A DNA stretch of 64,000 nt, from contig NZ_CP023865.1 in NCBI RefSeq assembly GCF_003711105.1, positions 3,807,001-3,871,000 on the forward strand. The letters are read 5' to 3'. Shown one piece after another: positions 1 through 64,000 of this stretch (position 1 is the stretch's first letter; the number at the start of each line of letters is the position of its first letter). Below the pieces are notes generated by a model. It had not been told where the DNA came from and searched no databases. It was given only the letters and a program-made list of their open reading frames with translations. The translations under genes and the position numbers were made by a program. Source of the stretch: Actinoplanes teichomyceticus ATCC 31121 (GTDB lineage Bacteria; Actinomycetota; Actinomycetes; Mycobacteriales; Micromonosporaceae).

Positions 1-65
1 CGGGTACGCGTGGATCCGCCGTGCGTGGGTAGAGGCACCACCGACGACCGAGGAGGCCGGACACG

Positions 66-539
66 ATGATCAAGACGGTGGGCGCCGCCGCGGCCGGGCC
101 GGCCGTCACCCGCGACAACCTGGGCGCGTGGCTGCTCAAGGGCAACGCCGACCGGGCCGACCTGCTCGGCCGGTTCGCCCGGGACCCGCGGATCGACCGC
201 TGGTGCGTGCAGCCCAGCTACCGGCTGGACCTGATGGCCGCCGGCCAGCCGGTGGTGTTCTGGGGCAGCGGCAGCCGCCGCCGCGACGTGCCCTACGGCA
301 TCTGGGGGTGGGGCCGGCTGCGCGGCCCGGCCCGCCGTGAGCCCGGAGCGGGCCCGTGGGTGCCGCTGGACGTGACCATCGCCGACCCCGGCGCGTGGAT
401 CGCCCGCGACACGTTGCGCGCCCACCCCGAGCTCTGCGACCTCGAGGTGCTGCGGCAGCCGCAGGCGGCGAACCCGTCGTTCGTGACGGACCGGCAGTGG
501 CGGCTGCTGCGCCACGAGTTCGGTGTGGCGTCCCGGTGA
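66..539 (+). CDS. EVE-like (PUA-fold) domain protein
   Basis: A 157-residue protein with a strong ribosome site (GAGGAGG) about 9 bases before the ATG. The opening AWLLKGN, the central VVFWGSG and the following PYGIWGWG resemble the EVE/PUA-like fold, where WxxK and a GI.G.G strand form a pocket that in known members binds modified bases. It fills nearly the whole protein, so this is a stand-alone domain. Substrate is unknown. It runs tail-to-tail with the sigma factor gene 3 bases downstream. The family call rests on motif pattern only. Confidence 0.7.
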   Translation: MIKTVGAAAAGPAVTRDNLGAWLLKGNADRADLLGRFARDPRIDRWCVQPSYRLDLMAAGQPVVFWGSGSRRRDVPYGIWGWGRLRGPARREPGAGPWVPLDVTIADPGAWIARDTLRAHPELCDLEVLRQPQAANPSFVTDRQWRLLRHEFGVASR

Positions 540-542
540 AAC

Positions 543-1322
543 TCAGCCGGCGTCGGCGAGCTCGCGTTTCAGGGTGGCGAGCGCCCGGGTCAGCAGCCGG
601 GACACGTGCATCTGGGAGACGCCGACCTGCTCGGCGATCTGCGACTGGGTGAGGTTGCCGTAGAAGCGCAACGTCACGATCCGCTGCTCCCGCTCGTTGA
701 GCGCGGCCATGGCGGGGGCCAGCGCGATCCGGGCCTCCGCGGCGTCGAAACCGCGGTCCGCGCCGCCGAGCGTGTCCCCGAGCGTGGTGCCGGCGCCCTC
801 CTGGCCGATCGGCGTGGACAGGCTGGTGCTGTGGTAGGCGCGGGCGCCCTCCAGCCCTTCCAGCACATCCTCCTCGCTGACCCGCAGGTGGGCCGCGATG
901 TCGGCGACCGTCGGCGCGCGGCCCAGCGTGTGGGTGAGCGTGTTGTTCGCGGCGGTGATCGCCAGGCGCATCTCCTGCAGCCGCCGCGGCACCCGCACCG
1001 ACCAGGTCGTGTCGCGGAAGTGCCGCTTGAGCTCGCCGATGATGGTCGGGATGGCGAACGCGGTGAACTCGACGCCGTGGCCGGGCTCGAACCGGTCGAT
1101 CGCCTTGATCAGGCCCAGGAACGCGACCTGGGACAGGTCGTCGGTGGGCTCGCCGCGCCCGGCGTACCGGTGGGCCAGGTGCCGGGCCAGCGGCAGCCAC
1201 GCCTCGACGGCCCGCTCGCGCAGCGCCCGCCGCTCCGGATGCCCGGCCGGCAGCGCGGCCATCTCGCCGACCAGCTCAGCGGCCCGGTCGGTGCTGCGTG
1301 CGGTGGTGACGGTGCTTGTCAT
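543..1322 (-). CDS. SigB/SigF-family RNA polymerase sigma factor
   Basis: A 259-residue group 3 sigma factor of the SigB/F/G type that directs RNA polymerase to general-stress promoters. Region 2 is visible as DDLSQVAFLGLIKAIDRFE, region 3 as LGRAPTVADIAAHL, and region 4 as LRFYGNLTQSQIAEQVG followed by VSQMHVSRLL. The ATG has GGAGGAGG 9-10 bases upstream. It is a close paralogue of the sigma factor at 14547. A GTTTAC-N15-GGGTAT promoter 110 bases upstream suggests that it, or its paralogue, drives its own transcription. No anti-sigma gene is adjacent; a STAS protein lies at 13.9 kb. Confidence 0.95.
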   Translation of the reverse strand: MTSTVTTARSTDRAAELVGEMAALPAGHPERRALRERAVEAWLPLARHLAHRYAGRGEPTDDLSQVAFLGLIKAIDRFEPGHGVEFTAFAIPTIIGELKRHFRDTTWSVRVPRRLQEMRLAITAANNTLTHTLGRAPTVADIAAHLRVSEEDVLEGLEGARAYHSTSLSTPIGQEGAGTTLGDTLGGADRGFDAAEARIALAPAMAALNEREQRIVTLRFYGNLTQSQIAEQVGVSQMHVSRLLTRALATLKRELADAG

Positions 1323-1431
1323 CGTCGGGCCCTCCTCCTCCGCCCGCCGCGACGCGGCGGGGCCGCGTCGTAACGGCTCGGCTCTGGAGTACGACCGAGT
1401 TGTTGCCCGTCATGTCCGACCTGCACGCTGT

Positions 1432-1458
1432 ATACCCCGGCGCGGTGTGGCGGTAAAC
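1432..1458 (-). promoter_or_regulatory. SigB-type promoter of the sigma gene
   Basis: On the minus strand GTTTAC (1458-1453) is followed after 15 bases by GGGTAT (1437-1432). This matches the actinobacterial SigB/SigF consensus GTTT-N14-16-GGGTAT and points at the sigma gene starting at 1322. It implies autoregulation. Confidence 0.75.
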
Positions 1459-1541
1459 GTGGCGCCGGTGGGCGGTCACCCGTGCGGTCCGCCGTGTCCG
1501 CGGGCGGCCGCCCGGGGCCGCCCGCACGGGCGGCCGGTGGA

Positions 1542-2795
<1,254 letters not shown>

Positions 2796-2829
2796 TCACT
2801 GCCGGTGCACAACAAAGGGCTCCGCGGCC

Positions 2830-2887
2830 GGGCAGATTGCGCAGTCTGTGGCCCACGTCACGGGTTGGCCTGGGCAATCTGCCCAGG
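2830..2887. promoter_or_regulatory. Nested inverted repeats upstream of hppD
   Basis: Three overlapping symmetries lie 85-140 bases before hppD. GGGCAGATTGC (2830-2840) is the exact reverse complement of GCAATCTGCCC (2874-2884). CCTGGGCA/TGCCCAGG (2869-2887) is a perfect palindrome with a 3-base centre. AGATTGCGCAGTCT (2834-2847) is near-symmetric around TGCGCA, which resembles Lrp/AsnC-type sites. In many actinomycetes an Lrp/AsnC regulator gene sits beside hppD; none is here, so a distant regulator would be needed. No other gene is seen in 2748-3093. Confidence 0.5.
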
Positions 2888-3034
2888 CCACGGGCGCGGC
2901 GGGTGATCATGCACATCCGCGGCGTGGCGTACCGGGCCGTCCGCTCCTGACGGCCGGGCCGAGCGGCCCGGGCCGCGTGCCGCTCGCCGGGACGGCCGCC
3001 GTCGTCCGTCCCGGCGCGCCACCGCGTGTGCCGT

Positions 3035-3060
3035 GGGTAAGCCGGCCCGCGGGCGGGTAA
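3035..3060 (+). promoter_or_regulatory. Possible SigB-type promoter of the 50-aa gene
   Basis: GGGT (3035-3038), 16 bases, then GGGTAA (3055-3060) fits the loose GNNT-N14-16-GGGTA pattern 34 bases before the small ORF at 3094. The -35 element is weak, so this is tentative. Confidence 0.35.
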
Positions 3061-3093
3061 GGCAGGATCGTGTCGTCGAGCGAAGGAGAGCGG

Positions 3094-3246
3094 ATGAACA
3101 CCGTCGTGAGGACCGCGCTGCCGGTGGTGTCCAGCGCGGCCACCGCGTGGATCATGAAGAAGACCCGGCTGCCGGGGATCGCCACCCCGGTGGTCAGCCT
3201 GGTCGTCGGCGGCGCCGTCGCCAAGCTGGCCCAGCGCATCCGCTAG
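3094..3246 (+). CDS. Small 50-aa hypothetical protein
   Basis: An ATG ORF of 50 codons (MNTVVRTALPVV... ending AKLAQRIR) with AAGGAGAG 6 bases upstream, which is a strong ribosome site. Two mildly hydrophobic stretches (about residues 5-20 and 28-46, the second rich in V, G and A) flank a basic KKTR turn, so it may be membrane-associated. No family recognised. The good ribosome site and the clean GC-rich third positions argue that it is translated. It stands alone between hppD and a secreted protein gene. Confidence 0.55.
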   Translation: MNTVVRTALPVVSSAATAWIMKKTRLPGIATPVVSLVVGGAVAKLAQRIR

Positions 3247-3304
3247 CGTCCCGCGCGCGGACAGCGTGGATCCGGGCGGCCCGGCCGCCCGGATCCCGGT
3301 GTGG

Positions 3305-4084
3305 TCATGCCTCGGCGAGCTTGTCGAAGGCGTTCTCGGCGATCTCCTCGAACTCGGTGTCGTGCATCGTCTTCGGCGAACCGAGCAGCACGATCTTCTC
3401 GAACACGTCCTCGTGGGCCAGCACGACCACGGTGCCGTGCACGGTGAGGTCGACGTCGGCCTCCTCGTCCTCGACGCTGAGGGTCATCGCCATGGCGACC
3501 GACGCGTCGCCCAGCTGCGGCATCCTCGGCAGCTCGGACAGCGTGATCCGCATGTCGTCGGAGGTGACGACCGGGCAGCAGTCGAGCATCATCTCGGCGC
3601 CGTCCACCAGGTGACGGGCGAGGTCCTCACCGGTGGCGACGATCTCCTGCACCAGCACCGGCCCCTCGTCGCCGCGCATGAAGGCGGCCATCTGCAGCGG
3701 GGTCTCGCCCACGTCGGCGGTCCCCGTGCCGAGCCACCTGTCGACGGCCGCGGGGCCCCGGCCCGCCGGCTGCGCGGTTGCCGTCCCGGTCGTCCGGCCG
3801 GCCGCCCACCGCGTCCCGCTCATGCCGTTCGGGTCGAACAGCGCGGCGAGCATCGTGGCGGGGGATTCCAGCTGCCGGTATCCGACCGGCAGGTCGTCCT
3901 CGGTCAGGACGGCGTCCTCCAGCTGCCGCGGGCCGAGGTGCCGGGAGCTCGCCGAGGCCTCCGCGGCGGCAGCCGGGCCCGCGGCGCCGGCGACGTCGAC
4001 CGCCGTGGCCGACAGGCCGATTCCCAGGGAAAGGGCGAGCGCGGCCGGAATACCGGCGGTGAATGCTTTCCTGTGATTTCTCAT
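3305..4084 (-). CDS. Secreted hypothetical protein
   Basis: A 259-residue protein read from the ATG at 4084, chosen because it opens a signal peptide: basic MRNHRK, a hydrophobic core to about residue 30, then an Ala/Gly-rich cleavage region near residues 32-45. There is no lipobox cysteine, so it is probably released or cell-wall located. The mature part starts around SRHLGPRQLEDAVLTEDDLP, a pattern seen in secreted actinobacterial proteins with lipoprotein-like sensor folds. Two adjacent cysteines (DCCPVV) are present. A longer frame open to 4183 would only add an unlikely leader. Function unknown. Confidence 0.7.
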   Translation of the reverse strand: MRNHRKAFTAGIPAALALSLGIGLSATAVDVAGAAGPAAAAEASASSRHLGPRQLEDAVLTEDDLPVGYRQLESPATMLAALFDPNGMSGTRWAAGRTTGTATAQPAGRGPAAVDRWLGTGTADVGETPLQMAAFMRGDEGPVLVQEIVATGEDLARHLVDGAEMMLDCCPVVTSDDMRITLSELPRMPQLGDASVAMAMTLSVEDEEADVDLTVHGTVVVLAHEDVFEKIVLLGSPKTMHDTEFEEIAENAFDKLAEA

Positions 4085-4336
4085 GGCCTCACCATAAGCG
4101 GATCGGCATCCCGGCCAGGACGGAATCGGCATAACCGTGAAAAGGCTCGGACGGGGCCGTTGTAATTGCCCGTTGTCAGGCATTTACGGCTGCTGGAAAG
4201 GCGTTACCCTACCGTTGTCGAGTTGCCGCGCGTCACCATTTCGCGGTTTGTTCACGGGAGCATTCGACGGTTACCGCGACGGCCGGACCGCCGCCGGATG
4301 CCGGGCCGGCGCCACCGCGGCACCGGCACCGGCGCC

Positions 4337-4372
4337 GCGCCCGGCGGCCACCCTCGGGCGGCCGCCGGGCGC
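4337..4372 (-). terminator. Hairpin terminator of the ADH operon
   Basis: GCGCCCGGCGGCC (4337-4349) and GGCCGCCGGGCGC (4360-4372) are perfect 13-base reverse complements around a 10-base loop, 6 bases past the stop of the dehydrogenase gene. No T-run follows, as is common in GC-rich actinomycetes. The rest of 4085-4336 holds only the upstream region of the secreted-protein gene. Confidence 0.65.
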
Positions 4373-4378
4373 GCCGGG

Positions 4379-5548
4379 CTACGGGAGGAAGACCGCGCGC
4401 ACGCAGTCGTCCTCCTTCTCCTTGAACAGCCGGTAACCCTCGGGCGCCCGGTCCAGCGGCAGCACGTGCGTGGCCAGGTGCTCGGTGACCAGCTCACCCC
4501 GGGCCATCCGGTCCAGCAGCATCGGGATGTAGCGCTGGCCGTGCATCTGCGCGCCCCGCACGGTGAGGCCCTTGTTCATCAGCGCGCCCAGCGGGAACTT
4601 GTCGACCACGCCGGCGTAGACGCCGAGCACGAAGACCGAGCCGCCCTTGCGGCAGGCGTGGATGGCCTCACGGACCGCGATCGGCCGGTCGGTCTGCAGC
4701 CGCAGCTGCTGCTTGACCTGGTCGTACGCGAAATGCCCACCGGGGGAGTGGGCCTCCATGCCGACCGCCTCGATGCAGACGTCCGGTCCCCGCCCGCCGC
4801 TGCGCTCGCGCAGCTCGGCGGCCACGTCGGTGCGCTCGTAGTTCAGCGTCTCCGCGCCGATGTGCTGCTCCACCTGCCGCAGCCGGTTGTCCAGACGGTC
4901 GATGACGATGACCCGGTCGGCGCCGAGCAGCACCGCGGCGCGGGCGGCCATCTGGCCCACCGCGCCGGCGCCCCACACCGCGACGACGTCGCCGGGCTTG
5001 ACGCCGCCCAGGTCGGCGCCCATCCAGCCGGTCGAGGCGGAGTCCGAGGCGAACAGCGCACGCTCGTCGCTGACCGCGTCCGGGACGGTGAACGCGCCGA
5101 CGTCGGCGAACGGCACCCGGATGTACTCGGCGTGGCTGCCGGCGTTGCCGCCCATCGCGTGCGAGTACCCGAAGCAGCCGCTGGGCGCGTGTCCCCAGAG
5201 CGTCTCGGTGATCGCCGGGTTGGTGTTGCCGTTGTCGCACAGCGAGTACAGCTTCTGGTCGCAGTACCAGCAGTTGCCGCAGGAGATGAACGACGACACC
5301 ACCACCCGGTCGCCGACCCGGTGGTTGCGCACGTCCGGGCCGATCTCGACGACCTCACCGAGGAACTCGTGCCCGAGCACGTCGCCCTTCTGCATGAACG
5401 GGATGTACCCGCCGAGCAGGTGCAGGTCCGAGCCGCAGGTCACGGTCCGGGTCACCTTGACGATCATGTCGCCGGGGTTGCGCAGCTGCGGGTCCGGCAC
5501 GGTGCCGACGGCGAGCTTGTTGACGCCCTGCCACTGCAGTGCCTTCAC
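4379..5548 (-). CDS. Zinc-dependent alcohol dehydrogenase (formaldehyde-DH-like)
   Basis: A 389-residue medium-chain dehydrogenase. Catalytic-zinc residues are visible in TCGSDLH and GHEFLGEV, the structural-zinc cysteine cluster in SCGNCWYCDQKLYSLC, and the nucleotide site in VWGAGAVGQMAARAA. It resembles the glutathione-independent formaldehyde dehydrogenase-like subgroup; the true substrate is not clear. The GTG at 5548 is chosen because GGGAGG lies 6 bases upstream and it overlaps the previous gene's stop (GTGA), implying translational coupling. A paralogue lies at 17575. Confidence 0.88.
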   Translation of the reverse strand: MKALQWQGVNKLAVGTVPDPQLRNPGDMIVKVTRTVTCGSDLHLLGGYIPFMQKGDVLGHEFLGEVVEIGPDVRNHRVGDRVVVSSFISCGNCWYCDQKLYSLCDNGNTNPAITETLWGHAPSGCFGYSHAMGGNAGSHAEYIRVPFADVGAFTVPDAVSDERALFASDSASTGWMGADLGGVKPGDVVAVWGAGAVGQMAARAAVLLGADRVIVIDRLDNRLRQVEQHIGAETLNYERTDVAAELRERSGGRGPDVCIEAVGMEAHSPGGHFAYDQVKQQLRLQTDRPIAVREAIHACRKGGSVFVLGVYAGVVDKFPLGALMNKGLTVRGAQMHGQRYIPMLLDRMARGELVTEHLATHVLPLDRAPEGYRLFKEKEDDCVRAVFLP

Positions 5549-5970
5549 AGCAGACCTCCCTCGCGCCCGTTGCGGGTGGCCGCCTGCAGCGGCCGGTTGC
5601 GCCACGTCGGCGTGGTGGTGGCCGGGCCGGACGGCAGCAGCACGTCGCCGGCCTCCAGCAGCGACCGCGTCTCGCGCAGCGCCCGGCGCACCTCGCCGTC
5701 GGTGACGGCGGAGCCCTCCGGGATGCGCACCGCGATCTCCGTTCCTCGCCCGCCCGGCGCGGCCCGCAGCGTGATCTGCACGCCGTCGGCGATCTCCCGG
5801 AGCGAACCGGGCAGCTGCGTCGCCTCCAACTCGGCCAGCGGCCGGAACACGGTCAGCACATGGCTGCGGCGTGACGCCGGCGTCGCGCCGCGGCGGCGCC
5901 GGGCCGCCGCCACCGCGGCGCCGGCTGCGAGCGGCGCCGCGAACAGAAGAGCCTTTCCGGTACGACCCAT
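5545..5970 (-). CDS. Hypothetical protein with N-terminal anchor, coupled to ADH
   Basis: A 141-residue protein with a short hydrophobic segment at residues 7-22 followed by RRRR, so probably membrane-anchored with a cytoplasmic domain. The sequence from about residue 35 (HVLTVFRPLAELEATQLPG) onward has alternating strands reminiscent of SRPBCC/cyclase-like small domains, but I cannot confirm that. The stop overlaps the dehydrogenase start by 4 bases, so the two are one operon and probably act together. A GTTT-N15-CGGTAT box lies just upstream. Confidence 0.65.
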   Translation of the reverse strand: MGRTGKALLFAAPLAAGAAVAAARRRRGATPASRRSHVLTVFRPLAELEATQLPGSLREIADGVQITLRAAPGGRGTEIAVRIPEGSAVTDGEVRRALRETRSLLEAGDVLLPSGPATTTPTWRNRPLQAATRNGREGGLL

Positions 5971-6002
5971 CAGTGCCTCCTCAGTCGGGTTCGCAGCACC
6001 TC

Positions 6003-6027
6003 ATACCGCCGGTGTGCCGGACTAAAC
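6003..6027 (-). promoter_or_regulatory. SigB-type promoter of the ADH operon
   Basis: On the minus strand GTTT (6027-6024), 15 bases, then CGGTAT (6008-6003), one mismatch from the SigB/SigF consensus, 33 bases before the start at 5970. This would place the dehydrogenase operon in the stress regulon. Confidence 0.55.
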
Positions 6028-6034
6028 GGCCGGC

Positions 6035-6709
6035 TCAGCCTTCCACCCCGGTGGCGGTGTGCGCACTGCCGACCGGCTTGGACTGCGAGGACCCGCGTTG
6101 GCGCAGGTAGATGGCGAGGACGGCCATCGACGCGACGGCCAGCAGCTCGGACTGCCAGTTCTGCAGGGTGCGGTTCCAGAAGTCCGGTTCGGTCAGGTAT
6201 CCGGCCCAGGAGACCGGGTCCTGCCGGTTGGCCAGCTGCTCCTCGTTGAAGGCGGCCATCCCGGCGATCGACTGGGCCAGCCAGGACAGCCCGAAGAGCA
6301 GCCCCATCACCAGGCCCAGCGAGTTGGCGAACAGCCACAGCCGCAGGCCGCGGGCGTGGGCCCAGGCCGGGGAGTCGGCCCCGGCGTACGCGCCGACGCG
6401 CTGCTCCCGGTCGGACTCGCGGCCGACCCGGTCCAGCTGCTTGGACTCCGGCGAGCCCTTCTGCACCAGCCACACCGTGCCGAAGATGTAGAGGAAGAAC
6501 TGCAGGTACTCCGACTGCCAGTTCTCGGCCACGTCGGCGCCGAAGCTGGCCGACGTGACGTACCGCCAGAACGAGACCGGCACCAGGCCCTCGGTCAGCT
6601 GCCGCTGGTTGAAATCGGCCTGCCCGGCGAACGCCTCGCCCACCAGCACGAGCACGAACAGCAGCCCGAAGGTCAGACCCAGGGAGTTCTCCCGGACGAA
6701 CCGCCTCAC
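6035..6709 (-). CDS. DUF6766 family membrane protein
   Basis: A 224-residue integral membrane protein with a duplicated layout. Each half has a membrane helix followed by a FxxxQL motif, a NWQSE motif and a second helix (LQFFLYIFGTVWLVQ and VASMAVLAIYL). This is the signature of DUF6766, whose role is unknown. The GTG at 6709 is chosen because it overlaps the stop of the preceding 27-codon ORF (GTGA) and gives the family N-terminus RRFVRENSLGL. It is the last gene of a lipoprotein/microprotein operon. Confidence 0.85.
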   Translation of the reverse strand: MRRFVRENSLGLTFGLLFVLVLVGEAFAGQADFNQRQLTEGLVPVSFWRYVTSASFGADVAENWQSEYLQFFLYIFGTVWLVQKGSPESKQLDRVGRESDREQRVGAYAGADSPAWAHARGLRLWLFANSLGLVMGLLFGLSWLAQSIAGMAAFNEEQLANRQDPVSWAGYLTEPDFWNRTLQNWQSELLAVASMAVLAIYLRQRGSSQSKPVGSAHTATGVEG

Positions 6710-6789
6710 CGGTGCGTCACCCCCAGCACCGTGATGCCGATCAGCCCGGCCAGGACGACCAGCAGCAGGAACACGAACGAGAAACGCAT
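6706..6789 (-). CDS. 27-aa single-span membrane microprotein
   Basis: An ATG ORF of 27 codons. MRFSFVF starts a continuous hydrophobic stretch of about 22 residues ending in GVTHR, a minimal transmembrane peptide. It begins 3 bases after the stop of the lipoprotein gene and its TGA overlaps the GTG of the DUF6766 gene, so it sits in the operon with no spare DNA. GGGGGCG precedes the start. It may be a subunit of the DUF6766 membrane protein, or a leader whose translation couples the two genes. Function unknown. Confidence 0.55.
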   Translation of the reverse strand: MRFSFVFLLLVVLAGLIGITVLGVTHR

Positions 6790-6792
6790 CGC

Positions 6793-7194
6793 TCACGCCC
6801 CCTGCACCGTGCAGTCGTACGGCCGCCCGTCGCGCGGGACGCAGCCGGCGGCGACCACGCGCCAGCCGCCCGGGAAGGCGCCCAGGAACACCGTGTCGCC
6901 GGTGAGGCGCACCTGCGCGCGCTGGCCGTACACCTGGGTCGCGGTGACCGCGGCCGGCCGGGGCAGGTCCTCGTCGAGGATCGCCTCGGGGCACGGCTTG
7001 CCGGCCGAGCGCTCGATCGCGGCGACCGTGTCCGGGGCCAGCAGCGCACAGGCGGTGCTCCCGTCGCCGGTCTGGGCCGCCCGCAGCATCCGTACCGCGA
7101 CGTCCGCCGCCGCCGCGCCCCGGTCACCGACCGAGGCGCATCCCGCGGCGGCCGCCACGGCCGCCGCCGCCACTACGATCAGAATCCGTCTCAC
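6793..7194 (-). CDS. Putative lipoprotein
   Basis: A 133-residue exported protein. From the GTG at 7194 it reads RRILIVV, an Ala/Val-rich core and AAGC, a plausible lipobox with the modified cysteine near residue 19. The mature part (VAVRMLRAAQTGDGSTACALLAP) resembles small actinobacterial lipoproteins with a cystatin/NTF2-like helix-sheet fold. Three further cysteines could form disulfides. A TTG at 7203 is an alternative start. It is the first gene of a three-gene operon with the microprotein and DUF6766, and follows the TetR gene on the same strand. Confidence 0.7.
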   Translation of the reverse strand: MRRILIVVAAAAVAAAAGCASVGDRGAAAADVAVRMLRAAQTGDGSTACALLAPDTVAAIERSAGKPCPEAILDEDLPRPAAVTATQVYGQRAQVRLTGDTVFLGAFPGGWRVVAAGCVPRDGRPYDCTVQGA

Positions 7195-7224
7195 CCGCGG
7201 CAACTTCCCCGGGCGCCGGGCGTT

Positions 7225-7908
7225 TCAACCCCGGCTGCCGGGGCCCTGGGGCGGCAGCATCCGGGCGATGCGGTCGAGCTGCGCCTGCAGCGCCTCCTCG
7301 AAGTCGCGCACCCCGAGCCCGGCCGACAGCTGCGGCCGCAGGCGCCGCAGCAGCGGGTAGCCGGCCAGATCCGCGGCGGGCGGCCCGGCCCGCCGGTCAC
7401 CCCGCACCGAGACCTCCAGCAGCAGGTGACCGAGCAGGAAGCCGCTGAACCCGCGGTAGACCACGGCCGCGTCCGCGCCGGAGAGCCCGGCGCCGGTCAT
7501 CACCTCGAGCAGCGACTCGATCCAGCGCAGGCTGCGCAGCGGCGGCCGGACCCACGGGGCGGCCGGCGGCCGGGTCGCGATCAGCGGGAAGATCTCCGGA
7601 TGGGCGAGCGCCGTGCGGCGCACCCCGTGCGCGAGACGGCGCAGGTAGTCGGCCCATCCGGCGTGGGCCCGCAGGTGTACCTCCGGATCGCGGAACAGCT
7701 CGTCGACGACCGCGTCCACCACGCCGTCGAGCAGCGCCTCGCGGCCGGGCACGTACCGGTACAGGGCCATCGCCTCGACGCCGAGGTGGGCGCCGAGCCG
7801 TTGCATGGTCAGCCGATGCAGGCCGTGCTCGTCGATGAACGCGACCGCGGCGGAGATGATCCGCGCCGCGTCGAGAGTGCCTCGGGGCGAGGCGGGCCGG
7901 TCCCGCAC
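7225..7908 (-). CDS. TetR/AcrR family regulator (tetracycline-repressor C-terminus type)
   Basis: A 227-residue repressor. The N-terminal helix-turn-helix runs at about residues 12-58 with MQRLGAHLGVEAMALYRYV as recognition region, and the C-terminal part (about residues 80-215) fits the TetR_C ligand domain. It starts with GTG. The gene is divergent from the LEA-like operon, and a 15-bp palindrome between them is a likely operator. It may also drive the lipoprotein/DUF6766 genes that follow by 30 bases. Ligand unknown. Confidence 0.88.
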   Translation of the reverse strand: MRDRPASPRGTLDAARIISAAVAFIDEHGLHRLTMQRLGAHLGVEAMALYRYVPGREALLDGVVDAVVDELFRDPEVHLRAHAGWADYLRRLAHGVRRTALAHPEIFPLIATRPPAAPWVRPPLRSLRWIESLLEVMTGAGLSGADAAVVYRGFSGFLLGHLLLEVSVRGDRRAGPPAADLAGYPLLRRLRPQLSAGLGVRDFEEALQAQLDRIARMLPPQGPGSRG

Positions 7909-7972
7909 CGCCCCAGTCTGTCATGGACGGTCGGCCGGTGAGATGAAAGGTCTTTGCGTTCCGGTGCTGCCG

Positions 7973-7987
7973 GTTTATGCGATAAAC
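7973..7987. promoter_or_regulatory. Likely TetR operator
   Basis: GTTTAT-GCG-ATAAAC is a perfect inverted repeat (6-base arms, 3-base centre), AT-rich in a GC-rich context. It sits between the divergent TetR gene and the LEA/holin operon, the usual position for a TetR-family operator. Confidence 0.6.
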
Positions 7988-7996
7988 GGTTTCCGG

Positions 7997-8022
7997 GGTT
8001 GGAACCGATTCGGCCGGGGAAT
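7997..8022 (+). promoter_or_regulatory. Possible SigB-type promoter of the LEA/holin operon
   Basis: GGTT (7997-8000), 16 bases, GGGAAT (8017-8022), located 36 bases before the GTG at 8059. It fits the loose GNNT-N14-16-GGGTAT pattern with one -10 mismatch. Tentative. Confidence 0.35.
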
Positions 8023-8058
8023 GGGAGTCGGCGTATGACCAGCTGATGAGGAGGCAAC

Positions 8059-8808
8059 GTGAGCGAGCTATCGACTGGCGGCTACTCGCCGGGCGGCGTC
8101 TCCGGTGACGGTGCGTCGAAGGCCCGGCAGGTGGCGGAGCAGGGTAAGCAGGCTGCTGTTCAGGCGGCTTCGGAGGTCAAGGGGGTGGCGGCCGAGCAGG
8201 CGCACCGGGTGGGTGCGCAGGCGCGGACGCAGGCTCGTGACCTGGCCGGTGAGGTGCGCGACAAGCTGGGCGAGCAGGCTCGGTCGCAGCATGAGCGGTT
8301 GGTCGGTGGGATCCGGCAGACCGCGGATTCTCTGGATGAGATGCGGGGGGATCGGCCGGACAGTCCGGCGGCGCTGGTGGTGTCGCGGGTGGCTGACGGT
8401 GGCCGGCAGTTGGCGGATTATCTGGATCGTCATGGTCCGGAGGGTGTGCTGGCGGAGGTGCAGGATTTCGCGCGGCGGCGGCCGGGCGCGTTCCTGGCGA
8501 CCGCGTTGGCGGCGGGTTTCGTGGTGGGGCGTCTCGGCAAGAGCGTCGCCAAGGCGGAGCCGTCCGCGGAGGATCGCAAGCCGTCCACGGACACCTTCGC
8601 CTCCGATTACACCCTGCCCGTCACCCCCCAGCCGGCCTACACCCCACCGGCCGGCGCGCAGGGCACCGACTACGCCACCACCACCGGTGCGGGCGCCGGT
8701 TACACGCCCACCGAGGCGGCCGGCACCGAGTACGCCTCGACCGGCACCGGCACCCCGCTCGTGGTGCAGGAGGAGTACCCGCTCGGTACGCGGGAGCCGC
8801 GGCCGTGA
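8059..8808 (+). CDS. LEA-like Ala/Gln-rich protein with membrane segment
   Basis: A 249-residue protein. Residues 18-100 are Ala, Gln, Lys and Arg-rich with heptad-like helices (VAEQGKQAAVQAASEVKG) like late-embryogenesis-abundant or apolipoprotein-like stress proteins. A hydrophobic stretch at about 148-166 (FLATALAAGFVVG) may enter the membrane, and the tail is rich in Thr, Pro, Gly and Tyr and looks disordered. AGGAGG precedes the GTG start. Its stop overlaps the next gene's start (GTGA). Such triplets with holin-like and DUF3618 proteins are common in actinomycetes; a role in envelope stress is inference. Confidence 0.7.
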   Translation: MSELSTGGYSPGGVSGDGASKARQVAEQGKQAAVQAASEVKGVAAEQAHRVGAQARTQARDLAGEVRDKLGEQARSQHERLVGGIRQTADSLDEMRGDRPDSPAALVVSRVADGGRQLADYLDRHGPEGVLAEVQDFARRRPGAFLATALAAGFVVGRLGKSVAKAEPSAEDRKPSTDTFASDYTLPVTPQPAYTPPAGAQGTDYATTTGAGAGYTPTEAAGTEYASTGTGTPLVVQEEYPLGTREPRP

Positions 8809-9221
8809 CCAGCCCCTACTCTCCGGACCGATCCGGGCAGGTCGAGCAGACCTCGATCGGTGAGTTGATCGGCAATATCAGTGATGATCTGTCGCAGTTG
8901 TTCCGCCAGGAGGTGGAGCTGGCCAAGGCGGAGATCAAGCAGGAGGCGGCCAAGGCCGGCAAGGCCGCCGGGATGCTCGGCGGGGCCGGGTTCGCCGGCT
9001 ACCTGGCCGTGGTGCTGCTCAGCTTCGCCGTGGTCTTCGGCCTGGACGCGATCATGCCGCTGGGTTGGGCCGCGTTGATCGTCGCGGTCGTGTGGGCGGT
9101 CATCGGCGCGGTGTTGTACGCCAGCGGCAGGAAGAAGTTGAAGACCGTGGACCCGATGCCGCGGCGGACCGTCGACACGCTCAAGGAGGATGCGCGATGG
9201 CTGAAGAACCCGACCAGCTGA
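8805..9221 (+). CDS. Actinobacterial holin-X-like / DUF1469 membrane protein
   Basis: A 138-residue protein of the phage-holin-like superfamily found on many chromosomes. It starts with a conserved amphipathic segment (GELIGNISDDLSQLFRQEVELAKAE), then two membrane helices (about residues 52-74 and 79-99) and a basic tail. No phage genes are near, so it is a housekeeping envelope protein, not a lysis gene. Its GTG overlaps the previous stop, and the next gene starts inside its 3' end, so all three are coupled. Confidence 0.82.
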   Translation: MTSPYSPDRSGQVEQTSIGELIGNISDDLSQLFRQEVELAKAEIKQEAAKAGKAAGMLGGAGFAGYLAVVLLSFAVVFGLDAIMPLGWAALIVAVVWAVIGAVLYASGRKKLKTVDPMPRRTVDTLKEDARWLKNPTS

Positions 9222-9844
9222 GGCGGCGGATCGAGCAGACCCGGGCGTCGCTGACCCGGGATGTGGATCTGCTCGCTGAGAAGACGAGCCCGGGCAGGGT
9301 GGCGAAGCGGCGGTGGACGGCGGTGAAGGAGAAGGTCATGGGCAGCACCGAGCATGCGCGGTACGTCGCGGCGGACACCACCTCCTCGGCGGTGAGCGCC
9401 GTGCAGGACAGGGCCTCCTCGGCCGCGGGCACCGTGCAGGAGAAGGCGGGCCGGTTCGGCGACGCGGCGAGCGCGAAGGCCCACGACGCGGTCGGGGCGG
9501 TGCGCGGTGCGCCGCAGGCGGTGGCCACGCAGACGCAGGGCAACCCGCTCGCGGCCGGCATCATCGCGTTCGGCGTGGGGCTGCTGGCCTCCTCGCTGCT
9601 GCCGGTCACCGAGGCCGAGCGGCGGGCCGGGGCGCAGCTCAAGGAGCACAGCGGTGACCTGGTCGACGGGGTCAAGGACGTCGCCGGTGAGCTCAAGGAC
9701 GAGCTGTCCGGCAGCGTCGAGCACGCCGTCACGCAGGTCAAGGAGACCGCCCGGGACGCCGCGCAGACCGCCAAGGACCAGGCGAAGACCTCCGCGCACG
9801 AGGCCACCGACCAGACCCGCAACGCCGCGCACCACGCGTCCTGA
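9197..9844 (+). CDS. DUF3618 domain protein
   Basis: A 215-residue protein opening with the DUF3618 signature EEPDQLRRRIEQTRASLTRDVDLLAEK. A short hydrophobic patch (GIIAFGVGLLASSLL) lies at about 120-135 and the C-terminal third is Ala/Lys/Thr-rich helix of LEA type. The ATG at 9197 is chosen because AAGGAGG sits 7 bases upstream; it overlaps the holin-like gene by 25 bases in another frame. With the two upstream genes it forms a membrane-associated stress module. Confidence 0.8.
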   Translation: MAEEPDQLRRRIEQTRASLTRDVDLLAEKTSPGRVAKRRWTAVKEKVMGSTEHARYVAADTTSSAVSAVQDRASSAAGTVQEKAGRFGDAASAKAHDAVGAVRGAPQAVATQTQGNPLAAGIIAFGVGLLASSLLPVTEAERRAGAQLKEHSGDLVDGVKDVAGELKDELSGSVEHAVTQVKETARDAAQTAKDQAKTSAHEATDQTRNAAHHAS

Positions 9845-9858
9845 CCCCGCACACCTCT

Positions 9859-9899
9859 CCGCCGGCGCCGGCCCGCGCCCCCAGGGCCGGCGCCGGCGG
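9859..9899. terminator. Strong hairpin between DUF3618 and YihY genes
   Basis: CCGCCGGCGCCGGCCC (9859-9874) and GGGCCGGCGCCGGCGG (9884-9899) are perfect 16-base complements with a 9-base loop, 14 bases after the DUF3618 stop and followed by a short T/C stretch. It may end the three-gene transcript or attenuate reading into the YihY gene. Confidence 0.65.
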
Positions 9900-9922
9900 G
9901 TCCCCCCGCTAGGAGATCCGTG

Positions 9923-10987
9923 ATGAGGTTCGGCCGCTCCCACGACGACGAGCACGCCCTCGACATCGACGCCGCGGCGACCACCCGTACCGGTGACGAC
10001 ACCCCCACCAGCCTGCACACCGTGTCACCCGAGGCCGGCCCGGACAGCCCGGCCGCGCTGCGCGGCCGGGGCCTGTTCGCGGCGCTGCGGCGTACGGTCA
10101 CGCAGTTCTCGACCGATAACCTCACCGACTGGGCCGCCGCGCTGACCTACTACGGCGTGCTGTCGATCTTCCCGGGCCTGCTGGTCATCGTGTCCCTGCT
10201 CGGCCTGCTCAGCGACAACGCGCAGCAGACTGTCCAGGACACCGTGCACGAGCTGGCCCCGAACCAGCAGCTGCGCGAGCTGGTCGACACCGTGCTCGGC
10301 CAGGTGCAGGCCTCCGGGACGGCCGGCACGGCCGCGCTGCTCGGTCTGGCCGGCGCGTTCTGGTCGGCGTCCGGCTACGTCGCCGCGTTCATGCGCGCCT
10401 CGAACGCCGTCTACGACGTGCCGGAGGGCCGCCCGATCTGGAAGACCCTGCCGATCCGCATCGCGGTCACCGCGGTCGTCGGCGTGATGCTGATCCTGTC
10501 GGCCGCCATCGTGGTGTTCACCGGCAGCCTCGCCGAGATCGTCGGCGAGGCGGTCGGGATGGGTGGCGCCGCGGTCACCACCTGGAACATCGTCAAGTGG
10601 CCGGTGCTGCTGGTGCTGATCAGCCTGATGTTCGCGCTGCTCTACTGGGCGTCGCCGAACGCGAGAACCGGCGGCTTCCGCTGGGTCAGCCCCGGCGGCC
10701 TGTGCGCCGTGCTGCTCTGGGTCATCGCCTCGGTGGCGTTCGCGATCTACCTGGCGAACTTCGCCAACTACAACAAGACGTACGGGACTCTCGGCGGTGT
10801 GATCGCTTTCCTGGTCTGGATGTGGATCAGCAACATCGCGATCCTGCTCGGCGCCGAGCTCGACGCCGAGCTCGAACGGGGCCGCGCCATCGCCGCCGGT
10901 CACGACCCGTCCGACGAACCATTCCTGGAACTGCGCGACGACCGCAGAATCAAAAAGGGCAGCGCCCGGGGGCTCAGTTCCGATTGA
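9923..10987 (+). CDS. YihY/BrkB family inner-membrane protein
   Basis: A 354-residue polytopic protein of the YihY/UPF0761 family, once misnamed RNase BN. TDNLTDWAAALTYYGVLSIFPGLLVI is the family's first membrane region, and about five more helices follow, ending with WMWISNIAILLGAELDAELER. The charged ends lie outside the helices. The ATG at 9923 has AGGAG 7 bases upstream; a GTG one codon earlier is too close. Its molecular role is unsettled; it follows the LEA/holin/DUF3618 genes and may be co-expressed. Confidence 0.88.
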   Translation: MRFGRSHDDEHALDIDAAATTRTGDDTPTSLHTVSPEAGPDSPAALRGRGLFAALRRTVTQFSTDNLTDWAAALTYYGVLSIFPGLLVIVSLLGLLSDNAQQTVQDTVHELAPNQQLRELVDTVLGQVQASGTAGTAALLGLAGAFWSASGYVAAFMRASNAVYDVPEGRPIWKTLPIRIAVTAVVGVMLILSAAIVVFTGSLAEIVGEAVGMGGAAVTTWNIVKWPVLLVLISLMFALLYWASPNARTGGFRWVSPGGLCAVLLWVIASVAFAIYLANFANYNKTYGTLGGVIAFLVWMWISNIAILLGAELDAELERGRAIAAGHDPSDEPFLELRDDRRIKKGSARGLSSD

Positions 10988-11014
10988 CATTTTCCTCATG
11001 TGCCGATCCGGGTG

Positions 11015-11039
11015 GCGTGAGGGCCCGCGGAACGGGTAC
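11015..11039 (+). promoter_or_regulatory. SigB-type promoter of the CBS gene
   Basis: GCGT (11015-11018), 15 bases, then GGGTAC (11034-11039), 64 bases before the ATG. The -10 is a perfect actinobacterial SigB element; the -35 keeps only the G..T positions. Confidence 0.5.
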
Positions 11040-11103
11040 GTGTGTCGGTAGGCGGCAATCGCCGCGAACGACATCCCGTTGCTATTACCAGGTCGAGGAG
11101 GAC

Positions 11104-11523
11104 ATGGTGACGACCGCACGAGAGATCATGACCCGTGATGTCACGTGTGTCGGTGAGCGCGAGACCCTCGCCGACGCCGCACGCAAGATGGCCGACCTCG
11201 GAGTCGGCGCCCTCCCCATCTGCGGCCAGGACAACCGGCTCAAGGGCATCGTGACCGACCGGGACATCGTCGTGAAGACGATCGCCGCCGGCCGGAGCCC
11301 GTCGGATGTCACCGCCGCGGACGTGGCGCAGGGCAAGCCGGTGACCATCGGCGCCGACGACGACGCCGGCGAGATCCTGCGGACCATGGGTCAGCACCAG
11401 GTCCGCCGGCTGCCGGTGATCGACGGTCACGACCTGGTCGGCATCGTCGCGCTCGCCGACGTGGCGCGCGCGCTGCCGGACCGCCCGGTCGGCGAGCTGC
11501 TCGACGCGATTTCCGTCCCGTAG
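11104..11523 (+). CDS. CBS-domain pair protein
   Basis: A 139-residue stand-alone Bateman module. The first CBS motif covers about residues 6-60 (AREIMTRDVTCV, then GIVTDRDIVVK) and the second 70-130 (RRLPVIDGHDLVGIVALADVARAL). Such proteins bind adenine nucleotides and act as small energy or stress sensors; in mycobacteria the relatives are dormancy or hypoxia-induced. GAGGAG precedes the start. A SigB-like promoter upstream fits stress induction. A clear hairpin terminator follows, so it is monocistronic. Confidence 0.9.
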   Translation: MVTTAREIMTRDVTCVGERETLADAARKMADLGVGALPICGQDNRLKGIVTDRDIVVKTIAAGRSPSDVTAADVAQGKPVTIGADDDAGEILRTMGQHQVRRLPVIDGHDLVGIVALADVARALPDRPVGELLDAISVP

Positions 11524-11544
11524 CCCGGCCCCGCTGACACACCC

Positions 11545-11570
11545 GCCCTCCCGGCAGCCGCCGGGAGGGC
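11545..11570 (+). terminator. Terminator of the CBS gene
   Basis: GCCCTCCCGGC and GCCGGGAGGGC form a perfect 11-base stem with a 4-base loop, 21 bases after the stop, followed by GTTTCC. Confidence 0.8.
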
Positions 11571-11648
11571 GTTTCCGGTGTTCCGGATCGACGGCGCCGG
11601 GCGCTCGGCACGGCGGCTGCGCGCGCCCGCGGAAGCGTCGAACGGGCG

Positions 11649-12491
11649 TCACCAGCCGCCGGCGAGGAAGGCGGCCAGCGCCGGCGCCGGGTCGGCGGCC
11701 GTGCCGGTGTTCGCCACCACGAGCACGACGGCGGCCAGCGACGACAGCGCCGCCGCCGCGCCCAGCGACGCCCAGACGTGCCGAGCCCGCCGGTCCGAGC
11801 GGTCGGTGCGCGCGAACCGCCGCCCGAACCGCACGCCGAGCACGGCCAGCCCGGCCGCCGCCAGCGCGGCGAGCACGGCCAGCGCCACGTGGTACCGGGC
11901 GAAATCGTCGACCAGGACCTGCAGGGCGGGTGGCGTCCAGCCGCCGGCATCCGGGGCGCCGGCCAGCCGCTGAGCGATCTGCTCGCGCAGCGCGGCGGAG
12001 CGCGCGCCGGTGGGGCCGTCCACCAGGATCGGCATCAGCGAGGACAGCGGGGCCACCGCGCCCTGGACGTTGGCCATCACCAGCGCGCCGGAGAACAGCG
12101 CGAGCACCGCGACGGCGGCGCCGCCGAGCGCGAGGGCTCCGCGGCGCGCCGCGCCGGTCCCGCCGGCACGCAGGACCGCCCGCCAGACCAGCACGCCGAG
12201 CGCGACCAGGGCGGTCAGCAGCAGCGCGGCGATCACCGCCTTGGCCACGTGGTAGCGGAACCAGTAGTCGGTGACCCGGTGCAGGCCGGGGGACAGGTCC
12301 GGCCCACCGGCGCGCCAGTACTCCGCGACGGACCCGTGGACGGCGTCGGCGAGGCGGCGTTCAAAGCGCAGGTCCCCGGTCTGCCGGCCGGCCGCCAGCG
12401 GGCCCGGGGCCAGCACGAACGCGACGGCGAGCAGACCGGCCAGCACGGTGAGCAGGCGGCTGCGGGTTCCCGTGGAGAGGCTGCGGCGCAA
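11649..12491 (-). CDS. Multi-pass membrane protein, hypothetical
   Basis: A 280-residue protein with about five hydrophobic helices (near residues 12-34, 82-103, 117-140, 204-222 and 246-266). Two similar segments of the form VTDYWFRYHVAKAVIAALLL and LVDDFARYHVALAVLAALAA each lead into a helix, which suggests an internal duplication. No enzyme motif is visible. The start is a TTG at 12491 with GGGATCC upstream; a later start would lose the first helix. Function unknown. Confidence 0.65.
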   Translation of the reverse strand: MRRSLSTGTRSRLLTVLAGLLAVAFVLAPGPLAAGRQTGDLRFERRLADAVHGSVAEYWRAGGPDLSPGLHRVTDYWFRYHVAKAVIAALLLTALVALGVLVWRAVLRAGGTGAARRGALALGGAAVAVLALFSGALVMANVQGAVAPLSSLMPILVDGPTGARSAALREQIAQRLAGAPDAGGWTPPALQVLVDDFARYHVALAVLAALAAAGLAVLGVRFGRRFARTDRSDRRARHVWASLGAAAALSSLAAVVLVVANTGTAADPAPALAAFLAGGW

Positions 12492-12570
12492 GGCGGATCC
12501 CTTCGTGGTCGACGACCCGGCACGGTAGCCGATCCGGGCATCCGGGCAGCGGTGACCGTAGGATCACGGG

Positions 12571-13467
12571 GTGTCCACGGTCTACGATCGCATCGCCCTG
12601 ATCTCGGACGTCCACGGCAACCTGACCGCGCTGCAGGCGGTGCTGGCCGACATCGACGCGCGCGGCATCGAACAGATCTTCAACCTGGGCGACTACGTCG
12701 GGAAGGGACCGCGCGGCCGGGAGGTGGTCGACATCTGCCGGCAGCGGTGCGCGGTCAACATCCTCGGCAACTGGGACGATTTCCTGCCCGACCCGGCCCG
12801 CACCTTCGACAGCGAGGCGATGGCCTGGTGGCTGGCGCAGCTCGGCGACGGTCACGGGCGGTGGCTGCGCGGGCTGCCGTTCTGCCACGACTTCTGGTTC
12901 AGCGGGCGGCGGGTGCGGCTGTTCCACGCCTCGGCGACCGGGGTGCACCACCGGGTCCGGTTCGATCACGGTGCACAGGAGTTTCTCGGCATGTTCGCCA
13001 ACACCGCGGCGACCGGCCCGGGCCCCGAGCCGACGGTGGTCGGATACGGTGACACCCACGACCCGTTCTACGAGGTCGGTCCCCAGGGCCGCACCCTGTT
13101 CAACACCGGCAGCGTGGGCAACTCCATGGACGACGCGACCCCGGTGTACGTGATTCTCGAAGGCGTGTCCGGGTCCGAGCGGGTCGCCCCGTTCTCCGTC
13201 CAGTTCGTGCGGGTGCCCTACGACGTCGAGGCGGAGCTGGCCGTAGCCGCGCGGCTGGGCATGCCCGAGCTGGAGGGGTACGTGTCCGAGCTGCGCCACG
13301 GCGTCTACCGCGCAGTGATGCACGATCCGGCCGGCCCGGCCTATCACCGGGCCGCGCCGTTGTCCGATCGGGAGAGCGCCCCTACGCTTGCCGGACTGCA
13401 ACAATCGGAAGGATCATCCTGTGCCCACCGCACCGCAGCGCCCGCTCACCATTCTGGTCGTCGATGA
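12571..13467 (+). CDS. Calcineurin-like metallophosphoesterase
   Basis: A 298-residue phosphoesterase of the YfcE/MJ0936-like class. Metal motifs are in order: SDVHGN (residues 13-18), GDYVGKG, GNWDD, and GYGDTHDP, followed by NTGSVGNS. It probably acts on small phosphodiesters or a phosphoprotein; the substrate is unknown. GTG start with AGGA 8 bases upstream. The C-terminal 25 residues after SDRESAP are out of character and overlap the start of the response-regulator gene by 47 bases. Confidence 0.85.
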   Translation: MSTVYDRIALISDVHGNLTALQAVLADIDARGIEQIFNLGDYVGKGPRGREVVDICRQRCAVNILGNWDDFLPDPARTFDSEAMAWWLAQLGDGHGRWLRGLPFCHDFWFSGRRVRLFHASATGVHHRVRFDHGAQEFLGMFANTAATGPGPEPTVVGYGDTHDPFYEVGPQGRTLFNTGSVGNSMDDATPVYVILEGVSGSERVAPFSVQFVRVPYDVEAELAVAARLGMPELEGYVSELRHGVYRAVMHDPAGPAYHRAAPLSDRESAPTLAGLQQSEGSSCAHRTAAPAHHSGRR

Positions 13468-13855
13468 CGACGACGCCGACGTGCTGATGATCGAGGAGGC
13501 GCTGAGCACCGGCGACCAGCCGCCGACCATCGAGCGGGCGGCCGACGGTCAGGAGGCCCTGGAGCACCTGCGGCGCAGCGTGGCCGGGCAGGCCAACCGG
13601 CCGGACCTGATCCTGCTGGACCTCAACATGCCGCGGATGGGTGGCCTGGAGACGCTGGCCGAGATCAAGAACGACGAGCACCTGCGGATGATCCCGGTGG
13701 TCGTGCTGACCACCTCGGACGCGGCCGCCGACGTGAACTCCAGCTACCGCAGCCGGGCCAGCGCCTTCGTCACCAAGCCGATCGACCTGGAGTCGTTCGA
13801 GACCGCGGTCCAGAAGATCAACACGTTCTACCGGGACGTCGCCCGGCTACCGTGA
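13421..13855 (+). CDS. Single-domain response regulator (Rcp1-like)
   Basis: A 144-residue stand-alone receiver domain. The acidic pocket is VVDDDDAD, the phospho-acceptor is Asp67 in LILLDLNMPRMGG, the switch Thr is in VVLTTSD, and the lysine is in AFVTKPID. The extra loop and C-terminal helix resemble Rcp1-type regulators that pair with phytochrome or other separate histidine kinases. The GTG at 13421 has GGAAGGA 7 bases upstream. It overlaps the phosphoesterase 3' end. No kinase is adjacent; the neighbouring STAS and sigma genes suggest a role in stress signalling. Confidence 0.88.
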   Translation: MPTAPQRPLTILVVDDDDADVLMIEEALSTGDQPPTIERAADGQEALEHLRRSVAGQANRPDLILLDLNMPRMGGLETLAEIKNDEHLRMIPVVVLTTSDAAADVNSSYRSRASAFVTKPIDLESFETAVQKINTFYRDVARLP

Positions 13856-13919
13856 CCGGCCGCGGTGGCCGGTCACGGCAGCCGGTCCACGGCCGTCGCG
13901 ACCGCGGCGGGAAAGCCCG

Positions 13920-14246
13920 TCAGGCCTTGCTGGCGGGCTCGCCGGTCAGCGTCTCCTCCAGGTTGGTGACCTGCAGCAGCATCCGCACCATCGGGCCGAA
14001 ATCGGTCAGCCGGAACGTGATGCCGCGCGCCTCGGCGGCCCGGCGGGCGGCGACGAACACGCCCAGGCCGGTCGAGTCGAGGAACGACACCCGGTGCAGG
14101 TTCACGTCCAGGTGGGTGAAGTCGGCGGTCTCGACGGCCTGGCGCAGGACCTGGCGCAGTGCGGCGGCGGTGTCCGCGTCGATGTCGCCCTCGGGCACGA
14201 TGACGACCCGGTCGTCGCGCCGTTCGATCGTGCAGTCGAACTCCAT
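13920..14246 (-). CDS. STAS-domain anti-anti-sigma factor
   Basis: A 108-residue SpoIIAA/RsbV-like protein. The conserved phospho-serine is Ser58 in SFLDSTGLGV. By family knowledge its dephosphorylated form binds an RsbW-type kinase and frees a SigB-type sigma factor. A second SigB-type sigma gene starts 300 bases away on the other strand, so the pair is probably functionally linked, although no RsbW kinase is in the window. A GTTT-N16-GGGAAC box upstream suggests that the gene is itself under a SigB-type factor. Confidence 0.9.
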   Translation of the reverse strand: MEFDCTIERRDDRVVIVPEGDIDADTAAALRQVLRQAVETADFTHLDVNLHRVSFLDSTGLGVFVAARRAAEARGITFRLTDFGPMVRMLLQVTNLEETLTGEPASKA

Positions 14247-14286
14247 GTCTCACATCTCCCTACCGCGGTGTGTCTGGCCCGCGCCG

Positions 14287-14312
14287 GTTCCCAGAATGCC
14301 CGGCCCCGAAAC
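14287..14312 (-). promoter_or_regulatory. SigB-like promoter of the STAS gene
   Basis: On the minus strand GTTT (14312-14309), 16 bases, GGGAAC (14292-14287), 40 bases before the start codon. One mismatch to GGGTAC. Confidence 0.45.
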
Positions 14313-14385
14313 GTGCCGGGGGTGGCACCCGTGTCACTCGAAGCGGTGGAACGTAGCCGCCAACTGCGACACTTCATACTTTCGG

Positions 14386-14415
14386 TTGGCAAGAACCAGC
14401 CGGTACGGCTAGGGT
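14386..14415 (+). promoter_or_regulatory. Housekeeping-type promoter of the second sigma gene
   Basis: TTGGCA (14386-14391), 18 bases, TAGGGT (14410-14415) resembles a principal-sigma promoter, about 130 bases before the ATG at 14547. It differs from the SigB-type element in front of the first sigma gene. Confidence 0.45.
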
Positions 14416-14546
14416 TCGGACATCGGTCAAACAGTGTGCCGAGAAACCATCTGTGATGTTGCTGTATTACCGGGACATCGAGGTGCGCATCTCGCCGCTG
14501 TGGCTGGACGGGTGCGCCGCCCCGCTGTCCCCTCGAGGGGAGCCCC

Positions 14547-15326
14547 ATGCTTTCGTTGGCCGACACCGACCTGGCCGAGGACCTTGCCGCCACCGCCGCG
14601 ATCAACGCTCTGGCGGACCTGCCGGTGGGTGACCCGTCCCGGCCGTCGGCGCGGGAGAGGGCGATCGCCGCCTGGCTTCCGATGGCCCGGCGCCTGGCGC
14701 GCCGCTACGCCAGCCGTGGCGAGGACCTGGACGACCTGACCCAGATCGCCACCGTCGGCCTGATCAAGGCGATCGACGGTTTCGAGCCGAGCCGTGGCGA
14801 GTTCATCGGGTACGCCGTCCCGACCGTCCTGGGCGAGCTCAAGCGGCACTTCCGGGACCGGATGTGGAACATCCGGGTGCCGCGCAAGCTGCAGGAGCTG
14901 AACATGGCGATCAACCGGGCGCGCGGCGAGCTGGTCCAGTCGCTGGGCCGCCAGCCCACCGTCGCCGACGTCGCCGCCCACCTGGGGATCGGCGAGGAGC
15001 AGGTCATCGAGGGCCTGGAGGGCTCGTACGCCTACCGCGCGGCCTCGCTGTCCACCCCGATCGGCACGGAGGGTGACGCCGAGCTCGGCGACACGCTCGG
15101 CGGCCGGGATCCCGAGTTCGAGCGCGCCGAGCTGCACCTGGCGCTGGGCCCGGCGCTGGCCACGCTGTCCGAGCGGGAGCGGCACATCATCACGCTGCGT
15201 TTCTACGGCAACCTGACGCAGAGCCAGATCGGCGAGCGGGTCGGGGTGTCCCAGATGCACGTGTCCCGGCTGCTGGTGCAGGCGCTGGCCAAGCTGCGCG
15301 ACAGCCTCGGGCCGGACGCGCGGTGA
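14547..15326 (+). CDS. SigB/SigF-family sigma factor, paralogue 2
   Basis: A 259-residue sigma factor, the same length as and very similar to the one at 543-1322. Region 2 is LDDLTQIATVGLIKAIDGFE, region 3 includes LGRQPTVADVAAHL, and region 4 has LRFYGNLTQSQI and VSQMHVSRLL. GAGGGGAG lies 6 bases before the ATG. The recognition helices of the two paralogues are almost identical, so their promoters should overlap. It is divergent from the STAS gene and is followed by an EAL-DICT gene. Confidence 0.95.
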   Translation: MLSLADTDLAEDLAATAAINALADLPVGDPSRPSARERAIAAWLPMARRLARRYASRGEDLDDLTQIATVGLIKAIDGFEPSRGEFIGYAVPTVLGELKRHFRDRMWNIRVPRKLQELNMAINRARGELVQSLGRQPTVADVAAHLGIGEEQVIEGLEGSYAYRAASLSTPIGTEGDAELGDTLGGRDPEFERAELHLALGPALATLSERERHIITLRFYGNLTQSQIGERVGVSQMHVSRLLVQALAKLRDSLGPDAR

Positions 15327-15420
15327 CGATCCCGGGCATCCCGCCGCGGCGGGGTGCCCGGCGCCGGCACGGTACGGGCGCGGCCCTAACGTCCGGCTGC
15401 TCGCGGCCGATGAGCGGCTC

Positions 15421-16680
15421 GTGTTCGACATCCACGCAGTGCTCGACCAGCGCGCGGTCACCCCGGTCTTCCAGCCGCTGGTCGATCTCAGGTCCGGCCG
15501 GACCATCGGCTACGAGGCGCTCAGCCGGGGACCGGCCGGCACCCCGTGGGAGGCGCCGATGGCGCTGTTCGCGGCGGCCCGCTCGGTCGGCCGCGAGGGC
15601 GAACTCGACTGGATCTGCCGGGCCGGCGCGTACCGGGAGGCGCTGCGGGCCGGATTCGGGCCGGGGCTGAACCTGTTCGTCAACATGGAGCCGACCGCCT
15701 GGCGCACCGCCTGCCCGCCCGACCTGGCCCCGGTCGTCGAGCTGGCCCGGCAGCGGCTGCGGGTGGTCACCGAGATGACCGAGCGGGTCATCGCCGACGA
15801 CCCGGCGGCCCTGCTCGCCGCGACCACGAACTGCCGGGCCAGTGAGTGGAGCGTCGCCCTCGACGACGTCGGCGCCGACCCGATGTCGCTGGCGCTCATG
15901 CCGTTCGTGCACCCGGACGTGGTCAAGCTCGACATGCAGCTGCTGCGGGCGCCGGACGACCCGTTCACCGCCCGCGTGGTGGCCGCCGTCGCCGCCTACG
16001 CCGAGACCAGCGGCGCCGTCGTGCTGGCCGAGGGGGTGGAGACCGCCGAACAGGTCGAGGTCGCGCGGACCATGGGCGCGACCGTCGGGCAGGGCTGGCA
16101 CTTCGGCCGGCCCGGCCCGCTGCCCGCCCGGCTGCCGGCCGGCGGCGGGCTGCCGTGGGTGCCCCCGGCGCCCGGGGACACCCGCACCCCGTTCGAGATC
16201 GTCGCGTCGCGGCGACCGGTCACCCGTACGACGAAAGCGCAGCTCATGCCGATGAGCCGGCACCTGGAAGCGCTCGCCGGCACCGGGCCGGAGCCGCCGG
16301 TCCTGCTCGCCTGCTTCCAGGAGGGCCGGCATTTCACCGCGGCGACCGCCGCGCGGTTCGCCCGCATCGCGGCGCACAGCCCGCTGGTCGCCGCGGTCGG
16401 CGCCGGGTTGGGCGACGAGCCGGTGCCCGGGGTGCGCGGCGCGCATCTGGACCCGGCCGACGAGCTGCGCGGGGAGTGGGACGTGATCGTGGTCGGCCCG
16501 CACCGGACGGCCGCCCTGGTGGCCCGGGACCTCGGCGACACCGGCCCGGACCGGCAGCGGCGCTTCGACTTCGCGCTCACCCACGATCGCGAGCTGGTGG
16601 TCGCCGCGGCCCGGGCGCTGCTCGCCCGGCTGGCGCCGGTGACCGTGGCGCCGGCCCTGGTCGGCGCGGTCAGTCCGTAG
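15421..16680 (+). CDS. EAL-domain protein with C-terminal DICT sensor domain
   Basis: A 419-residue protein. The EAL domain (about 1-245) keeps YEALSRG (Glu32), NLFVNM, EMTER, KLDMQL, AEGVET and GQGWHFGRP, but the usual DDFGTG loop is DDVGAD. It may therefore hydrolyse cyclic di-GMP weakly or only bind it. The C-terminal part (about 262-400, FEIVASRRPVTRTTK onward) matches the DICT domain found with GGDEF/EAL proteins. GTG start. The stop overlaps the converging SDR gene by 11 bases. Confidence 0.85.
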   Translation: MFDIHAVLDQRAVTPVFQPLVDLRSGRTIGYEALSRGPAGTPWEAPMALFAAARSVGREGELDWICRAGAYREALRAGFGPGLNLFVNMEPTAWRTACPPDLAPVVELARQRLRVVTEMTERVIADDPAALLAATTNCRASEWSVALDDVGADPMSLALMPFVHPDVVKLDMQLLRAPDDPFTARVVAAVAAYAETSGAVVLAEGVETAEQVEVARTMGATVGQGWHFGRPGPLPARLPAGGGLPWVPPAPGDTRTPFEIVASRRPVTRTTKAQLMPMSRHLEALAGTGPEPPVLLACFQEGRHFTAATAARFARIAAHSPLVAAVGAGLGDEPVPGVRGAHLDPADELRGEWDVIVVGPHRTAALVARDLGDTGPDRQRRFDFALTHDRELVVAAARALLARLAPVTVAPALVGAVSP

Positions 16681-17476
16681 CGGAGCCCGGCTCGGCCATC
16701 CGGGCGTGCATCGCGGCCTTGACCCGGTCCGGCATCACCTTGCTGGCGACCGCCTGCGCCCTGGTCCGGGCCGAGCCGGCGAGGACCTTCTCCTCGCCCG
16801 CCAGCAGCGCCTTCACACCCTGCTCGGCGACGAGCGCGGGGTCGTCCTTGGAGCCGGCGCCGACCCGGGTGTCGTCCATCTCGGCGCGGTGGAAGAAATC
16901 GGTGTCGGTCGGGCCGGGCATCAGCGCGGTCACCGTCACCCCGGTGTCCTTCAGCTCGGCCCGCAGCGCCTCGGCGAACGACTGGGTGAACGACTTGGAC
17001 GCGTTGTAGACCGCCTGGTAGGTGCCCGGCATCATGGCCGCGATGGAGGACGTGACCAGCACCCGGCCGCCGCCGCGCCGGACCATCCCGGGCAGCGCCC
17101 GCTTGGCCAGGTGGACCGTCGACTTGATGTTCACGTCGATGACGTTGAGCTCGTCGGCCAGATCCGTGCCGCCGACGAAGGTGCCGCCGATGCCGCGGCC
17201 GGCGTTGAGTGCCAGGGCGTCGATGCCCCGGCCGGTCGACTCGACGGCGGCCCAGGCCCTCTCCACTCCGTCGTAGGTGGCCAGATCCGCGCGGACCGCG
17301 GTGACCTGGTTGCGGCCGTCGCGGCGCAGGTTGGCGGCGGCCTCCTCGATGGCTTCGTCCTCGGCGACCAGCAGCAGGTCGTAACCGTGCTCGGCGAGCT
17401 GGCGGGCCAGCTCGAAGCCGATGCCGCTGGAGGCGCCGGTGATCACGGCGAAGGGGTTCTCAGTCGGTGTCGTCAT
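16670..17476 (-). CDS. Short-chain dehydrogenase/reductase
   Basis: A 268-residue classical SDR. The cofactor loop is TGASSGIG, the next conserved motif is LNAGRG, the catalytic Ser is in VLVTSSIA, and Tyr/Lys are in YNASK. The ATG at 17476 is chosen for GGAGAGG directly upstream; the frame is open further but without a ribosome site. Substrate unknown. It is divergent from a zinc alcohol dehydrogenase and converges on the EAL-DICT gene. Confidence 0.9.
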   Translation of the reverse strand: MTTPTENPFAVITGASSGIGFELARQLAEHGYDLLLVAEDEAIEEAAANLRRDGRNQVTAVRADLATYDGVERAWAAVESTGRGIDALALNAGRGIGGTFVGGTDLADELNVIDVNIKSTVHLAKRALPGMVRRGGGRVLVTSSIAAMMPGTYQAVYNASKSFTQSFAEALRAELKDTGVTVTALMPGPTDTDFFHRAEMDDTRVGAGSKDDPALVAEQGVKALLAGEEKVLAGSARTRAQAVASKVMPDRVKAAMHARMAEPGSATD

Positions 17477-17540
17477 GCCTCTCCGGTGCCCCGCCGGACG
17501 CCGGACTAACATGATCCTCAGCGCGGTCCACAAGCGCCGT

Positions 17541-17565
17541 GGTTAACCGCGACCCAGTCGGGCAC
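17541..17565 (+). promoter_or_regulatory. Possible SigB-type promoter of ADH 2
   Basis: GGTT (17541-17544), 15 bases, GGGCAC (17560-17565) lies 9 bases before the ATG at 17575. If used, the transcript would be almost leaderless, which would explain the lack of a ribosome site. Weak evidence. Confidence 0.3.
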
Positions 17566-17574
17566 AAGCGGCGT

Positions 17575-18759
17575 ATGCGAGCGTTGACATGGCAGGGCAC
17601 CGGCAAGGTGTCCGTGGAAACCGTTCCCGACCCGAAGATCGAGGAGCCGACGGACGCCGTCGTGCGGATCACCTCGACCGCCATCTGCGGGTCCGACCTG
17701 CACCTGTACGACGTCCTGGGGATGTACCTGGACCGGGGCGACGTGCTCGGTCACGAGCCGATGGGCATCGTGGAGGAGGTCGGCTCCGAGGTCACCCACA
17801 TCAAGCCCGGCGACCGGGTGGTGATCCCGTTCAACATCTCCTGTGGCCACTGCTGGATGTGCCGGCGCGGGTTCTTCGCCCAGTGCGAGACCACCCAGGT
17901 CACCGAGCAGGGCAAGGGCGCCGCGCTGTTCGGGTACACCAAACTGTACGGTCAGGTGCCCGGCGGCCAGGCCGAGTACCTGCGGGTGCCGCAGGCGCAC
18001 TTCGGCCCGATCAAGGTGCCGGACGGGCACCCGGACGAGCGCTACCTGTTCCTGTCCGACGTGCTCACCACCTCCTGGCAGGCGGTGCGCTACGCCGACG
18101 TCACGCCGGGCGACACCGTGCTGGTCACCGGGCTGGGCCCGATCGGGCAGATGTCCGCGCGGATCGCCCGTCACCTCGGCGCGGAACGGGTGATCGCGGT
18201 CGACGACGTGCCGGAGCGGCTGGCGATGGCCCAGCGGCACGGCATCGAGGTGCTCGACCACAGCCGCGTCGACGACGTCCCGGCGGCCGTGTTGGAGCTG
18301 ACCCACGGGCGCGGCGCCGACGGGGTGATCGAGTCGGTCGGCATGGAGGCGCACGGTTCACCGCTGCAGTCGGCGGCGATGAAGGCGGCCGGGATGCTGC
18401 CCGACCCGCTGGCCCGCAAGGCCACCGAGACGATGGGGGTGGACCGGATGGCCGCGCTGCGCACCGCGTTCGCCGCGGTCCGCCGGGCCGGCACGGTGTC
18501 GATCATCGGCGTGTACGGCGGCAACGCCGACCCGATCCCGATGATGGACCTCTTCGACAAGGGTGTGACGCTGCGCATGGGGCAGGCCCACGTCAAGCGC
18601 TGGGTGGACGAGATCATGCCGCTGCTGACCGGGGACGCCGACCCGCTCGGGGTGGACGACCTGGTCACCCACCGGCTGCCGCTGGAGCAGGCCCCGCACG
18701 CCTACGAGATCTTCAAGAAGAAGCAGGACGGCTGCATCAAGGTGGTGCTCAAGCCCTGA
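17575..18759 (+). CDS. Zinc-dependent alcohol dehydrogenase, paralogue 2
   Basis: A 394-residue medium-chain dehydrogenase similar to the gene at 4379: ICGSDLH, GHEPMGIVEEVG, the structural-zinc cluster SCGHCWMCRRGFFAQC and the cofactor site TGLGPIGQMSARIA. It belongs to the formaldehyde-dehydrogenase-like branch. The ATG at 17575 aligns with the paralogue's start. It is divergent from the SDR gene, so the two could share substrates. Just after the stop lies an alternating pyrimidine-purine tract and a degenerate repeat array. Confidence 0.88.
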   Translation: MRALTWQGTGKVSVETVPDPKIEEPTDAVVRITSTAICGSDLHLYDVLGMYLDRGDVLGHEPMGIVEEVGSEVTHIKPGDRVVIPFNISCGHCWMCRRGFFAQCETTQVTEQGKGAALFGYTKLYGQVPGGQAEYLRVPQAHFGPIKVPDGHPDERYLFLSDVLTTSWQAVRYADVTPGDTVLVTGLGPIGQMSARIARHLGAERVIAVDDVPERLAMAQRHGIEVLDHSRVDDVPAAVLELTHGRGADGVIESVGMEAHGSPLQSAAMKAAGMLPDPLARKATETMGVDRMAALRTAFAAVRRAGTVSIIGVYGGNADPIPMMDLFDKGVTLRMGQAHVKRWVDEIMPLLTGDADPLGVDDLVTHRLPLEQAPHAYEIFKKKQDGCIKVVLKP

Positions 18760-18769
18760 GGCCGCGCGT

Positions 18770-18817
18770 GCCCTGCCGGCTGTGCGCGCGTGCGCGCGTG
18801 CGCGCGGATGGCAGGGC
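18770..18817. other. Z-DNA-prone tract inside an inverted repeat
   Basis: Eleven bases after the dehydrogenase stop, GCCCTGCC (18770-18777) and GGCAGGGC (18810-18817) form an 8-base inverted repeat. The loop contains 26 bases of perfect TG/CG alternation (18781-18806). Such tracts favour left-handed DNA under supercoiling. It may act as the terminator of the upstream gene. Confidence 0.55.
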
Positions 18818-18879
18818 GCCGGCGCCGCCGGGCGCCTGACCGCGAGGGCTTGCACCGCGGCTGGTCCCATCGCGGTTGG

Positions 18880-19010
18880 TTGGAGCGTGTCCGGTTCGCG
18901 TGCGGCCGGTTTGGCCGTGGCCGGTTCGGGCGTGCCGGGTTCGAGCGTGCCGGTTCGCGTGCGACCGGTTTGACCGCGGCCGGTTGGCCGTGCCGGGTTC
19001 GAGCGTGGCC
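18880..19010 (+). repeat. Degenerate 15-bp tandem array 3' of ADH 2
   Basis: About nine diverged units of 14-16 bases built on GCGTGCCGGGTTCGA-like sequence with a CCGGTT core. The plus strand is almost free of A. It fills most of the gap between the dehydrogenase and the katE promoter and codes for nothing recognisable. Confidence 0.6.
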
Positions 19011-19060
19011 GGTGGCGCCGGGGCCGGCCGGCAGCCAGGGCAATATCTGGGATGAATCCA

Positions 19061-19085
19061 GTTTGGCGCGGGGGGATGCGGGTAT
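19061..19085 (+). promoter_or_regulatory. SigB-type promoter of katE
   Basis: GTTT (19061-19064), 15 bases, GGGTAT (19080-19085): an exact match to the SigB/SigF consensus, 40 bases before the chosen katE start. It covers an in-frame ATG at 19084 and so rules that start out. Confidence 0.75.
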
Positions 19086-19125
19086 GGGGACTGCGCCGCA
19101 CACCCGAATGAGGAGTTTTGTCCGG

Positions 19126-21393
19126 ATGGAATCCCGTAGTCCCGCTGAAGTGATCAAGGATGCCGCCGAGGCCGCAGTCGAGGCGGTGACCGGCAGCGCC
19201 AAGCCCGACGTGCCCGGCAAGCCGGGCAGCGCGAAACCGACCGTGGAGGAGCCCACCACCCCCAAGGGCCCGCTGCCGCCGAGCCCGGAGCAGGGACAGC
19301 CGGACACCCGCACGCCGACCGGCGCCGAGACCGGCGCGCCGCCCACCGCGTTCGGCCAGCAGGGCGCCTTCCTGACCACCGCGCAGGGCGCCCGGCTGCG
19401 CGACACCGACCACTCGCTGAAGGCCGGCCCGCGCGGCCCGGTCCTGCTGCAGGACCACCACTTCCGCGAGAAGATCACTCACTTCGACCACGAGCGCATC
19501 CCGGAGCGCGTGGTGCACGCCCGCGGGGCCGGCGCGCACGGCGTGTTCACCAGTTACGGCACGGCGGCCAACCTGACCCGCGCCGGCTTCCTCAAGGAGA
19601 AGGGCAAGCAGACCGAGGTCTTCGTCCGCTTCTCCACCGTGCTCGGCTCGCGCGGCTCGGCCGACACGGTCCGCGACACCCGCGGCTTCGCCACCAAGTT
19701 CTACACCGACGAGGGCACCTTCGACCTGGTCGGCAACAACATGCCGGTGTTCTTCATCCAGGACGCGATCAAGTTCCCGGACATCGTGCACGCCGCCAAG
19801 TGGCACCCGGACCGGGAGATTCCCCAGGCGCAGAGCGCGCACGACACCTTCTGGGACTTCGTCTCGCTGCACACCGAGGCGCAGCACCACACCATGTGGA
19901 ACATGTCCGACCGGGGGATCGCGCGGTCGTACCGCATGATGGAGGGCTTCGGCGTGCACACCTTCCGGCTGATCAACGACGCCGGGGAGACCGTGCTGGT
20001 CAAGTTCCACTGGAAGCCGAAGCTCGGCGTGCACTCGCTGGTCTGGGAGGAGGCCCAGCTCGCCGCGGGCGTGGACCCCGACTACCACCGCCGGGACCTG
20101 TACGACGCGATCGAGGCCGGCGCGTACCCCGAATGGGAGCTGGGCCTGCAGGTCTTCCCGGACACCCCGGAGGAGACCTTCGCCGGGATCGACCTGCTGG
20201 ACGCGACGAAGATCGTGCCGGAGGAACTCGCCCCGGTGCAGCCGGTCGGCAAACTGGTGCTCAACCGTACGCCGACCAACTTCCACGCCGAGGTCGAGCA
20301 GGTCGCCTTCCACCTCGGCAACCTGGTGCCCGGCATCGACGTCACCAACGACCCGCTGCTGCAGGGCCGGCTCTTCTCGTACCTGGACACCCAGCTGACC
20401 CGGCTGGCCGGGCCGAACTTCCACCAGATCCCGATCAACCGGCCGCACGCCCCGGTCAACGACATGCTCCGCGACGGCTTCCACCAGCACGCGGTGCACG
20501 CGGGCGTGGCGCCGTACAAACCGAACTCGCTCGACGGCGGCAACCCGTTCCCGGCCGGGGACGCCGAGAACGCCTTCGTCGAGGTGCCGGTCACCGTCAC
20601 CGAGGCGCCCAAGGTGCGCGCCAACCCGGTCTCCTTCGACGACCACTTCAGCCAGGTGCGGTTGTTCTGGCTGAGCATGTCGCCGATCGAGAAGGAGCAC
20701 ATCATCCGGGCGTACACCTTCGAGCTGGGCAAGTGCTACCACCAGGAGATCCGGGAACGGCAGCTGCGCTGCCTGGCCAACATCGACCCGGTGCTGTGCG
20801 AGCAGGTCGCCAAGGGTCTCGGCCTGCCCGCCCCGGAGCCCACCATCGAGCTGCCCCAAGCGGAGCCGAGCCCGGCGCTGTCGCAGGTCGGGCAGCAGTG
20901 GCCGGCCGACGGACGGCTCGTCGGCATCGTCGTCGACGACACCGCCACCGACCTCAAAGGCGTCGAGGAGGTCCGCGAGACGATCGCCGCCGCCGGCATG
21001 GTCCCGCTGATCATCGCCCCGCACGGCGGCAAGGTCGGCGGGCTGACCGTGCAGCGTACGTTCGCCACCGCCCGCTCGATCGAGTTCGACGCGCTGCTGC
21101 TGGCCGCCTCGCCGGTCCCGGCGCCGGACGCGGTGCCGGCCCGCGACGAGAAGGCCGGCGCCCCGCGTACGGCCGCCGTCGACCCGCGGGTCAACATGCT
21201 GGTCGACGAGTGCTGGCGGCACGCCAAGGCGATCGGTGGCTGGGGCCCGGGCGCCGAGCTGCTGCGGCAGACCGGCCTGGCCGACACGCCCGGCGTCGTC
21301 GTGCAGGACACCGCGGCCGGCACCCTGGCCGCCGTCCAGCAGCTGATGGCCTCGCACCGGGTCTGGGAACGGTTCCCGGCCACGGTCGCCTGA
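19126..21393 (+). CDS. katE: Large-subunit catalase (HPII/KatE type)
   Basis: A 755-residue clade 2 catalase that decomposes hydrogen peroxide; E. coli HPII has 753. After a Pro/Glu-rich extension (about 1-85) the catalase core includes the distal histidine in ERVVHARGAGAHG, the Asn in LVGNNMPVFF and the haem-ligand Tyr in RLFSYLDTQ. The C-terminal flavodoxin/class I amidotransferase-like domain (about 600-750, VGIVVDDTATD) is typical of large catalases. GAGGAG lies 10 bases before the ATG; an ATG at 19108 is possible. A perfect SigB-type promoter and a strong terminator flank it. Confidence 0.95.
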   Translation: MESRSPAEVIKDAAEAAVEAVTGSAKPDVPGKPGSAKPTVEEPTTPKGPLPPSPEQGQPDTRTPTGAETGAPPTAFGQQGAFLTTAQGARLRDTDHSLKAGPRGPVLLQDHHFREKITHFDHERIPERVVHARGAGAHGVFTSYGTAANLTRAGFLKEKGKQTEVFVRFSTVLGSRGSADTVRDTRGFATKFYTDEGTFDLVGNNMPVFFIQDAIKFPDIVHAAKWHPDREIPQAQSAHDTFWDFVSLHTEAQHHTMWNMSDRGIARSYRMMEGFGVHTFRLINDAGETVLVKFHWKPKLGVHSLVWEEAQLAAGVDPDYHRRDLYDAIEAGAYPEWELGLQVFPDTPEETFAGIDLLDATKIVPEELAPVQPVGKLVLNRTPTNFHAEVEQVAFHLGNLVPGIDVTNDPLLQGRLFSYLDTQLTRLAGPNFHQIPINRPHAPVNDMLRDGFHQHAVHAGVAPYKPNSLDGGNPFPAGDAENAFVEVPVTVTEAPKVRANPVSFDDHFSQVRLFWLSMSPIEKEHIIRAYTFELGKCYHQEIRERQLRCLANIDPVLCEQVAKGLGLPAPEPTIELPQAEPSPALSQVGQQWPADGRLVGIVVDDTATDLKGVEEVRETIAAAGMVPLIIAPHGGKVGGLTVQRTFATARSIEFDALLLAASPVPAPDAVPARDEKAGAPRTAAVDPRVNMLVDECWRHAKAIGGWGPGAELLRQTGLADTPGVVVQDTAAGTLAAVQQLMASHRVWERFPATVA

Positions 21394-21407
21394 CCTTTCG
21401 GCCGAGC

Positions 21408-21445
21408 AACCCGGGACGCCGCCGCCGGTGGCGTCCCGGGTTTTT
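21408..21445 (+). terminator. Intrinsic terminator of katE
   Basis: AACCCGGGACGCC (21408-21420) pairs perfectly with GGCGTCCCGGGTT (21430-21442) over a 9-base loop and runs into TTTTT ending at 21445. The right arm plus T-run is the first unit of the tandem array that follows. Confidence 0.9.
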
Positions 21446-21625
21446 CGTGTGCGGCGTCCCGGGCGTTCTGCGTGCGGTGTCCCGGGTTTTTCGTGTGCGG
21501 TGTCCCGGGCGTTCTGCGTGCGGCGATCCGGGTCTTTCGCGTGCGGCCGTCCGGGGCTTCTGTGCGGCGCGCCGAGCTTTCTGTGCGGCGTCCCGGGCTT
21601 TTTGTGCGGCCATCCGGGGCGGTGC
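21430..21625 (+). repeat. Tandem array derived from the katE terminator arm
   Basis: Units start at 21430, 21453, 21476, 21499, 21522 and 21545 (five steps of exactly 23 bases), then 21566, 21587 and 21608 (21-base steps). Each unit is a variant of GGCGTCCCGGGTTTTTCG plus GTGC, that is the 3' arm and T-run of the katE terminator. Copies alternate between TTTTTCGTGTGC and CGTTCTGCGTGC endings, suggesting growth by duplication of a 46-base pair of units. Confidence 0.85.
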
Positions 21626-21659
21626 CCGCGGCGGCGTGGCGCGATCCGCGGCGAAGTTC

Positions 21660-21684
21660 GTTTGCCGGGCCCGGATCGGGGCAT
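21660..21684 (+). promoter_or_regulatory. SigB-type promoter of topoisomerase IB
   Basis: GTTT (21660-21663), 15 bases, GGGCAT (21679-21684), 32 bases before the ATG at 21717. One mismatch from GGGTAT. Confidence 0.55.
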
Positions 21685-21716
21685 CTGTCGGGCCGGCACC
21701 AGGGGAGGGGCAGGCC

Positions 21717-22694
21717 ATGGCGGAGCGGTTGCGGCGCAGCAGGTTGACCAAGCCGGGATACACCCGGCGGCGGTGCGGGCGCGGCTTCCACTACCTCGAC
21801 CCCGACGGCGGCACGATCCGCGACCGCGAGACCCTGGACCGCATCCGCGGCCTGGTCATCCCGCCCGCCTGGACCGACGTGTGGATCTGCCCGAACCCGC
21901 GCGGGCACATCCAGGCCACCGGGACCGACGCGGCCGGGCGCAAGCAGTACCGCTACCACCCGGACTGGCGGACCGCCCGGGACGAGGAGAAGTTCGATCG
22001 GGTACGGGAGATCGCCGGCCGCCTGCCGAGGATGCGCGACCGGCTGTGCGACGACCTGACCACCGGCCGGGGCCTGACCCGCGACCGGGTGCTCGCCGCC
22101 ATCGTCCGGCTGCTCGACCTGGGCATGTTCCGCCTCGGCGGCGACCAGTACGCCAACCGGGAGGAGGACCCGTCGTTCGGCCTGTCCACGCTGCGCCCCG
22201 AGCACGTGTGCTCGCGCAACGGCGAGCTGCTGCTGGAGTTCCCCGGCAAGGCGGGCGTGGAGCACTCCCGGGTCGTCGAGGACGGCGAGGTCGCGGCGGT
22301 GCTGACCGCGCTGAAGCGGCGCCGCCGCGGGGCGGACCGGCTGTTCGCGTACTGGAACGGATTTCGACGCTGCTGGCAGGAGATCCATGCCGACACGATC
22401 AACGACTATCTGCGCGAGATCAGCGGCACCCGGATGACCGCCAAGGACTTCCGCACCTGGCACGGCACGGTCACCGCGGCGGCCGAGCTCGCCGACGCGG
22501 GCCCGCAGCCGACCCCGACCAAGCGCCGCAAGGTGGTCGCGAAGGCGATGCGCACGGTCGCCGACCGGCTCGGCAACACCCCGGCGGTGGCCCGCGCCTC
22601 GTACGTCGACCCCCGGCTGCTGCAACGCTACGAGAACGGGCAGGCGCCCCGGCGCGGCGACGAGCGCGAGGTGCGGCAGCTGCTCAAGGAGTGA
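21717..22694 (+). CDS. DNA topoisomerase IB
   Basis: A 325-residue bacterial homologue of poxvirus/eukaryotic type IB topoisomerase, which relaxes supercoils through a 3'-phosphotyrosyl link. Active-site residues can be placed: Arg160 (SFGLSTLR), Lys178 (FPGKAG), Arg246 and His249 (FRTWHGT) and the nucleophile Tyr296 (ARASYVDPRLL). GGGGAGGGG precedes the ATG. The last nine codons (REVRQLLKE) and stop are part of a 71-bp repeat that continues for four copies past the gene. A SigB-like promoter links it to katE. Confidence 0.94.
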   Translation: MAERLRRSRLTKPGYTRRRCGRGFHYLDPDGGTIRDRETLDRIRGLVIPPAWTDVWICPNPRGHIQATGTDAAGRKQYRYHPDWRTARDEEKFDRVREIAGRLPRMRDRLCDDLTTGRGLTRDRVLAAIVRLLDLGMFRLGGDQYANREEDPSFGLSTLRPEHVCSRNGELLLEFPGKAGVEHSRVVEDGEVAAVLTALKRRRRGADRLFAYWNGFRRCWQEIHADTINDYLREISGTRMTAKDFRTWHGTVTAAAELADAGPQPTPTKRRKVVAKAMRTVADRLGNTPAVARASYVDPRLLQRYENGQAPRRGDEREVRQLLKE

Positions 22695-22970
22695 CCCGTG
22701 ACGGCGGCGGTGCGGCTCGGCGCGGCCGGCGCCCGGGCGAGGTGCGGCAGCTGCTCAAGGAGTGACCGGTCACGGCGGCGGTGCGGCTCGGCGCGGCCGG
22801 CGCCCGGGCGAGGTGCGGCAGCTGCTCAAGGAGTGACCGGTCACGGCGGCGGTGCGGCTCGGCGCGGCCGGCGCCCGGGCGAGGTGCGCCAGCTGCTCAA
22901 GGAGTGACCGGTCACGGCGGCGGTGCGGCTCGGCGGGCCCCCGGGCGAGGTGCGCCGGCTGCTCGAGCAG
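22668..22970 (+). repeat. 71-bp tandem repeat containing the topoisomerase 3' end
   Basis: Units begin at 22668, 22739, 22810 and 22881 with exact 71-base spacing, and a partial, deleted fifth at about 22947. Each starts GAGGTGCGGCAGCTGCTCAA, contains the codons VRQLLKE plus stop, and continues with the 12-base palindrome GTGACCGGTCAC. Because 71 is not a multiple of three, only the first copy is coding. The array fills the gap up to the LysR gene end at 22978. Confidence 0.92.
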
Positions 22971-22977
22971 CGATTCG

Positions 22978-23817
22978 TCACAGCCGCGTCGCGGTGCGGA
23001 TCAGCGCGGCCAGCGCCCGGGACCGGCTGTGCGCCGGCCAGGCGATCAGCGTGATCACCTGCGGCGCGTCCAGCACCGGGACCGCCGCCAGGTCGCCGCG
23101 CAGGTCGGCCCGGGCCGACTCGGGCAGCACCGTGCAGGCGCGGCCCAGCGAGATCAGCTGCAGCAGTTGCGTCGCGTCGCGGACGGCCGGGCCCGGCCCG
23201 TCCGGGTAGCTGCCGTCCGGGCGGGGCCAGCGCGGCATCGGCAGCCCGGGCAGGCCGGTGAGGTCGGCCATCCGGACGTGGTCCCGGCCGGCCAGCGGGT
23301 GCCCGGCCGGCAGGACCGCCACCTGGCTCTCCCGGCCCAGCTCCTCGGTGTCGAACCCGGCCGTCGAATCGAACGGCAGGTGCAGCAGGGCCACGTCGGC
23401 GCGCCCGTCGCGCAGCAGCCGTTCCTGCTCGGCGATCCCGCACAGCATCACCTCGACGGTGGTCGCGTCCGGCTCGTTCGCGTACGCGTCGAGCAGCTTC
23501 GCCAGCAGCTCCCGGGAGGCGCCCGCCTTCGCCGCCAGCACCAGCCCGGGGCCGCCCGAGGCGACCCGGCGGGTGCGCCGCTCGGCCGCCGCCACCGCGT
23601 CCAGCACCGCCCGGGCCTCCCGGTGCAGCACCGACCCGGCCTCGGTCAGCGTCGCGCCGCGGTTGGTGCGGGTCAGCAGCTGCACCCCGAGCCGGCGTTC
23701 CAGCTGAGCGATCGCCCGCGACAGTGGCGGCTGCGCGATGCCCAGCCGCTGGGCGGCCCGGCCGAAGTTCAGCTCCTCGGCGACCGCGACGAAATACCGC
23801 AGCTCCCGCGTCTCCAT
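22978..23817 (-). CDS. LysR family transcriptional regulator
   Basis: A 279-residue LTTR. The helix-turn-helix is at residues 2-60 (LRYFVAVAEELNFGRAAQRL and PPLSRAIAQLERRLG), followed by the type 2 periplasmic-binding-like effector domain. The ATG at 23817 gives the family start METRELRYF. It is divergent from an SDR gene 91 bases away with a T-N11-A palindrome between them, so it probably regulates that gene and itself. Effector unknown. Confidence 0.92.
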   Translation of the reverse strand: METRELRYFVAVAEELNFGRAAQRLGIAQPPLSRAIAQLERRLGVQLLTRTNRGATLTEAGSVLHREARAVLDAVAAAERRTRRVASGGPGLVLAAKAGASRELLAKLLDAYANEPDATTVEVMLCGIAEQERLLRDGRADVALLHLPFDSTAGFDTEELGRESQVAVLPAGHPLAGRDHVRMADLTGLPGLPMPRWPRPDGSYPDGPGPAVRDATQLLQLISLGRACTVLPESARADLRGDLAAVPVLDAPQVITLIAWPAHSRSRALAALIRTATRL

Positions 23818-23836
23818 GGCGGCAACCGTACCGTCG

Positions 23837-23851
23837 ATACCCGCAGGGTAT
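23837..23851. promoter_or_regulatory. LysR-type operator (T-N11-A)
   Basis: ATACCC-GCA-GGGTAT is a perfect inverted repeat and contains the LTTR T-N11-A signature. It lies between the divergent LysR and SDR genes, 20 bases from the LysR start. Confidence 0.7.
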
Positions 23852-23908
23852 GGCGACCGACCCGATCGGTGTTGGCGGCGCGCAGCGGGCGCCGACAGGA
23901 TCGGATGC

Positions 23909-24634
23909 ATGAGCGAACGAACGATTGCGCTGGTCACCGGCGCGAACAAGGGGATCGGTCACGAGATCGCGGCCGGTCTGGGCGCGCTGGGCTGGAGCGT
24001 GGGTGTCGGCGCCCGCGACCCCGGACGCCTCGACGAGGCCGTCGCCGCACTGCGCGCGGCCGGCGTGGACGCGTTCGGTGTGCCGCTCGACGTCACCGAC
24101 GACGCGAGCGTCGCGGCCGCCGCCGAGCTGGTCGAGCGGCGCGGCGGCCGTCTCGACGTCCTGGTCAACAACGCCGGCATCACCGGCGGCGTCCCGCAGG
24201 AGCCGACCCGCGTCGACCCGCAGATCATCCGTACGGTCGTGGAGACCAACGTCATCGGCGTCGTACGGGTCACCAACGCCATGCTGCCGCTGCTGCGCCG
24301 CTCGGCCGCGCCCCGGATCGTGAACATGTCCAGCAGCGTCGGCTCACTGGTCCGCCAGCAGACCCCGGGCGCCGAGACCGGCCCGATCGCCGCCGCCTAC
24401 AGCCCTTCGAAGACCTTCCTGAACGCCGTCACCGTGCAGTACGCCAAGGAGCTCGCCGGCACCGGCATCCTGATCAACGCGGCCTGCCCGGGCTACTGCG
24501 CGACCGACCTGAACGGTTTCCGCGGCCATCGCACCGCGCAACAGGGCGCACAGACCGCGATCCGGCTCGCCACGCTTCCCGACGACGGCCCGACCGGCGG
24601 CTTCTTCGACGACGACGGCAGCATCCCCTGGTGA
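23909..24634 (+). CDS. Short-chain dehydrogenase/reductase
   Basis: A 241-residue SDR close to the plant/actinobacterial carbonyl-reductase-like group. It has the cofactor motif TGANKGIG, then NNAGITGG, the catalytic Ser region VNMSSSVGS and Tyr/Lys in YSPSK, ending with the family-typical tail GGFFDDDGSIPW. Transcribed divergently from the LysR regulator, which probably controls it. Substrate unknown. Its 3' side opens a 920-base stretch without a clear gene. Confidence 0.92.
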   Translation: MSERTIALVTGANKGIGHEIAAGLGALGWSVGVGARDPGRLDEAVAALRAAGVDAFGVPLDVTDDASVAAAAELVERRGGRLDVLVNNAGITGGVPQEPTRVDPQIIRTVVETNVIGVVRVTNAMLPLLRRSAAPRIVNMSSSVGSLVRQQTPGAETGPIAAAYSPSKTFLNAVTVQYAKELAGTGILINAACPGYCATDLNGFRGHRTAQQGAQTAIRLATLPDDGPTGGFFDDDGSIPW

Positions 24635-24866
24635 GTCGCGGGTCGCGGTACGCGCACGGCTCGGCGGTCGGGCCCGGGCGTGCGGGGGCCGCGGCAGCGA
24701 CCTGTCCCGCAAGACCGTCCTCGGGTCGAGCCCCGGGTGAGGTGGGCGCCGGGTGTGGTGACCACCGCGGCAGCGGCGGCGGGTCCGGTGCCGGATGACC
24801 TCGGCTCCCGCGGGCGCGGCGGGGGGGGGGCCGTTCACCGCGGCCGCTTCGTCGGCGCGCCCGCCG

Positions 24867-24962
24867 GTGCCGGTCCGCTTGCGGCGCTTGCGCGTGCGGT
24901 GCCGGTCCGCTTGCGGCGCTTGCGCGTGCGGTGCCGGTCCGCTTGCGGCGGTAGCGCCTGCG
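24867..24962 (+). repeat. 32-bp tandem repeat, three copies
   Basis: Units GTGCCGGTCCGCTTGCGGCG plus 12 bases start at 24867, 24899 and 24931 with exact 32-base spacing; the third is diverged at its end. It lies within the gene-free stretch 24635-25555. No ORF here has convincing codon structure. Confidence 0.85.
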
Positions 24963-25098
24963 GTGTGTCCGGCCTTCGTGGCGCGGGTCTTCCGCTGTGT
25001 TGCGTCATTCGGGGGGCGGTCGTCCGGCGCGTCGGTCCTTTCGGGGTGCCGGCTTGTCCGCCGGGTCGGCCCTCGCGGCTTCCGCGGGGTCGACTCGT

Positions 25099-25400
25099 CC
25101 GTGGCGCCGCGTTCTCCGCGGTGTTGCTTTCCGCGGCTGTCCGCCGGGTTGGTTCTTCTGCGGCGGGGTCTTCTGTGGGTTCGGGTCGTTCCGTGGTGTG
25201 GGGTTGTCGGCTGCGTTGACCTCTGCGCGGCGGAGTCTTCTGCGGGTTCGGCGGTCCGTGGTGTGGGGTTGTCGGCTGCGTTGACCTCTGCGCGGCGGGG
25301 TCCTCTGTCGGTTTGGCGGTCCGTGGCGCTGCGTTGTCGGCCGCGTCGGTCTTTGCCGGCGTCTTCTGTGGGTTGAATCGTCCGTGGTGCTGCGCTGCCG
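25099..25400 (+). repeat. Degenerate ~65-bp tandem array
   Basis: The landmark CCGTGG(T/C)G recurs at 25191, 25256, 25321 and 25382 (65, 65 and 61 bases), with more diverged copies from about 25099. The shared part GGGTTGTCGGCTGCGTTGAC is duplicated perfectly at 25201 and 25266. The plus strand is very poor in A. Several open frames cross the array on both strands but only because stops are rare in it. Confidence 0.75.
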
Positions 25401-25490
25401 GCCATGTTCACCTTCGCGCCGCGCGGCTTTCCGCGGGGCGTGCGCTCTGCGCGCCGGCCCGCAACCGAGCGGTCGGGTGCGGCGGTCGAG

Positions 25491-25515
25491 GAATACGCGG
25501 ACGGAAGAAGGGTAG
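25491..25515 (+). promoter_or_regulatory. Possible SigB-type promoter of the DUF2243 operon
   Basis: GAAT (25491-25494), 15 bases, GGGTAG (25510-25515), 40 bases before the small ORF at 25556. Only the -10 region is convincing. Confidence 0.3.
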
Positions 25516-25555
25516 TCGGCGCGGAAGACAGGCCCATTGACGTACGGGAGTCCGC

Positions 25556-25687
25556 ATGACCACCACGGAGAGCCGGCCGGGCATCGCCGCCCTGCCGCTC
25601 GGCCAGCTCGAGCAGCGCCGTCCGTTGTCTGCCGAGATCCGCAGCCTGACCGCCGGGCAGCCGCGGCGGCGGGGGGCCCGCGCATGA
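25556..25687 (+). CDS. 43-aa ORF coupled to DUF2243
   Basis: An ATG ORF of 43 codons with GGGAG 5 bases upstream. It is soluble and basic at the end (GQPRRRGARA) with GQLEQRRPLSAEIRSL in the middle. Its TGA overlaps the ATG of the DUF2243 gene (ATGA), so translation of the two is probably coupled. No family recognised. It may be a real small protein or a translated leader for the membrane gene. Confidence 0.5.
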   Translation: MTTTESRPGIAALPLGQLEQRRPLSAEIRSLTAGQPRRRGARA

Positions 25688-26202
25688 GCACGCGGCGGAC
25701 AGCCCCGGTCACCACCGCCGGCCGGGGCATCGCCCTGCCCGGCATCGTGCTGGGCATCGGCATGGGCGGTTTCGCCGACGGCATCCTGCTGCACCAACTG
25801 CTGCAGTGGCACCACATGCTGACCAGCACCAACACCGACCGGATCGGACTGAAATACTACCCGCCCGACACGGTCGACGGGCTGCGCATGAACACGGTGT
25901 GGGACGGCGCCTTCCACACCGTCACCTGGCTGTCGGTGCTGATCGGTCTCGGCCTGCTGTACTCACGGGTCACCACCGACCGTCGCCGGATGTTCCGGTC
26001 CCGGGCGCTGTGGGGTTGGATGCTGGTCGGCTGGGGCCTGTTCAACCTGGTCGAGGGCATCGTCGACCACCAGGTCCTGAGCATCCACCACGTCCACGGG
26101 GGCCCGCACCAACTGTGGTGGGACCTGGGCTTCCTCGCCTTGGGCGCGGCCCTGATCGCCGCGGGCTGGCGCCTGCAGCGCGGCGCTGAGGAACCCCGAT
26201 GA
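25684..26202 (+). CDS. DUF2243 membrane protein
   Basis: A 172-residue integral membrane protein with four predicted helices (about 15-33, 77-96, 107-125 and 143-160). The motif GGFADGILLHQLLQWHHMLT and the later LVEGIVDHQVLSIHHV with paired histidines are the DUF2243 signature and look suited to metal binding. In actinobacteria this family often precedes a CtaG-like protein, as here, which suggests a part in copper or oxidase assembly; that is inference. Confidence 0.88.
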   Translation: MSTRRTAPVTTAGRGIALPGIVLGIGMGGFADGILLHQLLQWHHMLTSTNTDRIGLKYYPPDTVDGLRMNTVWDGAFHTVTWLSVLIGLGLLYSRVTTDRRRMFRSRALWGWMLVGWGLFNLVEGIVDHQVLSIHHVHGGPHQLWWDLGFLALGAALIAAGWRLQRGAEEPR

Positions 26203-26394
26203 GCCCTTGCCGGCTGCGGAGGCGCCCGTCCCGCGCGCAGGACGTGACTGGGGCACCGACCGTCCACCGAGCGAGTGGCGTGTCCGGCTCGCCCTCCGGG
26301 CGCCCCCACACTCTGGAGGACCGCCGTTTCCGGAAGCGTGCCAGCCCGTCCCCCTCCCGACCTGATGATCGCCTGGCTTCCGCACGTTCCGAAC

Positions 26395-26646
26395 GCGTTG
26401 CCATCCCGGGCGGCTCCCGGTCTGCGCGGTGTGGTGTGAGCTCGGGTTCCTGCCGGGCTCCAAGGTGTGGTGCCATCCCGGGTGTCTCCCGGGCTCCAGG
26501 GCGTGGTGCCATCCCGGGTCTCTCCCGGGTTCCAGGGCGTGGTGCGAGCTCGGGTTCTCGCCGGGCTCCATGGCCTGGTGCGAGCTCGGGCGTCTGCCGA
26601 TCCCCGCGGCGTGGTGCGAGCCCGCGCACCGTCGACTGTCTGCACA
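26395..26646 (+). repeat. 36-bp tandem array, six to seven copies
   Basis: The landmark GTGGTG (or CTGGTG) recurs at 26431, 26467, 26503, 26539, 26575 and 26611, exactly 36 bases apart, with a diverged copy from about 26395. Two alternating unit types occur, TGCCATCCCGGGTCTCTCCC-like and TGCGAGCTCGGGTTCTCGCC-like. As 36 is twelve codons, open frames with 12-residue repeats arise on both strands, but I see no ribosome site or natural start. It lies between the DUF2243 and CtaG-like genes. Confidence 0.9.
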
Positions 26647-26725
26647 GTCGTGAGACCTGCTCGCGCCTCCTTCCTCGCTCCGATGACCGCTCGCGGCGTC
26701 CCCACCATGCTGCCCGGGACCTCCA

Positions 26726-27487
26726 GTGAACCACTCTCACCAGCCGGACGGCGGCCTGATACTGCTGGGCGTCGTCGTCGCGGTCGTCGGATACGACTAT
26801 CTGACTACACGCACCCGGCACTGGCCCTGGTGGCGAACGATCCTGTTCCTCACCGGCGGCACCCTCCTGGTGGTCGGCCTGACCCTGCGATCGGCTGACG
26901 ACTTCCGCACCCACATGCTGCAGCACCTGCTGATCGGCATGCTGGCGCCGCTCGGTCTGGTCCTCGGCGCACCCGTCACCCTGCTCCTGCGCACCATGCC
27001 CCGCCAGGCAGGCCGAGCCGTCGGACGGGTGCTGCGCAGCCGCTTCGTCCACGTCGTCGCCCAGCCGGCGGTCGCGTTGACTCTCAACCTCGGCGGCCTG
27101 CTCCTGCTCTATCTCACCCCGCTGTACACCTGGACCACCCGGCACCCGGCGACGCACCTGCTGGTCCACCTCCATTTCCTGTTGGCCGGCTATCTGTTCG
27201 CCTGGGTCATCGCCGGCCCCGACCCGGCGCCCCGCCGTCCCCGAGTGCCGGCACGGCTGGTCGTGCTCGGCCTGGCCGTCGCCTTCCACGCCACTTTCTC
27301 CCAACTCATGTACGCCGGCGCGTTCGTCCACCTACCGGTGCCCGAAGAGCAGCGCCGGGGCGCAGCCACCCTGATGTACTACGGCGGTGACATCGCCGAG
27401 CTGCTCCTAGCCGCCGCCCTCGTCACGAACTGGCGTCCACGCCGATCGGCTCCTGTCGCGCGGAGCGCGCTGGCGTCCGCGCCGTGA
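26726..27487 (+). CDS. Cytochrome c oxidase assembly protein, CtaG (caa3) type
   Basis: A 253-residue polytopic protein of the caa3_CtaG family with about seven membrane helices. Conserved features are FRTHMLQHLLIGMLAPLGLVLG in the third helix, LLVHLHFLLAGYLFAWV, and FHATFSQLMYAG. These histidines and methionines fit a copper-delivery role for terminal oxidase. It starts with GTG. It follows the DUF2243 gene across a repeat array. The last 19 codons (NWRPRRSAPVARSALASAP) already carry the first units of the downstream repeat. Confidence 0.88.
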   Translation: MNHSHQPDGGLILLGVVVAVVGYDYLTTRTRHWPWWRTILFLTGGTLLVVGLTLRSADDFRTHMLQHLLIGMLAPLGLVLGAPVTLLLRTMPRQAGRAVGRVLRSRFVHVVAQPAVALTLNLGGLLLLYLTPLYTWTTRHPATHLLVHLHFLLAGYLFAWVIAGPDPAPRRPRVPARLVVLGLAVAFHATFSQLMYAGAFVHLPVPEEQRRGAATLMYYGGDIAELLLAAALVTNWRPRRSAPVARSALASAP

Positions 27488-27745
27488 ATGGTTGGGGGCG
27501 CGCTGGCGTGTGCCCCGTGGCTGGTCGGGTGTGCTCGTGTGCGCCTCCTGGGTCGTGGGGTGTGCTGGCGTGCGCCTTTTGGTTGAGCGTGCTGGCGTCC
27601 GTCTCGTGCGGGATCAGGGTGTGCTGGCGTCGGTCTCCGTGTGGGGTCCGGGTGTGCTGGCGTCCGCCCCGTGCGGGTTCAGCGTGCTGGTACCCGTTTC
27701 GTGCGGGGTCGGCGCGCTGGCGTCCACGTCGCGGGAGGTCCGCTG
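27431..27745 (+). repeat. ~31-bp degenerate array starting inside the CtaG-like 3' end
   Basis: The landmark GCTGGCGT recurs with TGGCGT at 27431, 27471, 27504, 27566, 27593, 27625 and 27658 and variants at 27688 and 27718, so steps are mostly 27-33 bases. The first copies are coding; the others run into the gap up to 27882. The plus strand is rich in G and T and nearly free of A. No gene seen in 27488-27882. Confidence 0.75.
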
Positions 27746-27882
27746 CGCCGACGTCAACGCCGGTGAGCCCCGCGTTCAAGCGGCTGGCCGTCGGCCAGGC
27801 CCGCACAGACAAGCCGGGGTGCCGGCCAGTCTCTGCGGGCTTGGGGCCACCAACAACCAGTCGGACCCGGAGATGCACCGTG

Positions 27883-28812
27883 TCAGACGCGCGTGGGCAG
27901 CGGGCCGCCGTTGTAGGCCACCGCATCCATGAAGGCGGCGATCAGATCCATGTCGCTGCCGTCATGATCGACGTAGTACCGGTGCAGGTTCAGCACGATC
28001 CGTTCGCGGTCCGCCCAGTCGGCGAATTCGCCCAGATCCACCCCACGAGCCGCGTCCAGCGGGGACAGGCCACGCTCGACACCGTCCGCTCCGGCTCGCA
28101 GGACCAGATGGTAGTACCGACGGTGTTCGTCCAGCACCCGGGTGATGTCGTCGCCGGTCAGCACCGGACCGTGTCCGGGCACCAGCACCTCCGGTTCGAA
28201 GGCGGCCAGCCAGTCGAGCACCGCGAGCGCACCGGTCACCGAGCCCATGAAGACGAGCGGAGTGAGCCCGGCGAACACCAGATCGCCGGTGAACAGCACG
28301 CGTGCGTCCGGCACCCATGCCACCAGGTCTCCGGTGGTGTGGGCCGGGCCGCCCGGATGCCGCAGCTCGACCCGCCGGTCACCGACGTGGACGGTGAGCG
28401 CGTCCGTGACGGTGATGTCGGGCAGGCGGCGCTCGACATCGCCCCAGTCCGGCACCGGGCTCCAGAACGGCGGGCACCCGTCGATGAGCGGATCGGTCCG
28501 CAGACCCTCCCGCATCTGTTCCTGCCCGATCAGCACGGTCGTGGCCGGAAGAACACTGTTTCCGTACGTGTGGTCGCCGTGCTGATGCGTGTTGACCGCA
28601 AGCTTCGGCGTCTGCCCGGTAGCCGCGCCCAAGGCGTCCAGGAAGTGTCGCGCCCGGGTCGCCGTGGCGCAGGTGTCGACCACCAGTTGGGTGGTGCCCG
28701 CGGTGACCGCGCCCGCGTTGTTCAGCCACCAGGATCCGTCCGGCTGCACCCAGACATGAATGCCCGGCCGGACTTCGACCAGCCCCGCCTGATTCTCCAC
28801 CGATGCGTTCAT
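27883..28812 (-). CDS. MBL-fold metallo-hydrolase
   Basis: A 309-residue metallo-beta-lactamase-fold hydrolase. The zinc motif THQHGDH is at residues 75-81, the next ligand region is HTTGDLVAW, then the bridging Asp in LFTGDLVFAG and a His in VLVPGHGPVL. The C-terminal 70 residues form a helical extension. This resembles the SoxH/quinoprotein-relay type rather than a true beta-lactamase; no signal peptide is present. Monocistronic. GGCCACC-GCC-GGTGGCC, a perfect palindrome at 28827-28843, lies just upstream. Confidence 0.9.
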   Translation of the reverse strand: MNASVENQAGLVEVRPGIHVWVQPDGSWWLNNAGAVTAGTTQLVVDTCATATRARHFLDALGAATGQTPKLAVNTHQHGDHTYGNSVLPATTVLIGQEQMREGLRTDPLIDGCPPFWSPVPDWGDVERRLPDITVTDALTVHVGDRRVELRHPGGPAHTTGDLVAWVPDARVLFTGDLVFAGLTPLVFMGSVTGALAVLDWLAAFEPEVLVPGHGPVLTGDDITRVLDEHRRYYHLVLRAGADGVERGLSPLDAARGVDLGEFADWADRERIVLNLHRYYVDHDGSDMDLIAAFMDAVAYNGGPLPTRV

Positions 28813-28826
28813 GCCGTGAGGCTACC

Positions 28827-28843
28827 GGCCACCGCCGGTGGCC
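28827..28843. promoter_or_regulatory. Palindrome upstream of the MBL gene
   Basis: GGCCACC-GCC-GGTGGCC, 7-base arms with a 3-base centre, 15 bases before the MBL start. Possible operator. The remaining 28844-29275 is of lower GC content; short open frames on both strands there lack ribosome sites, and I call no gene. Confidence 0.35.
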
Positions 28844-29275
28844 CCTGACATGCGCCATCGGTGGGTGAGCCGCGATGGTGAGCTGTCTGTCAGCGGTTAT
28901 CGAGAGCATGATCTCCCATCCGGCCGGTGAAGTGTTCGGCGTCACCACCGATTTCAGCCAGACGATTCGTCCGAGCAGTGTGGTCTCGTCGTGTCGGCCG
29001 GGAGCAGGAAGTCGCACGCCGGAAACCGTTCCGCACACCCCGGGACGGTTGCGTCTCGTGCGGGAATCGACCCGTTGCCGACATGCCGGGGGCGGCCGTG
29101 CGCGGCCGGGCGACGCAACCGTCTTGGTCCGCCCTCTCCGCGAGGCCGGTCGGTGCGATGTCGCGAGCCGTCCCCGGTGTTGAGTACCTGATAGAGCAGT
29201 GGGTGTGGTCGCAACCTCGGTTGATCCTCACGTACCGCGGCCATATCCTGGGGCCGTCTCGCCTGCTGTCACTGC

Positions 29276-31678
29276 TCATTGGTCCACCTGCGGGAGGCGC
29301 AGAGCCGGGGCGTGCAGCATCCGCCGGGTGGGCAAGACCCCGGCGAGGAGCGCGAGGAGCAGGCACAGGCTGATCACTCCGCCGATGACCGGCCAGGGGA
29401 CGACGAGGGGGACGGGTGCCCCTATCTGTTCGCTCAGGCCGGCTCGGATGGCCAGCAGCGCGCCGAACGCCACGAGCCCGCCGAGCACTGTGCCGACCAA
29501 CACGACCAGCGCCGACTCCGCTGCGACGAAACCGGCCACCTGACGGCGCGTCGCCCCGGCCAGCCGTACGACCCGTAGATCGGGCGCCCGCCCTCGGGCC
29601 GCCATGAGCAGCGTGTTGGCCACGGCGATCGCCCCGTAGCCGGCCGACACGGCGATGAGCATCAGCGTGAAGAGCCACACCAGCCGGTCCTCCGCGCTGT
29701 CGGCCTCGTCCGCCCAGACCGCCACGTCGATCACCCGGGCCCCGACACCTGCCGAGACCCCGCTCGTTCCGGCACCGGACAGGTGCACCGCCGCGGTCAG
29801 CGCGGACGGATCGTGTTCCCGGACGGTCGTGCGGGACAGCAGAACGTCGCCGCGGATCGAACCGTCGGCGACCACGCCGACGACCCGCAACCCGACTCGC
29901 TGCCCGTCCGCAAACGTCACCGGCCACAACGAACCCACACCAGCACGCGCCGACTCGGTGACGACCACGGTGTCCGCACCGCGGAGGCCGGCGAGAGCGC
30001 CGACGTTCACCCGCACGGCCCGATCGGTCCGGGTGAAGGCATCCGGGTCAACCCCCAGCCCGCTCCACGCCCGCCGATCGGTCGTGAACACCGTGGTCGG
30101 AAGGACCGCGGACCCGGCGACGGCGGACACGGCGGCATCCGACAACCCCGGCGTCCGATCCGGAACCATGACCCGGCCGGCGGCGACGTCAGCCTGCCGC
30201 CCCACCGCGTACGCCGCTGTCGAGGTGCGGACCATGCCGGAGACGAGTACCGCGAATGCGACCGTCAGCAGCACCGGCGCCGCGGTGGACGCGGTTCGCC
30301 GTGCCGACGTCCGTGCCCCCTGGCGGACCAGCAGGCCCACCGCGCCGCTGCCACGCCGTAGCGGGAGGCGCCACAGCCGAACGATCGGTGGGATCACCGC
30401 GGGCGCAACGGCCACCATGCCGGTCACCAGGGCCATCGCGCTGTACAACGCGAAGCTCGCTCCGTCCGATGCGTCCCGCGACGTCGCCGCGCCGACGGCG
30501 AGCGCAACCCCGACCGTGATCAGCGAGCCACCGGTGATCCAGCGCAGCCGCCCCATCGGGCGTTGCTCGACGGACGCCTCGCGAAGCGCCTCCAGCGGAC
30601 GTACCCGAGCCGCCCGCCGGGCCGCCGACCAGGCCCCGGCCAGTGCGACCAGCGGGCCGGACAGCAATCCGGCGAGCATCGGCAGCGCGGTGTACCGCAC
30701 CTCGTACGTCGCCGGCTCGAACCCGGCATCGACCAGACTGCGACCCACCGCCGGAGCCACGGCCGCGCCCGTGACCACCCCGAGAATCGCGCCGACCCCG
30801 CCGACCAGCAGCGCCTCGCCATACACCATCCGCCGCACCTGCCGGGGCGTCGCGCCGACGGCACGCAGCAGACCGAGCTCGCGGCGGCGCTGCGCCACCG
30901 TGAACGCGAACGTCGACGCGACCACGAACACCGTGACAAACCCGGCGAGCGCCGCGACCCCGGTGAGCACCTGCATGCCGATCCAGCGGGTACGGGCGTC
31001 GTCTCGCGGTTCCAGGGCACCGCGCGCATCACCGGTCAAAACCGTCGCCCCGGCGCCGACGATGCGGCTGGCCGCCGACGCCACGGCGCGAGCGTCCGCG
31101 CCGGGCTGCAGAACCAGGCCGATCGCCTGCACCCCAGGTGCCAGCCGTGCAGCCACCGAATCCGCGACCAGGTAGCCAGGGCTGTCGGTCAGACCGGTTA
31201 CCGTGTACGTCACCGGCCCCACCGCCGTCAGCAACGTCACCGCCCCGCCCGGCCGCACGTCGAGTGCCCGGTCCACCACGACCTCACCGGAACGCTGGGG
31301 CGGCTCACCGGCCACCAGGCGCACCCCGCCGAGGCGGGCCGAGGACCAGCCGTGTCCCTCAACGGAGCTCTTCGACGGCCGCCCGTCGATGACCGCCTGC
31401 GCGTAGAACGACCGATCGGCAATCGCGGCCGCCACCCCGGAAAGCCCGGCGAGGCGCCTGCTCAGGTCCTCGGCCGCGGCCCCCGGCCAGGGCACCGTCG
31501 GCGGGAACGGGTCGCCGGGACTGTGGCTCTGCGGCGCCTGGACGACGACGGCCGCGGCGGACAGCCGATCCGGAACCTCCGGCCGTCCTGCCACGAGCAG
31601 TAACAGAGAAACGGTTACCAGCGCGATTCCAGCCACCACGGCCACCAGTGCGCCGGCCGCCCGGCGCAGCCTCAGCAC
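29276..31678 (-). CDS. ABC transporter permease, FtsX-like (MacB-type)
   Basis: An 800-residue permease. One N-terminal helix (VAVVAGIALVTVSLLLLVAG) is followed by a large extracytoplasmic domain, then an FtsX domain around residues 250-390 (FVTVFVVASTFAFTVAQRRRELGLLRAVGATPRQVRR) and a second one in the last 120 residues with VVRLAGATRRQVAGF. This two-FtsX layout serves lipoprotein or antimicrobial-peptide export and resistance. The GTG at 31678 overlaps the stop of the ATPase gene. With the nearby LuxR-type two-component system it resembles a peptide-sensing resistance module. Confidence 0.9.
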   Translation of the reverse strand: MLRLRRAAGALVAVVAGIALVTVSLLLLVAGRPEVPDRLSAAAVVVQAPQSHSPGDPFPPTVPWPGAAAEDLSRRLAGLSGVAAAIADRSFYAQAVIDGRPSKSSVEGHGWSSARLGGVRLVAGEPPQRSGEVVVDRALDVRPGGAVTLLTAVGPVTYTVTGLTDSPGYLVADSVAARLAPGVQAIGLVLQPGADARAVASAASRIVGAGATVLTGDARGALEPRDDARTRWIGMQVLTGVAALAGFVTVFVVASTFAFTVAQRRRELGLLRAVGATPRQVRRMVYGEALLVGGVGAILGVVTGAAVAPAVGRSLVDAGFEPATYEVRYTALPMLAGLLSGPLVALAGAWSAARRAARVRPLEALREASVEQRPMGRLRWITGGSLITVGVALAVGAATSRDASDGASFALYSAMALVTGMVAVAPAVIPPIVRLWRLPLRRGSGAVGLLVRQGARTSARRTASTAAPVLLTVAFAVLVSGMVRTSTAAYAVGRQADVAAGRVMVPDRTPGLSDAAVSAVAGSAVLPTTVFTTDRRAWSGLGVDPDAFTRTDRAVRVNVGALAGLRGADTVVVTESARAGVGSLWPVTFADGQRVGLRVVGVVADGSIRGDVLLSRTTVREHDPSALTAAVHLSGAGTSGVSAGVGARVIDVAVWADEADSAEDRLVWLFTLMLIAVSAGYGAIAVANTLLMAARGRAPDLRVVRLAGATRRQVAGFVAAESALVVLVGTVLGGLVAFGALLAIRAGLSEQIGAPVPLVVPWPVIGGVISLCLLLALLAGVLPTRRMLHAPALRLPQVDQ

Positions 31679-32412
31679 GTGCCCTCCACCAGATGCGCGG
31701 TGCGTGCCGCGATTTCCTCCGCGCCCAGCGGCGCCCGGACGTCGTCCGCGATCCGTCCATCGGCGAGGAAGACGATCCGGTCGGCACGAGCGGCGGCCAC
31801 CGGATCGTGGGTCACCATCACCACTGTCTGCTGATGATCGTCGACCAGCGCGCGCAACAGATCGAGTATGTGCCGCGACGTCACGCTGTCGAGCGCGCCG
31901 GTCGGCTCGTCGGCGAACACCACCGCGGGCCGGCTGATCAGGGCCCGGGCCACGGCCACGCGCTGCTGCTCGCCACCGGACAGCTCGCTCGGACGATGCC
32001 GGAGACGATCGGCCAGCCCCACCGCGGACAACGCGGCGGTGACATCCGCCGCCGCCGGGCGACGGCCGGCCAGCCGGGCGGGCAGAGCCACATTCTGCTC
32101 GGCGGTCAGCGACGAGACCAGGTTGAACGCCTGGAAGACGAACCCGATCCGGTCGCGTCGCAGCCGTGTGAGCTCGTCCTCGGTCAGATCGTCGAGCACG
32201 GTCCCATCGATGGTGACCGAGCCGGCGGTCGGGCGGTCGAGCCCTGCCGCGCAGTGCAACAGCGTCGACTTGCCCGAGCCGGAGGGGCCCATCACCGCCG
32301 AGAACGTGCCACGTTCGAATGTCACCGAAATCCCGTCGAGGGCGACCGACCGCCGGTCGCCGGTGCCGTAGGCGGCCCGGACCTTGTCCAGCACAACCGC
32401 GTGAGTCGTCAT
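31672..32412 (-). CDS. ABC transporter ATP-binding protein
   Basis: A 246-residue ATPase of the MacB/LolD class. Walker A is GPSGSGKST, the Q-loop FVFQAFNLV, the signature [15 protein letters not shown], Walker [13 protein letters not shown] and the H-loop VMVTHD. The ATG at 32412 gives the usual N-terminus; 18 more codons are open upstream without support. It is the first gene of the transporter operon and is divergent from the histidine kinase 168 bases away. Confidence 0.95.
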
Positions 32413-32580
32413 GGCGGCAACGATGCCGTTGTGGGCCGGGGTCGCGCATCGGACCTGAATCGACATTTCGCGTTCCGCCCGCCGTGGTACGCCGCGCCGT
32501 GATCGGCTCTCCTGTCATCCCTGAGGATGACGACCTGTGAGCCGACGCGCCGTCGGAAGCGATCCATTACGGTTTCGCGC

Positions 32581-33891
32581 ATGGATGCCGCCCAGCTGAT
32601 CAGGCGCCTTCGCCCGACCGAGCTCTATCTGCTCGACACGGTCGCGGCGGTGGCTGTTTCTTTCGTGTGCCTGCTGGCGGCGCTGGCGGCGCCGGTCGAT
32701 GGCCGGCCGGCTGAGCCGGGCTGGCTGTCGCTCATCGCCGCCCTGGTCATCGCGCTTCCGATCGCTGCCCGCCGGCGGTGGCCCTACCCGGTCGCAATCA
32801 CCGTCACCGTGGCGACCGCGCTGGCGCTGGCCATCGAGGTGATCCCCTCCTTCGCGGCGCCCGGGCCCGCATGCGCGCTGGCGTTGGCCTTCTACACCTT
32901 CGGCGCTGCGGCGCGGGATCGGCGGGCGTTCGCCGTCGAGGCGGCCTGCTCCTTCCTGATCGGGCTCGGCATGGTCGTGCCGATGCTCCTGGCAGGGCAC
33001 AGCGATCCTGCGCCGGACAGTCCCTCCGCCATCCTCGCGGTCCTGTTCGGTGGCCTGGTGATCGGACCATCCGCCATTCTCGGTTTCGCCATCGGTGAGC
33101 GACGCGCGCAGAACGCCCAGCGCAGCGAACAGCTGCGGCGGGAAGCCACCATCCAGGAACGACTGCGGCTGGCCCGCGAGCTGCACGACATCATCGCCCA
33201 CACCATGACGCTCATCGTGGTGAAGGCGTCGGTCGGCAACCACGTCGCGGAGGCCGATCCGGCCGAGGCCCGCGACGCGCTTCGGGTCATCGAGAAAACC
33301 GGGCGGGCCGCGATGCTGGAGGTGCGCAAGATGCTGGACACGCTGCGCGAGGAGACCTCTTTCGCTCCGACGCCGGGTCTCGACGATCTGCCGGAGCTCG
33401 TCGAGCTCGCGTCGCTGGGCGATGCCCGGGTGACGCTCACCGTCGAGCGCCCGGAGGGGGCGGCCGCCGCTGAGATGCCCGACTCGGTGCAGCTGGCGGT
33501 CTACCGGATCGTCCAGGAGGCGGTCACCAATGTGGTCAAGCACGCGGCGCCGGCGCATTGCCAGGTGACAGTCATGGTCGGGTGTTCCGACGTGCGTGTC
33601 GAGGTGACCGACGACGGTAAGCGGGAACCGACCATGAACCGGACCGGCCACGGGCTGATCGGGATGCGCGAGCGCGTGGCTCTGCACGGCGGAACCTTCG
33701 ACGCGGGGCCGCGCGCAGGAGGCGGCTTCTCGGTGACGGCACTGCTCCCGCTCGGCGGGCCGGCGGTAGGTAACGACTCTGCGTCCGCCCCGCGGCCGAC
33801 GGCAGGTGACGCCTTTGCGTCCGCCGCGCGGTCAACGCCGGGTAAGGGCTCTGCGTCCGCTCGGCGGGCGGCGGCAGGCGACGGCGGATGA
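32581..33891 (+). CDS. NarL-family sensor histidine kinase with repeat tail
   Basis: A 436-residue kinase. Four to five membrane helices fill about residues 14-170, then HisKA_3 with the phospho-acceptor in ARELHDIIAH (His202) and HATPase with VTNVVKHA and GHGLIGMRERV. The last 40 residues leave the fold and consist of 12-residue repeats encoded by 36-base tandem units. An earlier ATG at 32527 is possible; neither has a clear ribosome site. It pairs with the response regulator at 34033 and probably controls the divergent ABC transporter. Confidence 0.9.
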   Translation: MDAAQLIRRLRPTELYLLDTVAAVAVSFVCLLAALAAPVDGRPAEPGWLSLIAALVIALPIAARRRWPYPVAITVTVATALALAIEVIPSFAAPGPACALALAFYTFGAAARDRRAFAVEAACSFLIGLGMVVPMLLAGHSDPAPDSPSAILAVLFGGLVIGPSAILGFAIGERRAQNAQRSEQLRREATIQERLRLARELHDIIAHTMTLIVVKASVGNHVAEADPAEARDALRVIEKTGRAAMLEVRKMLDTLREETSFAPTPGLDDLPELVELASLGDARVTLTVERPEGAAAAEMPDSVQLAVYRIVQEAVTNVVKHAAPAHCQVTVMVGCSDVRVEVTDDGKREPTMNRTGHGLIGMRERVALHGGTFDAGPRAGGGFSVTALLPLGGPAVGNDSASAPRPTAGDAFASAARSTPGKGSASARRAAAGDGG

Positions 33892-33912
33892 TGACGGGTG
33901 ATGGCAGGTGAC
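33769..33912 (+). repeat. In-frame 36-bp repeats at the kinase 3' end
   Basis: Units start at 33769, 33805, 33841 and 33877, exactly 36 bases apart, each of the form GGTAACGACTCTGCGTCCGC plus 16 bases. They encode the 12-residue repeats such as GNDSASAPRPTA and GDAFASAARSTP at the end of the kinase. The last copy is cut by the stop codon and fades after it. Confidence 0.88.
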
Positions 33913-34029
33913 CAGGACGGTGCGCAGAGTGGGCGCGGACAGCTCGAAACCGGATTGCGCAATGTGGCCGGGCGGAAGCTCCGGCGCCAGGGTTTTCCGG
34001 ACGAGGTCGGCGCGGCGATGGGTGGGTGA
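33901..34029 (+). CDS. Possible 42-aa ORF between kinase and regulator
   Basis: An ATG ORF of 42 codons (MAGDQDGAQSGRGQLETG start) that begins 9 bases after the kinase stop and ends 3 bases before the regulator's GTG. The upstream bases GACGGGTG are a poor ribosome site. The tight spacing is the only argument for translation; it could simply be spacer. No family recognised. Confidence 0.25.
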   Translation: MAGDQDGAQSGRGQLETGLRNVAGRKLRRQGFPDEVGAAMGG

Positions 34030-34032
34030 GGC

Positions 34033-34695
34033 GTGATCCAGGTGTTGATCGCGGACGACCAGGCGCTACTGCGCGGAAGCTTCCGGGTGCTCGTCGACTC
34101 CAGCGGCGACTGCCGTACGGTGGCGGAGGCGGCGACGGGCGTCGAGGCGATCCGGCTGGCTGCCGAGTGCCGGCCGGACGTGGTGCTCATGGACGTGCGC
34201 ATGCCGGAGATGGACGGGATCGAGGCGACTCGCCGCATCTGCGCGGATCCCGAGCTTGCCGGCGTCCGCGTGCTGATTCTGACCACATTCGGTCTGGACG
34301 AGTACGTCTACGGGGCGTTGCGGGCCGGCGCGAGCGGCTTCCTGCTCAAAGACACCCCGCCGGCCGACCTTCTGACCGGCATCCGGGTCGTTGCGGGCGG
34401 TGACGCCCTGCTGTCGCCCTCGGTGACGCACCGGTTGATCGCGGAGTTCGCCCGGCTGCCGCAGCCCGACCGGCCGGTGCCCCGCCGCCTGGACGGAGTG
34501 ACCGAGCGCGAGAGAGAAGTGCTCACCCTGGTCGGCCGCGGGATGTCGAACACGGAGATCGCCACCCATCTCGGGGTCAGCCTGGCCACGGTGAAGACGC
34601 ACGTGGGGCGAATCCTCGCCAAACTCGACGCCCGCGACCGAGCTCAGTTGGTGATCGTCGCCTATGAGACGGGGCTGGTCACCGTGGGCACATGA
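34033..34695 (+). CDS. NarL/FixJ-type response regulator
   Basis: A 220-residue two-domain regulator. The receiver has the acidic pair ADDQ, phospho-acceptor Asp54 in VVLMDVRMPEMDG, and lysine in FLLKDTPP. The LuxR-type helix-turn-helix (about 155-210) reads TEREREVLTLVGRGMSNTEIA and VKTHVGRILAKL. GTG start, 141 bases after the kinase. It is the cognate of the upstream kinase and likely acts on the divergent ABC transporter operon. Confidence 0.94.
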   Translation: MIQVLIADDQALLRGSFRVLVDSSGDCRTVAEAATGVEAIRLAAECRPDVVLMDVRMPEMDGIEATRRICADPELAGVRVLILTTFGLDEYVYGALRAGASGFLLKDTPPADLLTGIRVVAGGDALLSPSVTHRLIAEFARLPQPDRPVPRRLDGVTEREREVLTLVGRGMSNTEIATHLGVSLATVKTHVGRILAKLDARDRAQLVIVAYETGLVTVGT

Positions 34696-34696
34696 G

Positions 34697-35104
34697 TCAG
34701 CGAACCCGGTGCAGCAGGAGCCAGGCGTCCGCCGGGAACAACCTCTGGACCAAAGCCCAGGCGAGCGCAGAGTAGTACGGGTGAGCGGCCGCCGCATCCA
34801 AGATCTCCGGATGGTCCACGCGATGGTCGGCGCCCTTCCACCGGAGCGTGCATCCGCCCGCGGCGATGACATTGCGGACCCAGTTCGTGCGGGCACCCCA
34901 CGGCAGGTTGATGACGAAACCGTCCGGAGTGGCAACCACCGCGACCGGTACGGACAGGCCCCGGCCGGACACCCGGCCGCGGTGGTGCACCACCGCCCAG
35001 AGCGGAAACCAGCGCCGCCCGGCCAGCACCCGGACCGCCGGCGCGGTGGCTCGGGCGAGGCGCCAGGACGTGTTCTCCGGGGCAGCAGGAGAGGAAGCCG
35101 TCAT
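34697..35104 (-). CDS. Deazaflavin (F420)-dependent nitroreductase-like protein
   Basis: A 135-residue DUF385/Ddn-like split-barrel protein. The pattern HHRGRVSGRGLSVPVAVV, FVINLPWGARTNWVRNVIAAGG and LRWKGADHRV is typical of the Mycobacterium Ddn family, which uses F420H2. The natural substrate is unknown. The stop is 2 bases from the converging regulator gene's stop, so the two transcripts face each other without a terminator. Confidence 0.88.
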   Translation of the reverse strand: MTASSPAAPENTSWRLARATAPAVRVLAGRRWFPLWAVVHHRGRVSGRGLSVPVAVVATPDGFVINLPWGARTNWVRNVIAAGGCTLRWKGADHRVDHPEILDAAAAHPYYSALAWALVQRLFPADAWLLLHRVR

Positions 35105-35327
35105 ATGTCAGATATTGCCCTCGTGGCAGCCGCCGGCGCGTCCCGGCGATCCATTGATTGCCAGGATGGGGGTGATGCGGTCCGCGTCCCTACGGCTACG
35201 CGGTGCCATGGACGCCCTTGTGGCGCACCGGCCGGTGGACGGAGAGCTGCCCACAGACCGGTGGACAAGCAGGCGGACCACGGCTGGCTCGGCGTGATGC
35301 CGGGACAGGTGGTGTTCGACCGGGTGC

Positions 35328-36161
35328 TCAGTGGCGGTTCCCCGGCGGCGCGGTGCGGGGTCGCTGCTCCGGGGAAGTCCCGGTCACGGTCAGGTCGCCG
35401 TCGTTGGCGCTCAGCGAGATCACGTACGGTGATTGCGGGTCGTTCTCGATGCCGCTCACCCGTACGTCGTCGCCCTCGATACGGTAACGGCCGGATGGGA
35501 CGGTGACGCTGATGTCGCCCTGATTGACTCCCACCGTGACCGACGCCGGCTCAGCCAGGCCGACGTTGATGTCCCCGACGGTGGCGGACGCCTCGACCGG
35601 ACCCGCGACGTCGAGCACGGTGATGTTGCCGCTGGTGGCGGACGCCTCGACCGGACCCGCGACGCCGAACGCGGTGATCTCTCCGCCGGTGATCCGCAGG
35701 GTCGCCGCGCCACGGGCTCCTCGTACGAACAGTCTGCCGTCCGTGGCGTGGAGGGAGACCGGGCCGGTGGCCTCGTAGACCTCGATGTCGCCGCTGGTCA
35801 TGGTGAGGTCCGTGGCGCCGACGTCAGTGAGGGTGATGTCGGCATCCGTGATACGGCCGCGGACCGCCAACCCTGCGGGTGCGGTGATGTCGTAGGTGAT
35901 GGCGTCGCAGTTGCTGCCGCATTTGTCGTCGAGGGTGAGGGTGGATCCGGAAAGCCGCCCGGCGCTGGGCGCCGGGGCGGTGCCGCTGACCTCTTGCCGG
36001 ATCCTGGTTCGGTCGCCGGCCGCGGTCCGGATCGTCACGTCGGCGGAGGTGCCGGTCAGGACGATCTCGGTGATCTTGGCGGGTGTGGCGGCGGTGGCCA
36101 CGGCGTTGTCGGTGAGAAGGAGCGCCGCGGCCATGAGAAGGACGCCCGATCGCTGTTTCAT
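35328..36161 (-). CDS. Secreted DUF4097-like beta-repeat protein
   Basis: A 277-residue exported protein. The ATG at 36161 opens a signal peptide (MKQRSGVLLMAAALLL with cleavage near ATAATPA). The mature part is a right-handed ladder of short strands with recurring D.T and G.I motifs (DADITLTDVGATDLTMTSGD, VAGPVEASATSGNITVLDV), as in DUF4097 adhesin-like domains. VAGPVEASAT is repeated exactly, one copy per rung. Two cysteines (CGSNC) are close together. Function unknown. Its 5' side opens a repeat-filled gap. Confidence 0.78.
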   Translation of the reverse strand: MKQRSGVLLMAAALLLTDNAVATAATPAKITEIVLTGTSADVTIRTAAGDRTRIRQEVSGTAPAPSAGRLSGSTLTLDDKCGSNCDAITYDITAPAGLAVRGRITDADITLTDVGATDLTMTSGDIEVYEATGPVSLHATDGRLFVRGARGAATLRITGGEITAFGVAGPVEASATSGNITVLDVAGPVEASATVGDINVGLAEPASVTVGVNQGDISVTVPSGRYRIEGDDVRVSGIENDPQSPYVISLSANDGDLTVTGTSPEQRPRTAPPGNRH

Positions 36162-36303
36162 GATCTGACGATAGCCCTTTTGGCCGTTTTCCACGGGAAA
36201 GTCGGATACGGTGCGATCGCGGTCCGGGCCACGGCCTCCCACTGCGCGTCTACCGGAGCTCCTCGTGAACGAGCGTCGCGCCGGTGGATCTGCGAGCGGC
36301 GGT

Positions 36304-36478
36304 GTCCGGTGGGCGGATCTCCTGTGGCCGATGCGGCTCCCTGCGGATATCGCGTGGCAGCGTCCGGTGGGCGCAATCACTCGTGCTCGATGCGGCTTCC
36401 TGCGGCCATTGTCTGGCGGCGTCCGATGGGGGCAATCTCCTGCGGACCGACCCGGTTTCCTGCACGATCGCGGTTTCT
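36304..36478 (+). repeat. 58/59-bp degenerate tandem repeat, three copies
   Basis: GTCCG(G/A)TGGG recurs at 36304, 36362 and 36421. Each unit continues with a (A/C)TC-rich middle and TGCGGCT(C/T)CCTGCGG. It lies upstream of the DUF4097-like gene, inside the gene-free 36162-36928. Confidence 0.75.
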
Positions 36479-36499
36479 TGCGCCGGAGGCGGCTCCCCG

Positions 36500-36915
36500 C
36501 CGCCCGGTGGTGCGGGCGAGGACCCGTGGTGTGGGTGGGAGGCCGGTGGTGCGCGTGGTGCGGGCGGAGGGCGGGTGGTGCCGGTGGACGGCGGGTGGTG
36601 CGGACGGCGGGTGGTGCGGACGGACGGCGGGTGGTGTGGGGGAGTGCGGGTGGTGCGGGTGGACGGCCGGTGGTGCAGGTAGAAGGTCGGTGATGCGGCT
36701 GAGCGGCGGTGGAGGGCCGACGGTGTGGGCGGAGGGCGGGTGGTGCGGGTGGACGGCGGGTGGTGCGGACGGCGGGTGGTGCGGACGGACGGCGGGTGGT
36801 GCGGACGGACGGCGGGTGGTGCAGGTAGAAGGTCGGTGATGCGGCTGAGCGGCGGTGGAGGGCGGACGGCGGGTGGTGCGGGTGGACGGCGGCTGGTGCC
36901 GGTGAACGGCCGGTG
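36500..36915 (+). repeat. 16/20-bp GGTGGTGCGGAC array with higher-order copies
   Basis: Units of GGTGGTGCGGACGGACGGCG recur in 20-base steps, with 16-base variants lacking one GGAC (starts at 36739, 36759, 36775, 36795, 36815). A larger block beginning GGTGGTGCAGGTAGAAGGTC occurs at 36669 and again at 36815, 146 bases apart. Stops are absent in one frame, so the PLP-enzyme frame is open through the array, but its true start is after it. Confidence 0.85.
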
Positions 36916-36928
36916 GTTGACTACTCGG

Positions 36929-37795
36929 ATGATCACCCTTGGCAGCTGGCCGACCCCGGTCGAGGAAGCGCCACGGCTGGCGGCCCGGATCGGGGCTGCC
37001 CGGCTGTGGCTCAAGAGGGACGACCTGACCGGGCTCGGTGGCGGCGGCAACAAGGTGCGCAAGCTGCAGTACACCTGCGCCGAGGCGGTGGCCGCCGGGG
37101 CGCGCGTGCTGATCACATCGGGTGCCGCGCAGAGCAACCACGCGCGGTTGACCGCCGCGGCGGCTCGGCGGCTCGGCATGGAATGCGTACTCGTACTGAA
37201 AGGGCCGGCGCCGGCGGCGGCGCGCGGCAACCTCCTGCTCGACGCCCTTGCCGCCGCCGAGATCATCTGGGCTGGTCCCGAGTCGCTGGACGAGACGGTT
37301 GCCGCCGAAGCGGCCCGGCGGGACGGCGCGTATGTCATCCCGTTCGGCGGAACGTCGCCGGCCTCCGTCCAGGGCTACGCCGACTGCGGCCGGGAACTGC
37401 TCGACCAGGTGCCCGATCTGGACGTCGTGGTGGTCGCGCTCGGCTCCGGAGGCACGATGGCCGGGCTGGTACGGGCGCTCGGCGCGGAACGGGTGCTGGG
37501 CGTCGACACCGGTGCGCTGCCCGACCCGGCCGGCGCCGTCACGGATCTGCTCGGCGGAGTCACCGGCCTGCGCGTCGAGCGTTCCCAGGTCGGCGGCGGG
37601 TATGCGGAACTGACCGGCCCGGTCCGCGAGGCGCTCCAGGTGGCCGCCCGTGACGAGGGCGTCTTCCTGGATCCGACCTACACCGGCCGGGCCATGGCGG
37701 CCCTGCTGGCCGGCGACTTCCGCGGCCGGAACGTGGTGTTCCTGCACACCGGCGGCCTCCCCGGACTCTTCGGCCACCCCCCATCGGTCTGGTGA
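36929..37795 (+). CDS. PLP-dependent ACC deaminase / D-cysteine desulfhydrase family
   Basis: A 288-residue fold-type II PLP enzyme. The cofactor lysine is Lys42 in GGGGNKVRKLQY, the following SGAAQSNHARLTAAAARRLG and the phosphate-binding LGSGGTMAGL are conserved, and YTGRAMAAL and FLHTGGLPGLFG close the fold. Whether it deaminates 1-aminocyclopropane-1-carboxylate or desulfhydrates D-cysteine cannot be decided here; the family contains both. The ATG at 36929 gives the family start. No clear ribosome site; a repeat array lies directly upstream. Confidence 0.88.
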   Translation: MITLGSWPTPVEEAPRLAARIGAARLWLKRDDLTGLGGGGNKVRKLQYTCAEAVAAGARVLITSGAAQSNHARLTAAAARRLGMECVLVLKGPAPAAARGNLLLDALAAAEIIWAGPESLDETVAAEAARRDGAYVIPFGGTSPASVQGYADCGRELLDQVPDLDVVVVALGSGGTMAGLVRALGAERVLGVDTGALPDPAGAVTDLLGGVTGLRVERSQVGGGYAELTGPVREALQVAARDEGVFLDPTYTGRAMAALLAGDFRGRNVVFLHTGGLPGLFGHPPSVW

Positions 37796-37943
37796 GCGCC
37801 GCCGCGGCCGTCGACGTCTCGCCGGCGCGCCGCCGGTCGACCGGGGCATGACCGAGACGAACACCGTCCACATCGACCGCCCCGAGATCACCGATTCCCG
37901 GCACGGGCCACGGCCGGCGGCGATGGCGCGCGTCTGCGAGCCG

Positions 37944-38010
37944 CCGCTCATCGACAAGGGCGGGTTGCCGCTCGTCGGGAAGGGCGGGCCGCCGCTCATC
38001 GAGAAAGGTC
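37944..38010 (+). repeat. 24-bp tandem repeat leading into a hairpin
   Basis: Three copies of CCGCTCATCGACAAGGGCGG plus 4 bases (at about 37944, 37968 and 37992). The third copy forms the left arm of the hairpin at 37992-38030. Confidence 0.7.
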
Positions 38011-38030
38011 GACACCTTCTCGATGAGCGG
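37992..38030. terminator. Long hairpin between converging genes
   Basis: CCGCTCATCGAGAAAGGT, a 4-base loop CGAC, and ACCTTCTCGATGAGCGG pair with a single bulged base, giving a 17-base-pair stem. It lies between the converging PLP-enzyme and alpha/beta-hydrolase genes and probably ends both transcripts. No T-run. The remaining 37796-38095 holds no gene I can support. Confidence 0.75.
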
Positions 38031-38095
38031 CATCCGGGCCGACCGCTCCTATCGCCCGGCCCGACGGCCCGGTCTCAGCTCCTGACGACCCGGTC

Positions 38096-38827
38096 TCACC
38101 TCAGGTGCCGGACGAAGAACCGGTTCGCGTCGTCCCCTTCGAACCACGGGACGCCGGTGTGCCCGCCCATGTTGGCGTGCAGCGTCTTCTCCTCGGAGCC
38201 GAGGGCGTCGAACAGCTCCAGGGCCGACTGCCGGTCGTTCGTCTCGTCGTCCCATTGCAGCAGCACCAGCAGCGGAACGGTGACCCGCCGGGCGTCCTCG
38301 AACAGGGCGCGGGGCACGAAAGTCCCGGCGTACAGCACGGCGGCCGCGATGCGTGGCTCGACCGCCGCCAGCCGGACGCCGATGGCGATCACCCCGCCGG
38401 AGTATCCCACCGGACCGCCGATCTCGGGCAGCGGGAGGAGCGCGTCCAGAGCGGCGCGCCATTCCGGGACCGCCCTGTCGACCAGCGGGAGGACGAGCCG
38501 GTCGACGATCTCGCCGGTGACCGGCTCACCGGCCGCCAGAGCCCGGCGCAGGTCGGCGCGGGCCGCCTCGGCGGCGGCGGAGCGGGGCCGGTCACCGCTC
38601 CCGGGCAGTTCGATGGTGGCCGCGGCGAAGCCCTCCGCCGCGCAGTGCCGCGCCCGGGCGGCCAGCCGGGGGTACATCGTGTGCAGTCCGCCGGGGTGGC
38701 CGAGCAGGATCAGCGGGGCCGGTGCGGAGACGGATCCGGGCGTCCACAGGATGCCGGGGATCTCGCCGAGCGTGAACGCGCGTTCCAGGACGCCGTCGTC
38801 GAGACGCTGTTCAGCGGTGAATCGCAT
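38096..38827 (-). CDS. Alpha/beta hydrolase (dienelactone-hydrolase-like)
   Basis: A 243-residue serine hydrolase. The oxyanion region is LLGHPGG, the nucleophile is Ser143 in VGYSGGVIA, the acid is probably Asp193 or Asp194 in LQWDDETND and the base His223 in MGGHTGVPW. It has no signal peptide. Substrate unknown. Monocistronic; the start is followed upstream by a 15-bp tandem array and the end of the large trypsin-nSTAND gene. Confidence 0.88.
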   Translation of the reverse strand: MRFTAEQRLDDGVLERAFTLGEIPGILWTPGSVSAPAPLILLGHPGGLHTMYPRLAARARHCAAEGFAAATIELPGSGDRPRSAAAEAARADLRRALAAGEPVTGEIVDRLVLPLVDRAVPEWRAALDALLPLPEIGGPVGYSGGVIAIGVRLAAVEPRIAAAVLYAGTFVPRALFEDARRVTVPLLVLLQWDDETNDRQSALELFDALGSEEKTLHANMGGHTGVPWFEGDDANRFFVRHLR

Positions 38828-39015
38828 GGTCGTGCCTTTCGGGAGTGCTGGTGAACGGCGCTCCCGGACGACCTATCGCCCGACCGTGACCCCGCAGGGG
38901 AGCACCCATGTCACATCGTTCACGGGTACCACCTCCTCGGTCTCTCGCACGGCCGGGTGGAAACTAGCAGCGGTCCCGGTGCCCGGCCAAACCATTTTCG
39001 ACCGCCAGACTCCGT

Positions 39016-39235
39016 GCCGGGCCCGCTGATGCCGGGCCCGCTGATGCCGGGCCCGCTGATGCCGGGCCCGCTGATGCCGGGCCCGCTGATGCCGGGCCCG
39101 CTGATGCCGGGCCCGCTGATGCCGGGCCCGCTGATGCCGGGCCCGCTGATGCCGGGCCCGCTGATGCCGGGCCCGCTGATGCCCGGCTCGCCGATGCCCG
39201 GCTCGCCGATGCCCGGCTCGCCGATGCCCGGTCGG
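39016..39235. repeat. 15-bp perfect tandem array, 11 + 3 copies
   Basis: GCCGGGCCCGCTGAT is repeated eleven times without a mismatch (39016-39180), followed by three copies of the variant GCCCGGCTCGCCGAT (39181-39225) and a decayed end. It lies just 3' of the trypsin-nSTAND gene, on that gene's strand reading ATCAGCGGGCCCGGC. As 15 is a multiple of three it produces pentapeptide repeats in every frame (MPGPL on plus, GISGP on minus), with no ribosome site for either. Confidence 0.97.
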
Positions 39236-39263
39236 GGCAGGGCCCCGTGGCGCGCGGACGACC

Positions 39264-42200
39264 CTACCGCTGGCAGCGGGGCGGACCGGGCTCGCCCGGG
39301 GCGTACTGCTGCCATTCGGCCGGCGTCGGCGGGCCGTACCGGTCGCAGAACTCGGTGCTCGCGATGTCCGGCAGCGGCACGAACCAGTCGCGGATCTGGC
39401 CGGTGTCGTCCACCGACTCGAAGAACGCGCGGTCCGCGCTGGGGACCACACCGGTGATCGCGCCCGGATGTCCGACACGGGCGCCGAGCAGGCGGGACGC
39501 CGCGACATCCCAGAGACGTACCGTACCGTCCTCGTCGCCGACGGCCAGGATGCTGCCGTCGACGTTGAAGGTCAGCGCGGACGTGTCCGCGGCCTCGTCG
39601 GCGCGCAACCGGGTGACCAGCGCGCCGGTGGCCGTCTCGCGGATCTCGATCGGCGCGTCGCTGCTGGCGGTCGCGAACAGGTCGCCGGACGCGGTGAACG
39701 CGAGCGCGTCGATGGCGTACCGGTAATCGGTGCCGACGTCGCGGATCAGGTCCCCGGTGCCGGGATCCCAGAACCGGACCCCGGTGTCGGCGCCGACCGT
39801 GACCACGGATGCGCCGTCCGGGCTGAAGGCGACCGTGTGCACGAAGGTGTCGTCACCGGTCTCGATGACGCGGATCAGCCGCCCGGTGGCGATCTCCCAG
39901 ATCCACACCCGGTTGTCGTCTCCCGAGGCGACCAGCCGGGTGCCGGCCGGGTCGATCGACAGGCTGGCGATGTAGTCGCCGCCGGTGCTCAGCGGGGCTC
40001 CGACCAGCCGGCCGGAGCGTAGGTCCCACACCCGGATCGGACCGTCCTGCGTGGTCGCGGCCGCTGTCCGCCGGTCCCGGTCGACCGCGACATCACCCGG
40101 GGTCCGGGCCGCGCCGGGCAGGCCTACTCCGTACGGCATCCCGGTCGTGGCCTCCCGCAGCTGTACGCCGTCGCGCCCGGCGGTGGCGATCAACGTGGTC
40201 CCGGGCACCGCGACCGGCCACAGGCCGTCATGTCGCCGCGCCACGCTCGCCGGCCGTCCGGTCGTGGAGTCCCACAGCCGGATCGTCCCGTCCGCGCCCC
40301 CGGTGGCCAGCACGCGGCCGTCGGCGCTGAACGCGACCGACCACACCGTCGCGTTGTGGCCCGCGATCGGCGAGCCGACCGCACGGCCCGCGCCCGGATC
40401 CCAGAGCTGGGCCGTGCGGTCGACGCCACCGGAGGCCACCCGGGTGCCACCAGGGCTGAATGCCACCGCCAGTACGGGCTCCTCGCCGGCCTTCATCCCG
40501 ACACTGCGCCGGCTCCGCAGATCGCGGACCGTGACGCCGCCGCCCTCCCCGCCGATGGCCAGTCTCGCCCCGTCGCCGCTGAAGGCCAGCGCGCGCATCG
40601 ACCGGTCGAGCGTGATCGGCGGCTGCGCCGGCCGGCCGGTGCCGGGATCGCGCAGCTCGACGGTGCGCTGGTCGGCGGCGACGGCGAGGAGGCGGTCGTC
40701 GGGGCTGAACGCCACCGCGTTCACCCGTACCGGGTACCGGATCGGGGCCCGCACGTCCGCGCCGGTCCTGCGGTCCCGGATCCGGACGGTCCCGTCCCAG
40801 CCCGCCGAGGCCAGGCGGCTGCCGTCATGCGCGAACGACACCGAGCTGACCCGGTCGAGGTGCCCGGTCAGCGCGGCGCCGACCGGCTGCCCGGTGCCGG
40901 TGTCCCACAGCTGCACGCTGCCGTCCGCCGACGCCGCGGCCAGCACGGCGCCGCTCGGGTCGTAGGCGATGGCGGTGACCGCCGCGCGCGGCCCGGGCGG
41001 CGGGGGCAGGGCGGGCCGTCCGGTGGCCGCGTGCCAGAAGCGCACCGAGCCGTCCTGTCCGCCGGAGGCCAGGTGGACGCCGTCTGGGGAGAACGCGACG
41101 GCGGTGACCGGGCCGTCGTGCCCGGCGAGCACCGACTGCTGCTCGGTGAGCAGGGTGGTCAGCGCGTTCGCGGCTTCGCCGGTCTGCCGGCGCTGCCAGG
41201 CCGCGGCCGCCAGCCGGCGGGCGGTCATCGGCCGGGTGCTGTCGATGGTGCTGCTCTGCGCGGCGAGCTGCCGGGACAGCGCGATGACGTGCTGCTCGTT
41301 CGCTCGGCCCGCGTAGCGCAGCGCGGCTGCCGCCGCGACGACCGCGAGAACGGTCAGGGTGGCGAGACTGGCCTGCACGGTACGGCGCAGCCAGGTCGCC
41401 CGGCTGGCGGCGCGGAGGCTGGCGGTCAGGAAGACGGCCACGTCGCCGGGCAGGCGCCGGTCGGCCGACCAGTGCCGGCCGTCGGCCAGGTCCCGGCCGC
41501 GCAGCAGTTCACCGGTCTCGTGCCGGTCGGCCCAGCGCCGTTGCCGTTCCTCGGCGTGTTGCAGCCACCGCTGGAACTCCTCCTCCTCGCGTACCCAGCG
41601 GCGCAGCTGCGGCCAGTCGCGGATCAGCACGTCGTGCGCCAGCTCGGCCACCGGCTCGCCGCCGCGGTCGGGGACGCTGGTCACCACCAGGCGGCGGTCG
41701 GTGAGCACGCCGAGCACCGCGGTCGTACCGCCGGCGACCTGGTGCAGGTCGGACACCTCGCGCTGGCGGCGGACGGCGGGGATGCCCCGGGCCGGGTCGG
41801 CGGGCCGCACCAGCATGGTCAGCAGCGTGCGGACGACCGCCGGCGGCTGACCGGTGATCGCCTGGTCGCACCAGTTCGTGATGCTGCCGCGCAGGCCGCC
41901 GATCCGTTCGTACGCCTGATGCGTCAGCACCCCGTCGGACGAGCTGGTCCAGAGCTCCTTGAGGGCCACGCCGAGCAGCGGCAGCGCCGCCGTGCCGGCC
42001 CGCGGGTCGGCGGTCAGCACGTCGTCGATGATGCGTTCCGGCAGGCCGGGCTGCCAGCACGCACCGGCCGACTCGGCCGGCTTGGTGACGATGTCGTGCA
42101 GTTCGTCGCGGGTGAGGGTGGCCGGGATGTTGACCAGTCCGCTTCCGGCGACGTCGAGCAGCGCGGGCACCTCGGCGGCCAGCCGCGGGTAGAAGTCGTC

Positions 42201-43196
42201 GCGCAGCACCAGCAGCACCGTCCGGCCCGGCCGGCCGATCGCCGCCGTCAGGTCGTCGAGCGCCGTGCCGGCGCCGGGTTCGGCGAGCATCTCCTCGAAC
42301 TGGTCGACGATCAGCAGTCCGTACCCGGCGGCGTCCGGGATCGGATCGCCGGGGCGGATGACCAGCGTCGGCCAGCGCCCGCTCGCCGGTAGCCGCCCGG
42401 CGGCCAGCGCGGGCCGGACACCCGCGGAGACCAGCGACGACTTCCCGGCGCCGGACGGGCCGAGCAGCAACAGCAGCGGGGGCCGGTCGGCCAGCGCGGC
42501 GAGCACCTTGCCGACGGCACGGTCGCGGCCGTGGAAGGCCGCGGCGTCCTCGGTCCGGAACGGTTGCAGGCCCCGGTACGGGCACGGCGTCGAGGCGGCC
42601 GGCGCCGGCCAGGCGGCACGCAGGGCGGCGGTCGAGCTCGCGTAGCCGATCCCGGTGCCCCGGTCCAGGGCGTCCGGGCGGGTCACCGCGGAGACCATGC
42701 CGATCACCGCCTCGGCCCGGTCGTCCCAGACCGGTCCGCCGCTGAATCCCTGCGTCAGGTCGTTGGCGTCGGTGAGCTGCAGCAGCCCGGGTCGCAGCAG
42801 GTCACCGGCCCGGCCGTAGCCGAAGTGGCCGCCCGCGCCGGCCTGGGCCGGGAAGCCGAACGACCGCACCGGGTGGCCGCGGCGCCCGTCGGAGCCGGCC
42901 AGCGGCAGCGGTCGCAGGCCGGCCGGCACGGCGTCCAGCCGGACGACGGCGATGTCCTCACCCTCGGGCGGCTCCCAGCCGTCGGCCAGCACCCGCCCGG
43001 ACGCCGAGGGACTGCCGGTGAGCTGCGGGAACCGCAGCCGCACCGGCTCGCCGATCCGGGCGCCCGCCGCCTCGACCACGTGCGCGCAGGTGATCAGGAC
43101 GTCGTCGGCGATCAGGAAGCCGGCGCCGGCCGCCGTGTCCCTGCCGTCGAGGATCTGCGCGACGGCGCAGGTCCAGGGCGGGATGGCGGCGCTCAT
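39264..43196 (-). CDS. Trypsin-like protease - nSTAND1 NTPase - TM - WD40 protein
   Basis: A 1310-residue multidomain protein. The trypsin-like domain (about 1-195) has a complete triad: His39 (ITCAHVV), Asp81 (EDIAVVRLD) and Ser152 (QGFSGGPVW). PYRGLQPF starts an nSTAND1 NTPase with Walker A GPSGAGKS (246-253) and Walker B LLIVDQFEE (294-302). A membrane helix (SLATLTVLAVVAAAAAL) follows, then about a dozen WD40 repeats (VAFSPDG...LWD). By analogy to known systems, WD40 senses, the STAND oligomerises and the protease acts. ATGA overlap with the upstream Trypco1 gene. Confidence 0.93.
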   Translation of the reverse strand: MSAAIPPWTCAVAQILDGRDTAAGAGFLIADDVLITCAHVVEAAGARIGEPVRLRFPQLTGSPSASGRVLADGWEPPEGEDIAVVRLDAVPAGLRPLPLAGSDGRRGHPVRSFGFPAQAGAGGHFGYGRAGDLLRPGLLQLTDANDLTQGFSGGPVWDDRAEAVIGMVSAVTRPDALDRGTGIGYASSTAALRAAWPAPAASTPCPYRGLQPFRTEDAAAFHGRDRAVGKVLAALADRPPLLLLLGPSGAGKSSLVSAGVRPALAAGRLPASGRWPTLVIRPGDPIPDAAGYGLLIVDQFEEMLAEPGAGTALDDLTAAIGRPGRTVLLVLRDDFYPRLAAEVPALLDVAGSGLVNIPATLTRDELHDIVTKPAESAGACWQPGLPERIIDDVLTADPRAGTAALPLLGVALKELWTSSSDGVLTHQAYERIGGLRGSITNWCDQAITGQPPAVVRTLLTMLVRPADPARGIPAVRRQREVSDLHQVAGGTTAVLGVLTDRRLVVTSVPDRGGEPVAELAHDVLIRDWPQLRRWVREEEEFQRWLQHAEERQRRWADRHETGELLRGRDLADGRHWSADRRLPGDVAVFLTASLRAASRATWLRRTVQASLATLTVLAVVAAAAALRYAGRANEQHVIALSRQLAAQSSTIDSTRPMTARRLAAAAWQRRQTGEAANALTTLLTEQQSVLAGHDGPVTAVAFSPDGVHLASGGQDGSVRFWHAATGRPALPPPPGPRAAVTAIAYDPSGAVLAAASADGSVQLWDTGTGQPVGAALTGHLDRVSSVSFAHDGSRLASAGWDGTVRIRDRRTGADVRAPIRYPVRVNAVAFSPDDRLLAVAADQRTVELRDPGTGRPAQPPITLDRSMRALAFSGDGARLAIGGEGGGVTVRDLRSRRSVGMKAGEEPVLAVAFSPGGTRVASGGVDRTAQLWDPGAGRAVGSPIAGHNATVWSVAFSADGRVLATGGADGTIRLWDSTTGRPASVARRHDGLWPVAVPGTTLIATAGRDGVQLREATTGMPYGVGLPGAARTPGDVAVDRDRRTAAATTQDGPIRVWDLRSGRLVGAPLSTGGDYIASLSIDPAGTRLVASGDDNRVWIWEIATGRLIRVIETGDDTFVHTVAFSPDGASVVTVGADTGVRFWDPGTGDLIRDVGTDYRYAIDALAFTASGDLFATASSDAPIEIRETATGALVTRLRADEAADTSALTFNVDGSILAVGDEDGTVRLWDVAASRLLGARVGHPGAITGVVPSADRAFFESVDDTGQIRDWFVPLPDIASTEFCDRYGPPTPAEWQQYAPGEPGPPRCQR

Positions 43197-43564
43197 GGGC
43201 AATCGGGGGTGTCTTGCTCCGCCTGCTCCTCCCGCACCTGCTCGTCGAGCCCGTCGCGGCGCCACCTCATCTTGACCTTGATGTTGCTGTTCAACGCGGT
43301 CTGCGTGATTATCGCGCCGGCCTGGGCGGAGAGCGCGACGCCGAACTCCACCTCCAGTTCGGCGGGTCTGGCGCGGCTGAGCTGGTCGAGCAGGATCTGC
43401 GCGGTGTCGGTGACCGGCTGCAGCAGGTCCTGCAGGGTGGTCGACACGTCACGGACCCGGTCGCCGAGGCGGCCGGCCTTGACCGGTCCGTCGTCTTCCG
43501 GGCCGGCGCATTCGACCAGGACCGCACCGCCGCCGGCCAGCGGTATCCGAGCCAATTCGACCAT
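43193..43564 (-). CDS. Trypco1 (CU044_2847 family) protein
   Basis: A 123-residue protein matching the trypsin-co-occurring domain 1 family: VELARIPLAGGGAVLVE at the start, an amphipathic helix (LQDLLQPVTDTAQILLDQL) and the closing strand block ELEVEFGVALSAQAGAIIT. By family knowledge this domain is found beside trypsin-like proteases in conflict systems, as an adaptor, substrate or effector. The ATG at 43564 is the family start. Its stop overlaps the protease gene's start (ATGA), so the two are translated together in fixed ratio. A charged tail (EEQAEQDTPD) follows the domain. Confidence 0.88.
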   Translation of the reverse strand: MVELARIPLAGGGAVLVECAGPEDDGPVKAGRLGDRVRDVSTTLQDLLQPVTDTAQILLDQLSRARPAELEVEFGVALSAQAGAIITQTALNSNIKVKMRWRRDGLDEQVREEQAEQDTPDCP

Positions 43565-43575
43565 GAGGGCGCCTT

Positions 43576-44172
43576 TCACCGTTGCGGGGAATCGAGGACA
43601 TACCATGGTTTCGGGAAATACGCCCAATGGCCGTTGACATACGCCAAGCCGTTGAAGGTCGTCCCGTAGTCGTCGCCGGGAGCCACCATCTCAGCGGAGT
43701 AGATGGTGAATCCGGGCCGGAGAAAATCTTTGATCTTCCGGTACCCGCCCGGGAAGTTGTTGCGTGCCGCCGGTTTCCAGGCCCGCAACTCCTCGGTGGT
43801 GGCGCCCCAGACGCGTACCTCCGTCCGGTCGGGCTCCACCCACGGCTGTGCGGTCGCCGGCATCGAGGCCCAGAACCGGGCCTCGTAGAAGCTCTGCGCC
43901 CGCGCGGCGAAGTCCGGCTCGAACAGCGCCTGGTAGTCGGACGCCGTCGGCCGCAGGGAGGCGATCAGATCGGGGTCCCCGTGCAGGCCCAGTCGTTCCA
44001 GCAGCGCCCGGGCCCCCTGCGGGGTGGGCGGATAGGCGGCCTGCGGCGCGGGGCTCGGCTGCGGGGCGGGCGGAAGAGCGTCCGATCCCGAACAGCCGCC
44101 GATAGCCGGCAGCAGCAGCACCGCGGCGGCCAGCCACAGCATTCTCCGCATCGGCCGGCGACCGTATGGCAT
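43576..44172 (-). CDS. Lipoprotein at the head of the Trypco1 operon
   Basis: A 198-residue exported lipoprotein: a basic start, hydrophobic core LWLAAAVLLLPA and lipobox IGGC with the modified Cys near residue 27, then a Pro/Ala-rich linker. The globular part has several Trp and Tyr (FYEARFWASMPA, VNGHWAYFPKPWYV) but no recognised catalytic motif. The stop is only 11 bases before the Trypco1 start, so it belongs to the operon. It might expose a sensor on the outer face while the WD40 protein spans the membrane; this is inference. Confidence 0.75.
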   Translation of the reverse strand: MPYGRRPMRRMLWLAAAVLLLPAIGGCSGSDALPPAPQPSPAPQAAYPPTPQGARALLERLGLHGDPDLIASLRPTASDYQALFEPDFAARAQSFYEARFWASMPATAQPWVEPDRTEVRVWGATTEELRAWKPAARNNFPGGYRKIKDFLRPGFTIYSAEMVAPGDDYGTTFNGLAYVNGHWAYFPKPWYVLDSPQR

Positions 44173-44720
44173 GGCGCCCTCCCGTATCGATGTGAGGCGC
44201 CATTGTGGCACGATGAAAAGATCGAATTGTCGCTCGATACGGTCGTTTCATGTCGGCATCCGGACAGTGTGCATAGGACAGCGGCACATTCGTGCGAATC
44301 CGGCGACACGATCCCGGCCCGGCCCGGCCCGGTTGATCGGTGTGGGCAATTCCGCGACACCGGAACGCGCGCCGGCTTCGAGCGCGGGTCACGGGTTCCG
44401 GCGCAACGTCGCCACGTGCGTCACCGGCTGGTGCACGACCTACTCGATCGAGGCGCCGGCACATCGCCCGGCATCCGGGCCGGGGGCGGCACACCGTCCA
44501 GCGCTGTGCCCGTGCCCCCACCCGGCACGAGATGATGGCCGGACAGAAACGCGTCCGAGCAGTCTCGACCTGTTCACCATGAGGGCGCCTGCGCCGCGCA
44601 CGTCGGCGGCCGGGACGCCGCCCTTGCGGCAGAGCATCGGGTGTCGATGTAGGCGGTGGACACCCGGCAGGCACGGGCGGTACTGGTGGTCTGCGGCTTT
44701 CCGCACCTCGGGGAGATTCG
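44173..44720. other. Upstream region of the lipoprotein-Trypco1-trypsin operon, no gene seen
   Basis: This 548-base gap is less GC-rich near 44200-44300. Open frames on both strands have poor codon structure, no ribosome sites and no family resemblance. It should carry the operon promoter, but I cannot place a confident -10/-35 pair. Confidence 0.4.
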
Positions 44721-45149
44721 CTATGGGCTGCGCAGGACCACCACGCGCACCGAGTACGACGGGCTGTCGGCTGGCTCGACGTCGTACCTCACCTGGGTGA
44801 TCTGCCGATCGTCGAGATAGAGCGCGACCTCCTGAAGCGGCCCGAGGTGTGAGAGATCAAGATTGACGGGGTTGCTCTTGTCCTGCAGGACGTCGCCGAT
44901 GCCGCCGAGATAGTTGGTCGCGTCGCCGGCAGGGCGACCGAGCGGCGCTCGAACGGTTACGTCAAGGCCGACGACGCGATCGGTCACCGTCCAGGCCACC
45001 GCCTGCGAGGCAATCGCTGCTGCCTCCAACAGCGTTCGAACTCGATCATGCTGCTGGTGGTTAGCCGATAGCAACGACAACGCCTCGTTCTTGATCGGCG
45101 GCCATCCCGGCACGTCAAATGCGATCTCCACGACATCGTTCACACTCAT
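44721..45149 (-). CDS. Hypothetical protein, 142 aa
   Basis: A 142-residue soluble protein (start MSVNDVVEIAFDVPGWPPIKNEALSLL). Alternating strands and helices suggest a compact fold; VVGLDVTVRAPLGRPAGDATNYLGGIGDVLQDK is the most distinctive stretch, and the end SYSVRVVVLRS looks like an edge strand. Its base composition is less GC-biased than that of its neighbours, hinting at transfer. Only a weak ribosome site (GAGCTG) is present. Not recognised; stands alone next to the conflict operon. Confidence 0.6.
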   Translation of the reverse strand: MSVNDVVEIAFDVPGWPPIKNEALSLLSANHQQHDRVRTLLEAAAIASQAVAWTVTDRVVGLDVTVRAPLGRPAGDATNYLGGIGDVLQDKSNPVNLDLSHLGPLQEVALYLDDRQITQVRYDVEPADSPSYSVRVVVLRSP

Positions 45150-45430
45150 CAGCTCAGTGTCGATCGATGAGTGTCATGACGCGAGGACCTGCCGCAGACG
45201 ACGTGCGCCTCACCGCGGGCAACGTCACCGTGCGGGAGCGGCGCACTGACCGGCGACAGGCGCATCCCGTCCGCCGGTGCGCGGTGCCCAGACTCGCGAA
45301 GATCGAGGTCGGCGAGATCCTGCCGGTGCCGAAACTCAGCGACATCCGGTGCCGTGACTCGGTTCCGCCGCGAATCTCGTGAGGGGCCTTCGTCGTCTTC
45401 CCACGGTGAGGCCGGTGGCGTGGCTTGCTT

Positions 45431-45832
45431 CTATGCCAGGTGGATGAGCCCGGCATGCGTCGTCCGGAAGCCGCATTTGTCGAGGTAGAAGTGCTGCAGG
45501 TGGGCTTCGAAGTCGACGTGCAGCCATTCGCATCCAGCGGCGCGGACCTCGTCGGCTGCGGCGTGGACGAGACGGGTGCCGACGCCGTGGTGCTGGTGGT
45601 CGGGGTCCACCACGGTGTCGAGGAGGAATGCGTGGCTGCCGCCGTCCCAGCAGACCTGAACGAACCCTATGAGTTCACGAGCGTCGAAGGCGCCGATCCA
45701 GGTGAGCGCGTGTCTCTCCAGCCGCTGAGCCCACGACCGGACCTCGGCGGGGTCGCCGCCGAACGCTCGGGCATGCAGCGCGCTGAGTTGCAGGTCATCG
45801 ACTGGAAAGCGGGGCACAAGCCGGATCATCAC
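45431..45832 (-). CDS. GNAT family N-acetyltransferase
   Basis: A 133-residue GNAT. The acetyl-CoA loop (motif A) is VDPDHQHHGVGTRLV and motif B is LHVDFEAHLQHFYLDKCGF. The N-terminal strand pair is short. The acceptor is unknown. About 280 bases on either side contain no supported gene: 45150-45430 and 45833-46107 hold only short frames without ribosome sites. Confidence 0.88.
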   Translation of the reverse strand: MMIRLVPRFPVDDLQLSALHARAFGGDPAEVRSWAQRLERHALTWIGAFDARELIGFVQVCWDGGSHAFLLDTVVDPDHQHHGVGTRLVHAAADEVRAAGCEWLHVDFEAHLQHFYLDKCGFRTTHAGLIHLA

Positions 45833-46107
45833 TCGATCACGTTACGTTCATCCCGTGCCGACCCGTGATCAGGCGGTCCGGAGCTGAAGGGCGGGCACGG
45901 CCCAGCGGTGACCGTGGCGAGGTCGGCGTTCAGTCCGGTGGCGAAGCGGCTGATGCCGGGCCGCGGCCTGCTCGGGGTCATCCACGCGGTGAGACGTTCG
46001 CCGTGCAGATGAGTCATCTGCCGGACAACGAGTCATCGTCCGCCGTCCATCACACGCTTTGCGCCGGAGCCCGGAACCCACGAAGAAGATCAGCGTACGG
46101 TGTCGCG

Positions 46108-46626
46108 ATGCGGACGTATCATGGTCAGGCCCTGCCGTACTACGGGCGGTTGATCGTCGCCGATCCGGCGGTGTCCGGCTCCGAGGAGGGGGACCTGGGC
46201 CGGTGCGTGGCCGACTCGGAGCAGGCGATCATCGGCGGCAGCCGCTGGCGGGTGGCCGTCAAGGCCGGTCAGGACACCGTGGCGATCGCGATCAACCTGG
46301 AGCTGTGGGACACCGCTCCGGACACCGAGGTCGACGGTGACTGGCAGAGGTGCCGGGAGCTGACCGTGCAGTTCCCGGACGGGCGGCTCGGCGTGGAGAA
46401 CATCTCCGCCGGGCCGATTCCGCTCTCACCCGGCGACGTCGAGGGGGTGACACTGCCGGGCGGCGCGGGCGCGTACCACGTGACGGCATGGCATCGCGGA
46501 CGCGACCGGGCTGCCGCGGCCGTCCAGCAGCTGGGGGACGCCGACGAGGCGGAGAAGGACATCGAGTCCGAGTACGCCCGGCTGGCGGGCCTGGAGGAGT
46601 ATCTCCTCCGGATCTGGCCCGCCTGA
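46108..46626 (+). CDS. Hypothetical actinobacterial protein, 172 aa
   Basis: A 172-residue soluble protein. The start MRTYHGQALPYYGRLIVADP leads into strand-rich sequence (RWRVAVKAGQDTVAIAINLELW, TVQFPDGRLGVENIS), and the end DAEKDIESEYARLAGLEEYLLRIWP is a long charged helix. No enzyme motif. The ATG at 46108 is the most natural start although no good ribosome site is visible. Codon pattern is convincing. Function unknown. Confidence 0.65.
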   Translation: MRTYHGQALPYYGRLIVADPAVSGSEEGDLGRCVADSEQAIIGGSRWRVAVKAGQDTVAIAINLELWDTAPDTEVDGDWQRCRELTVQFPDGRLGVENISAGPIPLSPGDVEGVTLPGGAGAYHVTAWHRGRDRAAAAVQQLGDADEAEKDIESEYARLAGLEEYLLRIWPA

Positions 46627-46786
46627 GCAGGATCCCGGTCCCGGCGGCTGCGCACGGCCGTGGACCGTGCCCACCGAAAGGGCCTGCGCGAACGCTCGGT
46701 GCTCGACGGCTGTGCGCAGGGCCGACCGCCCCGCGCGGTTGCGCACCCCGCGGCGCTGCCGGCCTGGCGCCCACGAACGCCGCTGC

Positions 46787-47209
46787 TCAGCCCGCGGGAG
46801 CCGACAGCTCCAGCGCGATGCCGTCGGGGTCGCGGAATTCCAGGATGAACCCGTGGCCGATGTCCTTCACGTCGCCGTGGGCGACGCCGTGGGCCTGCAG
46901 TGTCCGGCAGGCCGCGTCGAGCTCGGCCCGGGTCGCCACCGCGAAACTCAGATGATCGAGACCAACCCGGTCCTCGTCGAAGCGATCGTCGTGCGGTGCC
47001 ACCGGCCGCAGACCCAGCAGGGCGTTCCCGACCCGGTAGATCACACCGCCGAAGAGGAATCCCAGGGCCTGACGGGTCGCCGCGTCGGCGTCAGGCGGTA
47101 GCTGCAGCACGGGCGTGAACCCCAGCACCTGCTCGTAGAAGGCCCGTGACCGGGCGATGTCGGTGACGGTGAGCCGGACATGCGCCACGCCGAGTACCGG
47201 GATCGTCAT
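46787..47209 (-). CDS. VOC (glyoxalase/bleomycin-resistance-like) protein
   Basis: A 140-residue vicinal-oxygen-chelate protein with two beta-alpha-beta-beta-beta halves: VLGVAHVRLTVTDIARSRAFYEQVLGF and GLDHLSFAVATRAELDAACRTL, ending IALELSAPAG. Candidate metal ligands are His10, the His in GLDHLSF and the Glu in ILEFRDPDG. Could be a glyoxalase-type isomerase, dioxygenase or drug-binding protein. An ATG two codons earlier is an alternative start. Confidence 0.9.
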   Translation of the reverse strand: MTIPVLGVAHVRLTVTDIARSRAFYEQVLGFTPVLQLPPDADAATRQALGFLFGGVIYRVGNALLGLRPVAPHDDRFDEDRVGLDHLSFAVATRAELDAACRTLQAHGVAHGDVKDIGHGFILEFRDPDGIALELSAPAG

Positions 47210-47373
47210 GACCATCCATCCTAGACAGGCCGCTGAGCCCGCGTCCGGCAGCGTGCCCACCCCGCCGACGCAGATCGAGAACCGCCCGGGCGGTGAGCGT
47301 GCCCGGGCGGTCACGTTACTGCGGTGCCCGGTGAGCCGCCGTGGGCGAGGAGGCGGCGACACCACGCCCACGG

Positions 47374-48282
47374 CTACCTCGAGGTGGTCCTGGCCAGGGC
47401 GTCGTTGATGCAACGGAAGAGCGCCCGCACCGCGGGGGACCGGTCGGTGTGCCTGGTGGTGGCGTAGATCTGCCGGATCAGGCCGGTGGGTCTGCGGATC
47501 GCCAGGTAGGTCACGCCGCGCTGTGGGACGGCAGCGAGCCGGGGCACCAGTGCCACCCCGAAGCCGGCGCCGACCATCGACAGGACCATCGGATAGCTGT
47601 GCACCCGGATGTCGACGCTCGGGTCGAATCCGGCTGCCCGGCAGGCCATCTCGGTGGCGGCCTGGAAGCCGGTGCTGGTGAGCGCGGCGATCCACGGGCT
47701 GGTGGCGAAGTCGGCGAGGTCTGCGGGGCCGGGGTCGGCAGGCGACAGATTCCGGGGTACGGCCAGCATCATCGGTTCCCGGTAGAGCGGCCGCTGGTGG
47801 AGTCCGCGCAGGTCGGGACGGGACAGGGGAATGTATTCGTGGGTGACCGCCAGGTCGACGGTCCCCGCCCGTACCTCGGGCAGTGCCTCGGCCGACTCCA
47901 GCTCGGTGAACCGCAGCTCGATCTCCGGGTGCCGGCGCCGGAAGGCGGTCAGCGCGGGAACGACGAAGCTGGTCCCGGCGGTGGCGAACGCCGCCACCCG
48001 GATCGTCCCGCCGCGCAGGCCGGCCACGTCGCGGACGGCGCGTTCGGCCTCGTCGAGCGAGGTGAGCAGCCGCCCGGCGTGGTCGGCGAGGACCCGGCCG
48101 GCCTCGGTGAGCCGGACGCTGCGCGCGGACCGTTCGAGCAGTGCGGCGCCGAGGTCGCGTTCCAGGGCGGCGAGTTGCTGGGAGGCGGCCGCAGCCGTGC
48201 ATCCGGCACGTTCGGCGGCGGCGGCGATCGTGCCGGTGGCCGCCACGTCACGCAGCAGGCTGAGTCGGCGAGGGTCGAGCAT
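47374..48282 (-). CDS. LysR family transcriptional regulator
   Basis: A 302-residue LTTR. The HTH covers residues 1-60 (LRDVAATGTIAAAAERAGCTAAAASQQLAALE in part) and the effector domain follows. The ATG at 48282 is preferred over a GTG two codons upstream. It is divergent from a LysE-type exporter gene with a 70-base gap containing an 11-base direct repeat, the layout of the ArgP/LysG-LysE pairs, so it probably controls the exporter in response to the exported amino acid or analogue. Confidence 0.9.
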   Translation of the reverse strand: MLDPRRLSLLRDVAATGTIAAAAERAGCTAAAASQQLAALERDLGAALLERSARSVRLTEAGRVLADHAGRLLTSLDEAERAVRDVAGLRGGTIRVAAFATAGTSFVVPALTAFRRRHPEIELRFTELESAEALPEVRAGTVDLAVTHEYIPLSRPDLRGLHQRPLYREPMMLAVPRNLSPADPGPADLADFATSPWIAALTSTGFQAATEMACRAAGFDPSVDIRVHSYPMVLSMVGAGFGVALVPRLAAVPQRGVTYLAIRRPTGLIRQIYATTRHTDRSPAVRALFRCINDALARTTSR

Positions 48283-48290
48283 CAGCACAG

Positions 48291-48333
48291 CTTATGCTCG
48301 GCCCTCGCTGCCGGGTATGGATCTTATGCTCGG
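48291..48333. promoter_or_regulatory. Direct repeats between LysR and LysE genes
   Basis: CTTATGCTCGG occurs exactly at 48291-48301 and 48323-48333, 32 bases apart (about three helical turns). The spacing and position fit binding of a dimer of dimers of the LysR regulator. Confidence 0.55.
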
Positions 48334-48352
48334 TGAACGGCACGCTCGGGCC

Positions 48353-48979
48353 ATGCCGCTGGATCCGCACCTACTCGCCGCGTTCACCGTCGCCACGATC
48401 ATCGCCATGATCGCGCCGGGCCCGGACATGCTGTTCGTGCTCGGTTGCGGGATGCGCGGTGGCGCGCGGGCCGGACTGCTGGCCACCGCGGGGCTGGCCA
48501 CGGGTGAGGCGGTCCACGTCCTGCTGGCGGCGGGCGGTCTGACCGCCCTGTTCACCGCGGTGCCGCAGGCCTTCGTGGTGCTGCGTATCGTCGGTGCGGG
48601 GTATCTGGCATATCTCGGGATCCGGATGATCCGGCAGCGCGGTGATCTGGTTTCCGGTACGGATACCGTCGAGGTGTCGGGACGTCGCGTCTACCTCAGT
48701 GGTCTGCTGACCAACCTGTCCAATCCCAAGATGATCGCTTTCTCGATGGCTTTCCTGCCGCAGTTCGTCGATCCGGCGCTCGGCGGCGTCTGGGTACAGT
48801 TCGCGGTTCTGGGGCTGATCTTCATCGTGCTGGAGTTCATGGTGGACGGCACGGTCGGGGTGTTCGCCGGCCGGATCGGGACGTGGCTGCGGCATCGCCG
48901 CGCGCTGAGCCGCCGCATCGACACGGCCACCGGAGGCATTCTCATCATCCTCGGCCTCCGGTTGGCCGCCGAACGGTAG
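48353..48979 (+). CDS. LysE/RhtB family amino-acid exporter
   Basis: A 208-residue membrane protein with six predicted helices. The family motif IIAMIAPGPDMLFVLGCGMRGGARAGLLA is at residues 14-42, and LSNPKMIAFSMAFLPQFVDP marks the middle helix. LysE/RhtB proteins export amino acids or related small molecules by proton exchange. The ATG at 48353 starts the family N-terminus. Controlled most likely by the divergent LysR gene. Confidence 0.93.
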   Translation: MPLDPHLLAAFTVATIIAMIAPGPDMLFVLGCGMRGGARAGLLATAGLATGEAVHVLLAAGGLTALFTAVPQAFVVLRIVGAGYLAYLGIRMIRQRGDLVSGTDTVEVSGRRVYLSGLLTNLSNPKMIAFSMAFLPQFVDPALGGVWVQFAVLGLIFIVLEFMVDGTVGVFAGRIGTWLRHRRALSRRIDTATGGILIILGLRLAAER

Positions 48980-49084
48980 CGCAGGACGGGCGCAAGCACG
49001 TCCAGGGTCGTTCTCCCATGCCGCCGGCGGGCCCGACCCCGCCGGCGCCGTGATCCCCCCGGTGCCCGCCGGTCGCCGTCGCGG

Positions 49085-50070
49085 TCAGGGCCGCCAGGTG
49101 CCGAGCGCCCGGGCGAGCGTGTCGTTCTGTTCGCGCGTGATGCCGCGGGCCAGCCTGATTCCGCACCGGGGACTGCGGTCGGCGTCGCACACCAGGATCC
49201 CGTCGAACACCTCGTCGCCGCCCTCCACCGTCTCCGGCGCCGGCATGACCCATCGGGCCGCCCCGAACATCGGTCGATCCAGCATCTGCCCTGCCAGACG
49301 CCGCGCTTCGACGGGCGGGACGGCCGCCCACAGCAGGGCGTCGGCGACCACGTCGACGGCGTCGGCCGGGGTATCCTGATCGCCCAGAGCCGGCAGCAGG
49401 AGCAGCAGCCGGGCGTGCGGATTGCGCACCCCGGGCGCCCCCGGGTCAGGGGTGCGGGCGATGTGGACGAGCTCCCGCCACGCCAGCCCGGGGCCGGCGC
49501 CGTGGCCGTCCAGCGTGGCCAGGTACCCATGACGCCCCCACCCGGCGTGGGCCAGGAAGTAGTCGACGCTGGGATCCTCGGGATATTGGCATACACCACG
49601 ATCGCGGTGTGACCGTCGGCGAACGGTACCCGGAAGACGGGCCAGGCCTCCTCGTTCCACAGCGCCTCGGCCGCCGCGTCGGCATCGCCGCCGTCCACGC
49701 CGAACCGCTCGGGCGATGGCGCGCCGTGCGCGTCGTCCGACTCGCACATCCCCGTCAGGTGAGCCGCCCAGAAACCGGGCAGGGCGATCAGTTCTTCGCC
49801 CGCCACAACCGGGTCCTCGTCGTATCCGTCGATCAGCACCCGGCAATGGAACCAGACGCCTGCGCCATCCGGATCCGCAGGTGGGGCGGCGACGAACGGC
49901 TCGGTGGCGCATCCGGGCCGCCGAGCCCGTCCGCACCCGCCCGGCCAGAGGCGGTGTCCACCCGTGTCGCGGTCGCGTGGAGCGCCGGCGGACACCGGCG
50001 TCCCAGCCCCGACGGCTGTCGTGCGGGGTGACGCGCCGGTCGCGGCCGGCGTGGCCGCGACCGTACGCAT
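49085..50070 (-). pseudogene. Frameshifted hypothetical gene (about 320 aa)
   Basis: Two frames together make one protein. The first, from the ATG at 50070, runs through GVWFHCRVLIDGYDEDPVV and HTAIVVYANIP; the second continues with EDPSVDYFLAHAGWGRHGYLATLDG to the stop at 49085. The switch is at about 49578-49583, where adding one base to the GGG run (plus strand) would restore ANIPEDPSVDYF. The C-terminal part resembles a common actinobacterial hypothetical protein. It is 13 bases downstream of an SDR gene on the same strand. It may be a true pseudogene or a sequencing error. Confidence 0.72.
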
Positions 50071-50083
50071 GAGGGCCCGGGCG

Positions 50084-50827
50084 TCAGACCGAGAAACCGC
50101 CGTCGACGTTGATCACCGCTCCGGTGACGTACCGGGCGCCGTCACCGGCGAGGAAGGCCACCGCCGTCGCGATCTCGGCCGGACTGCCGTACCGGCCCAG
50201 CGCGGTGAAGTCGCGGATCGTGGCCGCGGCCGGGCCGTCGGCCGGGTTCATGTCGGTGTCGATCGGGCCGGGGTTGACCAGGTTGACGGTGACCCCGCGC
50301 GGGCCGAGGTCCCGGCTGAGTCCCTTGGTCAGCCCTACCAGCGCGGTCTTGCTCATCGAGTACAGCGAGAACCCCGGGAACACGGTGCGTTCCACCATGT
50401 TGCTCCCGATGGTGATGATCCGTCCGCCGTCGCCCAGGTGCCGGGCCGCGGCCTTCGAGGCGAGGAACGGCGCCCGCACGTTGACCGCGATCATGCGGTC
50501 GAAGTCCTCCCGCCCGAGCTCGTCGACCGGCCCGACGAAGAACACCGCCGCGTTGTTGACCAGGATGTCCAGCCGCCCGAACTCGGCGGCCGCCCGGTCC
50601 ACCACGGTGGTCACCGCCTCCGGGTCGGCGCTGTCCACCCGCACCGCCAGAGCCCGGCGGCCGAAACCCTCGATCTGCTTCACCACGGCCGCGGCCTGGT
50701 CGTCGCGGTGCTGGTAGGTCAGTACCACGTCAGCGCCGTCCTCGGCCAGCCGCGCCGCCACGCCGGCGCCGATGCCGCGGCTCCCGCCGATGACCAATGC
50801 CACCTTGCCGTCAAGATCCGTTGTCAT
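50084..50827 (-). CDS. SDR family oxidoreductase (FabG-like)
   Basis: A 247-residue classical SDR. Cofactor loop GGSRGIGAGVA, then NNAAVFFVG, catalytic Ser in ITIGSNM, Tyr/Lys in YSMSKTA and the closing PGPIDTDMNP and GAVINVDGGFSV. The ATG at 50827 follows a weak ribosome site. Close to the glucose/ribitol dehydrogenase-like group; the substrate is unknown. The frameshifted gene follows it by 13 bases. Confidence 0.93.
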   Translation of the reverse strand: MTTDLDGKVALVIGGSRGIGAGVAARLAEDGADVVLTYQHRDDQAAAVVKQIEGFGRRALAVRVDSADPEAVTTVVDRAAAEFGRLDILVNNAAVFFVGPVDELGREDFDRMIAVNVRAPFLASKAAARHLGDGGRIITIGSNMVERTVFPGFSLYSMSKTALVGLTKGLSRDLGPRGVTVNLVNPGPIDTDMNPADGPAAATIRDFTALGRYGSPAEIATAVAFLAGDGARYVTGAVINVDGGFSV

Positions 50828-51043
50828 GTCATCACCCTGGCCTGTCCGCCGGCGCCGGTCTGGCGGCAATCGGACCTGGCGTTCCACCCGGCATCGTCCC
50901 GGTCGAGCCGGACCGGAACGCCGGGATCGCAGCGTCGGGCGGGCGCCGCCCGGCGGCGGTGATGCGCGTCAGCGGCACGACAATCCTGATCAGCGGTCCG
51001 CGCCTGTCGCGCGCTCGGCCGGCGGTTCGCGGAGCCGGCGGGC

Positions 51044-51505
51044 TCACAGGCGGATGGCGCTGGTGACCACCCGGCGGCCGTCGGCGGTCTCACAGGTCAG
51101 GGTGAACAGGCCGGCCGGTTGCGGGGCGATGCGGAAACAGCCGTCGGCGTCGACCGGGACCACGACGGTCGTCCGGTCCTCGTAGCGCAGGGTCAGCGTG
51201 GCCGGTTCGGGCGGCACGAGCTGGCCGAGCAGGGCGGCCGGTGAGACGCCCAGCTCGATGAGGAGTCCGGGCGCCTCGAAGCTCAACGTCCGCAGCTCGG
51301 CCTCCTCCTCCCGCATACCCGCGAGGGCTGGCGCTGCGGCGGCGGAGTCGTGCACGAGAGCGGCGAGATCGGCGTCGACGGTCCGCCAGGTGTAGACGGC
51401 GCGGGCGGCGTCGAGCACGTCGGGGGGAGTCGGGTCCGGGCTCGCCCCCGCCTCGGTCAGCGCTCGCAGCAGCCGGTCATCATCCTGCATCCAGTCGTTG
51501 CTCAT
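51044..51505 (-). CDS. Small partner protein of the ECF sigma / S8 operon
   Basis: A 153-residue soluble protein. A helical N-terminal part (LLRALTEAGASPDPTPPDVLDAARA) resembles the cytoplasmic region of anti-sigma-like proteins, and the C-terminal part (TLTLRYEDRTTVVVPVDADGCF to the end) looks like a small beta-sandwich. It lies 51 bases downstream of the sigma gene on the same strand and is the last gene of the S8-sigma-partner operon. It lacks a membrane helix and a zinc HxxxCxxC motif, so it is not a standard anti-sigma factor. Its role is unknown, but the position suggests control of the sigma or protease. Confidence 0.65.
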   Translation of the reverse strand: MSNDWMQDDDRLLRALTEAGASPDPTPPDVLDAARAVYTWRTVDADLAALVHDSAAAAPALAGMREEEAELRTLSFEAPGLLIELGVSPAALLGQLVPPEPATLTLRYEDRTTVVVPVDADGCFRIAPQPAGLFTLTCETADGRRVVTSAIRL

Positions 51506-51556
51506 GACGGTGGTCGTCTCCCTTCAAGGCGCGTCGGCCTTGATCGTGGCCTGCGG

Positions 51557-52135
51557 TCAGTCGGCGTCGGTGAGCAGCGCCCGCAGGGCCGGACTGCGGC
51601 GTAACCGTTCCAGGCAGCGGGCCCGGTTCGGCCCGATCGCGCCGCACGGCATGCCGAGCCGTGCGCTGATGTCGGCGTACGGGATGGGCTGCGGCCGCAT
51701 CAGCAGGCCGAGCAGCTGCCTGCAGTGCTCCGGGAGCTCGGCGAACGCGGCCCGCAGGGCGGCATCGCGCTCGTGCCGGAGCAGGTCGCCGTCGACCGCG
51801 TCGCCGCCGGCGCCGTCGTCCGGCGCCCGGTCCAGATGTACGGCCGGATCGTCCGGGCGTTCGCGCTGCTGCGCGCGGTACTGCCGGGTGCACTCCCGGG
51901 TCGCCGTGGTCATCAACCAGCCGGGCAGGGCCTGCGGCTCGCGGAGCCGATCGAGGTTCTCCACCAGCCGCAGCCACACCGTCTGGCTCACGTCGGCGGC
52001 GTCCGCGTCGTTCAGGCGCCAACGGCGGCAGGTCGCGTGGACCAGCGGACCGTACCGCGACACCAGGGTGTTCCACGCTTCGGTGTCGCCGGCCGCCGCG
52101 GCGGCGACGAGCGTGGCGAGATCACCTTCGGGCAT
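51557..52135 (-). CDS. ECF-like RNA polymerase sigma factor
   Basis: A 192-residue sigma-70 family protein with regions 2 and 4 only. Region 2: LVHATCRRWRLNDADAADVSQTVWLRL; region 4: LPEHCRQLLGLLMRPQPIPYADISARLG followed by GAIGPNRARCLERL. GAGGAG sits 6 bases before the ATG. It follows the S8 peptidase gene by about 100 bases and precedes the 153-residue partner. Such sigma genes recur beside CHAT and S8 protease genes in actinomycetes, and probably drive this locus. Confidence 0.92.
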   Translation of the reverse strand: MPEGDLATLVAAAAAGDTEAWNTLVSRYGPLVHATCRRWRLNDADAADVSQTVWLRLVENLDRLREPQALPGWLMTTATRECTRQYRAQQRERPDDPAVHLDRAPDDGAGGDAVDGDLLRHERDAALRAAFAELPEHCRQLLGLLMRPQPIPYADISARLGMPCGAIGPNRARCLERLRRSPALRALLTDAD

Positions 52136-52236
52136 CGTCAACTCCTCATCGGGGCGGTGCGGGCGGGGCAGCGGCCGTGGCCTCCCGCCGGACCGGGACA
52201 ACGTCCTGGTGGCGGCGGAAGGTCCATCGGCGGTGG

Positions 52237-53508
52237 TCACGCGGACCACTTCGGGATCAGGGCGGAGGTGGTCCCGGCCCGGGCGTCCTGCAGCAGCTGG
52301 CGCAGCGCGGCCGGCGGGTCCACCTCGCCGCGCCGGATCCGTGCGGCGAGCAGGCCGGAGACCCACGCCGCGGCGAACGAGGTGCCGCTCCAGGACGCCG
52401 CGCCGTCGTACCGGCCGGTGCTGCCGGGCGTGGCCGGGTCGACGACCGTGACCGCGCCGTCGAAGTAGTTGCTCACCACGTTGACGCCGGGGGCCAGCAC
52501 GTTCACCCAGGGCGCGTCCGGGCTGAACGACGCGGGCGTGCCCTGCGGGGTCAGCGCGCCGACCGCCACCACCTCGTCGTAGGCCGCCGGCCACAGCGGG
52601 CGGCGGCATCGCGGCCCCGGCTCGCCGTGATTGCCGGCCGCGGCCACCACGACCGTGCGTGGCCCGATCAGGCGCAGCGCGGCGGTCATCGCCAGGGCCG
52701 GCTGGTCGTCACCGGTGAAGAACCCGGCCGAGACGTTGACCACGTCGGCCCCCCGCCGGGCGAGCGCGACCAGGTCGTTGGCCAGTCGCCACGAGGTGCT
52801 GCGGGCCGCGTCGTCCAGGGTGGGATGGATGGTCACCGCGGCGCCCGGCGCGTTGCGCAGCACGATGCCGGTGACGAAGGTGGCGTGCCCGGCGGTGAAC
52901 GGCAGCCCACCCGGGCCGGGGGCGGGCAGCAGGGCACCGGGCGGGGCGAGATACGCCCCGGCGAGCGGGCCGTGGTCCCAGAGCCGGGTGTCGCAGACCG
53001 CGACGGTCGCGCCGGTTCCGCGTTCCCCGGCGGGGCGCGGCAGACCGTTGCGTACGCTGCGGTGGCTGCCCGGGGCGCCCTCGACCTCCGGCAGCACGTG
53101 TGCGTCGGGAGCGAAGACCCGGCCCTCCCAGCCGCCGGCCAGGACGTCCGCCTCGGTCGCCGGAGCCGGCAGCCGGCGACCCCCGCCGCTGATCACGTGA
53201 GCGCCGCCCACGGTCTCCACCTCACGGTTCTTGCCCAGCAGGGGGGTCCAGCCGTCGTATTCGCGGCGGAAGTAGGCGCGCAGGTCGGCGAGGAGCGCGT
53301 CGGTCGGTGAGCCGGAGCCGTCGGCCGCGCTGCCGCCGTCGCGCGCCGGCCCGGTCAGGTGCAGCAGGGCGAGGCCCAGCGCCGGGCTGCGCTGCGGCTC
53401 GCCGGCCGGGTGCAGGCCGAGCGTGCCGAGACGGTCCAGGATCAGGCCCAGGTGCGGCAGAGCCACGATCAGTTCGTTGACCCGGTGCGTCGCATTCGTC
53501 GTGCCCAT
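52237..53508 (-). CDS. S8 subtilisin-like serine peptidase, cytoplasmic type
   Basis: A 423-residue peptidase with the subtilase triad: Asp173 (VAVCDTRLWDHG), His208 (FTAGHATFVTGI) and Ser377 (WSGTSFAAAWVSG), plus the oxyanion Asn293 (AAAGNHGE). There is no signal peptide; about 165 N-terminal residues, helical at the start (VNELIVALPHLGLILDRL), precede the catalytic part and may be a regulatory or recruitment domain. It is divergent from the TPR-CHAT gene and heads the operon with the sigma factor. Likely activated by, or activating, the CHAT protein; that link is inference. Confidence 0.9.
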   Translation of the reverse strand: MGTTNATHRVNELIVALPHLGLILDRLGTLGLHPAGEPQRSPALGLALLHLTGPARDGGSAADGSGSPTDALLADLRAYFRREYDGWTPLLGKNREVETVGGAHVISGGGRRLPAPATEADVLAGGWEGRVFAPDAHVLPEVEGAPGSHRSVRNGLPRPAGERGTGATVAVCDTRLWDHGPLAGAYLAPPGALLPAPGPGGLPFTAGHATFVTGIVLRNAPGAAVTIHPTLDDAARSTSWRLANDLVALARRGADVVNVSAGFFTGDDQPALAMTAALRLIGPRTVVVAAAGNHGEPGPRCRRPLWPAAYDEVVAVGALTPQGTPASFSPDAPWVNVLAPGVNVVSNYFDGAVTVVDPATPGSTGRYDGAASWSGTSFAAAWVSGLLAARIRRGEVDPPAALRQLLQDARAGTTSALIPKWSA

Positions 53509-53576
53509 GGTTCTCCTCGTGCGGGTGTGAGCTTCGGGCGTTCACCCGGCTCGTCAAGAGGACCAACGAGTGGCCG

Positions 53577-53589
53577 ATTTGATACAAAT
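53577..53589. promoter_or_regulatory. AT-rich palindrome between S8 and CHAT genes
   Basis: ATTTG-ATA-CAAAT is a perfect inverted repeat in the 176-base divergent promoter region, strikingly AT-rich for this genome. It contains TGATACA, also found twice as an inverted pair at 56707-56744. Confidence 0.55.
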
Positions 53590-53684
53590 GTCGCTGACAA
53601 CTGTTCCCGCCGCGGTGCTCCCGTGGGGGCCGACCCGGGAAAACCCGCGCCGGGGCAGGGAGGTGCGCCGGAGGGAGAGGACGC

Positions 53685-56321
53685 ATGGCGCGGGACGCCG
53701 CCGCTCGCGTGCTCTGCGACGAGGCACTGCGGCTCGTCGACGCGCAGCCGCAGCGCGCCTGGAGCCTCGCCGCCCAGGCCCGTGACCTCGCCGGGCGGGC
53801 CCACGATCCGGAGTCCGCCGCGGTCGCCGAGCGCGCCCGGGGACTGGCCGCCCTGCACCTGGCCGACCTGGACACCGCGCTGCGGTGCGAGCGCGGCGCC
53901 GTCCGGCTCGCCCGCCGCGCCGGCAATCCCACCCTCGCCGCCGAGGCCCGGATGAGCCTGGCGTACGTGCTCAGCTGCCGCGGCCAACCCCGCCGGGCGC
54001 TCGGCGTGATCGACCGCGCCCGTGCCGACCTGAACGGCGTCCAGCGCCTGCGGGCCACCGCCCAGCGCGGCGCCATCCTGCAGCAGCTCGGCTGCCTCGG
54101 CGAGGCGCTGGAGACGTACCGGGAAGTGCTGCCCCGGCTGCGCGCCTGCGGTGACCCGGTCTGGACCTGGCGGGTCCTCAACAACCGGGGTGTGCTGTTC
54201 GTCTACCGCTACCGGTTCGCCGAGGCGCTCGCCGACCTGCACGAGGCCGAACGGCTCAGCGAGGCCGAGGACCGGCGCCTGCTCGCCGCGCACGTGCAGG
54301 AGAACCTGGGCTTCGCGCACAGCCGGCAGGGTGAGGTCCCGGCCGCCCTGCGGTACTTCGAGGAGGCCGAACGGCGGTACCGGGCGCTCGGCGTGAGCGT
54401 CAGCTCGCTGCTGCTGGACCGTGCCGAGCTGCTGCTCGCCGTGCGGCTGGCCCGGGAGGCCCGGGAGGCGGCCGAGCAGGCGGTCGCCGAGCTGACCCGG
54501 GCCCGCAGCGGGTTCAAGCTGCCCGAGGGCGTGCTGATGGTGGCCGCCGCCGCGCTGCTCGCCGGGGACTGCACGGCGGCGCTGCCCGCGGCGCGCCAGG
54601 CGGCCGCCGCCTTCGCCCGTCAGCACCGCGACGACTGGAGCGCCGTGGCCCGGCTGATGGCGCTGCGCTGTCGCCTGGGACTCGGGCAGCGCGTCGCCGT
54701 ACCGGAGCTGGTTCGCGTCGCCGACGCGCTGCAGGCGGCCGGCTGGCGGATGCCCGCGCTGGACGCCCGGGTCACCGCGGCCCGGCTCACGCTGGAACGC
54801 GGCCGCCCCGCCGAGGCCCAGGCGCTGCTGGCCGCGGCCGGTGCGGCCCGCCGCACGGACCCGGCCGAGCTGCGCATCCGCGCCTGCCAGTGTGCCGCCC
54901 TGCGCCACCTGAGCGCGGGCCGCCGCCGGGCGGCGGCCGCCACCATCTCCGCGGGTCTGCGCATCGCCGAGGAGTACCGGGCCACCCTGGGCGCGGACGA
55001 CCTGCTCGCGTACTGCTCCGGACATCGCACCGAACTCGTCCACATGGGTCTGCGGATGGCGATCGAGGCGCGGTCGGCACGTCGCGTCCTGCGCTGGGCC
55101 GAGCGTGGCCGGGCCAGCCACCTGCTCCTCGCCCGGGCCCGCCCACCCGGCGACCCGGTGCTGGCCGCGGCGCTCAGCGAGGTCCGCGGTGTCGTCGCCG
55201 AGCTGGCGGCGGCGCGGCGGGCCGGGGAGTCGGTCGCCCACCTGGAACGGCGACAGGCGGCGCTGGAGAACCGGATCCGCGACCACCTGCGGCGGCGCGA
55301 CGGCGACTACGCCGGCACCGCCGCGCCCGCCTCGCCCGAACAGCTCACGGCGGTGCTCGACGGTGCGGCGGTGCTCGAGTACGTGGAGAGCGACGGCGCA
55401 CTGTTCGCCGTGCTCCTCGCGGACGGCCGGACCGTGCTGCGCCCGCTCGGACCGGCCGCCGAGATCGCCGGATCGCTGGAGCACCTGCCGTTCGCGATGC
55501 GCCGCGCGGCCGCCGGCAACGACCGCAGCGCCGAGGCGGCCGACCGGCTGCTGGCCAGCCTGGGACGCCGGCTCGACGAATTCCTCGTCGGGCCGGTGCG
55601 CGACGCCCTCGGCGACCGGCCGCTGGTGGTGGTCCCGACCGGGGCGCTCCAGTCGATGCCGTGGGGGCTGCTGCCCTCGTGCGCCGGGCGTTCGGTCACG
55701 GTCTCGCCCTCGGCCACCTCCTGGTATCAGGCCGCCCGCCGGCCACGCCGGTACGGCACGACGCTCGCGGTGGCCGGGCCCGACCTGCCGGGCTCGGCGG
55801 CCGAGATCGCGGCGCTGCACCGGCTGTATCCCGCGGCACAGACGCTGACCGGCGCCTCGGCCACGGCCGGCGCGGTGCTCGCCGCCCTGCCGTACGCGAG
55901 CATCGCCCACGTCGCCGCGCACGGCAATTTCCGGCGGGACAACCCGCTGTTCTCCTCGCTGCGGCTCGCCGACGGACCGCTCACCGTCCACGACCTGCAA
56001 ACCCTGCCCGACGTGCCGGAACTGGTGATCCTCGCCGCCTGCGACAGCGGCCTGTCGCTGGTCTGTCCGGGCGACGAGTTGCTCGGCTTCTCCGCCGCCC
56101 TGCTGACCATGGGCACCCGGTCGCTGGTCGCGGCCATGCTGCCGGTGCCGGACGAGGTGGCCACGGTGCTGATGACCGCGATGCACCACCGGCTCGCGGC
56201 CGGGGCCGCACCGGCGTCGGCGCTGGCCGAGGCGGGCCGCGATCTGGCCCGCAGCGGCGGCCCCGCCGAGCGGATGACCGCCGCCGGGTTCGTCTGTCTC
56301 GGCGCCGGACTCGGCGCCTGA
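53685..56321 (+). CDS. TPR-CHAT (caspase-like) protease
   Basis: An 878-residue protein. The first 430 or so residues are TPR-like helical repeats (for example ALRCERGAVRLARRAGNP and YRYRFAEALADLHEAERL), then a helical linker, and a CHAT domain at about 570-875. The caspase-type dyad is His746 (HVAAHGNF) and Cys786 (VILAACDSG). CHAT proteases, the clan that includes separase-like and Craspase enzymes, cut protein partners on activation. GGAGGGAG precedes the ATG. Divergent from the S8-sigma operon, with which it most likely forms one system. Confidence 0.93.
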   Translation: MARDAAARVLCDEALRLVDAQPQRAWSLAAQARDLAGRAHDPESAAVAERARGLAALHLADLDTALRCERGAVRLARRAGNPTLAAEARMSLAYVLSCRGQPRRALGVIDRARADLNGVQRLRATAQRGAILQQLGCLGEALETYREVLPRLRACGDPVWTWRVLNNRGVLFVYRYRFAEALADLHEAERLSEAEDRRLLAAHVQENLGFAHSRQGEVPAALRYFEEAERRYRALGVSVSSLLLDRAELLLAVRLAREAREAAEQAVAELTRARSGFKLPEGVLMVAAAALLAGDCTAALPAARQAAAAFARQHRDDWSAVARLMALRCRLGLGQRVAVPELVRVADALQAAGWRMPALDARVTAARLTLERGRPAEAQALLAAAGAARRTDPAELRIRACQCAALRHLSAGRRRAAAATISAGLRIAEEYRATLGADDLLAYCSGHRTELVHMGLRMAIEARSARRVLRWAERGRASHLLLARARPPGDPVLAAALSEVRGVVAELAAARRAGESVAHLERRQAALENRIRDHLRRRDGDYAGTAAPASPEQLTAVLDGAAVLEYVESDGALFAVLLADGRTVLRPLGPAAEIAGSLEHLPFAMRRAAAGNDRSAEAADRLLASLGRRLDEFLVGPVRDALGDRPLVVVPTGALQSMPWGLLPSCAGRSVTVSPSATSWYQAARRPRRYGTTLAVAGPDLPGSAAEIAALHRLYPAAQTLTGASATAGAVLAALPYASIAHVAAHGNFRRDNPLFSSLRLADGPLTVHDLQTLPDVPELVILAACDSGLSLVCPGDELLGFSAALLTMGTRSLVAAMLPVPDEVATVLMTAMHHRLAAGAAPASALAEAGRDLARSGGPAERMTAAGFVCLGAGLGA

Positions 56322-56360
56322 GCCGGTCCCGGCCACCGGGACCGGCGTCAGGCGAGTGGG

Positions 56361-56645
56361 TCACGCGGCCAGGTCGTGCGTCACCGTGGCCGGACGGTCG
56401 GCCCGGTGCGCCGGGTACAGCATGTGGACGGTGTCGAGAGCCCACCGCATACGCGGCTGCGCGACCTCCGGGTACTCGCCGTACCGGGCCGCGACCTCGG
56501 CGGCGCAGCCGCGGGTCCCGTGGTGGGCCCGCACGGCCGTACGGATCAGTTCGGTGACCTCCGGTCTCGTCAGGTGGTCCGTGACCGAGGCGGTGCTGAC
56601 GAACAGGGCTTCGGCCCGAGCGGCGGCGAGCATCTCGGCCCCCAT
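56361..56645 (-). CDS. Conserved actinobacterial hypothetical protein, 94 aa
   Basis: A 94-residue helical protein (MGAEMLAAARAEALFVSTAS start; GTRGCAAEVAARYGEYPEVAQPRMRWAL in the middle). Similar small proteins are frequent in streptomycetes and related genera, function unknown. GAGGGAG sits 5 bases before the ATG. It converges on the CHAT gene, 40 bases from its stop. An inverted pair of GTGATACA sites lies upstream, so its expression may be linked to the CHAT locus. Confidence 0.75.
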   Translation of the reverse strand: MGAEMLAAARAEALFVSTASVTDHLTRPEVTELIRTAVRAHHGTRGCAAEVAARYGEYPEVAQPRMRWALDTVHMLYPAHRADRPATVTHDLAA

Positions 56646-56706
56646 GGCGACTCCCTCTGCTGAGTGCGTGCAGGTTTCACAGCAGGGGAGCCGCCGGTCC
56701 GGCCCG

Positions 56707-56744
56707 GTGATACACCACCTGTGACGGCGATCCGGATGTATCAC
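56707..56744. promoter_or_regulatory. GTGATACA inverted repeat
   Basis: GTGATACA (56707-56714) and TGTATCAC (56737-56744) are perfect complements separated by 22 bases, about 60 bases before the 94-residue gene. The spacing suits a dimeric activator or repressor rather than a terminator. Confidence 0.5.
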
Positions 56745-56909
56745 CCGTGCCGCCGCCCGCTCCTCTCCTATGCCCGGGCGGCACGGCGCCGCCCGCGGAC
56801 CACGAGCCGGGCCGGCTGCCACCGGCTCGACCGGGCGATCAGCGCGGGTACGGCCCCAGCGGGGTGCTGCCGCACCGGTTGACCGCCCACGGAGAGGAGG
56901 TGACACACC

Positions 56910-56951
56910 ATGACGAGCACTCCGGTCTCCCGCGAGGCCGGCGCGGGCTGA
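56910..56951 (+). CDS. 13-codon leader ORF upstream of the SARP gene
   Basis: ATG ORF encoding MTSTPVSREAGAG with an unusually strong ribosome site (AGGAGGTGA, 56895-56903). The stop is 17 bases before a perfect 13-base-pair hairpin, and the SARP start follows 190 bases later. This is the layout of a translated leader controlling a downstream gene. The peptide is not rich in any single amino acid, so classical amino-acid attenuation is not evident. Confidence 0.5.
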   Translation: MTSTPVSREAGAG

Positions 56952-56968
56952 TCCTCGCTCGTCCCCCC

Positions 56969-57001
56969 GCTGCTGGTGAGCTGCCCCCGCTCACCAGCAG
57001 C
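56969..57001 (+). promoter_or_regulatory. Leader hairpin before the SARP gene
   Basis: GCTGCTGGTGAGC and GCTCACCAGCAGC pair perfectly (13 bp) around the loop TGCCCCC, between the leader ORF and the SARP gene. No T-run follows. It may be an attenuator or an mRNA-stability element. Confidence 0.6.
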
Positions 57002-57142
57002 ACCCCGCGCCCCGCCGCCGATGCCCGCACCGGGGGAGAGCCCGCAAGGCACCGCCGGTCCGGCGATCGAGCGCATGGCCGCGGTCCACGGCGGCTCGGC
57101 TCGGTGGGACGACCGAAATCTGAGAACAGTCCGGAGATAGTC

Positions 57143-57973
57143 ATGTCGGTGGATCGAAGTCATGGGGGTTGCGCCGTGAACATCTGGATGATGGGCCAGA
57201 TGCTGATCGAGTCCGGACATCGCAGTACGCGATTCCGGGGTGGTATGCAGGGGGCCCTGCTGGCCGTGCTGATCAGCGCGCAGGGGCAGGTCATGCCGTT
57301 CGGCACGCTGTCGGAGGAGCTGTGGGGTGGTCGGCAGCCGGACGGTATGGAGAACGCGTTGCAGGCGCATGCCAGCCGGTTGCGGCGCAAGTTGCGGGCG
57401 CTGGAGCCGGAGCGGGCTGAGGCGCGGCTGGTGGCGCGGGCCGGTGGGTACCGTCTGGATCTGGACGGGGCGGCCACCGACGCGATCACGTTCGCCAGTG
57501 AGGTGGCCGCGGTGCAGGCGGATCCGGGTCTGCCGCCCGCGGTGGTCAGTCAGCGGTTGCGTGCGGTGCTGTCGCTGTGGCGTGGTCAGGTGTTCGGGGG
57601 TGCTCCGGTCGGCATGATCGCGCAGGCGTGGGCGGCCCGGTTGAGCGCGGTGCGGATCGCGGCGTTGGAGATGTTGTTCGACAACGAGTTGAAGCTGGGG
57701 TTGCACAGCGCGATCGTGCCGGAGTTGTCGGCGTTGGTGCGTTCCGAGGCGCTCAACGAGCGGTGGTGCGAGCAGTTGATGGTGGCGTTGTACCGGTCCG
57801 GGCGGCAGGCCGAGGCGCTCGGGGTGTATCAGCGGATGCGGCAGCAGATGATCGAGGAGCTCGGGGTGGACCCGTCGCCGATGCTGCGCAATCACGAGCG
57901 GGCGATCCTCGCGCACGACGATGGCCTGCTCATCCACGGTGACCACCGCCTGCTGCGCGCCGTGGCCCGCTGA
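57143..57973 (+). CDS. SARP family (AfsR/DnrI-like) transcriptional regulator
   Basis: A 276-residue activator with an OmpR-type winged helix (about 25-105; LISAQGQVMPFGTLSEELWG, NALQAHASRLRRKL) and a BTAD domain (about 115-255; ending YQRMRQQMIEELGVDPSPML). No NB-ARC part, so it is a small SARP. These regulators usually activate secondary-metabolite clusters, but no such cluster is visible within the window. The ATG at 57143 has GGAGA 6 bases upstream; a GTG at 57176 is possible. A leader ORF and hairpin lie upstream. Confidence 0.92.
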   Translation: MSVDRSHGGCAVNIWMMGQMLIESGHRSTRFRGGMQGALLAVLISAQGQVMPFGTLSEELWGGRQPDGMENALQAHASRLRRKLRALEPERAEARLVARAGGYRLDLDGAATDAITFASEVAAVQADPGLPPAVVSQRLRAVLSLWRGQVFGGAPVGMIAQAWAARLSAVRIAALEMLFDNELKLGLHSAIVPELSALVRSEALNERWCEQLMVALYRSGRQAEALGVYQRMRQQMIEELGVDPSPMLRNHERAILAHDDGLLIHGDHRLLRAVAR

Positions 57974-58192
57974 CCGCACGCCGGTCGGCGTGATGTCCGC
58001 GGTGATCCGCGTCCGGGCGGGCGCCGGTGAACGGCCGGCGGCGTGGGCTGCGCGGACCCGGCTGCCGTGCGGGCCCGCGCCGGCCGGCGGTGATCGGCGT
58101 CGGGTGCGCCGAGCCGGTACCCGCCGGTGCGCGACCGTGGACCGCGGCGGCCTTCGATCACGGTGTGGCCGGGTCTGCCGGCGGCTGTCGTA

Positions 58193-58464
58193 CTAGCCGT
58201 AGTAGACGATGAGATCCCACCTGCCGCCCCCGGCGTCGACGCATCGGGCGTTGTCGGCGTCCGTTTCCAGGAGCGCGAGGGGATGGCGCCGACGCACACG
58301 TACGGGGAGGGATACCGTGCGTAGAAGAACCAGGCCGGCACCGAAGCGGCGGACGGCGAAGCGGCGACCGCTGGCGACGCCGACCCGACCGCCCCGATTC
58401 CCGCCGCGACGAATGCCAGGGCCACGGCAGACGCAGTGCGTCGGAGAATGGCGCGTGCGCTCAT
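58193..58464 (-). pseudogene. Small secreted protein, frameshifted
   Basis: The frame from 58464 gives a clear signal peptide (MSARAILRRTASAVALAFVA to ASPAVAA) and mature sequence VPAWFFYARYPSPYVCVGAIP. The sensible ending ETDADNARCVDAGGGRWDLIVYYG is in the next frame and stops at 58193. The switch lies near 58261-58268; one extra G in the GGAAA context would join them into an about 90-residue exported protein with two Cys. It may be a recent mutation or a sequence error. 58465-58814 holds no supported gene. Confidence 0.6.
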
Positions 58465-58814
58465 TTCGGACCCTCCTCAGAATATGAGTCTCATGGCCCG
58501 GGGCCGAGCTAAACATTGTCGTGCATCTATGGATAGGAAGCTTGAGAGGCGATGCGTGCCGAGCCGAACAATCGGCCGGAAAATCAAATGACCGGGGAAA
58601 TGACGTGCGGGTTGTCACGCCGGGAGCGTCCAGCCGGCGAGCCGCGGCACCGGCGGCTACCAGGGCGGCCAGGTCCGCGGACCACTCGTCGAGCTGCCGT
58701 TCCCACTGCCGTTCCCAGGCCCGTCCCTGCGCGGTGAGAGCTTCTGCCCGCACGCCGGCGGGTCGCCCGGCGGCCCGGGCGGCAGCCGGTTCCCGCTGAT
58801 CGACCGGCCGGGCT

Positions 58815-59714
58815 TCAGTAGCGGTCCCGGCGCACGACGTGCGCGTCGACCAGGTCGAGGAACGCCCGTACGGCCGGGCTCGGCGCGCAGCCGTCGAGGC
58901 TGGCCGCGGCCAGGGTCCATGACGCGGCCGGCGGGTCGAGCTCGACGGGTACGACCCGGTGGCCGTCCTCGGCGGCCAACGGCGGCACGAGGGCCACGCC
59001 GATGCCGGACTCGACGTAGCCGGGGATGGTCGTGATGTCGCTGACCTCGACGGCGATGGTGCGGGTGATGCCGGCCCGGCGGAAGTCGTTGTCGGTGCGG
59101 ACGCGGTTGCAGAAGCCGGGCGGAAGGTCGATGAACGGCTCGTCGGCCAACGCGGCCGGGCTCACCGTGGCGCGCTCGGCCAGCGGATGGCCGGCCGGGA
59201 CGAGCAGGCGCGGCTGGAAGTCAGCGATCGGGTTCAGGAGCAGGTCGGGCACGCTCGCGGTCTGCACGGCGACGAACGCGACGTCGAGCTCGCGGGCGCG
59301 CAGGGCGGCCAGGAGCCCGTCGGTGCCCCCGGCGGCCATGCTGAGGCTCAGCCGTACGCCGGGGTGGCGGTCACGGAAGTCGTTCACCAGCCCCGGCAGG
59401 TCGACGGCGGTGAGGCCGGAGAGCGTGCCGACGCGCAGGCTGCCGGTCAGTCCCCCGCGCAGACCGGCGACCGCGGCACGGGCCTGGTCGAGGGCGTCGA
59501 GCGCCCGGCGCGCCTCGGGTAGCAGCGCCTTGCCGGCCTCGGTGAGCGCGACCCTGCTGGTGCTGCGCTCGAACAGGGGTGCGCCGAGGTGCCGTTCCAG
59601 CGCCCGGATGCTCGCCGAGACCGTCGACTGCACGGCATGGGTGCGCCGGGCGGCGCGAGTGAAGTTGAGTTCCTCGGCGACGGCCACGAAGTACTGCAGT
59701 TGACGCTGCTCCAC
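58815..59714 (-). CDS. LysR family transcriptional regulator
   Basis: A 299-residue LTTR; HTH at residues 2-60 (QLQYFVAVAEELNFTRAARR, STVSASIRALERHLG) and effector domain after residue 90. GTG start. It is divergent from an NAD-binding oxidoreductase gene, and a T-N11-A palindrome lies between them, so it probably regulates that gene. Confidence 0.93.
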   Translation of the reverse strand: MEQRQLQYFVAVAEELNFTRAARRTHAVQSTVSASIRALERHLGAPLFERSTSRVALTEAGKALLPEARRALDALDQARAAVAGLRGGLTGSLRVGTLSGLTAVDLPGLVNDFRDRHPGVRLSLSMAAGGTDGLLAALRARELDVAFVAVQTASVPDLLLNPIADFQPRLLVPAGHPLAERATVSPAALADEPFIDLPPGFCNRVRTDNDFRRAGITRTIAVEVSDITTIPGYVESGIGVALVPPLAAEDGHRVVPVELDPPAASWTLAAASLDGCAPSPAVRAFLDLVDAHVVRRDRY

Positions 59715-59758
59715 GCGGCGATGTTAATCGGCCCAGGCGATGACGCCGATCGCAACTA

Positions 59759-59773
59759 TTCGTTGGTGGCGAA
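59759..59773. promoter_or_regulatory. LysR-type operator (T-N11-A)
   Basis: TTCG-N7-CGAA, a 15-base element with the LTTR T-N11-A layout, 45 bases from the LysR start and 58 from the oxidoreductase start. Confidence 0.5.
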
Positions 59774-59831
59774 CACCCGGGCGCGGCAGTCTGGGGCCAG
59801 ACATCCGATCCTGAGCGAGGAGCTCGTCACC

Positions 59832-60713
59832 ATGAACGTCTTCCTGACCGGCGCCACCGGCCACATCGGCTCGGCGGTCCTGTCCGCCCTGATCGGCGCG
59901 GGGCACTCCGTCACGGCGCTGGTGCGCTCGGAGCCGAAGGCGGCCGCCGCACGCGCGGCCGGCGCCGCGGCCGTCGTCGGCGACATGCGGGACCTCGACC
60001 TCGTACGGAGCCTGGCCACCGGCGCCGACGCCGTGATCGCCACAGCGTCGCCGGGCGACGCGACCAGCAGCTCGGTCGAGACCGCGTTCACCGAGGCCGC
60101 CCTCGACGGCTTGCGGCCCGGCGCCACGTTCCTGCGCACCGGCGGTGTCTGGGTGCACGGCTCGGCCCCGGACATCACCGAGGACACCCCGCGCAACGCG
60201 CCGGCGCTGGTCGCGTGGCGCGAGGAGCTGGACTCGCGCGTCCTGACCGCGGCCGGGATCCGGTCGATCATCATCGAGCCGGGCACCGTCTACGGCAACG
60301 GCATCGGCATCCCCGCCCTGGTGTTCGCGGGGGAGCGGGTCGGCGATCCGGCCGCGCTGCGCCTGGTCGGCCCCGGCACCCAGCACTGGACCACCGTGCA
60401 CGTCGACGACCTGGCGCAGCTGTACGTGGCGGCGCTCGAGCAGGCGCGGAGCGGCTCGGTGTATCTCGGGGTCAGCGGCGACAACCCCACGGTCCGCGAG
60501 CTGGGTGAGGCCGCGTCCCGCCGGCTGGGCCTCGACGGCCGCGTGGTGGCCGAGGACGCCGCCGCGACGGTCGAGCGGCTCGGCGGGTTCGGCGAGGCCC
60601 TGCTGCTCGATCAGCAGGCCACCGGCGAGAAGGCGCGCCGCGAGCTGGGCTGGAAGCCGTCGCGCCGGTCACTGGTCGAGGAGTTCGCGGCCGGCGCCTA
60701 CGACCCGGCCTGA
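59832..60713 (+). CDS. NAD(P)-binding epimerase/NmrA-like protein
   Basis: A 293-residue extended-SDR-like protein. The dinucleotide motif is FLTGATGHIGSAV at residues 4-16, followed by GDMRD, and further NmrA/epimerase features such as EPGTVYGNG and TVHVDDLAQLYVAAL. The usual YxxxK is not obvious, so it may bind cofactor without classical SDR chemistry. GAGGAG precedes the ATG. Divergent from, and probably controlled by, the LysR gene. Confidence 0.9.
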   Translation: MNVFLTGATGHIGSAVLSALIGAGHSVTALVRSEPKAAAARAAGAAAVVGDMRDLDLVRSLATGADAVIATASPGDATSSSVETAFTEAALDGLRPGATFLRTGGVWVHGSAPDITEDTPRNAPALVAWREELDSRVLTAAGIRSIIIEPGTVYGNGIGIPALVFAGERVGDPAALRLVGPGTQHWTTVHVDDLAQLYVAALEQARSGSVYLGVSGDNPTVRELGEAASRRLGLDGRVVAEDAAATVERLGGFGEALLLDQQATGEKARRELGWKPSRRSLVEEFAAGAYDPA

Positions 60714-60790
60714 CGCCGATCTTGCCGGCGGCGGCTCGTACGACGCCGGGGAGTCTCGTACGACGCCCGTGGTGAGGAAGACTGGCGGGC

Positions 60791-61381
60791 ATGGCTGATC
60801 TGGGCGACCCGAAGACGGCGCTGCACCACTACCTGAAGACGACCCGCGATGACCTGATCTGGAAGCTTGACGGGCTGAGCGAACGTGAGGTCAGGCTGCC
60901 CCGCACCGCGACCGGCAACAACCTGTTGGGAGTCCTCAAGCACTGCCTCAACGTCGAGGCCGGCTACTTCGGACCGACCTTCGGGCGCGAGTTCCCGGCC
61001 GCCGGGGAACTGGTCCCCATGTCGGCATACGACGAGGACCCGCAGGCGGACTGGTACGCGCGGGCGGACGAGACGAAGGACGGGCTGATCGACCTGTACC
61101 GCCGTGTCGGGGCGTTCGCGGACCAGACGATCGAACAGCTGCCGCTCGACGCGCCGGGGCGGGTGCCGTGGTGGCGGCCGGGCAGCGATGTGGTGACGCT
61201 GCAACGGATCATCATCCACGTGACCTGCGACCTCGCTCGGCACGCCGGTCACGCCGACATCATGCGCGAGCAGCACGACAGCGCGATCGGCCTGCGCCGG
61301 GAGAACACCAACGTTCCCGACGACTACGACTGGCCGGGGTACGTCACCAAGCTGGCGAAGCTCGCCGACCGGTTCGGATAG
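60791..61381 (+). CDS. DinB family protein (DUF664)
   Basis: A 196-residue four-helix-bundle protein of the DinB/mycothiol-transferase-like superfamily. The three candidate metal histidines are in LKHCLNVEAGY, IIIHVTCDLARHAGHAD. The region NNLLGVLKHC is typical of the DUF664 branch. Some relatives are thiol S-transferases that use mycothiol; the reaction here is unknown. GAGGAAG lies 9 bases before the ATG. It follows the oxidoreductase gene by 77 bases on the same strand. Confidence 0.9.
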   Translation: MADLGDPKTALHHYLKTTRDDLIWKLDGLSEREVRLPRTATGNNLLGVLKHCLNVEAGYFGPTFGREFPAAGELVPMSAYDEDPQADWYARADETKDGLIDLYRRVGAFADQTIEQLPLDAPGRVPWWRPGSDVVTLQRIIIHVTCDLARHAGHADIMREQHDSAIGLRRENTNVPDDYDWPGYVTKLAKLADRFG

Positions 61382-61539
61382 CCAGCCGGCCGTTGAGGCC
61401 GGTACCCGTTCATCGGCAAGGCCGCCGCCATGTTCCGGAGGCCGGCAGGGCGGCGAGGATGGGTGCATCCCGGTGCTCGCCGGCCGACCGGCGGAGATCG
61501 CGACGGGCGCCACGCCCCGCCGGACTGCTCAACGGCGGG

Positions 61540-62670
61540 CTAGACGCCGAAACCCCCGTAGAAGCCGCCGCCGCTGCCGGTCGGTGGCAGGCTGATCGTG
61601 CTGGAGACGCCGTACGTGCGCGGGAACGGGTTCGAGGACGGCCGGCGGGGCGGGGTGGGATCCCTGCCGGTCGCCTGCCACCGTTCGACCCGTTCGATCT
61701 GCGCGGCGGCGAACTCGTTGCCGCGGTCCCGTTCGCCGCGGGCGACGGCGAGCGCCTCCTCGTACCGGCGTCGCCGGGCCAGCCACTGCACCAGTTCGAC
61801 CAGCAGCGCGGGGTCGTTGCTCCAGCCGACGTGGGTGTCGCGTTCCCACCGCTGCGGGTCGAGGGTGTGCAGGAAGCCTCCACTCACCGGTAGCCCCGTG
61901 TCGATGGCCTCCTGCCACATCCGCCCGGTCATCGCCGCCAGGGTGGTCAGGGCGGCGAGCAGATCGATGGAGCGTTCCCCCGCGGCCCACCGGGCCTGCA
62001 GGTACTCGCTCGCCTGCGGCCAGAGGGGCGCGGCGCGGGCCAGCCGCGCCGCGCCGAACTCGGCGACGAAAGCGTCCAGGTACACCGCGGGGCGTTCGGC
62101 CTGGCCGGCATCTGTCCGTGCGCCGATCGTCGCGGCGGTGGCCAGATCGTGCAGCACGGCGCGGTAGGCCTGCAGCCGGGCCCGGCCCTTCGGGTACGAC
62201 AGGTCGTCCGCCTCGGGGCCCCGGGCATCGATGAGCAACCGGTGGGCAGCGCGGAGGAATTCGCGGGCCGGCTCGACGGCCGCTGCCTGGCGCACGTCAC
62301 GCCGGGTCCGCGACCGGTACCCGGGCTGTGCGAGACGCTGCTGCTCCCTGTCGATGTCCTCGCTCAGCCGGCTGAGCAGCGCCGCGTAGTGCGTCCAGGC
62401 CGGCGACGCGGCGTCCCATCCGTGCCGGCGCACCGCCCGGGCCATCGCCCACCGGCGCCGCAGCAGCCCGCGCGGAAAGACCCGCGACACCGGCCAGGCC
62501 GTGGCCGCGGCGACCGCCGCCGCGAACGTCATCGCCGCCGCGGGCCGGCCGGGAACCAGCCACAGGTACGCGCCCATCCCGGCCAGCGCGCCCAGCACCA
62601 GACACAGCAGCAACCGAACGGCGGGCACGATGACGTGGGCGCCGGTTTCCCGTTCACTCGGCAGATACAT
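61540..62670 (-). CDS. Membrane-anchored hypothetical protein, 376 aa
   Basis: A 376-residue protein with two N-terminal membrane helices (about 14-34 and 40-58) and a long helical cytoplasmic part (for example LLSRLSEDIDREQQRLAQPGY). The end is low-complexity and glycine-rich (GSGGGFYGGFGV) after a Pro/Arg linker. No family recognised. The ATG at 62670 is chosen because it starts just before the first helix; the upstream open frame has no support. Stands alone. Confidence 0.65.
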   Translation of the reverse strand: MYLPSERETGAHVIVPAVRLLLCLVLGALAGMGAYLWLVPGRPAAAMTFAAAVAAATAWPVSRVFPRGLLRRRWAMARAVRRHGWDAASPAWTHYAALLSRLSEDIDREQQRLAQPGYRSRTRRDVRQAAAVEPAREFLRAAHRLLIDARGPEADDLSYPKGRARLQAYRAVLHDLATAATIGARTDAGQAERPAVYLDAFVAEFGAARLARAAPLWPQASEYLQARWAAGERSIDLLAALTTLAAMTGRMWQEAIDTGLPVSGGFLHTLDPQRWERDTHVGWSNDPALLVELVQWLARRRRYEEALAVARGERDRGNEFAAAQIERVERWQATGRDPTPPRRPSSNPFPRTYGVSSTISLPPTGSGGGFYGGFGV

Positions 62671-62790
62671 CGACCCATTTTCCGGTACGGATGGGGTCGG
62701 GTCCACCGCTCGCGTCCGCCACGATGCGCCTCGCCGCCGCGGCGAGGGGCCGGCCCGGCACACCGGTGGCCGCGCCGGTCGAGCGGCCGC

Positions 62791-64000
62791 TCAGTCGCCG
62801 CTGGTCCGCAGGGTGCCGGCGAGGGCGTCGAGGGCCGGTCGGAACTGTGCGCGCGACGGTGTGGCGAATCCGGCGACGATCGCGGCGCGGTGCTGGTGGC
62901 TTCGGGTGTAGCGGGCCAGTTCGTGGACGGCGACGCCACGCTCGGCGAGCCGGTCGCGCAGCGCGCCCGCCCCGGTGTCGAGGCCGTCGACGGCGATCAG
63001 GGTGTGCAGCCCGGCGGGGATGCCGCAGGTCCGGAGCCCGAGGGCGCCGAGGGTGTGCTGCAGCAGGGTGCGACGGCGGGCGTATTCGCGGCGTTGTCGC
63101 CGGATGTGGCGCTCGTACTCGCCGCTGGCGATGAGGTCGGCCAGGGCGAGCTGATTGAGCAGCGGCGCTCCGCCGCAGAGCGTCTCGGACGACTCCACGA
63201 CCGGGCCGATCAGCTCGTGCGGCAGGGCGAGCCAGCCCAGCCGCAGGGCCGGGTCGAGGGTCTTGCTGGTGCTCCCGGCGTAGACGACGTGTTCCGGCGC
63301 CGAGCGTTGCAGGGCCGGGACCGGGCGGCGGTCGAAGCGGAACTCGCCGTCGTAGTCGTCCTCGACGATGTAGGCGCCGGTGGCCCGCGCCCAGTCGCTG
63401 ACGAGCCGGCGCCGTCGCGGGCTGAGCGCGCCGCCGAGGGGGAACTGGTGCGAGGGGGTCAGCACCACGGCATCGGTGCCGGAGGTCAGCCGGTGCACCT
63501 CGGCGCCGGCGTCGTCCACGGGCAGGTCGGTCACCGTGAAGCCGGCCGTCCACCAGGGACCACAGATGCCGAACAGCGACGGATCCTCGATCGCTACCGA
63601 CCGTGCTCCGTGCCGGGCCAGTGCGGTGGCGAGCAGGGTGGACGCGGTGCGGAAGCCGGCGCAGATCACGATCGATTCCGCGGTGGCCGTGACTCCCCGG
63701 GCGCGGGAGAGGTAGGCGGCCAACTGCGCGCGCAATTCCCGGCAGCCGGCGCCACTGGTGGGCGCGTGGCCGGCACGCGCGGCCGCGCGGCGGGTCGCGG
63801 CGACCCAGCGGCTGGCCGGGAACGATCCGTGTTCGGGCTGCCCGGGCCGCAGGTCGAACGCGGGCGGCGGCTCGACCACCGCGGCACCGGTGCGCGGGAC
63901 GGGGTCGACGCCGCGGGAGACGAACACGCCGGAGCGCGGGCGGGCCTCGAGGACGCCTTCGGCGATCAGGTCGTCCAGAGCCGCGATCACGGTGTTGCGG
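62791..64000 (-). CDS. MocR-type GntR regulator / aminotransferase fusion, 5' end cut by window
   Basis: A partial protein of at least 403 residues. The visible N-terminus is the end of a GntR winged helix (IAALDDLIAEGVLEARPRSGVFV), followed by a fold-type I aminotransferase-like domain with the PLP lysine in AGSTSKTLDPALRLGW and VEDDYDGEFRFD. These PdxR/MocR regulators sense PLP or amino compounds, often acting on vitamin B6 or amine genes. The target would be divergent and outside this window. Confidence 0.92.
   Translation of the reverse strand, partial: RNTVIAALDDLIAEGVLEARPRSGVFVSRGVDPVPRTGAAVVEPPPAFDLRPGQPEHGSFPASRWVAATRRAAARAGHAPTSGAGCRELRAQLAAYLSRARGVTATAESIVICAGFRTASTLLATALARHGARSVAIEDPSLFGICGPWWTAGFTVTDLPVDDAGAEVHRLTSGTDAVVLTPSHQFPLGGALSPRRRRLVSDWARATGAYIVEDDYDGEFRFDRRPVPALQRSAPEHVVYAGSTSKTLDPALRLGWLALPHELIGPVVESSETLCGGAPLLNQLALADLIASGEYERHIRRQRREYARRRTLLQHTLGALGLRTCGIPAGLHTLIAVDGLDTGAGALRDRLAERGVAVHELARYTRSHQHRAAIVAGFATPSRAQFRPALDALAGTLRTSGD

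Follow-up and report, generated by a model that had tools for sequence, protein, structure and literature searches.

A conserved actinobacterial ECF54-type module joins a sigma factor and two proteases to a candidate soluble anti-sigma factor

What might connect an ECF sigma factor with two unrelated proteases is the question raised by four genes in the window analysed here, a stretch of 64,000 nucleotides from Actinoplanes teichomyceticus ATCC 31121 (NZ_CP023865.1, positions 3,807,001 to 3,871,000). A sequence-only reading had suggested a cytoplasmic cascade in which one protease frees the sigma factor from an inhibitor, with the small fourth protein, here called the partner, close at hand. 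All four open reading frames that it described are present (Table 1).

Table 1. Features of the locus, in positions of the window
Feature	Position	Strand	Remarks
Partner gene	51044..51505	-	153 aa; candidate soluble anti-sigma factor
Partner linker codons, residues 57-71 including R65	51293..51337	-	Predicted disorder and conserved Arg
Partner Arg65 codon (LAGMR)	51311..51313	-	Proposed cleavage point
ECF sigma factor gene	51557..52135	-	192 aa; ATG at 52135, end at 51557
S8 subtilase gene	52237..53508	-	423 aa; D173/H208/S377; N-terminal extension of ~150 aa
S8/CHAT intergenic region	53509..53684	.	176 bp; starts head to head
GTATCA element upstream of S8	53580..53585	-	Kept in near relatives; weak
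TPR-CHAT protease gene	53685..56321	+	878 aa; His746/Cys786

A four-gene module in actinobacteria

The sigma factor matches Sigma70_r2 (E 3.2e-15) and TIGR02937 (E 4.3e-20, covering region 4), with Sigma70_r4_2 at only 0.065; regions 2 and 4, as expected of an ECF54 sigma factor, are thus both found, region 4 weakly in Pfam. The subtilase matches Peptidase_S8 (E 6.8e-21), and the divergent gene encodes the sole CHAT match in the genome (CHAT E 3.9e-38, TPR_12 E 2.2e-9). Both sets of catalytic residues are intact, as had been proposed, and in alignments that include the window they are almost without exception: each residue of the S8 triad is conserved in 76 of 77 rows (the exceptions are masked or cut), and H746 and C786 of the CHAT protein in 73 (2 gaps, 1 X) and 74 (2 gaps) of 76 rows. 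No signal peptide was seen in the window subtilase, again as proposed, its N-terminus holding no strongly hydrophobic stretch (best 17-residue mean 1.38). Some relatives do have a hydrophobic N-terminal stretch in this protein, with values of 2.3-2.8 in the Rubrobacter type and an intermediate 1.7-2.1 in Micromonospora.

The gene-neighbourhood survey that the sequence-only reading had called for found the four genes conserved together. Among 78 partner loci the sigma factor is present in 78, the S8 protease in 77 and the CHAT protein in 76; of the two loci without CHAT, one is on a contig of 6.5 kb and the other lies at the end of its contig. In a sample of 296 genomes drawn separately from these loci, CHAT is present in 39 of 41 genomes with the sigma factor vs 23 of 255 without it. 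Co-location of the four genes is far beyond chance, and together they are a conserved unit, a widespread actinobacterial module. Sigma factor and partner share a strand in 76/78 loci. For 66 of those 76 pairs, the open reading frames picked by script overlap or are separated by no more than 10 bases; the gap in the window is 51 bases. A sampled set of 34 partner loci lacked the adjacent sigma factor in 4 cases and had no CHAT in the stretch in 12, and from the sigma side the partner was found within 2 kb in 29/47 cases and CHAT within 10 kb in 30/47. The most widespread further neighbour family, an ABC-type protein as judged by eye, reaches only 7 of 24 groups, some of whose names (e.g., Streptomyces) were guessed, and therefore there is no conserved fifth gene.

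The gene context of this module has already been published as ECF54 (PMC8999054). In the available part of that paper the group (Huang 2015 and Casas-Pastor 2021, as cited there) is mainly actinobacterial, has carboxypeptidase, subtilase and CHAT genes as conserved neighbours, and is assumed to have no anti-sigma factor. Our locus is alike in having an ECF sigma factor with CHAT, subtilase and CarboxypepD_reg-like genes, the assignment being one by gene context. The published "carboxypeptidase" is probably the 153-residue partner; the Ig-like C-terminus of the latter resembles a carboxypeptidase regulatory domain and not the enzyme.

The partner as a candidate inhibitor of the sigma factor

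The partner is predicted to consist of weakly modelled N-terminal helices (residues 4-56), a disordered linker (57-71) and an Ig-like beta-sandwich (72-153), the last being the best predicted part of the model. No Pfam family was assigned, the sole weak match being CarboxypepD_reg (E 0.1). Zinc anti-sigma (ZAS) proteins carry the motif HxxxCxxC. The partner has a single His (52) and two Cys (123 and 138), far apart, so that it lacks this motif, and it also lacks a membrane helix; the sequence-only reading was right on both points, and identity as a zinc or membrane anti-sigma factor was rejected.

A link to anti-sigma factors comes instead through relatives. In hhalign the partner aligns, from residue 47 to its end, with Rubrobacter-type proteins (probability 97.8, E 1.2e-12), and the linker Arg residues of the two fall opposite each other; these relatives sit between the sigma and CHAT genes. 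The best of four that were tested weakly matches, in its N-terminus, the anti-sigma profiles NF052375 (E 2.8e-5, residues 13-77) and PRK13920 (E 3.5e-4, residues 12-101), at 24 bits far under the curated threshold of 100, and the other three gave E 0.012, E 0.059 and no match. The profile alignment begins only at residue 47, and neither Pfam nor NCBIfam recognised an anti-sigma domain, as carried by class I anti-sigma factors (ASD), in the N-terminus of the window protein. In a fold search with the partner, the best 50 of 1001 matches were all Ig-like or other beta domains, none of them better than E 0.02, with no anti-sigma factor and no Csx30 among them.

In the linker, model confidence falls below pLDDT 50 at residues 58-61 and 63-66, and by alignment columns all 202 unique partners, a set that excludes L097 and the truncated L100, have an Arg there followed by A, G, S, D, T or E, with only 2 Lys in total in these linkers. 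The Arg occupies the identical column in 96 of the 202 and lies within a few residues in the others. R65 is invariant in a 29-row partner alignment and nearly so in one of 77 rows, and GxR is invariant in all 18 rows of the Rubrobacter-type alignment. An initial regular expression for the linker found only 72/205 partners, and alignment columns were used instead. A loose xR motif occurs in 98 of 122 non-redundant partners vs a shuffle mean of 38 (largest 51 of 300); it also occurs elsewhere in the protein in 82/122, with several matches not at the linker, and we have therefore put weight on the alignments. The linker looks like a protease site, in which Arg65 would be the point of cleavage.

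This linker, and the homology to proteins of the Rubrobacter type whose N-termini look anti-sigma-like, make the partner a probable anti-sigma factor, an inhibitor of sigma that a protease could remove. The inhibitor proposed by the sequence-only reading thus gains from the conserved unit and the anti-sigma-like relatives; against it, the structure prediction of the pair that had been suggested gave no confident interface (pTM 0.43) in an AlphaFold2 stand-in run as one chain with mostly unpaired rows, and the partner helices were hardly more confident there than in the partner modelled alone.

Two other roles for the fourth gene should be considered. The idea in PMC8999054, drawn from the same gene context, is that there is no anti-sigma factor and the proteases degrade the sigma factor itself, keeping the system off. 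Eight close relatives of the sigma factor (L167-L174), picked for the absence of partner and CHAT from their surroundings in the survey, show no partner and no S8 gene nearby, as this idea would allow. We consider it improbable, since the partner is about as frequent near sigma as CHAT is, though it diverges faster, and since its relatives include proteins whose N-termini are anti-sigma-like. Less probable still is that the partner inhibits, or acts as an adaptor for, one of the proteases and not the sigma factor: its well predicted Ig-like domain would suit such a role, but in six split modules (L138, L139, L141, L142, L150, L151) the partner accompanies sigma and not CHAT-S8, and four partners (L132, L133, L149, L156) stand with neither.

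Two proteases and a proposed order of events

The reading we favour, though we hold it with somewhat less than even confidence, is an ECF54-type module in which a soluble anti-sigma partner is cut at its linker Arg, releasing the sigma factor, with S8 acting in a second step. The N-terminal helices of the partner would hold the sigma factor, its Ig-like domain would serve recognition or stability, and the flexible, Arg-containing linker would join the two halves. The CHAT protein would sense a cytoplasmic signal through its TPR part, upon which a protease, most likely CHAT, would cut the linker and inactivate the anti-sigma factor. The freed sigma factor would then transcribe a set of targets to which the S8/CHAT intergenic region probably belongs, and S8 would clear fragments or be activated by CHAT via its N-terminal extension. 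Sigma-partner binding, cleavage, the choice of protease, the signal and autoregulation are the parts of this scheme that we infer.

Specificity for Arg did not help in choosing the protease. Position 820 of the CHAT protein, aligned by eye, is presumably the counterpart of the separase-like S1 pocket for a P1 Arg; it is Pro in 61/76 rows, so such a pocket was rejected, and the linker Arg alone does not, therefore, point to CHAT.

In a different arrangement, CHAT would activate an S8 zymogen, the cascade would end in proteolysis of cell proteins, and the sigma factor and partner would serve chiefly to regulate how the two protease genes are expressed. Where CHAT stands apart from the sigma-partner pair, S8 is beside it in 9 of 14 stretches; of these nine, L175 and L177 contain a sigma factor as well, at a greater distance. 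A protein bearing the trypsin-like motifs SNWH and GDSG occupies the S8 slot in L147 and L185, that of L147 matching in Pfam only NAL1_N (0.0015). The N-terminal extension itself would fit a zymogen: the L188 version matches a prodomain of the Fervidolysin type, and tandem repeats of 6-12 aa lie between the extension and the catalytic domain in 11/121 S8 open reading frames, leaving out two further matches that are masked bases. This arrangement explains neither why the partner's linker Arg is conserved nor the genome-level link between sigma and CHAT, and we think it rather unlikely.

The sequence-only reading also had S8 and CHAT share a divergent promoter. The two starts do lie head to head, but a consensus scan of the intergenic region found no sigma-70-type site, and a common promoter is best called possible. 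GTATCA, found in 8 of 43 representative intergenic regions vs 1.43 expected from k-mer counts, is a weak candidate for part of a promoter or operator, and is outscored by lineage-bound k-mers such as AAGAAT (12/43 vs 0.93). A shared ECF promoter returned by an EM search was discarded, as its motif proved by eye to be coding sequence of the S8 start.

Relation to known protease-sigma systems

A precedent in which CHAT protease, inhibitor and ECF sigma factor come together is Csx29/Csx30/CASP-sigma (PMC10028731, in the part available, as for the papers cited below). Type III-E CASP has a TPR-CHAT protease, an inhibitor with a cleaved loop (Csx30) and an ECF sigma factor, to which our module is alike, cleavage here being proposed; our module differs in its extra S8 protease. 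The window protein has the TPR-CHAT architecture and His/Cys dyad of the Csx29 system. Membership in CRISPR was rejected: the CHAT protein scores 22.2 bits against the Csx29 family (cut-off 300), and no RAMP/Cas7-11 gene (PF03787) was matched in the whole genome by a search that was positive in 4/14 control genomes. The module may instead be a CRISPR-free ECF54 counterpart of Csx29-Csx30-CASP-sigma, a more specific version that we hold rather tentatively, in which CHAT itself would cut the soluble anti-sigma factor after the linker Arg to release sigma, and an S8 or trypsin-like zymogen would be a second arm that may sit elsewhere with CHAT.

In CalpL-CalpT-CalpS a protease likewise cuts an anti-sigma factor and sigma is released (PMC12751052), but the protease is of the Lon-SAVED type, the signal is cA4 and the setting is type III CRISPR. 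EACC2-caspase neighbourhoods of multicellular prokaryotes also combine a caspase-like protease with an ECF sigma factor and a TPR protein (PMC8195603); they differ in that the TPR protein is DUF1822 and the domains are variable, and the available main text makes no mention of subtilisin, subtilase or anti-sigma.

If the favoured reading is true, caspase-like control of sigma factors would extend outside CRISPR, and a natural substrate would be suggested for these actinobacterial TPR-CHAT proteases. Control of ECF54 is so far only a proposal, per PMC8999054. Where the published account has no anti-sigma factor and a degraded sigma factor, the fourth gene here would encode a soluble anti-sigma factor with a cleavable linker; a named candidate for that role, together with a single residue, turns the guess of sigma degradation into a simple question of binding and cleavage. 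The published ECF54 model protein is from Geodermatophilus amargosae, and Geodermatophilus is also among the loci collected here (L050).

Four genes conserved together

The sequence-only reading had proposed a possible cytoplasmic cascade of an S8 subtilase, a TPR-CHAT protease, an ECF sigma factor and a 153-residue partner, in which a protease removes an inhibitor from the sigma factor. The ORF check on the window returned the same four genes at the same coordinates, and Pfam and NCBIfam upheld the identities of the CHAT protein with its TPRs, the S8 protease and the ECF sigma; the module is real and its logic plausible. With PADLOC only weak resemblances were seen, of the CHAT protein to BovA (6.6e-4) and of the S8 protease to a subtilase model (1.4e-10). 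The whole genome (8.29 Mb, one contig) holds a single CHAT match.

Coordinates of the window's genes and of features of the second protease in related loci
Feature	Location	Coordinates	Strand
Partner	window	51044-51505	-
ECF sigma factor	window	51557-52135	-
S8 subtilase	window	52237-53508	-
TPR-CHAT protease	window	53685-56321	+
Trypsin-like-motif protein	L147	10835-12427	-
Trypsin-like-motif protein	L185	12053-13612	+
Repeat-bearing S8 ORFs	L152, L153, L155, L157, L158, L160, L162, L190, L191, L193, L083		

A sequence search of the protein database with the partner gave 28 homologues, the named close ones being from Actinoplanes and Amorphoplanes, and a profile search scoring 7999 candidates gave 432, of which the best 120 were listed. 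From 92 pattern matches in a genome contig scan we took a set of 78 partner loci, 77 of them on records with actinobacterial names (the exception, L041, is named 'bacterium'). The expectation that CHAT, S8 and ECF genes would recur as neighbours was confirmed: using profiles built from the same loci, sigma was found near the partner in 78/78, S8 in 77/78 and CHAT in 76/78, the loci lacking CHAT being L056, a 6.5-kb contig, and L098, at a contig end and also without S8. The window's gene order recurs in Micromonospora, Lentzea, Saccharothrix, Microbispora and genus g28 of the same class (L140, L143-L146, L148), while Kribbella has S8 (-), CHAT (+), sigma (+), partner (+) and Nocardioides sigma (+), partner (+), S8 (-), CHAT (+). 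Order is shuffled among lineages, yet the four genes stay together. CHAT and S8 lie head to head within 600 bp in 63 of the 76 loci holding both, as counted by a strict script whose length limit dropped nine of the 76; L041 and L043 carry the two on one strand, and L050 and L078 have another layout. The L050 locus, from Geodermatophilus chilensis, has two partner copies flanking CHAT on opposite sides.

This gene set fits the described group ECF54. According to PMC8999054, a carboxypeptidase, a subtilase and a CHAT protein are conserved with the members of this group, for which regulation through proteolysis is assumed, with no anti-sigma factor involved; the table there lists SFT86700.1 of Geodermatophilus amargosae. 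To ECF54 as reviewed there our analysis adds a candidate anti-sigma factor with one testable residue, a split into two half-modules and a second protease that is repeat-bearing or trypsin-replaced. Csx29-Csx30-CASP-sigma (PMC10028731) offers a functional precedent and CalpL-CalpT-CalpS (PMC12751052) a second comparison system. Caspase neighbourhoods with ECF sigma are also on record (PMC8195603), and the term 'sigma factor' is absent from the main text of PMC7159879.

Sigma-partner and CHAT-protease pairs

The same 296 Actinomycetota genomes were searched for partner, CHAT and sigma, only the best first-look candidates being scored each time, and matches were found in at least 32, at least 62 and (sigma profile, E 1e-38 or better) at least 41 genomes respectively. 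CHAT was present in 39/41 sigma genomes vs 23/255 others (odds ratio 197; Fisher p 5e-30, a value too small because the genomes are related). Among 47 sigma matches, CHAT lay within 10 kb in 30 and the partner within 2 kb in 29. Only 33 of 95 CHAT matches were near sigma or partner, hence CHAT has further contexts. Around CHAT genes away from these sigmas (L175-L186, L195, L196), S8 adjoined CHAT in 9/14 stretches, two of which (L175, L177) also hold a sigma farther off. By hand count, the 34 partner stretches of the sample (L131-L164), some reaching contig ends, had sigma adjoining in 30, CHAT in 22 and S8 in 21; where CHAT was missing beside the partner it was often found elsewhere, adjoining S8. 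Such CHAT-S8 pairs away from sigma-partner pairs point to two half-modules, sigma-partner and CHAT-protease.

In eight stretches around close sigma relatives (L167-L174), chosen for having no partner or CHAT match, neither the partner nor S8 lay close by and any CHAT match was weak (L170, score 53); this warns against reading the sigma-module link as too tight. One genome, G087, with three sigma and three partner matches, carries two partner genes without adjoining sigma (L132, L133) beside a complete module (L134).

The serine protease arm

The window's S8 protease has an N-terminal extension of ~150 residues with no strongly hydrophobic stretch. Such a stretch (2.3-2.8) occurs in the S8 of L161, L164, L187-L189 and L194, with intermediate forms in several Micromonospora, and the extension of L188 matches a Fervidolysin-type prodomain. 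In 11 of 121 S8 ORFs at least three tandem copies of a lineage-specific 6-12-residue repeat (e.g., ANPAYQ, GGTPYP, TSGGPF, GGVPFW) separate extension and catalytic domain; the window's S8 has none of these. In L147 and L185, a protein whose SNWH and GDSG motifs are trypsin-like stands in for S8 beside CHAT. Together, the extension, prodomain match, repeats and trypsin-like replacement suggest that the second arm may be a zymogen-like serine protease. The trypsin-like-motif proteins themselves carry several YQ-containing repeats (7 YQ in L147, 6 in L185).

The partner and its linker arginine

An AlphaFold2 model of the partner (77 sequences) has helices at 4-56 with low to medium confidence, a disordered linker at 57-71 and a confident beta-sandwich at 72-153; Foldseek returned only Ig/FN3-like and other beta domains among the matches listed, none significant. 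A predicted interface with the sigma factor, which the earlier reading had put forward as a check, was neither supported nor refuted: modelled as one chain from mostly unpaired rows, the pair scored a pTM of 0.43 and the partner helices became no more confident. UniRef names of three homologues (P0061, P0068, P0092) start with 'Carboxypeptidase regulatory-like domain'.

A divergent lineage includes Rubrobacter (P0140, R. indicoceani; P0144, R. radiotolerans), its gene lying between sigma and CHAT in L161, L163, L164 and L187-L189 and its product, of ~200-220 residues, having N-termini that resemble LADYAEGRLPPDEAR. Matches to anti-sigma profiles were weak, at 2.8e-5 and 3.5e-4 for P0153, 0.012 for P0144 and 0.059 and 0.33 for P0149, with none for P0157, from an Anaerolineaceae MAG. 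The C-termini match CarboxypepD_reg (L188, 2.4e-5), and the window's partner is alignable with this type from its residue 47 onward.

Arg65 of the linker is unchanged throughout the 29-row partner alignment. A linker Arg is present in all 202 unique partners, the next residue always being A, G, S, D, T or E; only 96 of them place this Arg in the identical alignment column. Arginine makes up 9.4 per cent of the linker vs 7.1 outside, and 31 per cent of sequences would be expected without a linker Arg, so its occurrence in a single sequence is not unlikely. Judged from the alignments, its weight would come from constancy across distant lineages and from the GxR form, invariant in 18/18 rows of the Rubrobacter-type alignment A6.
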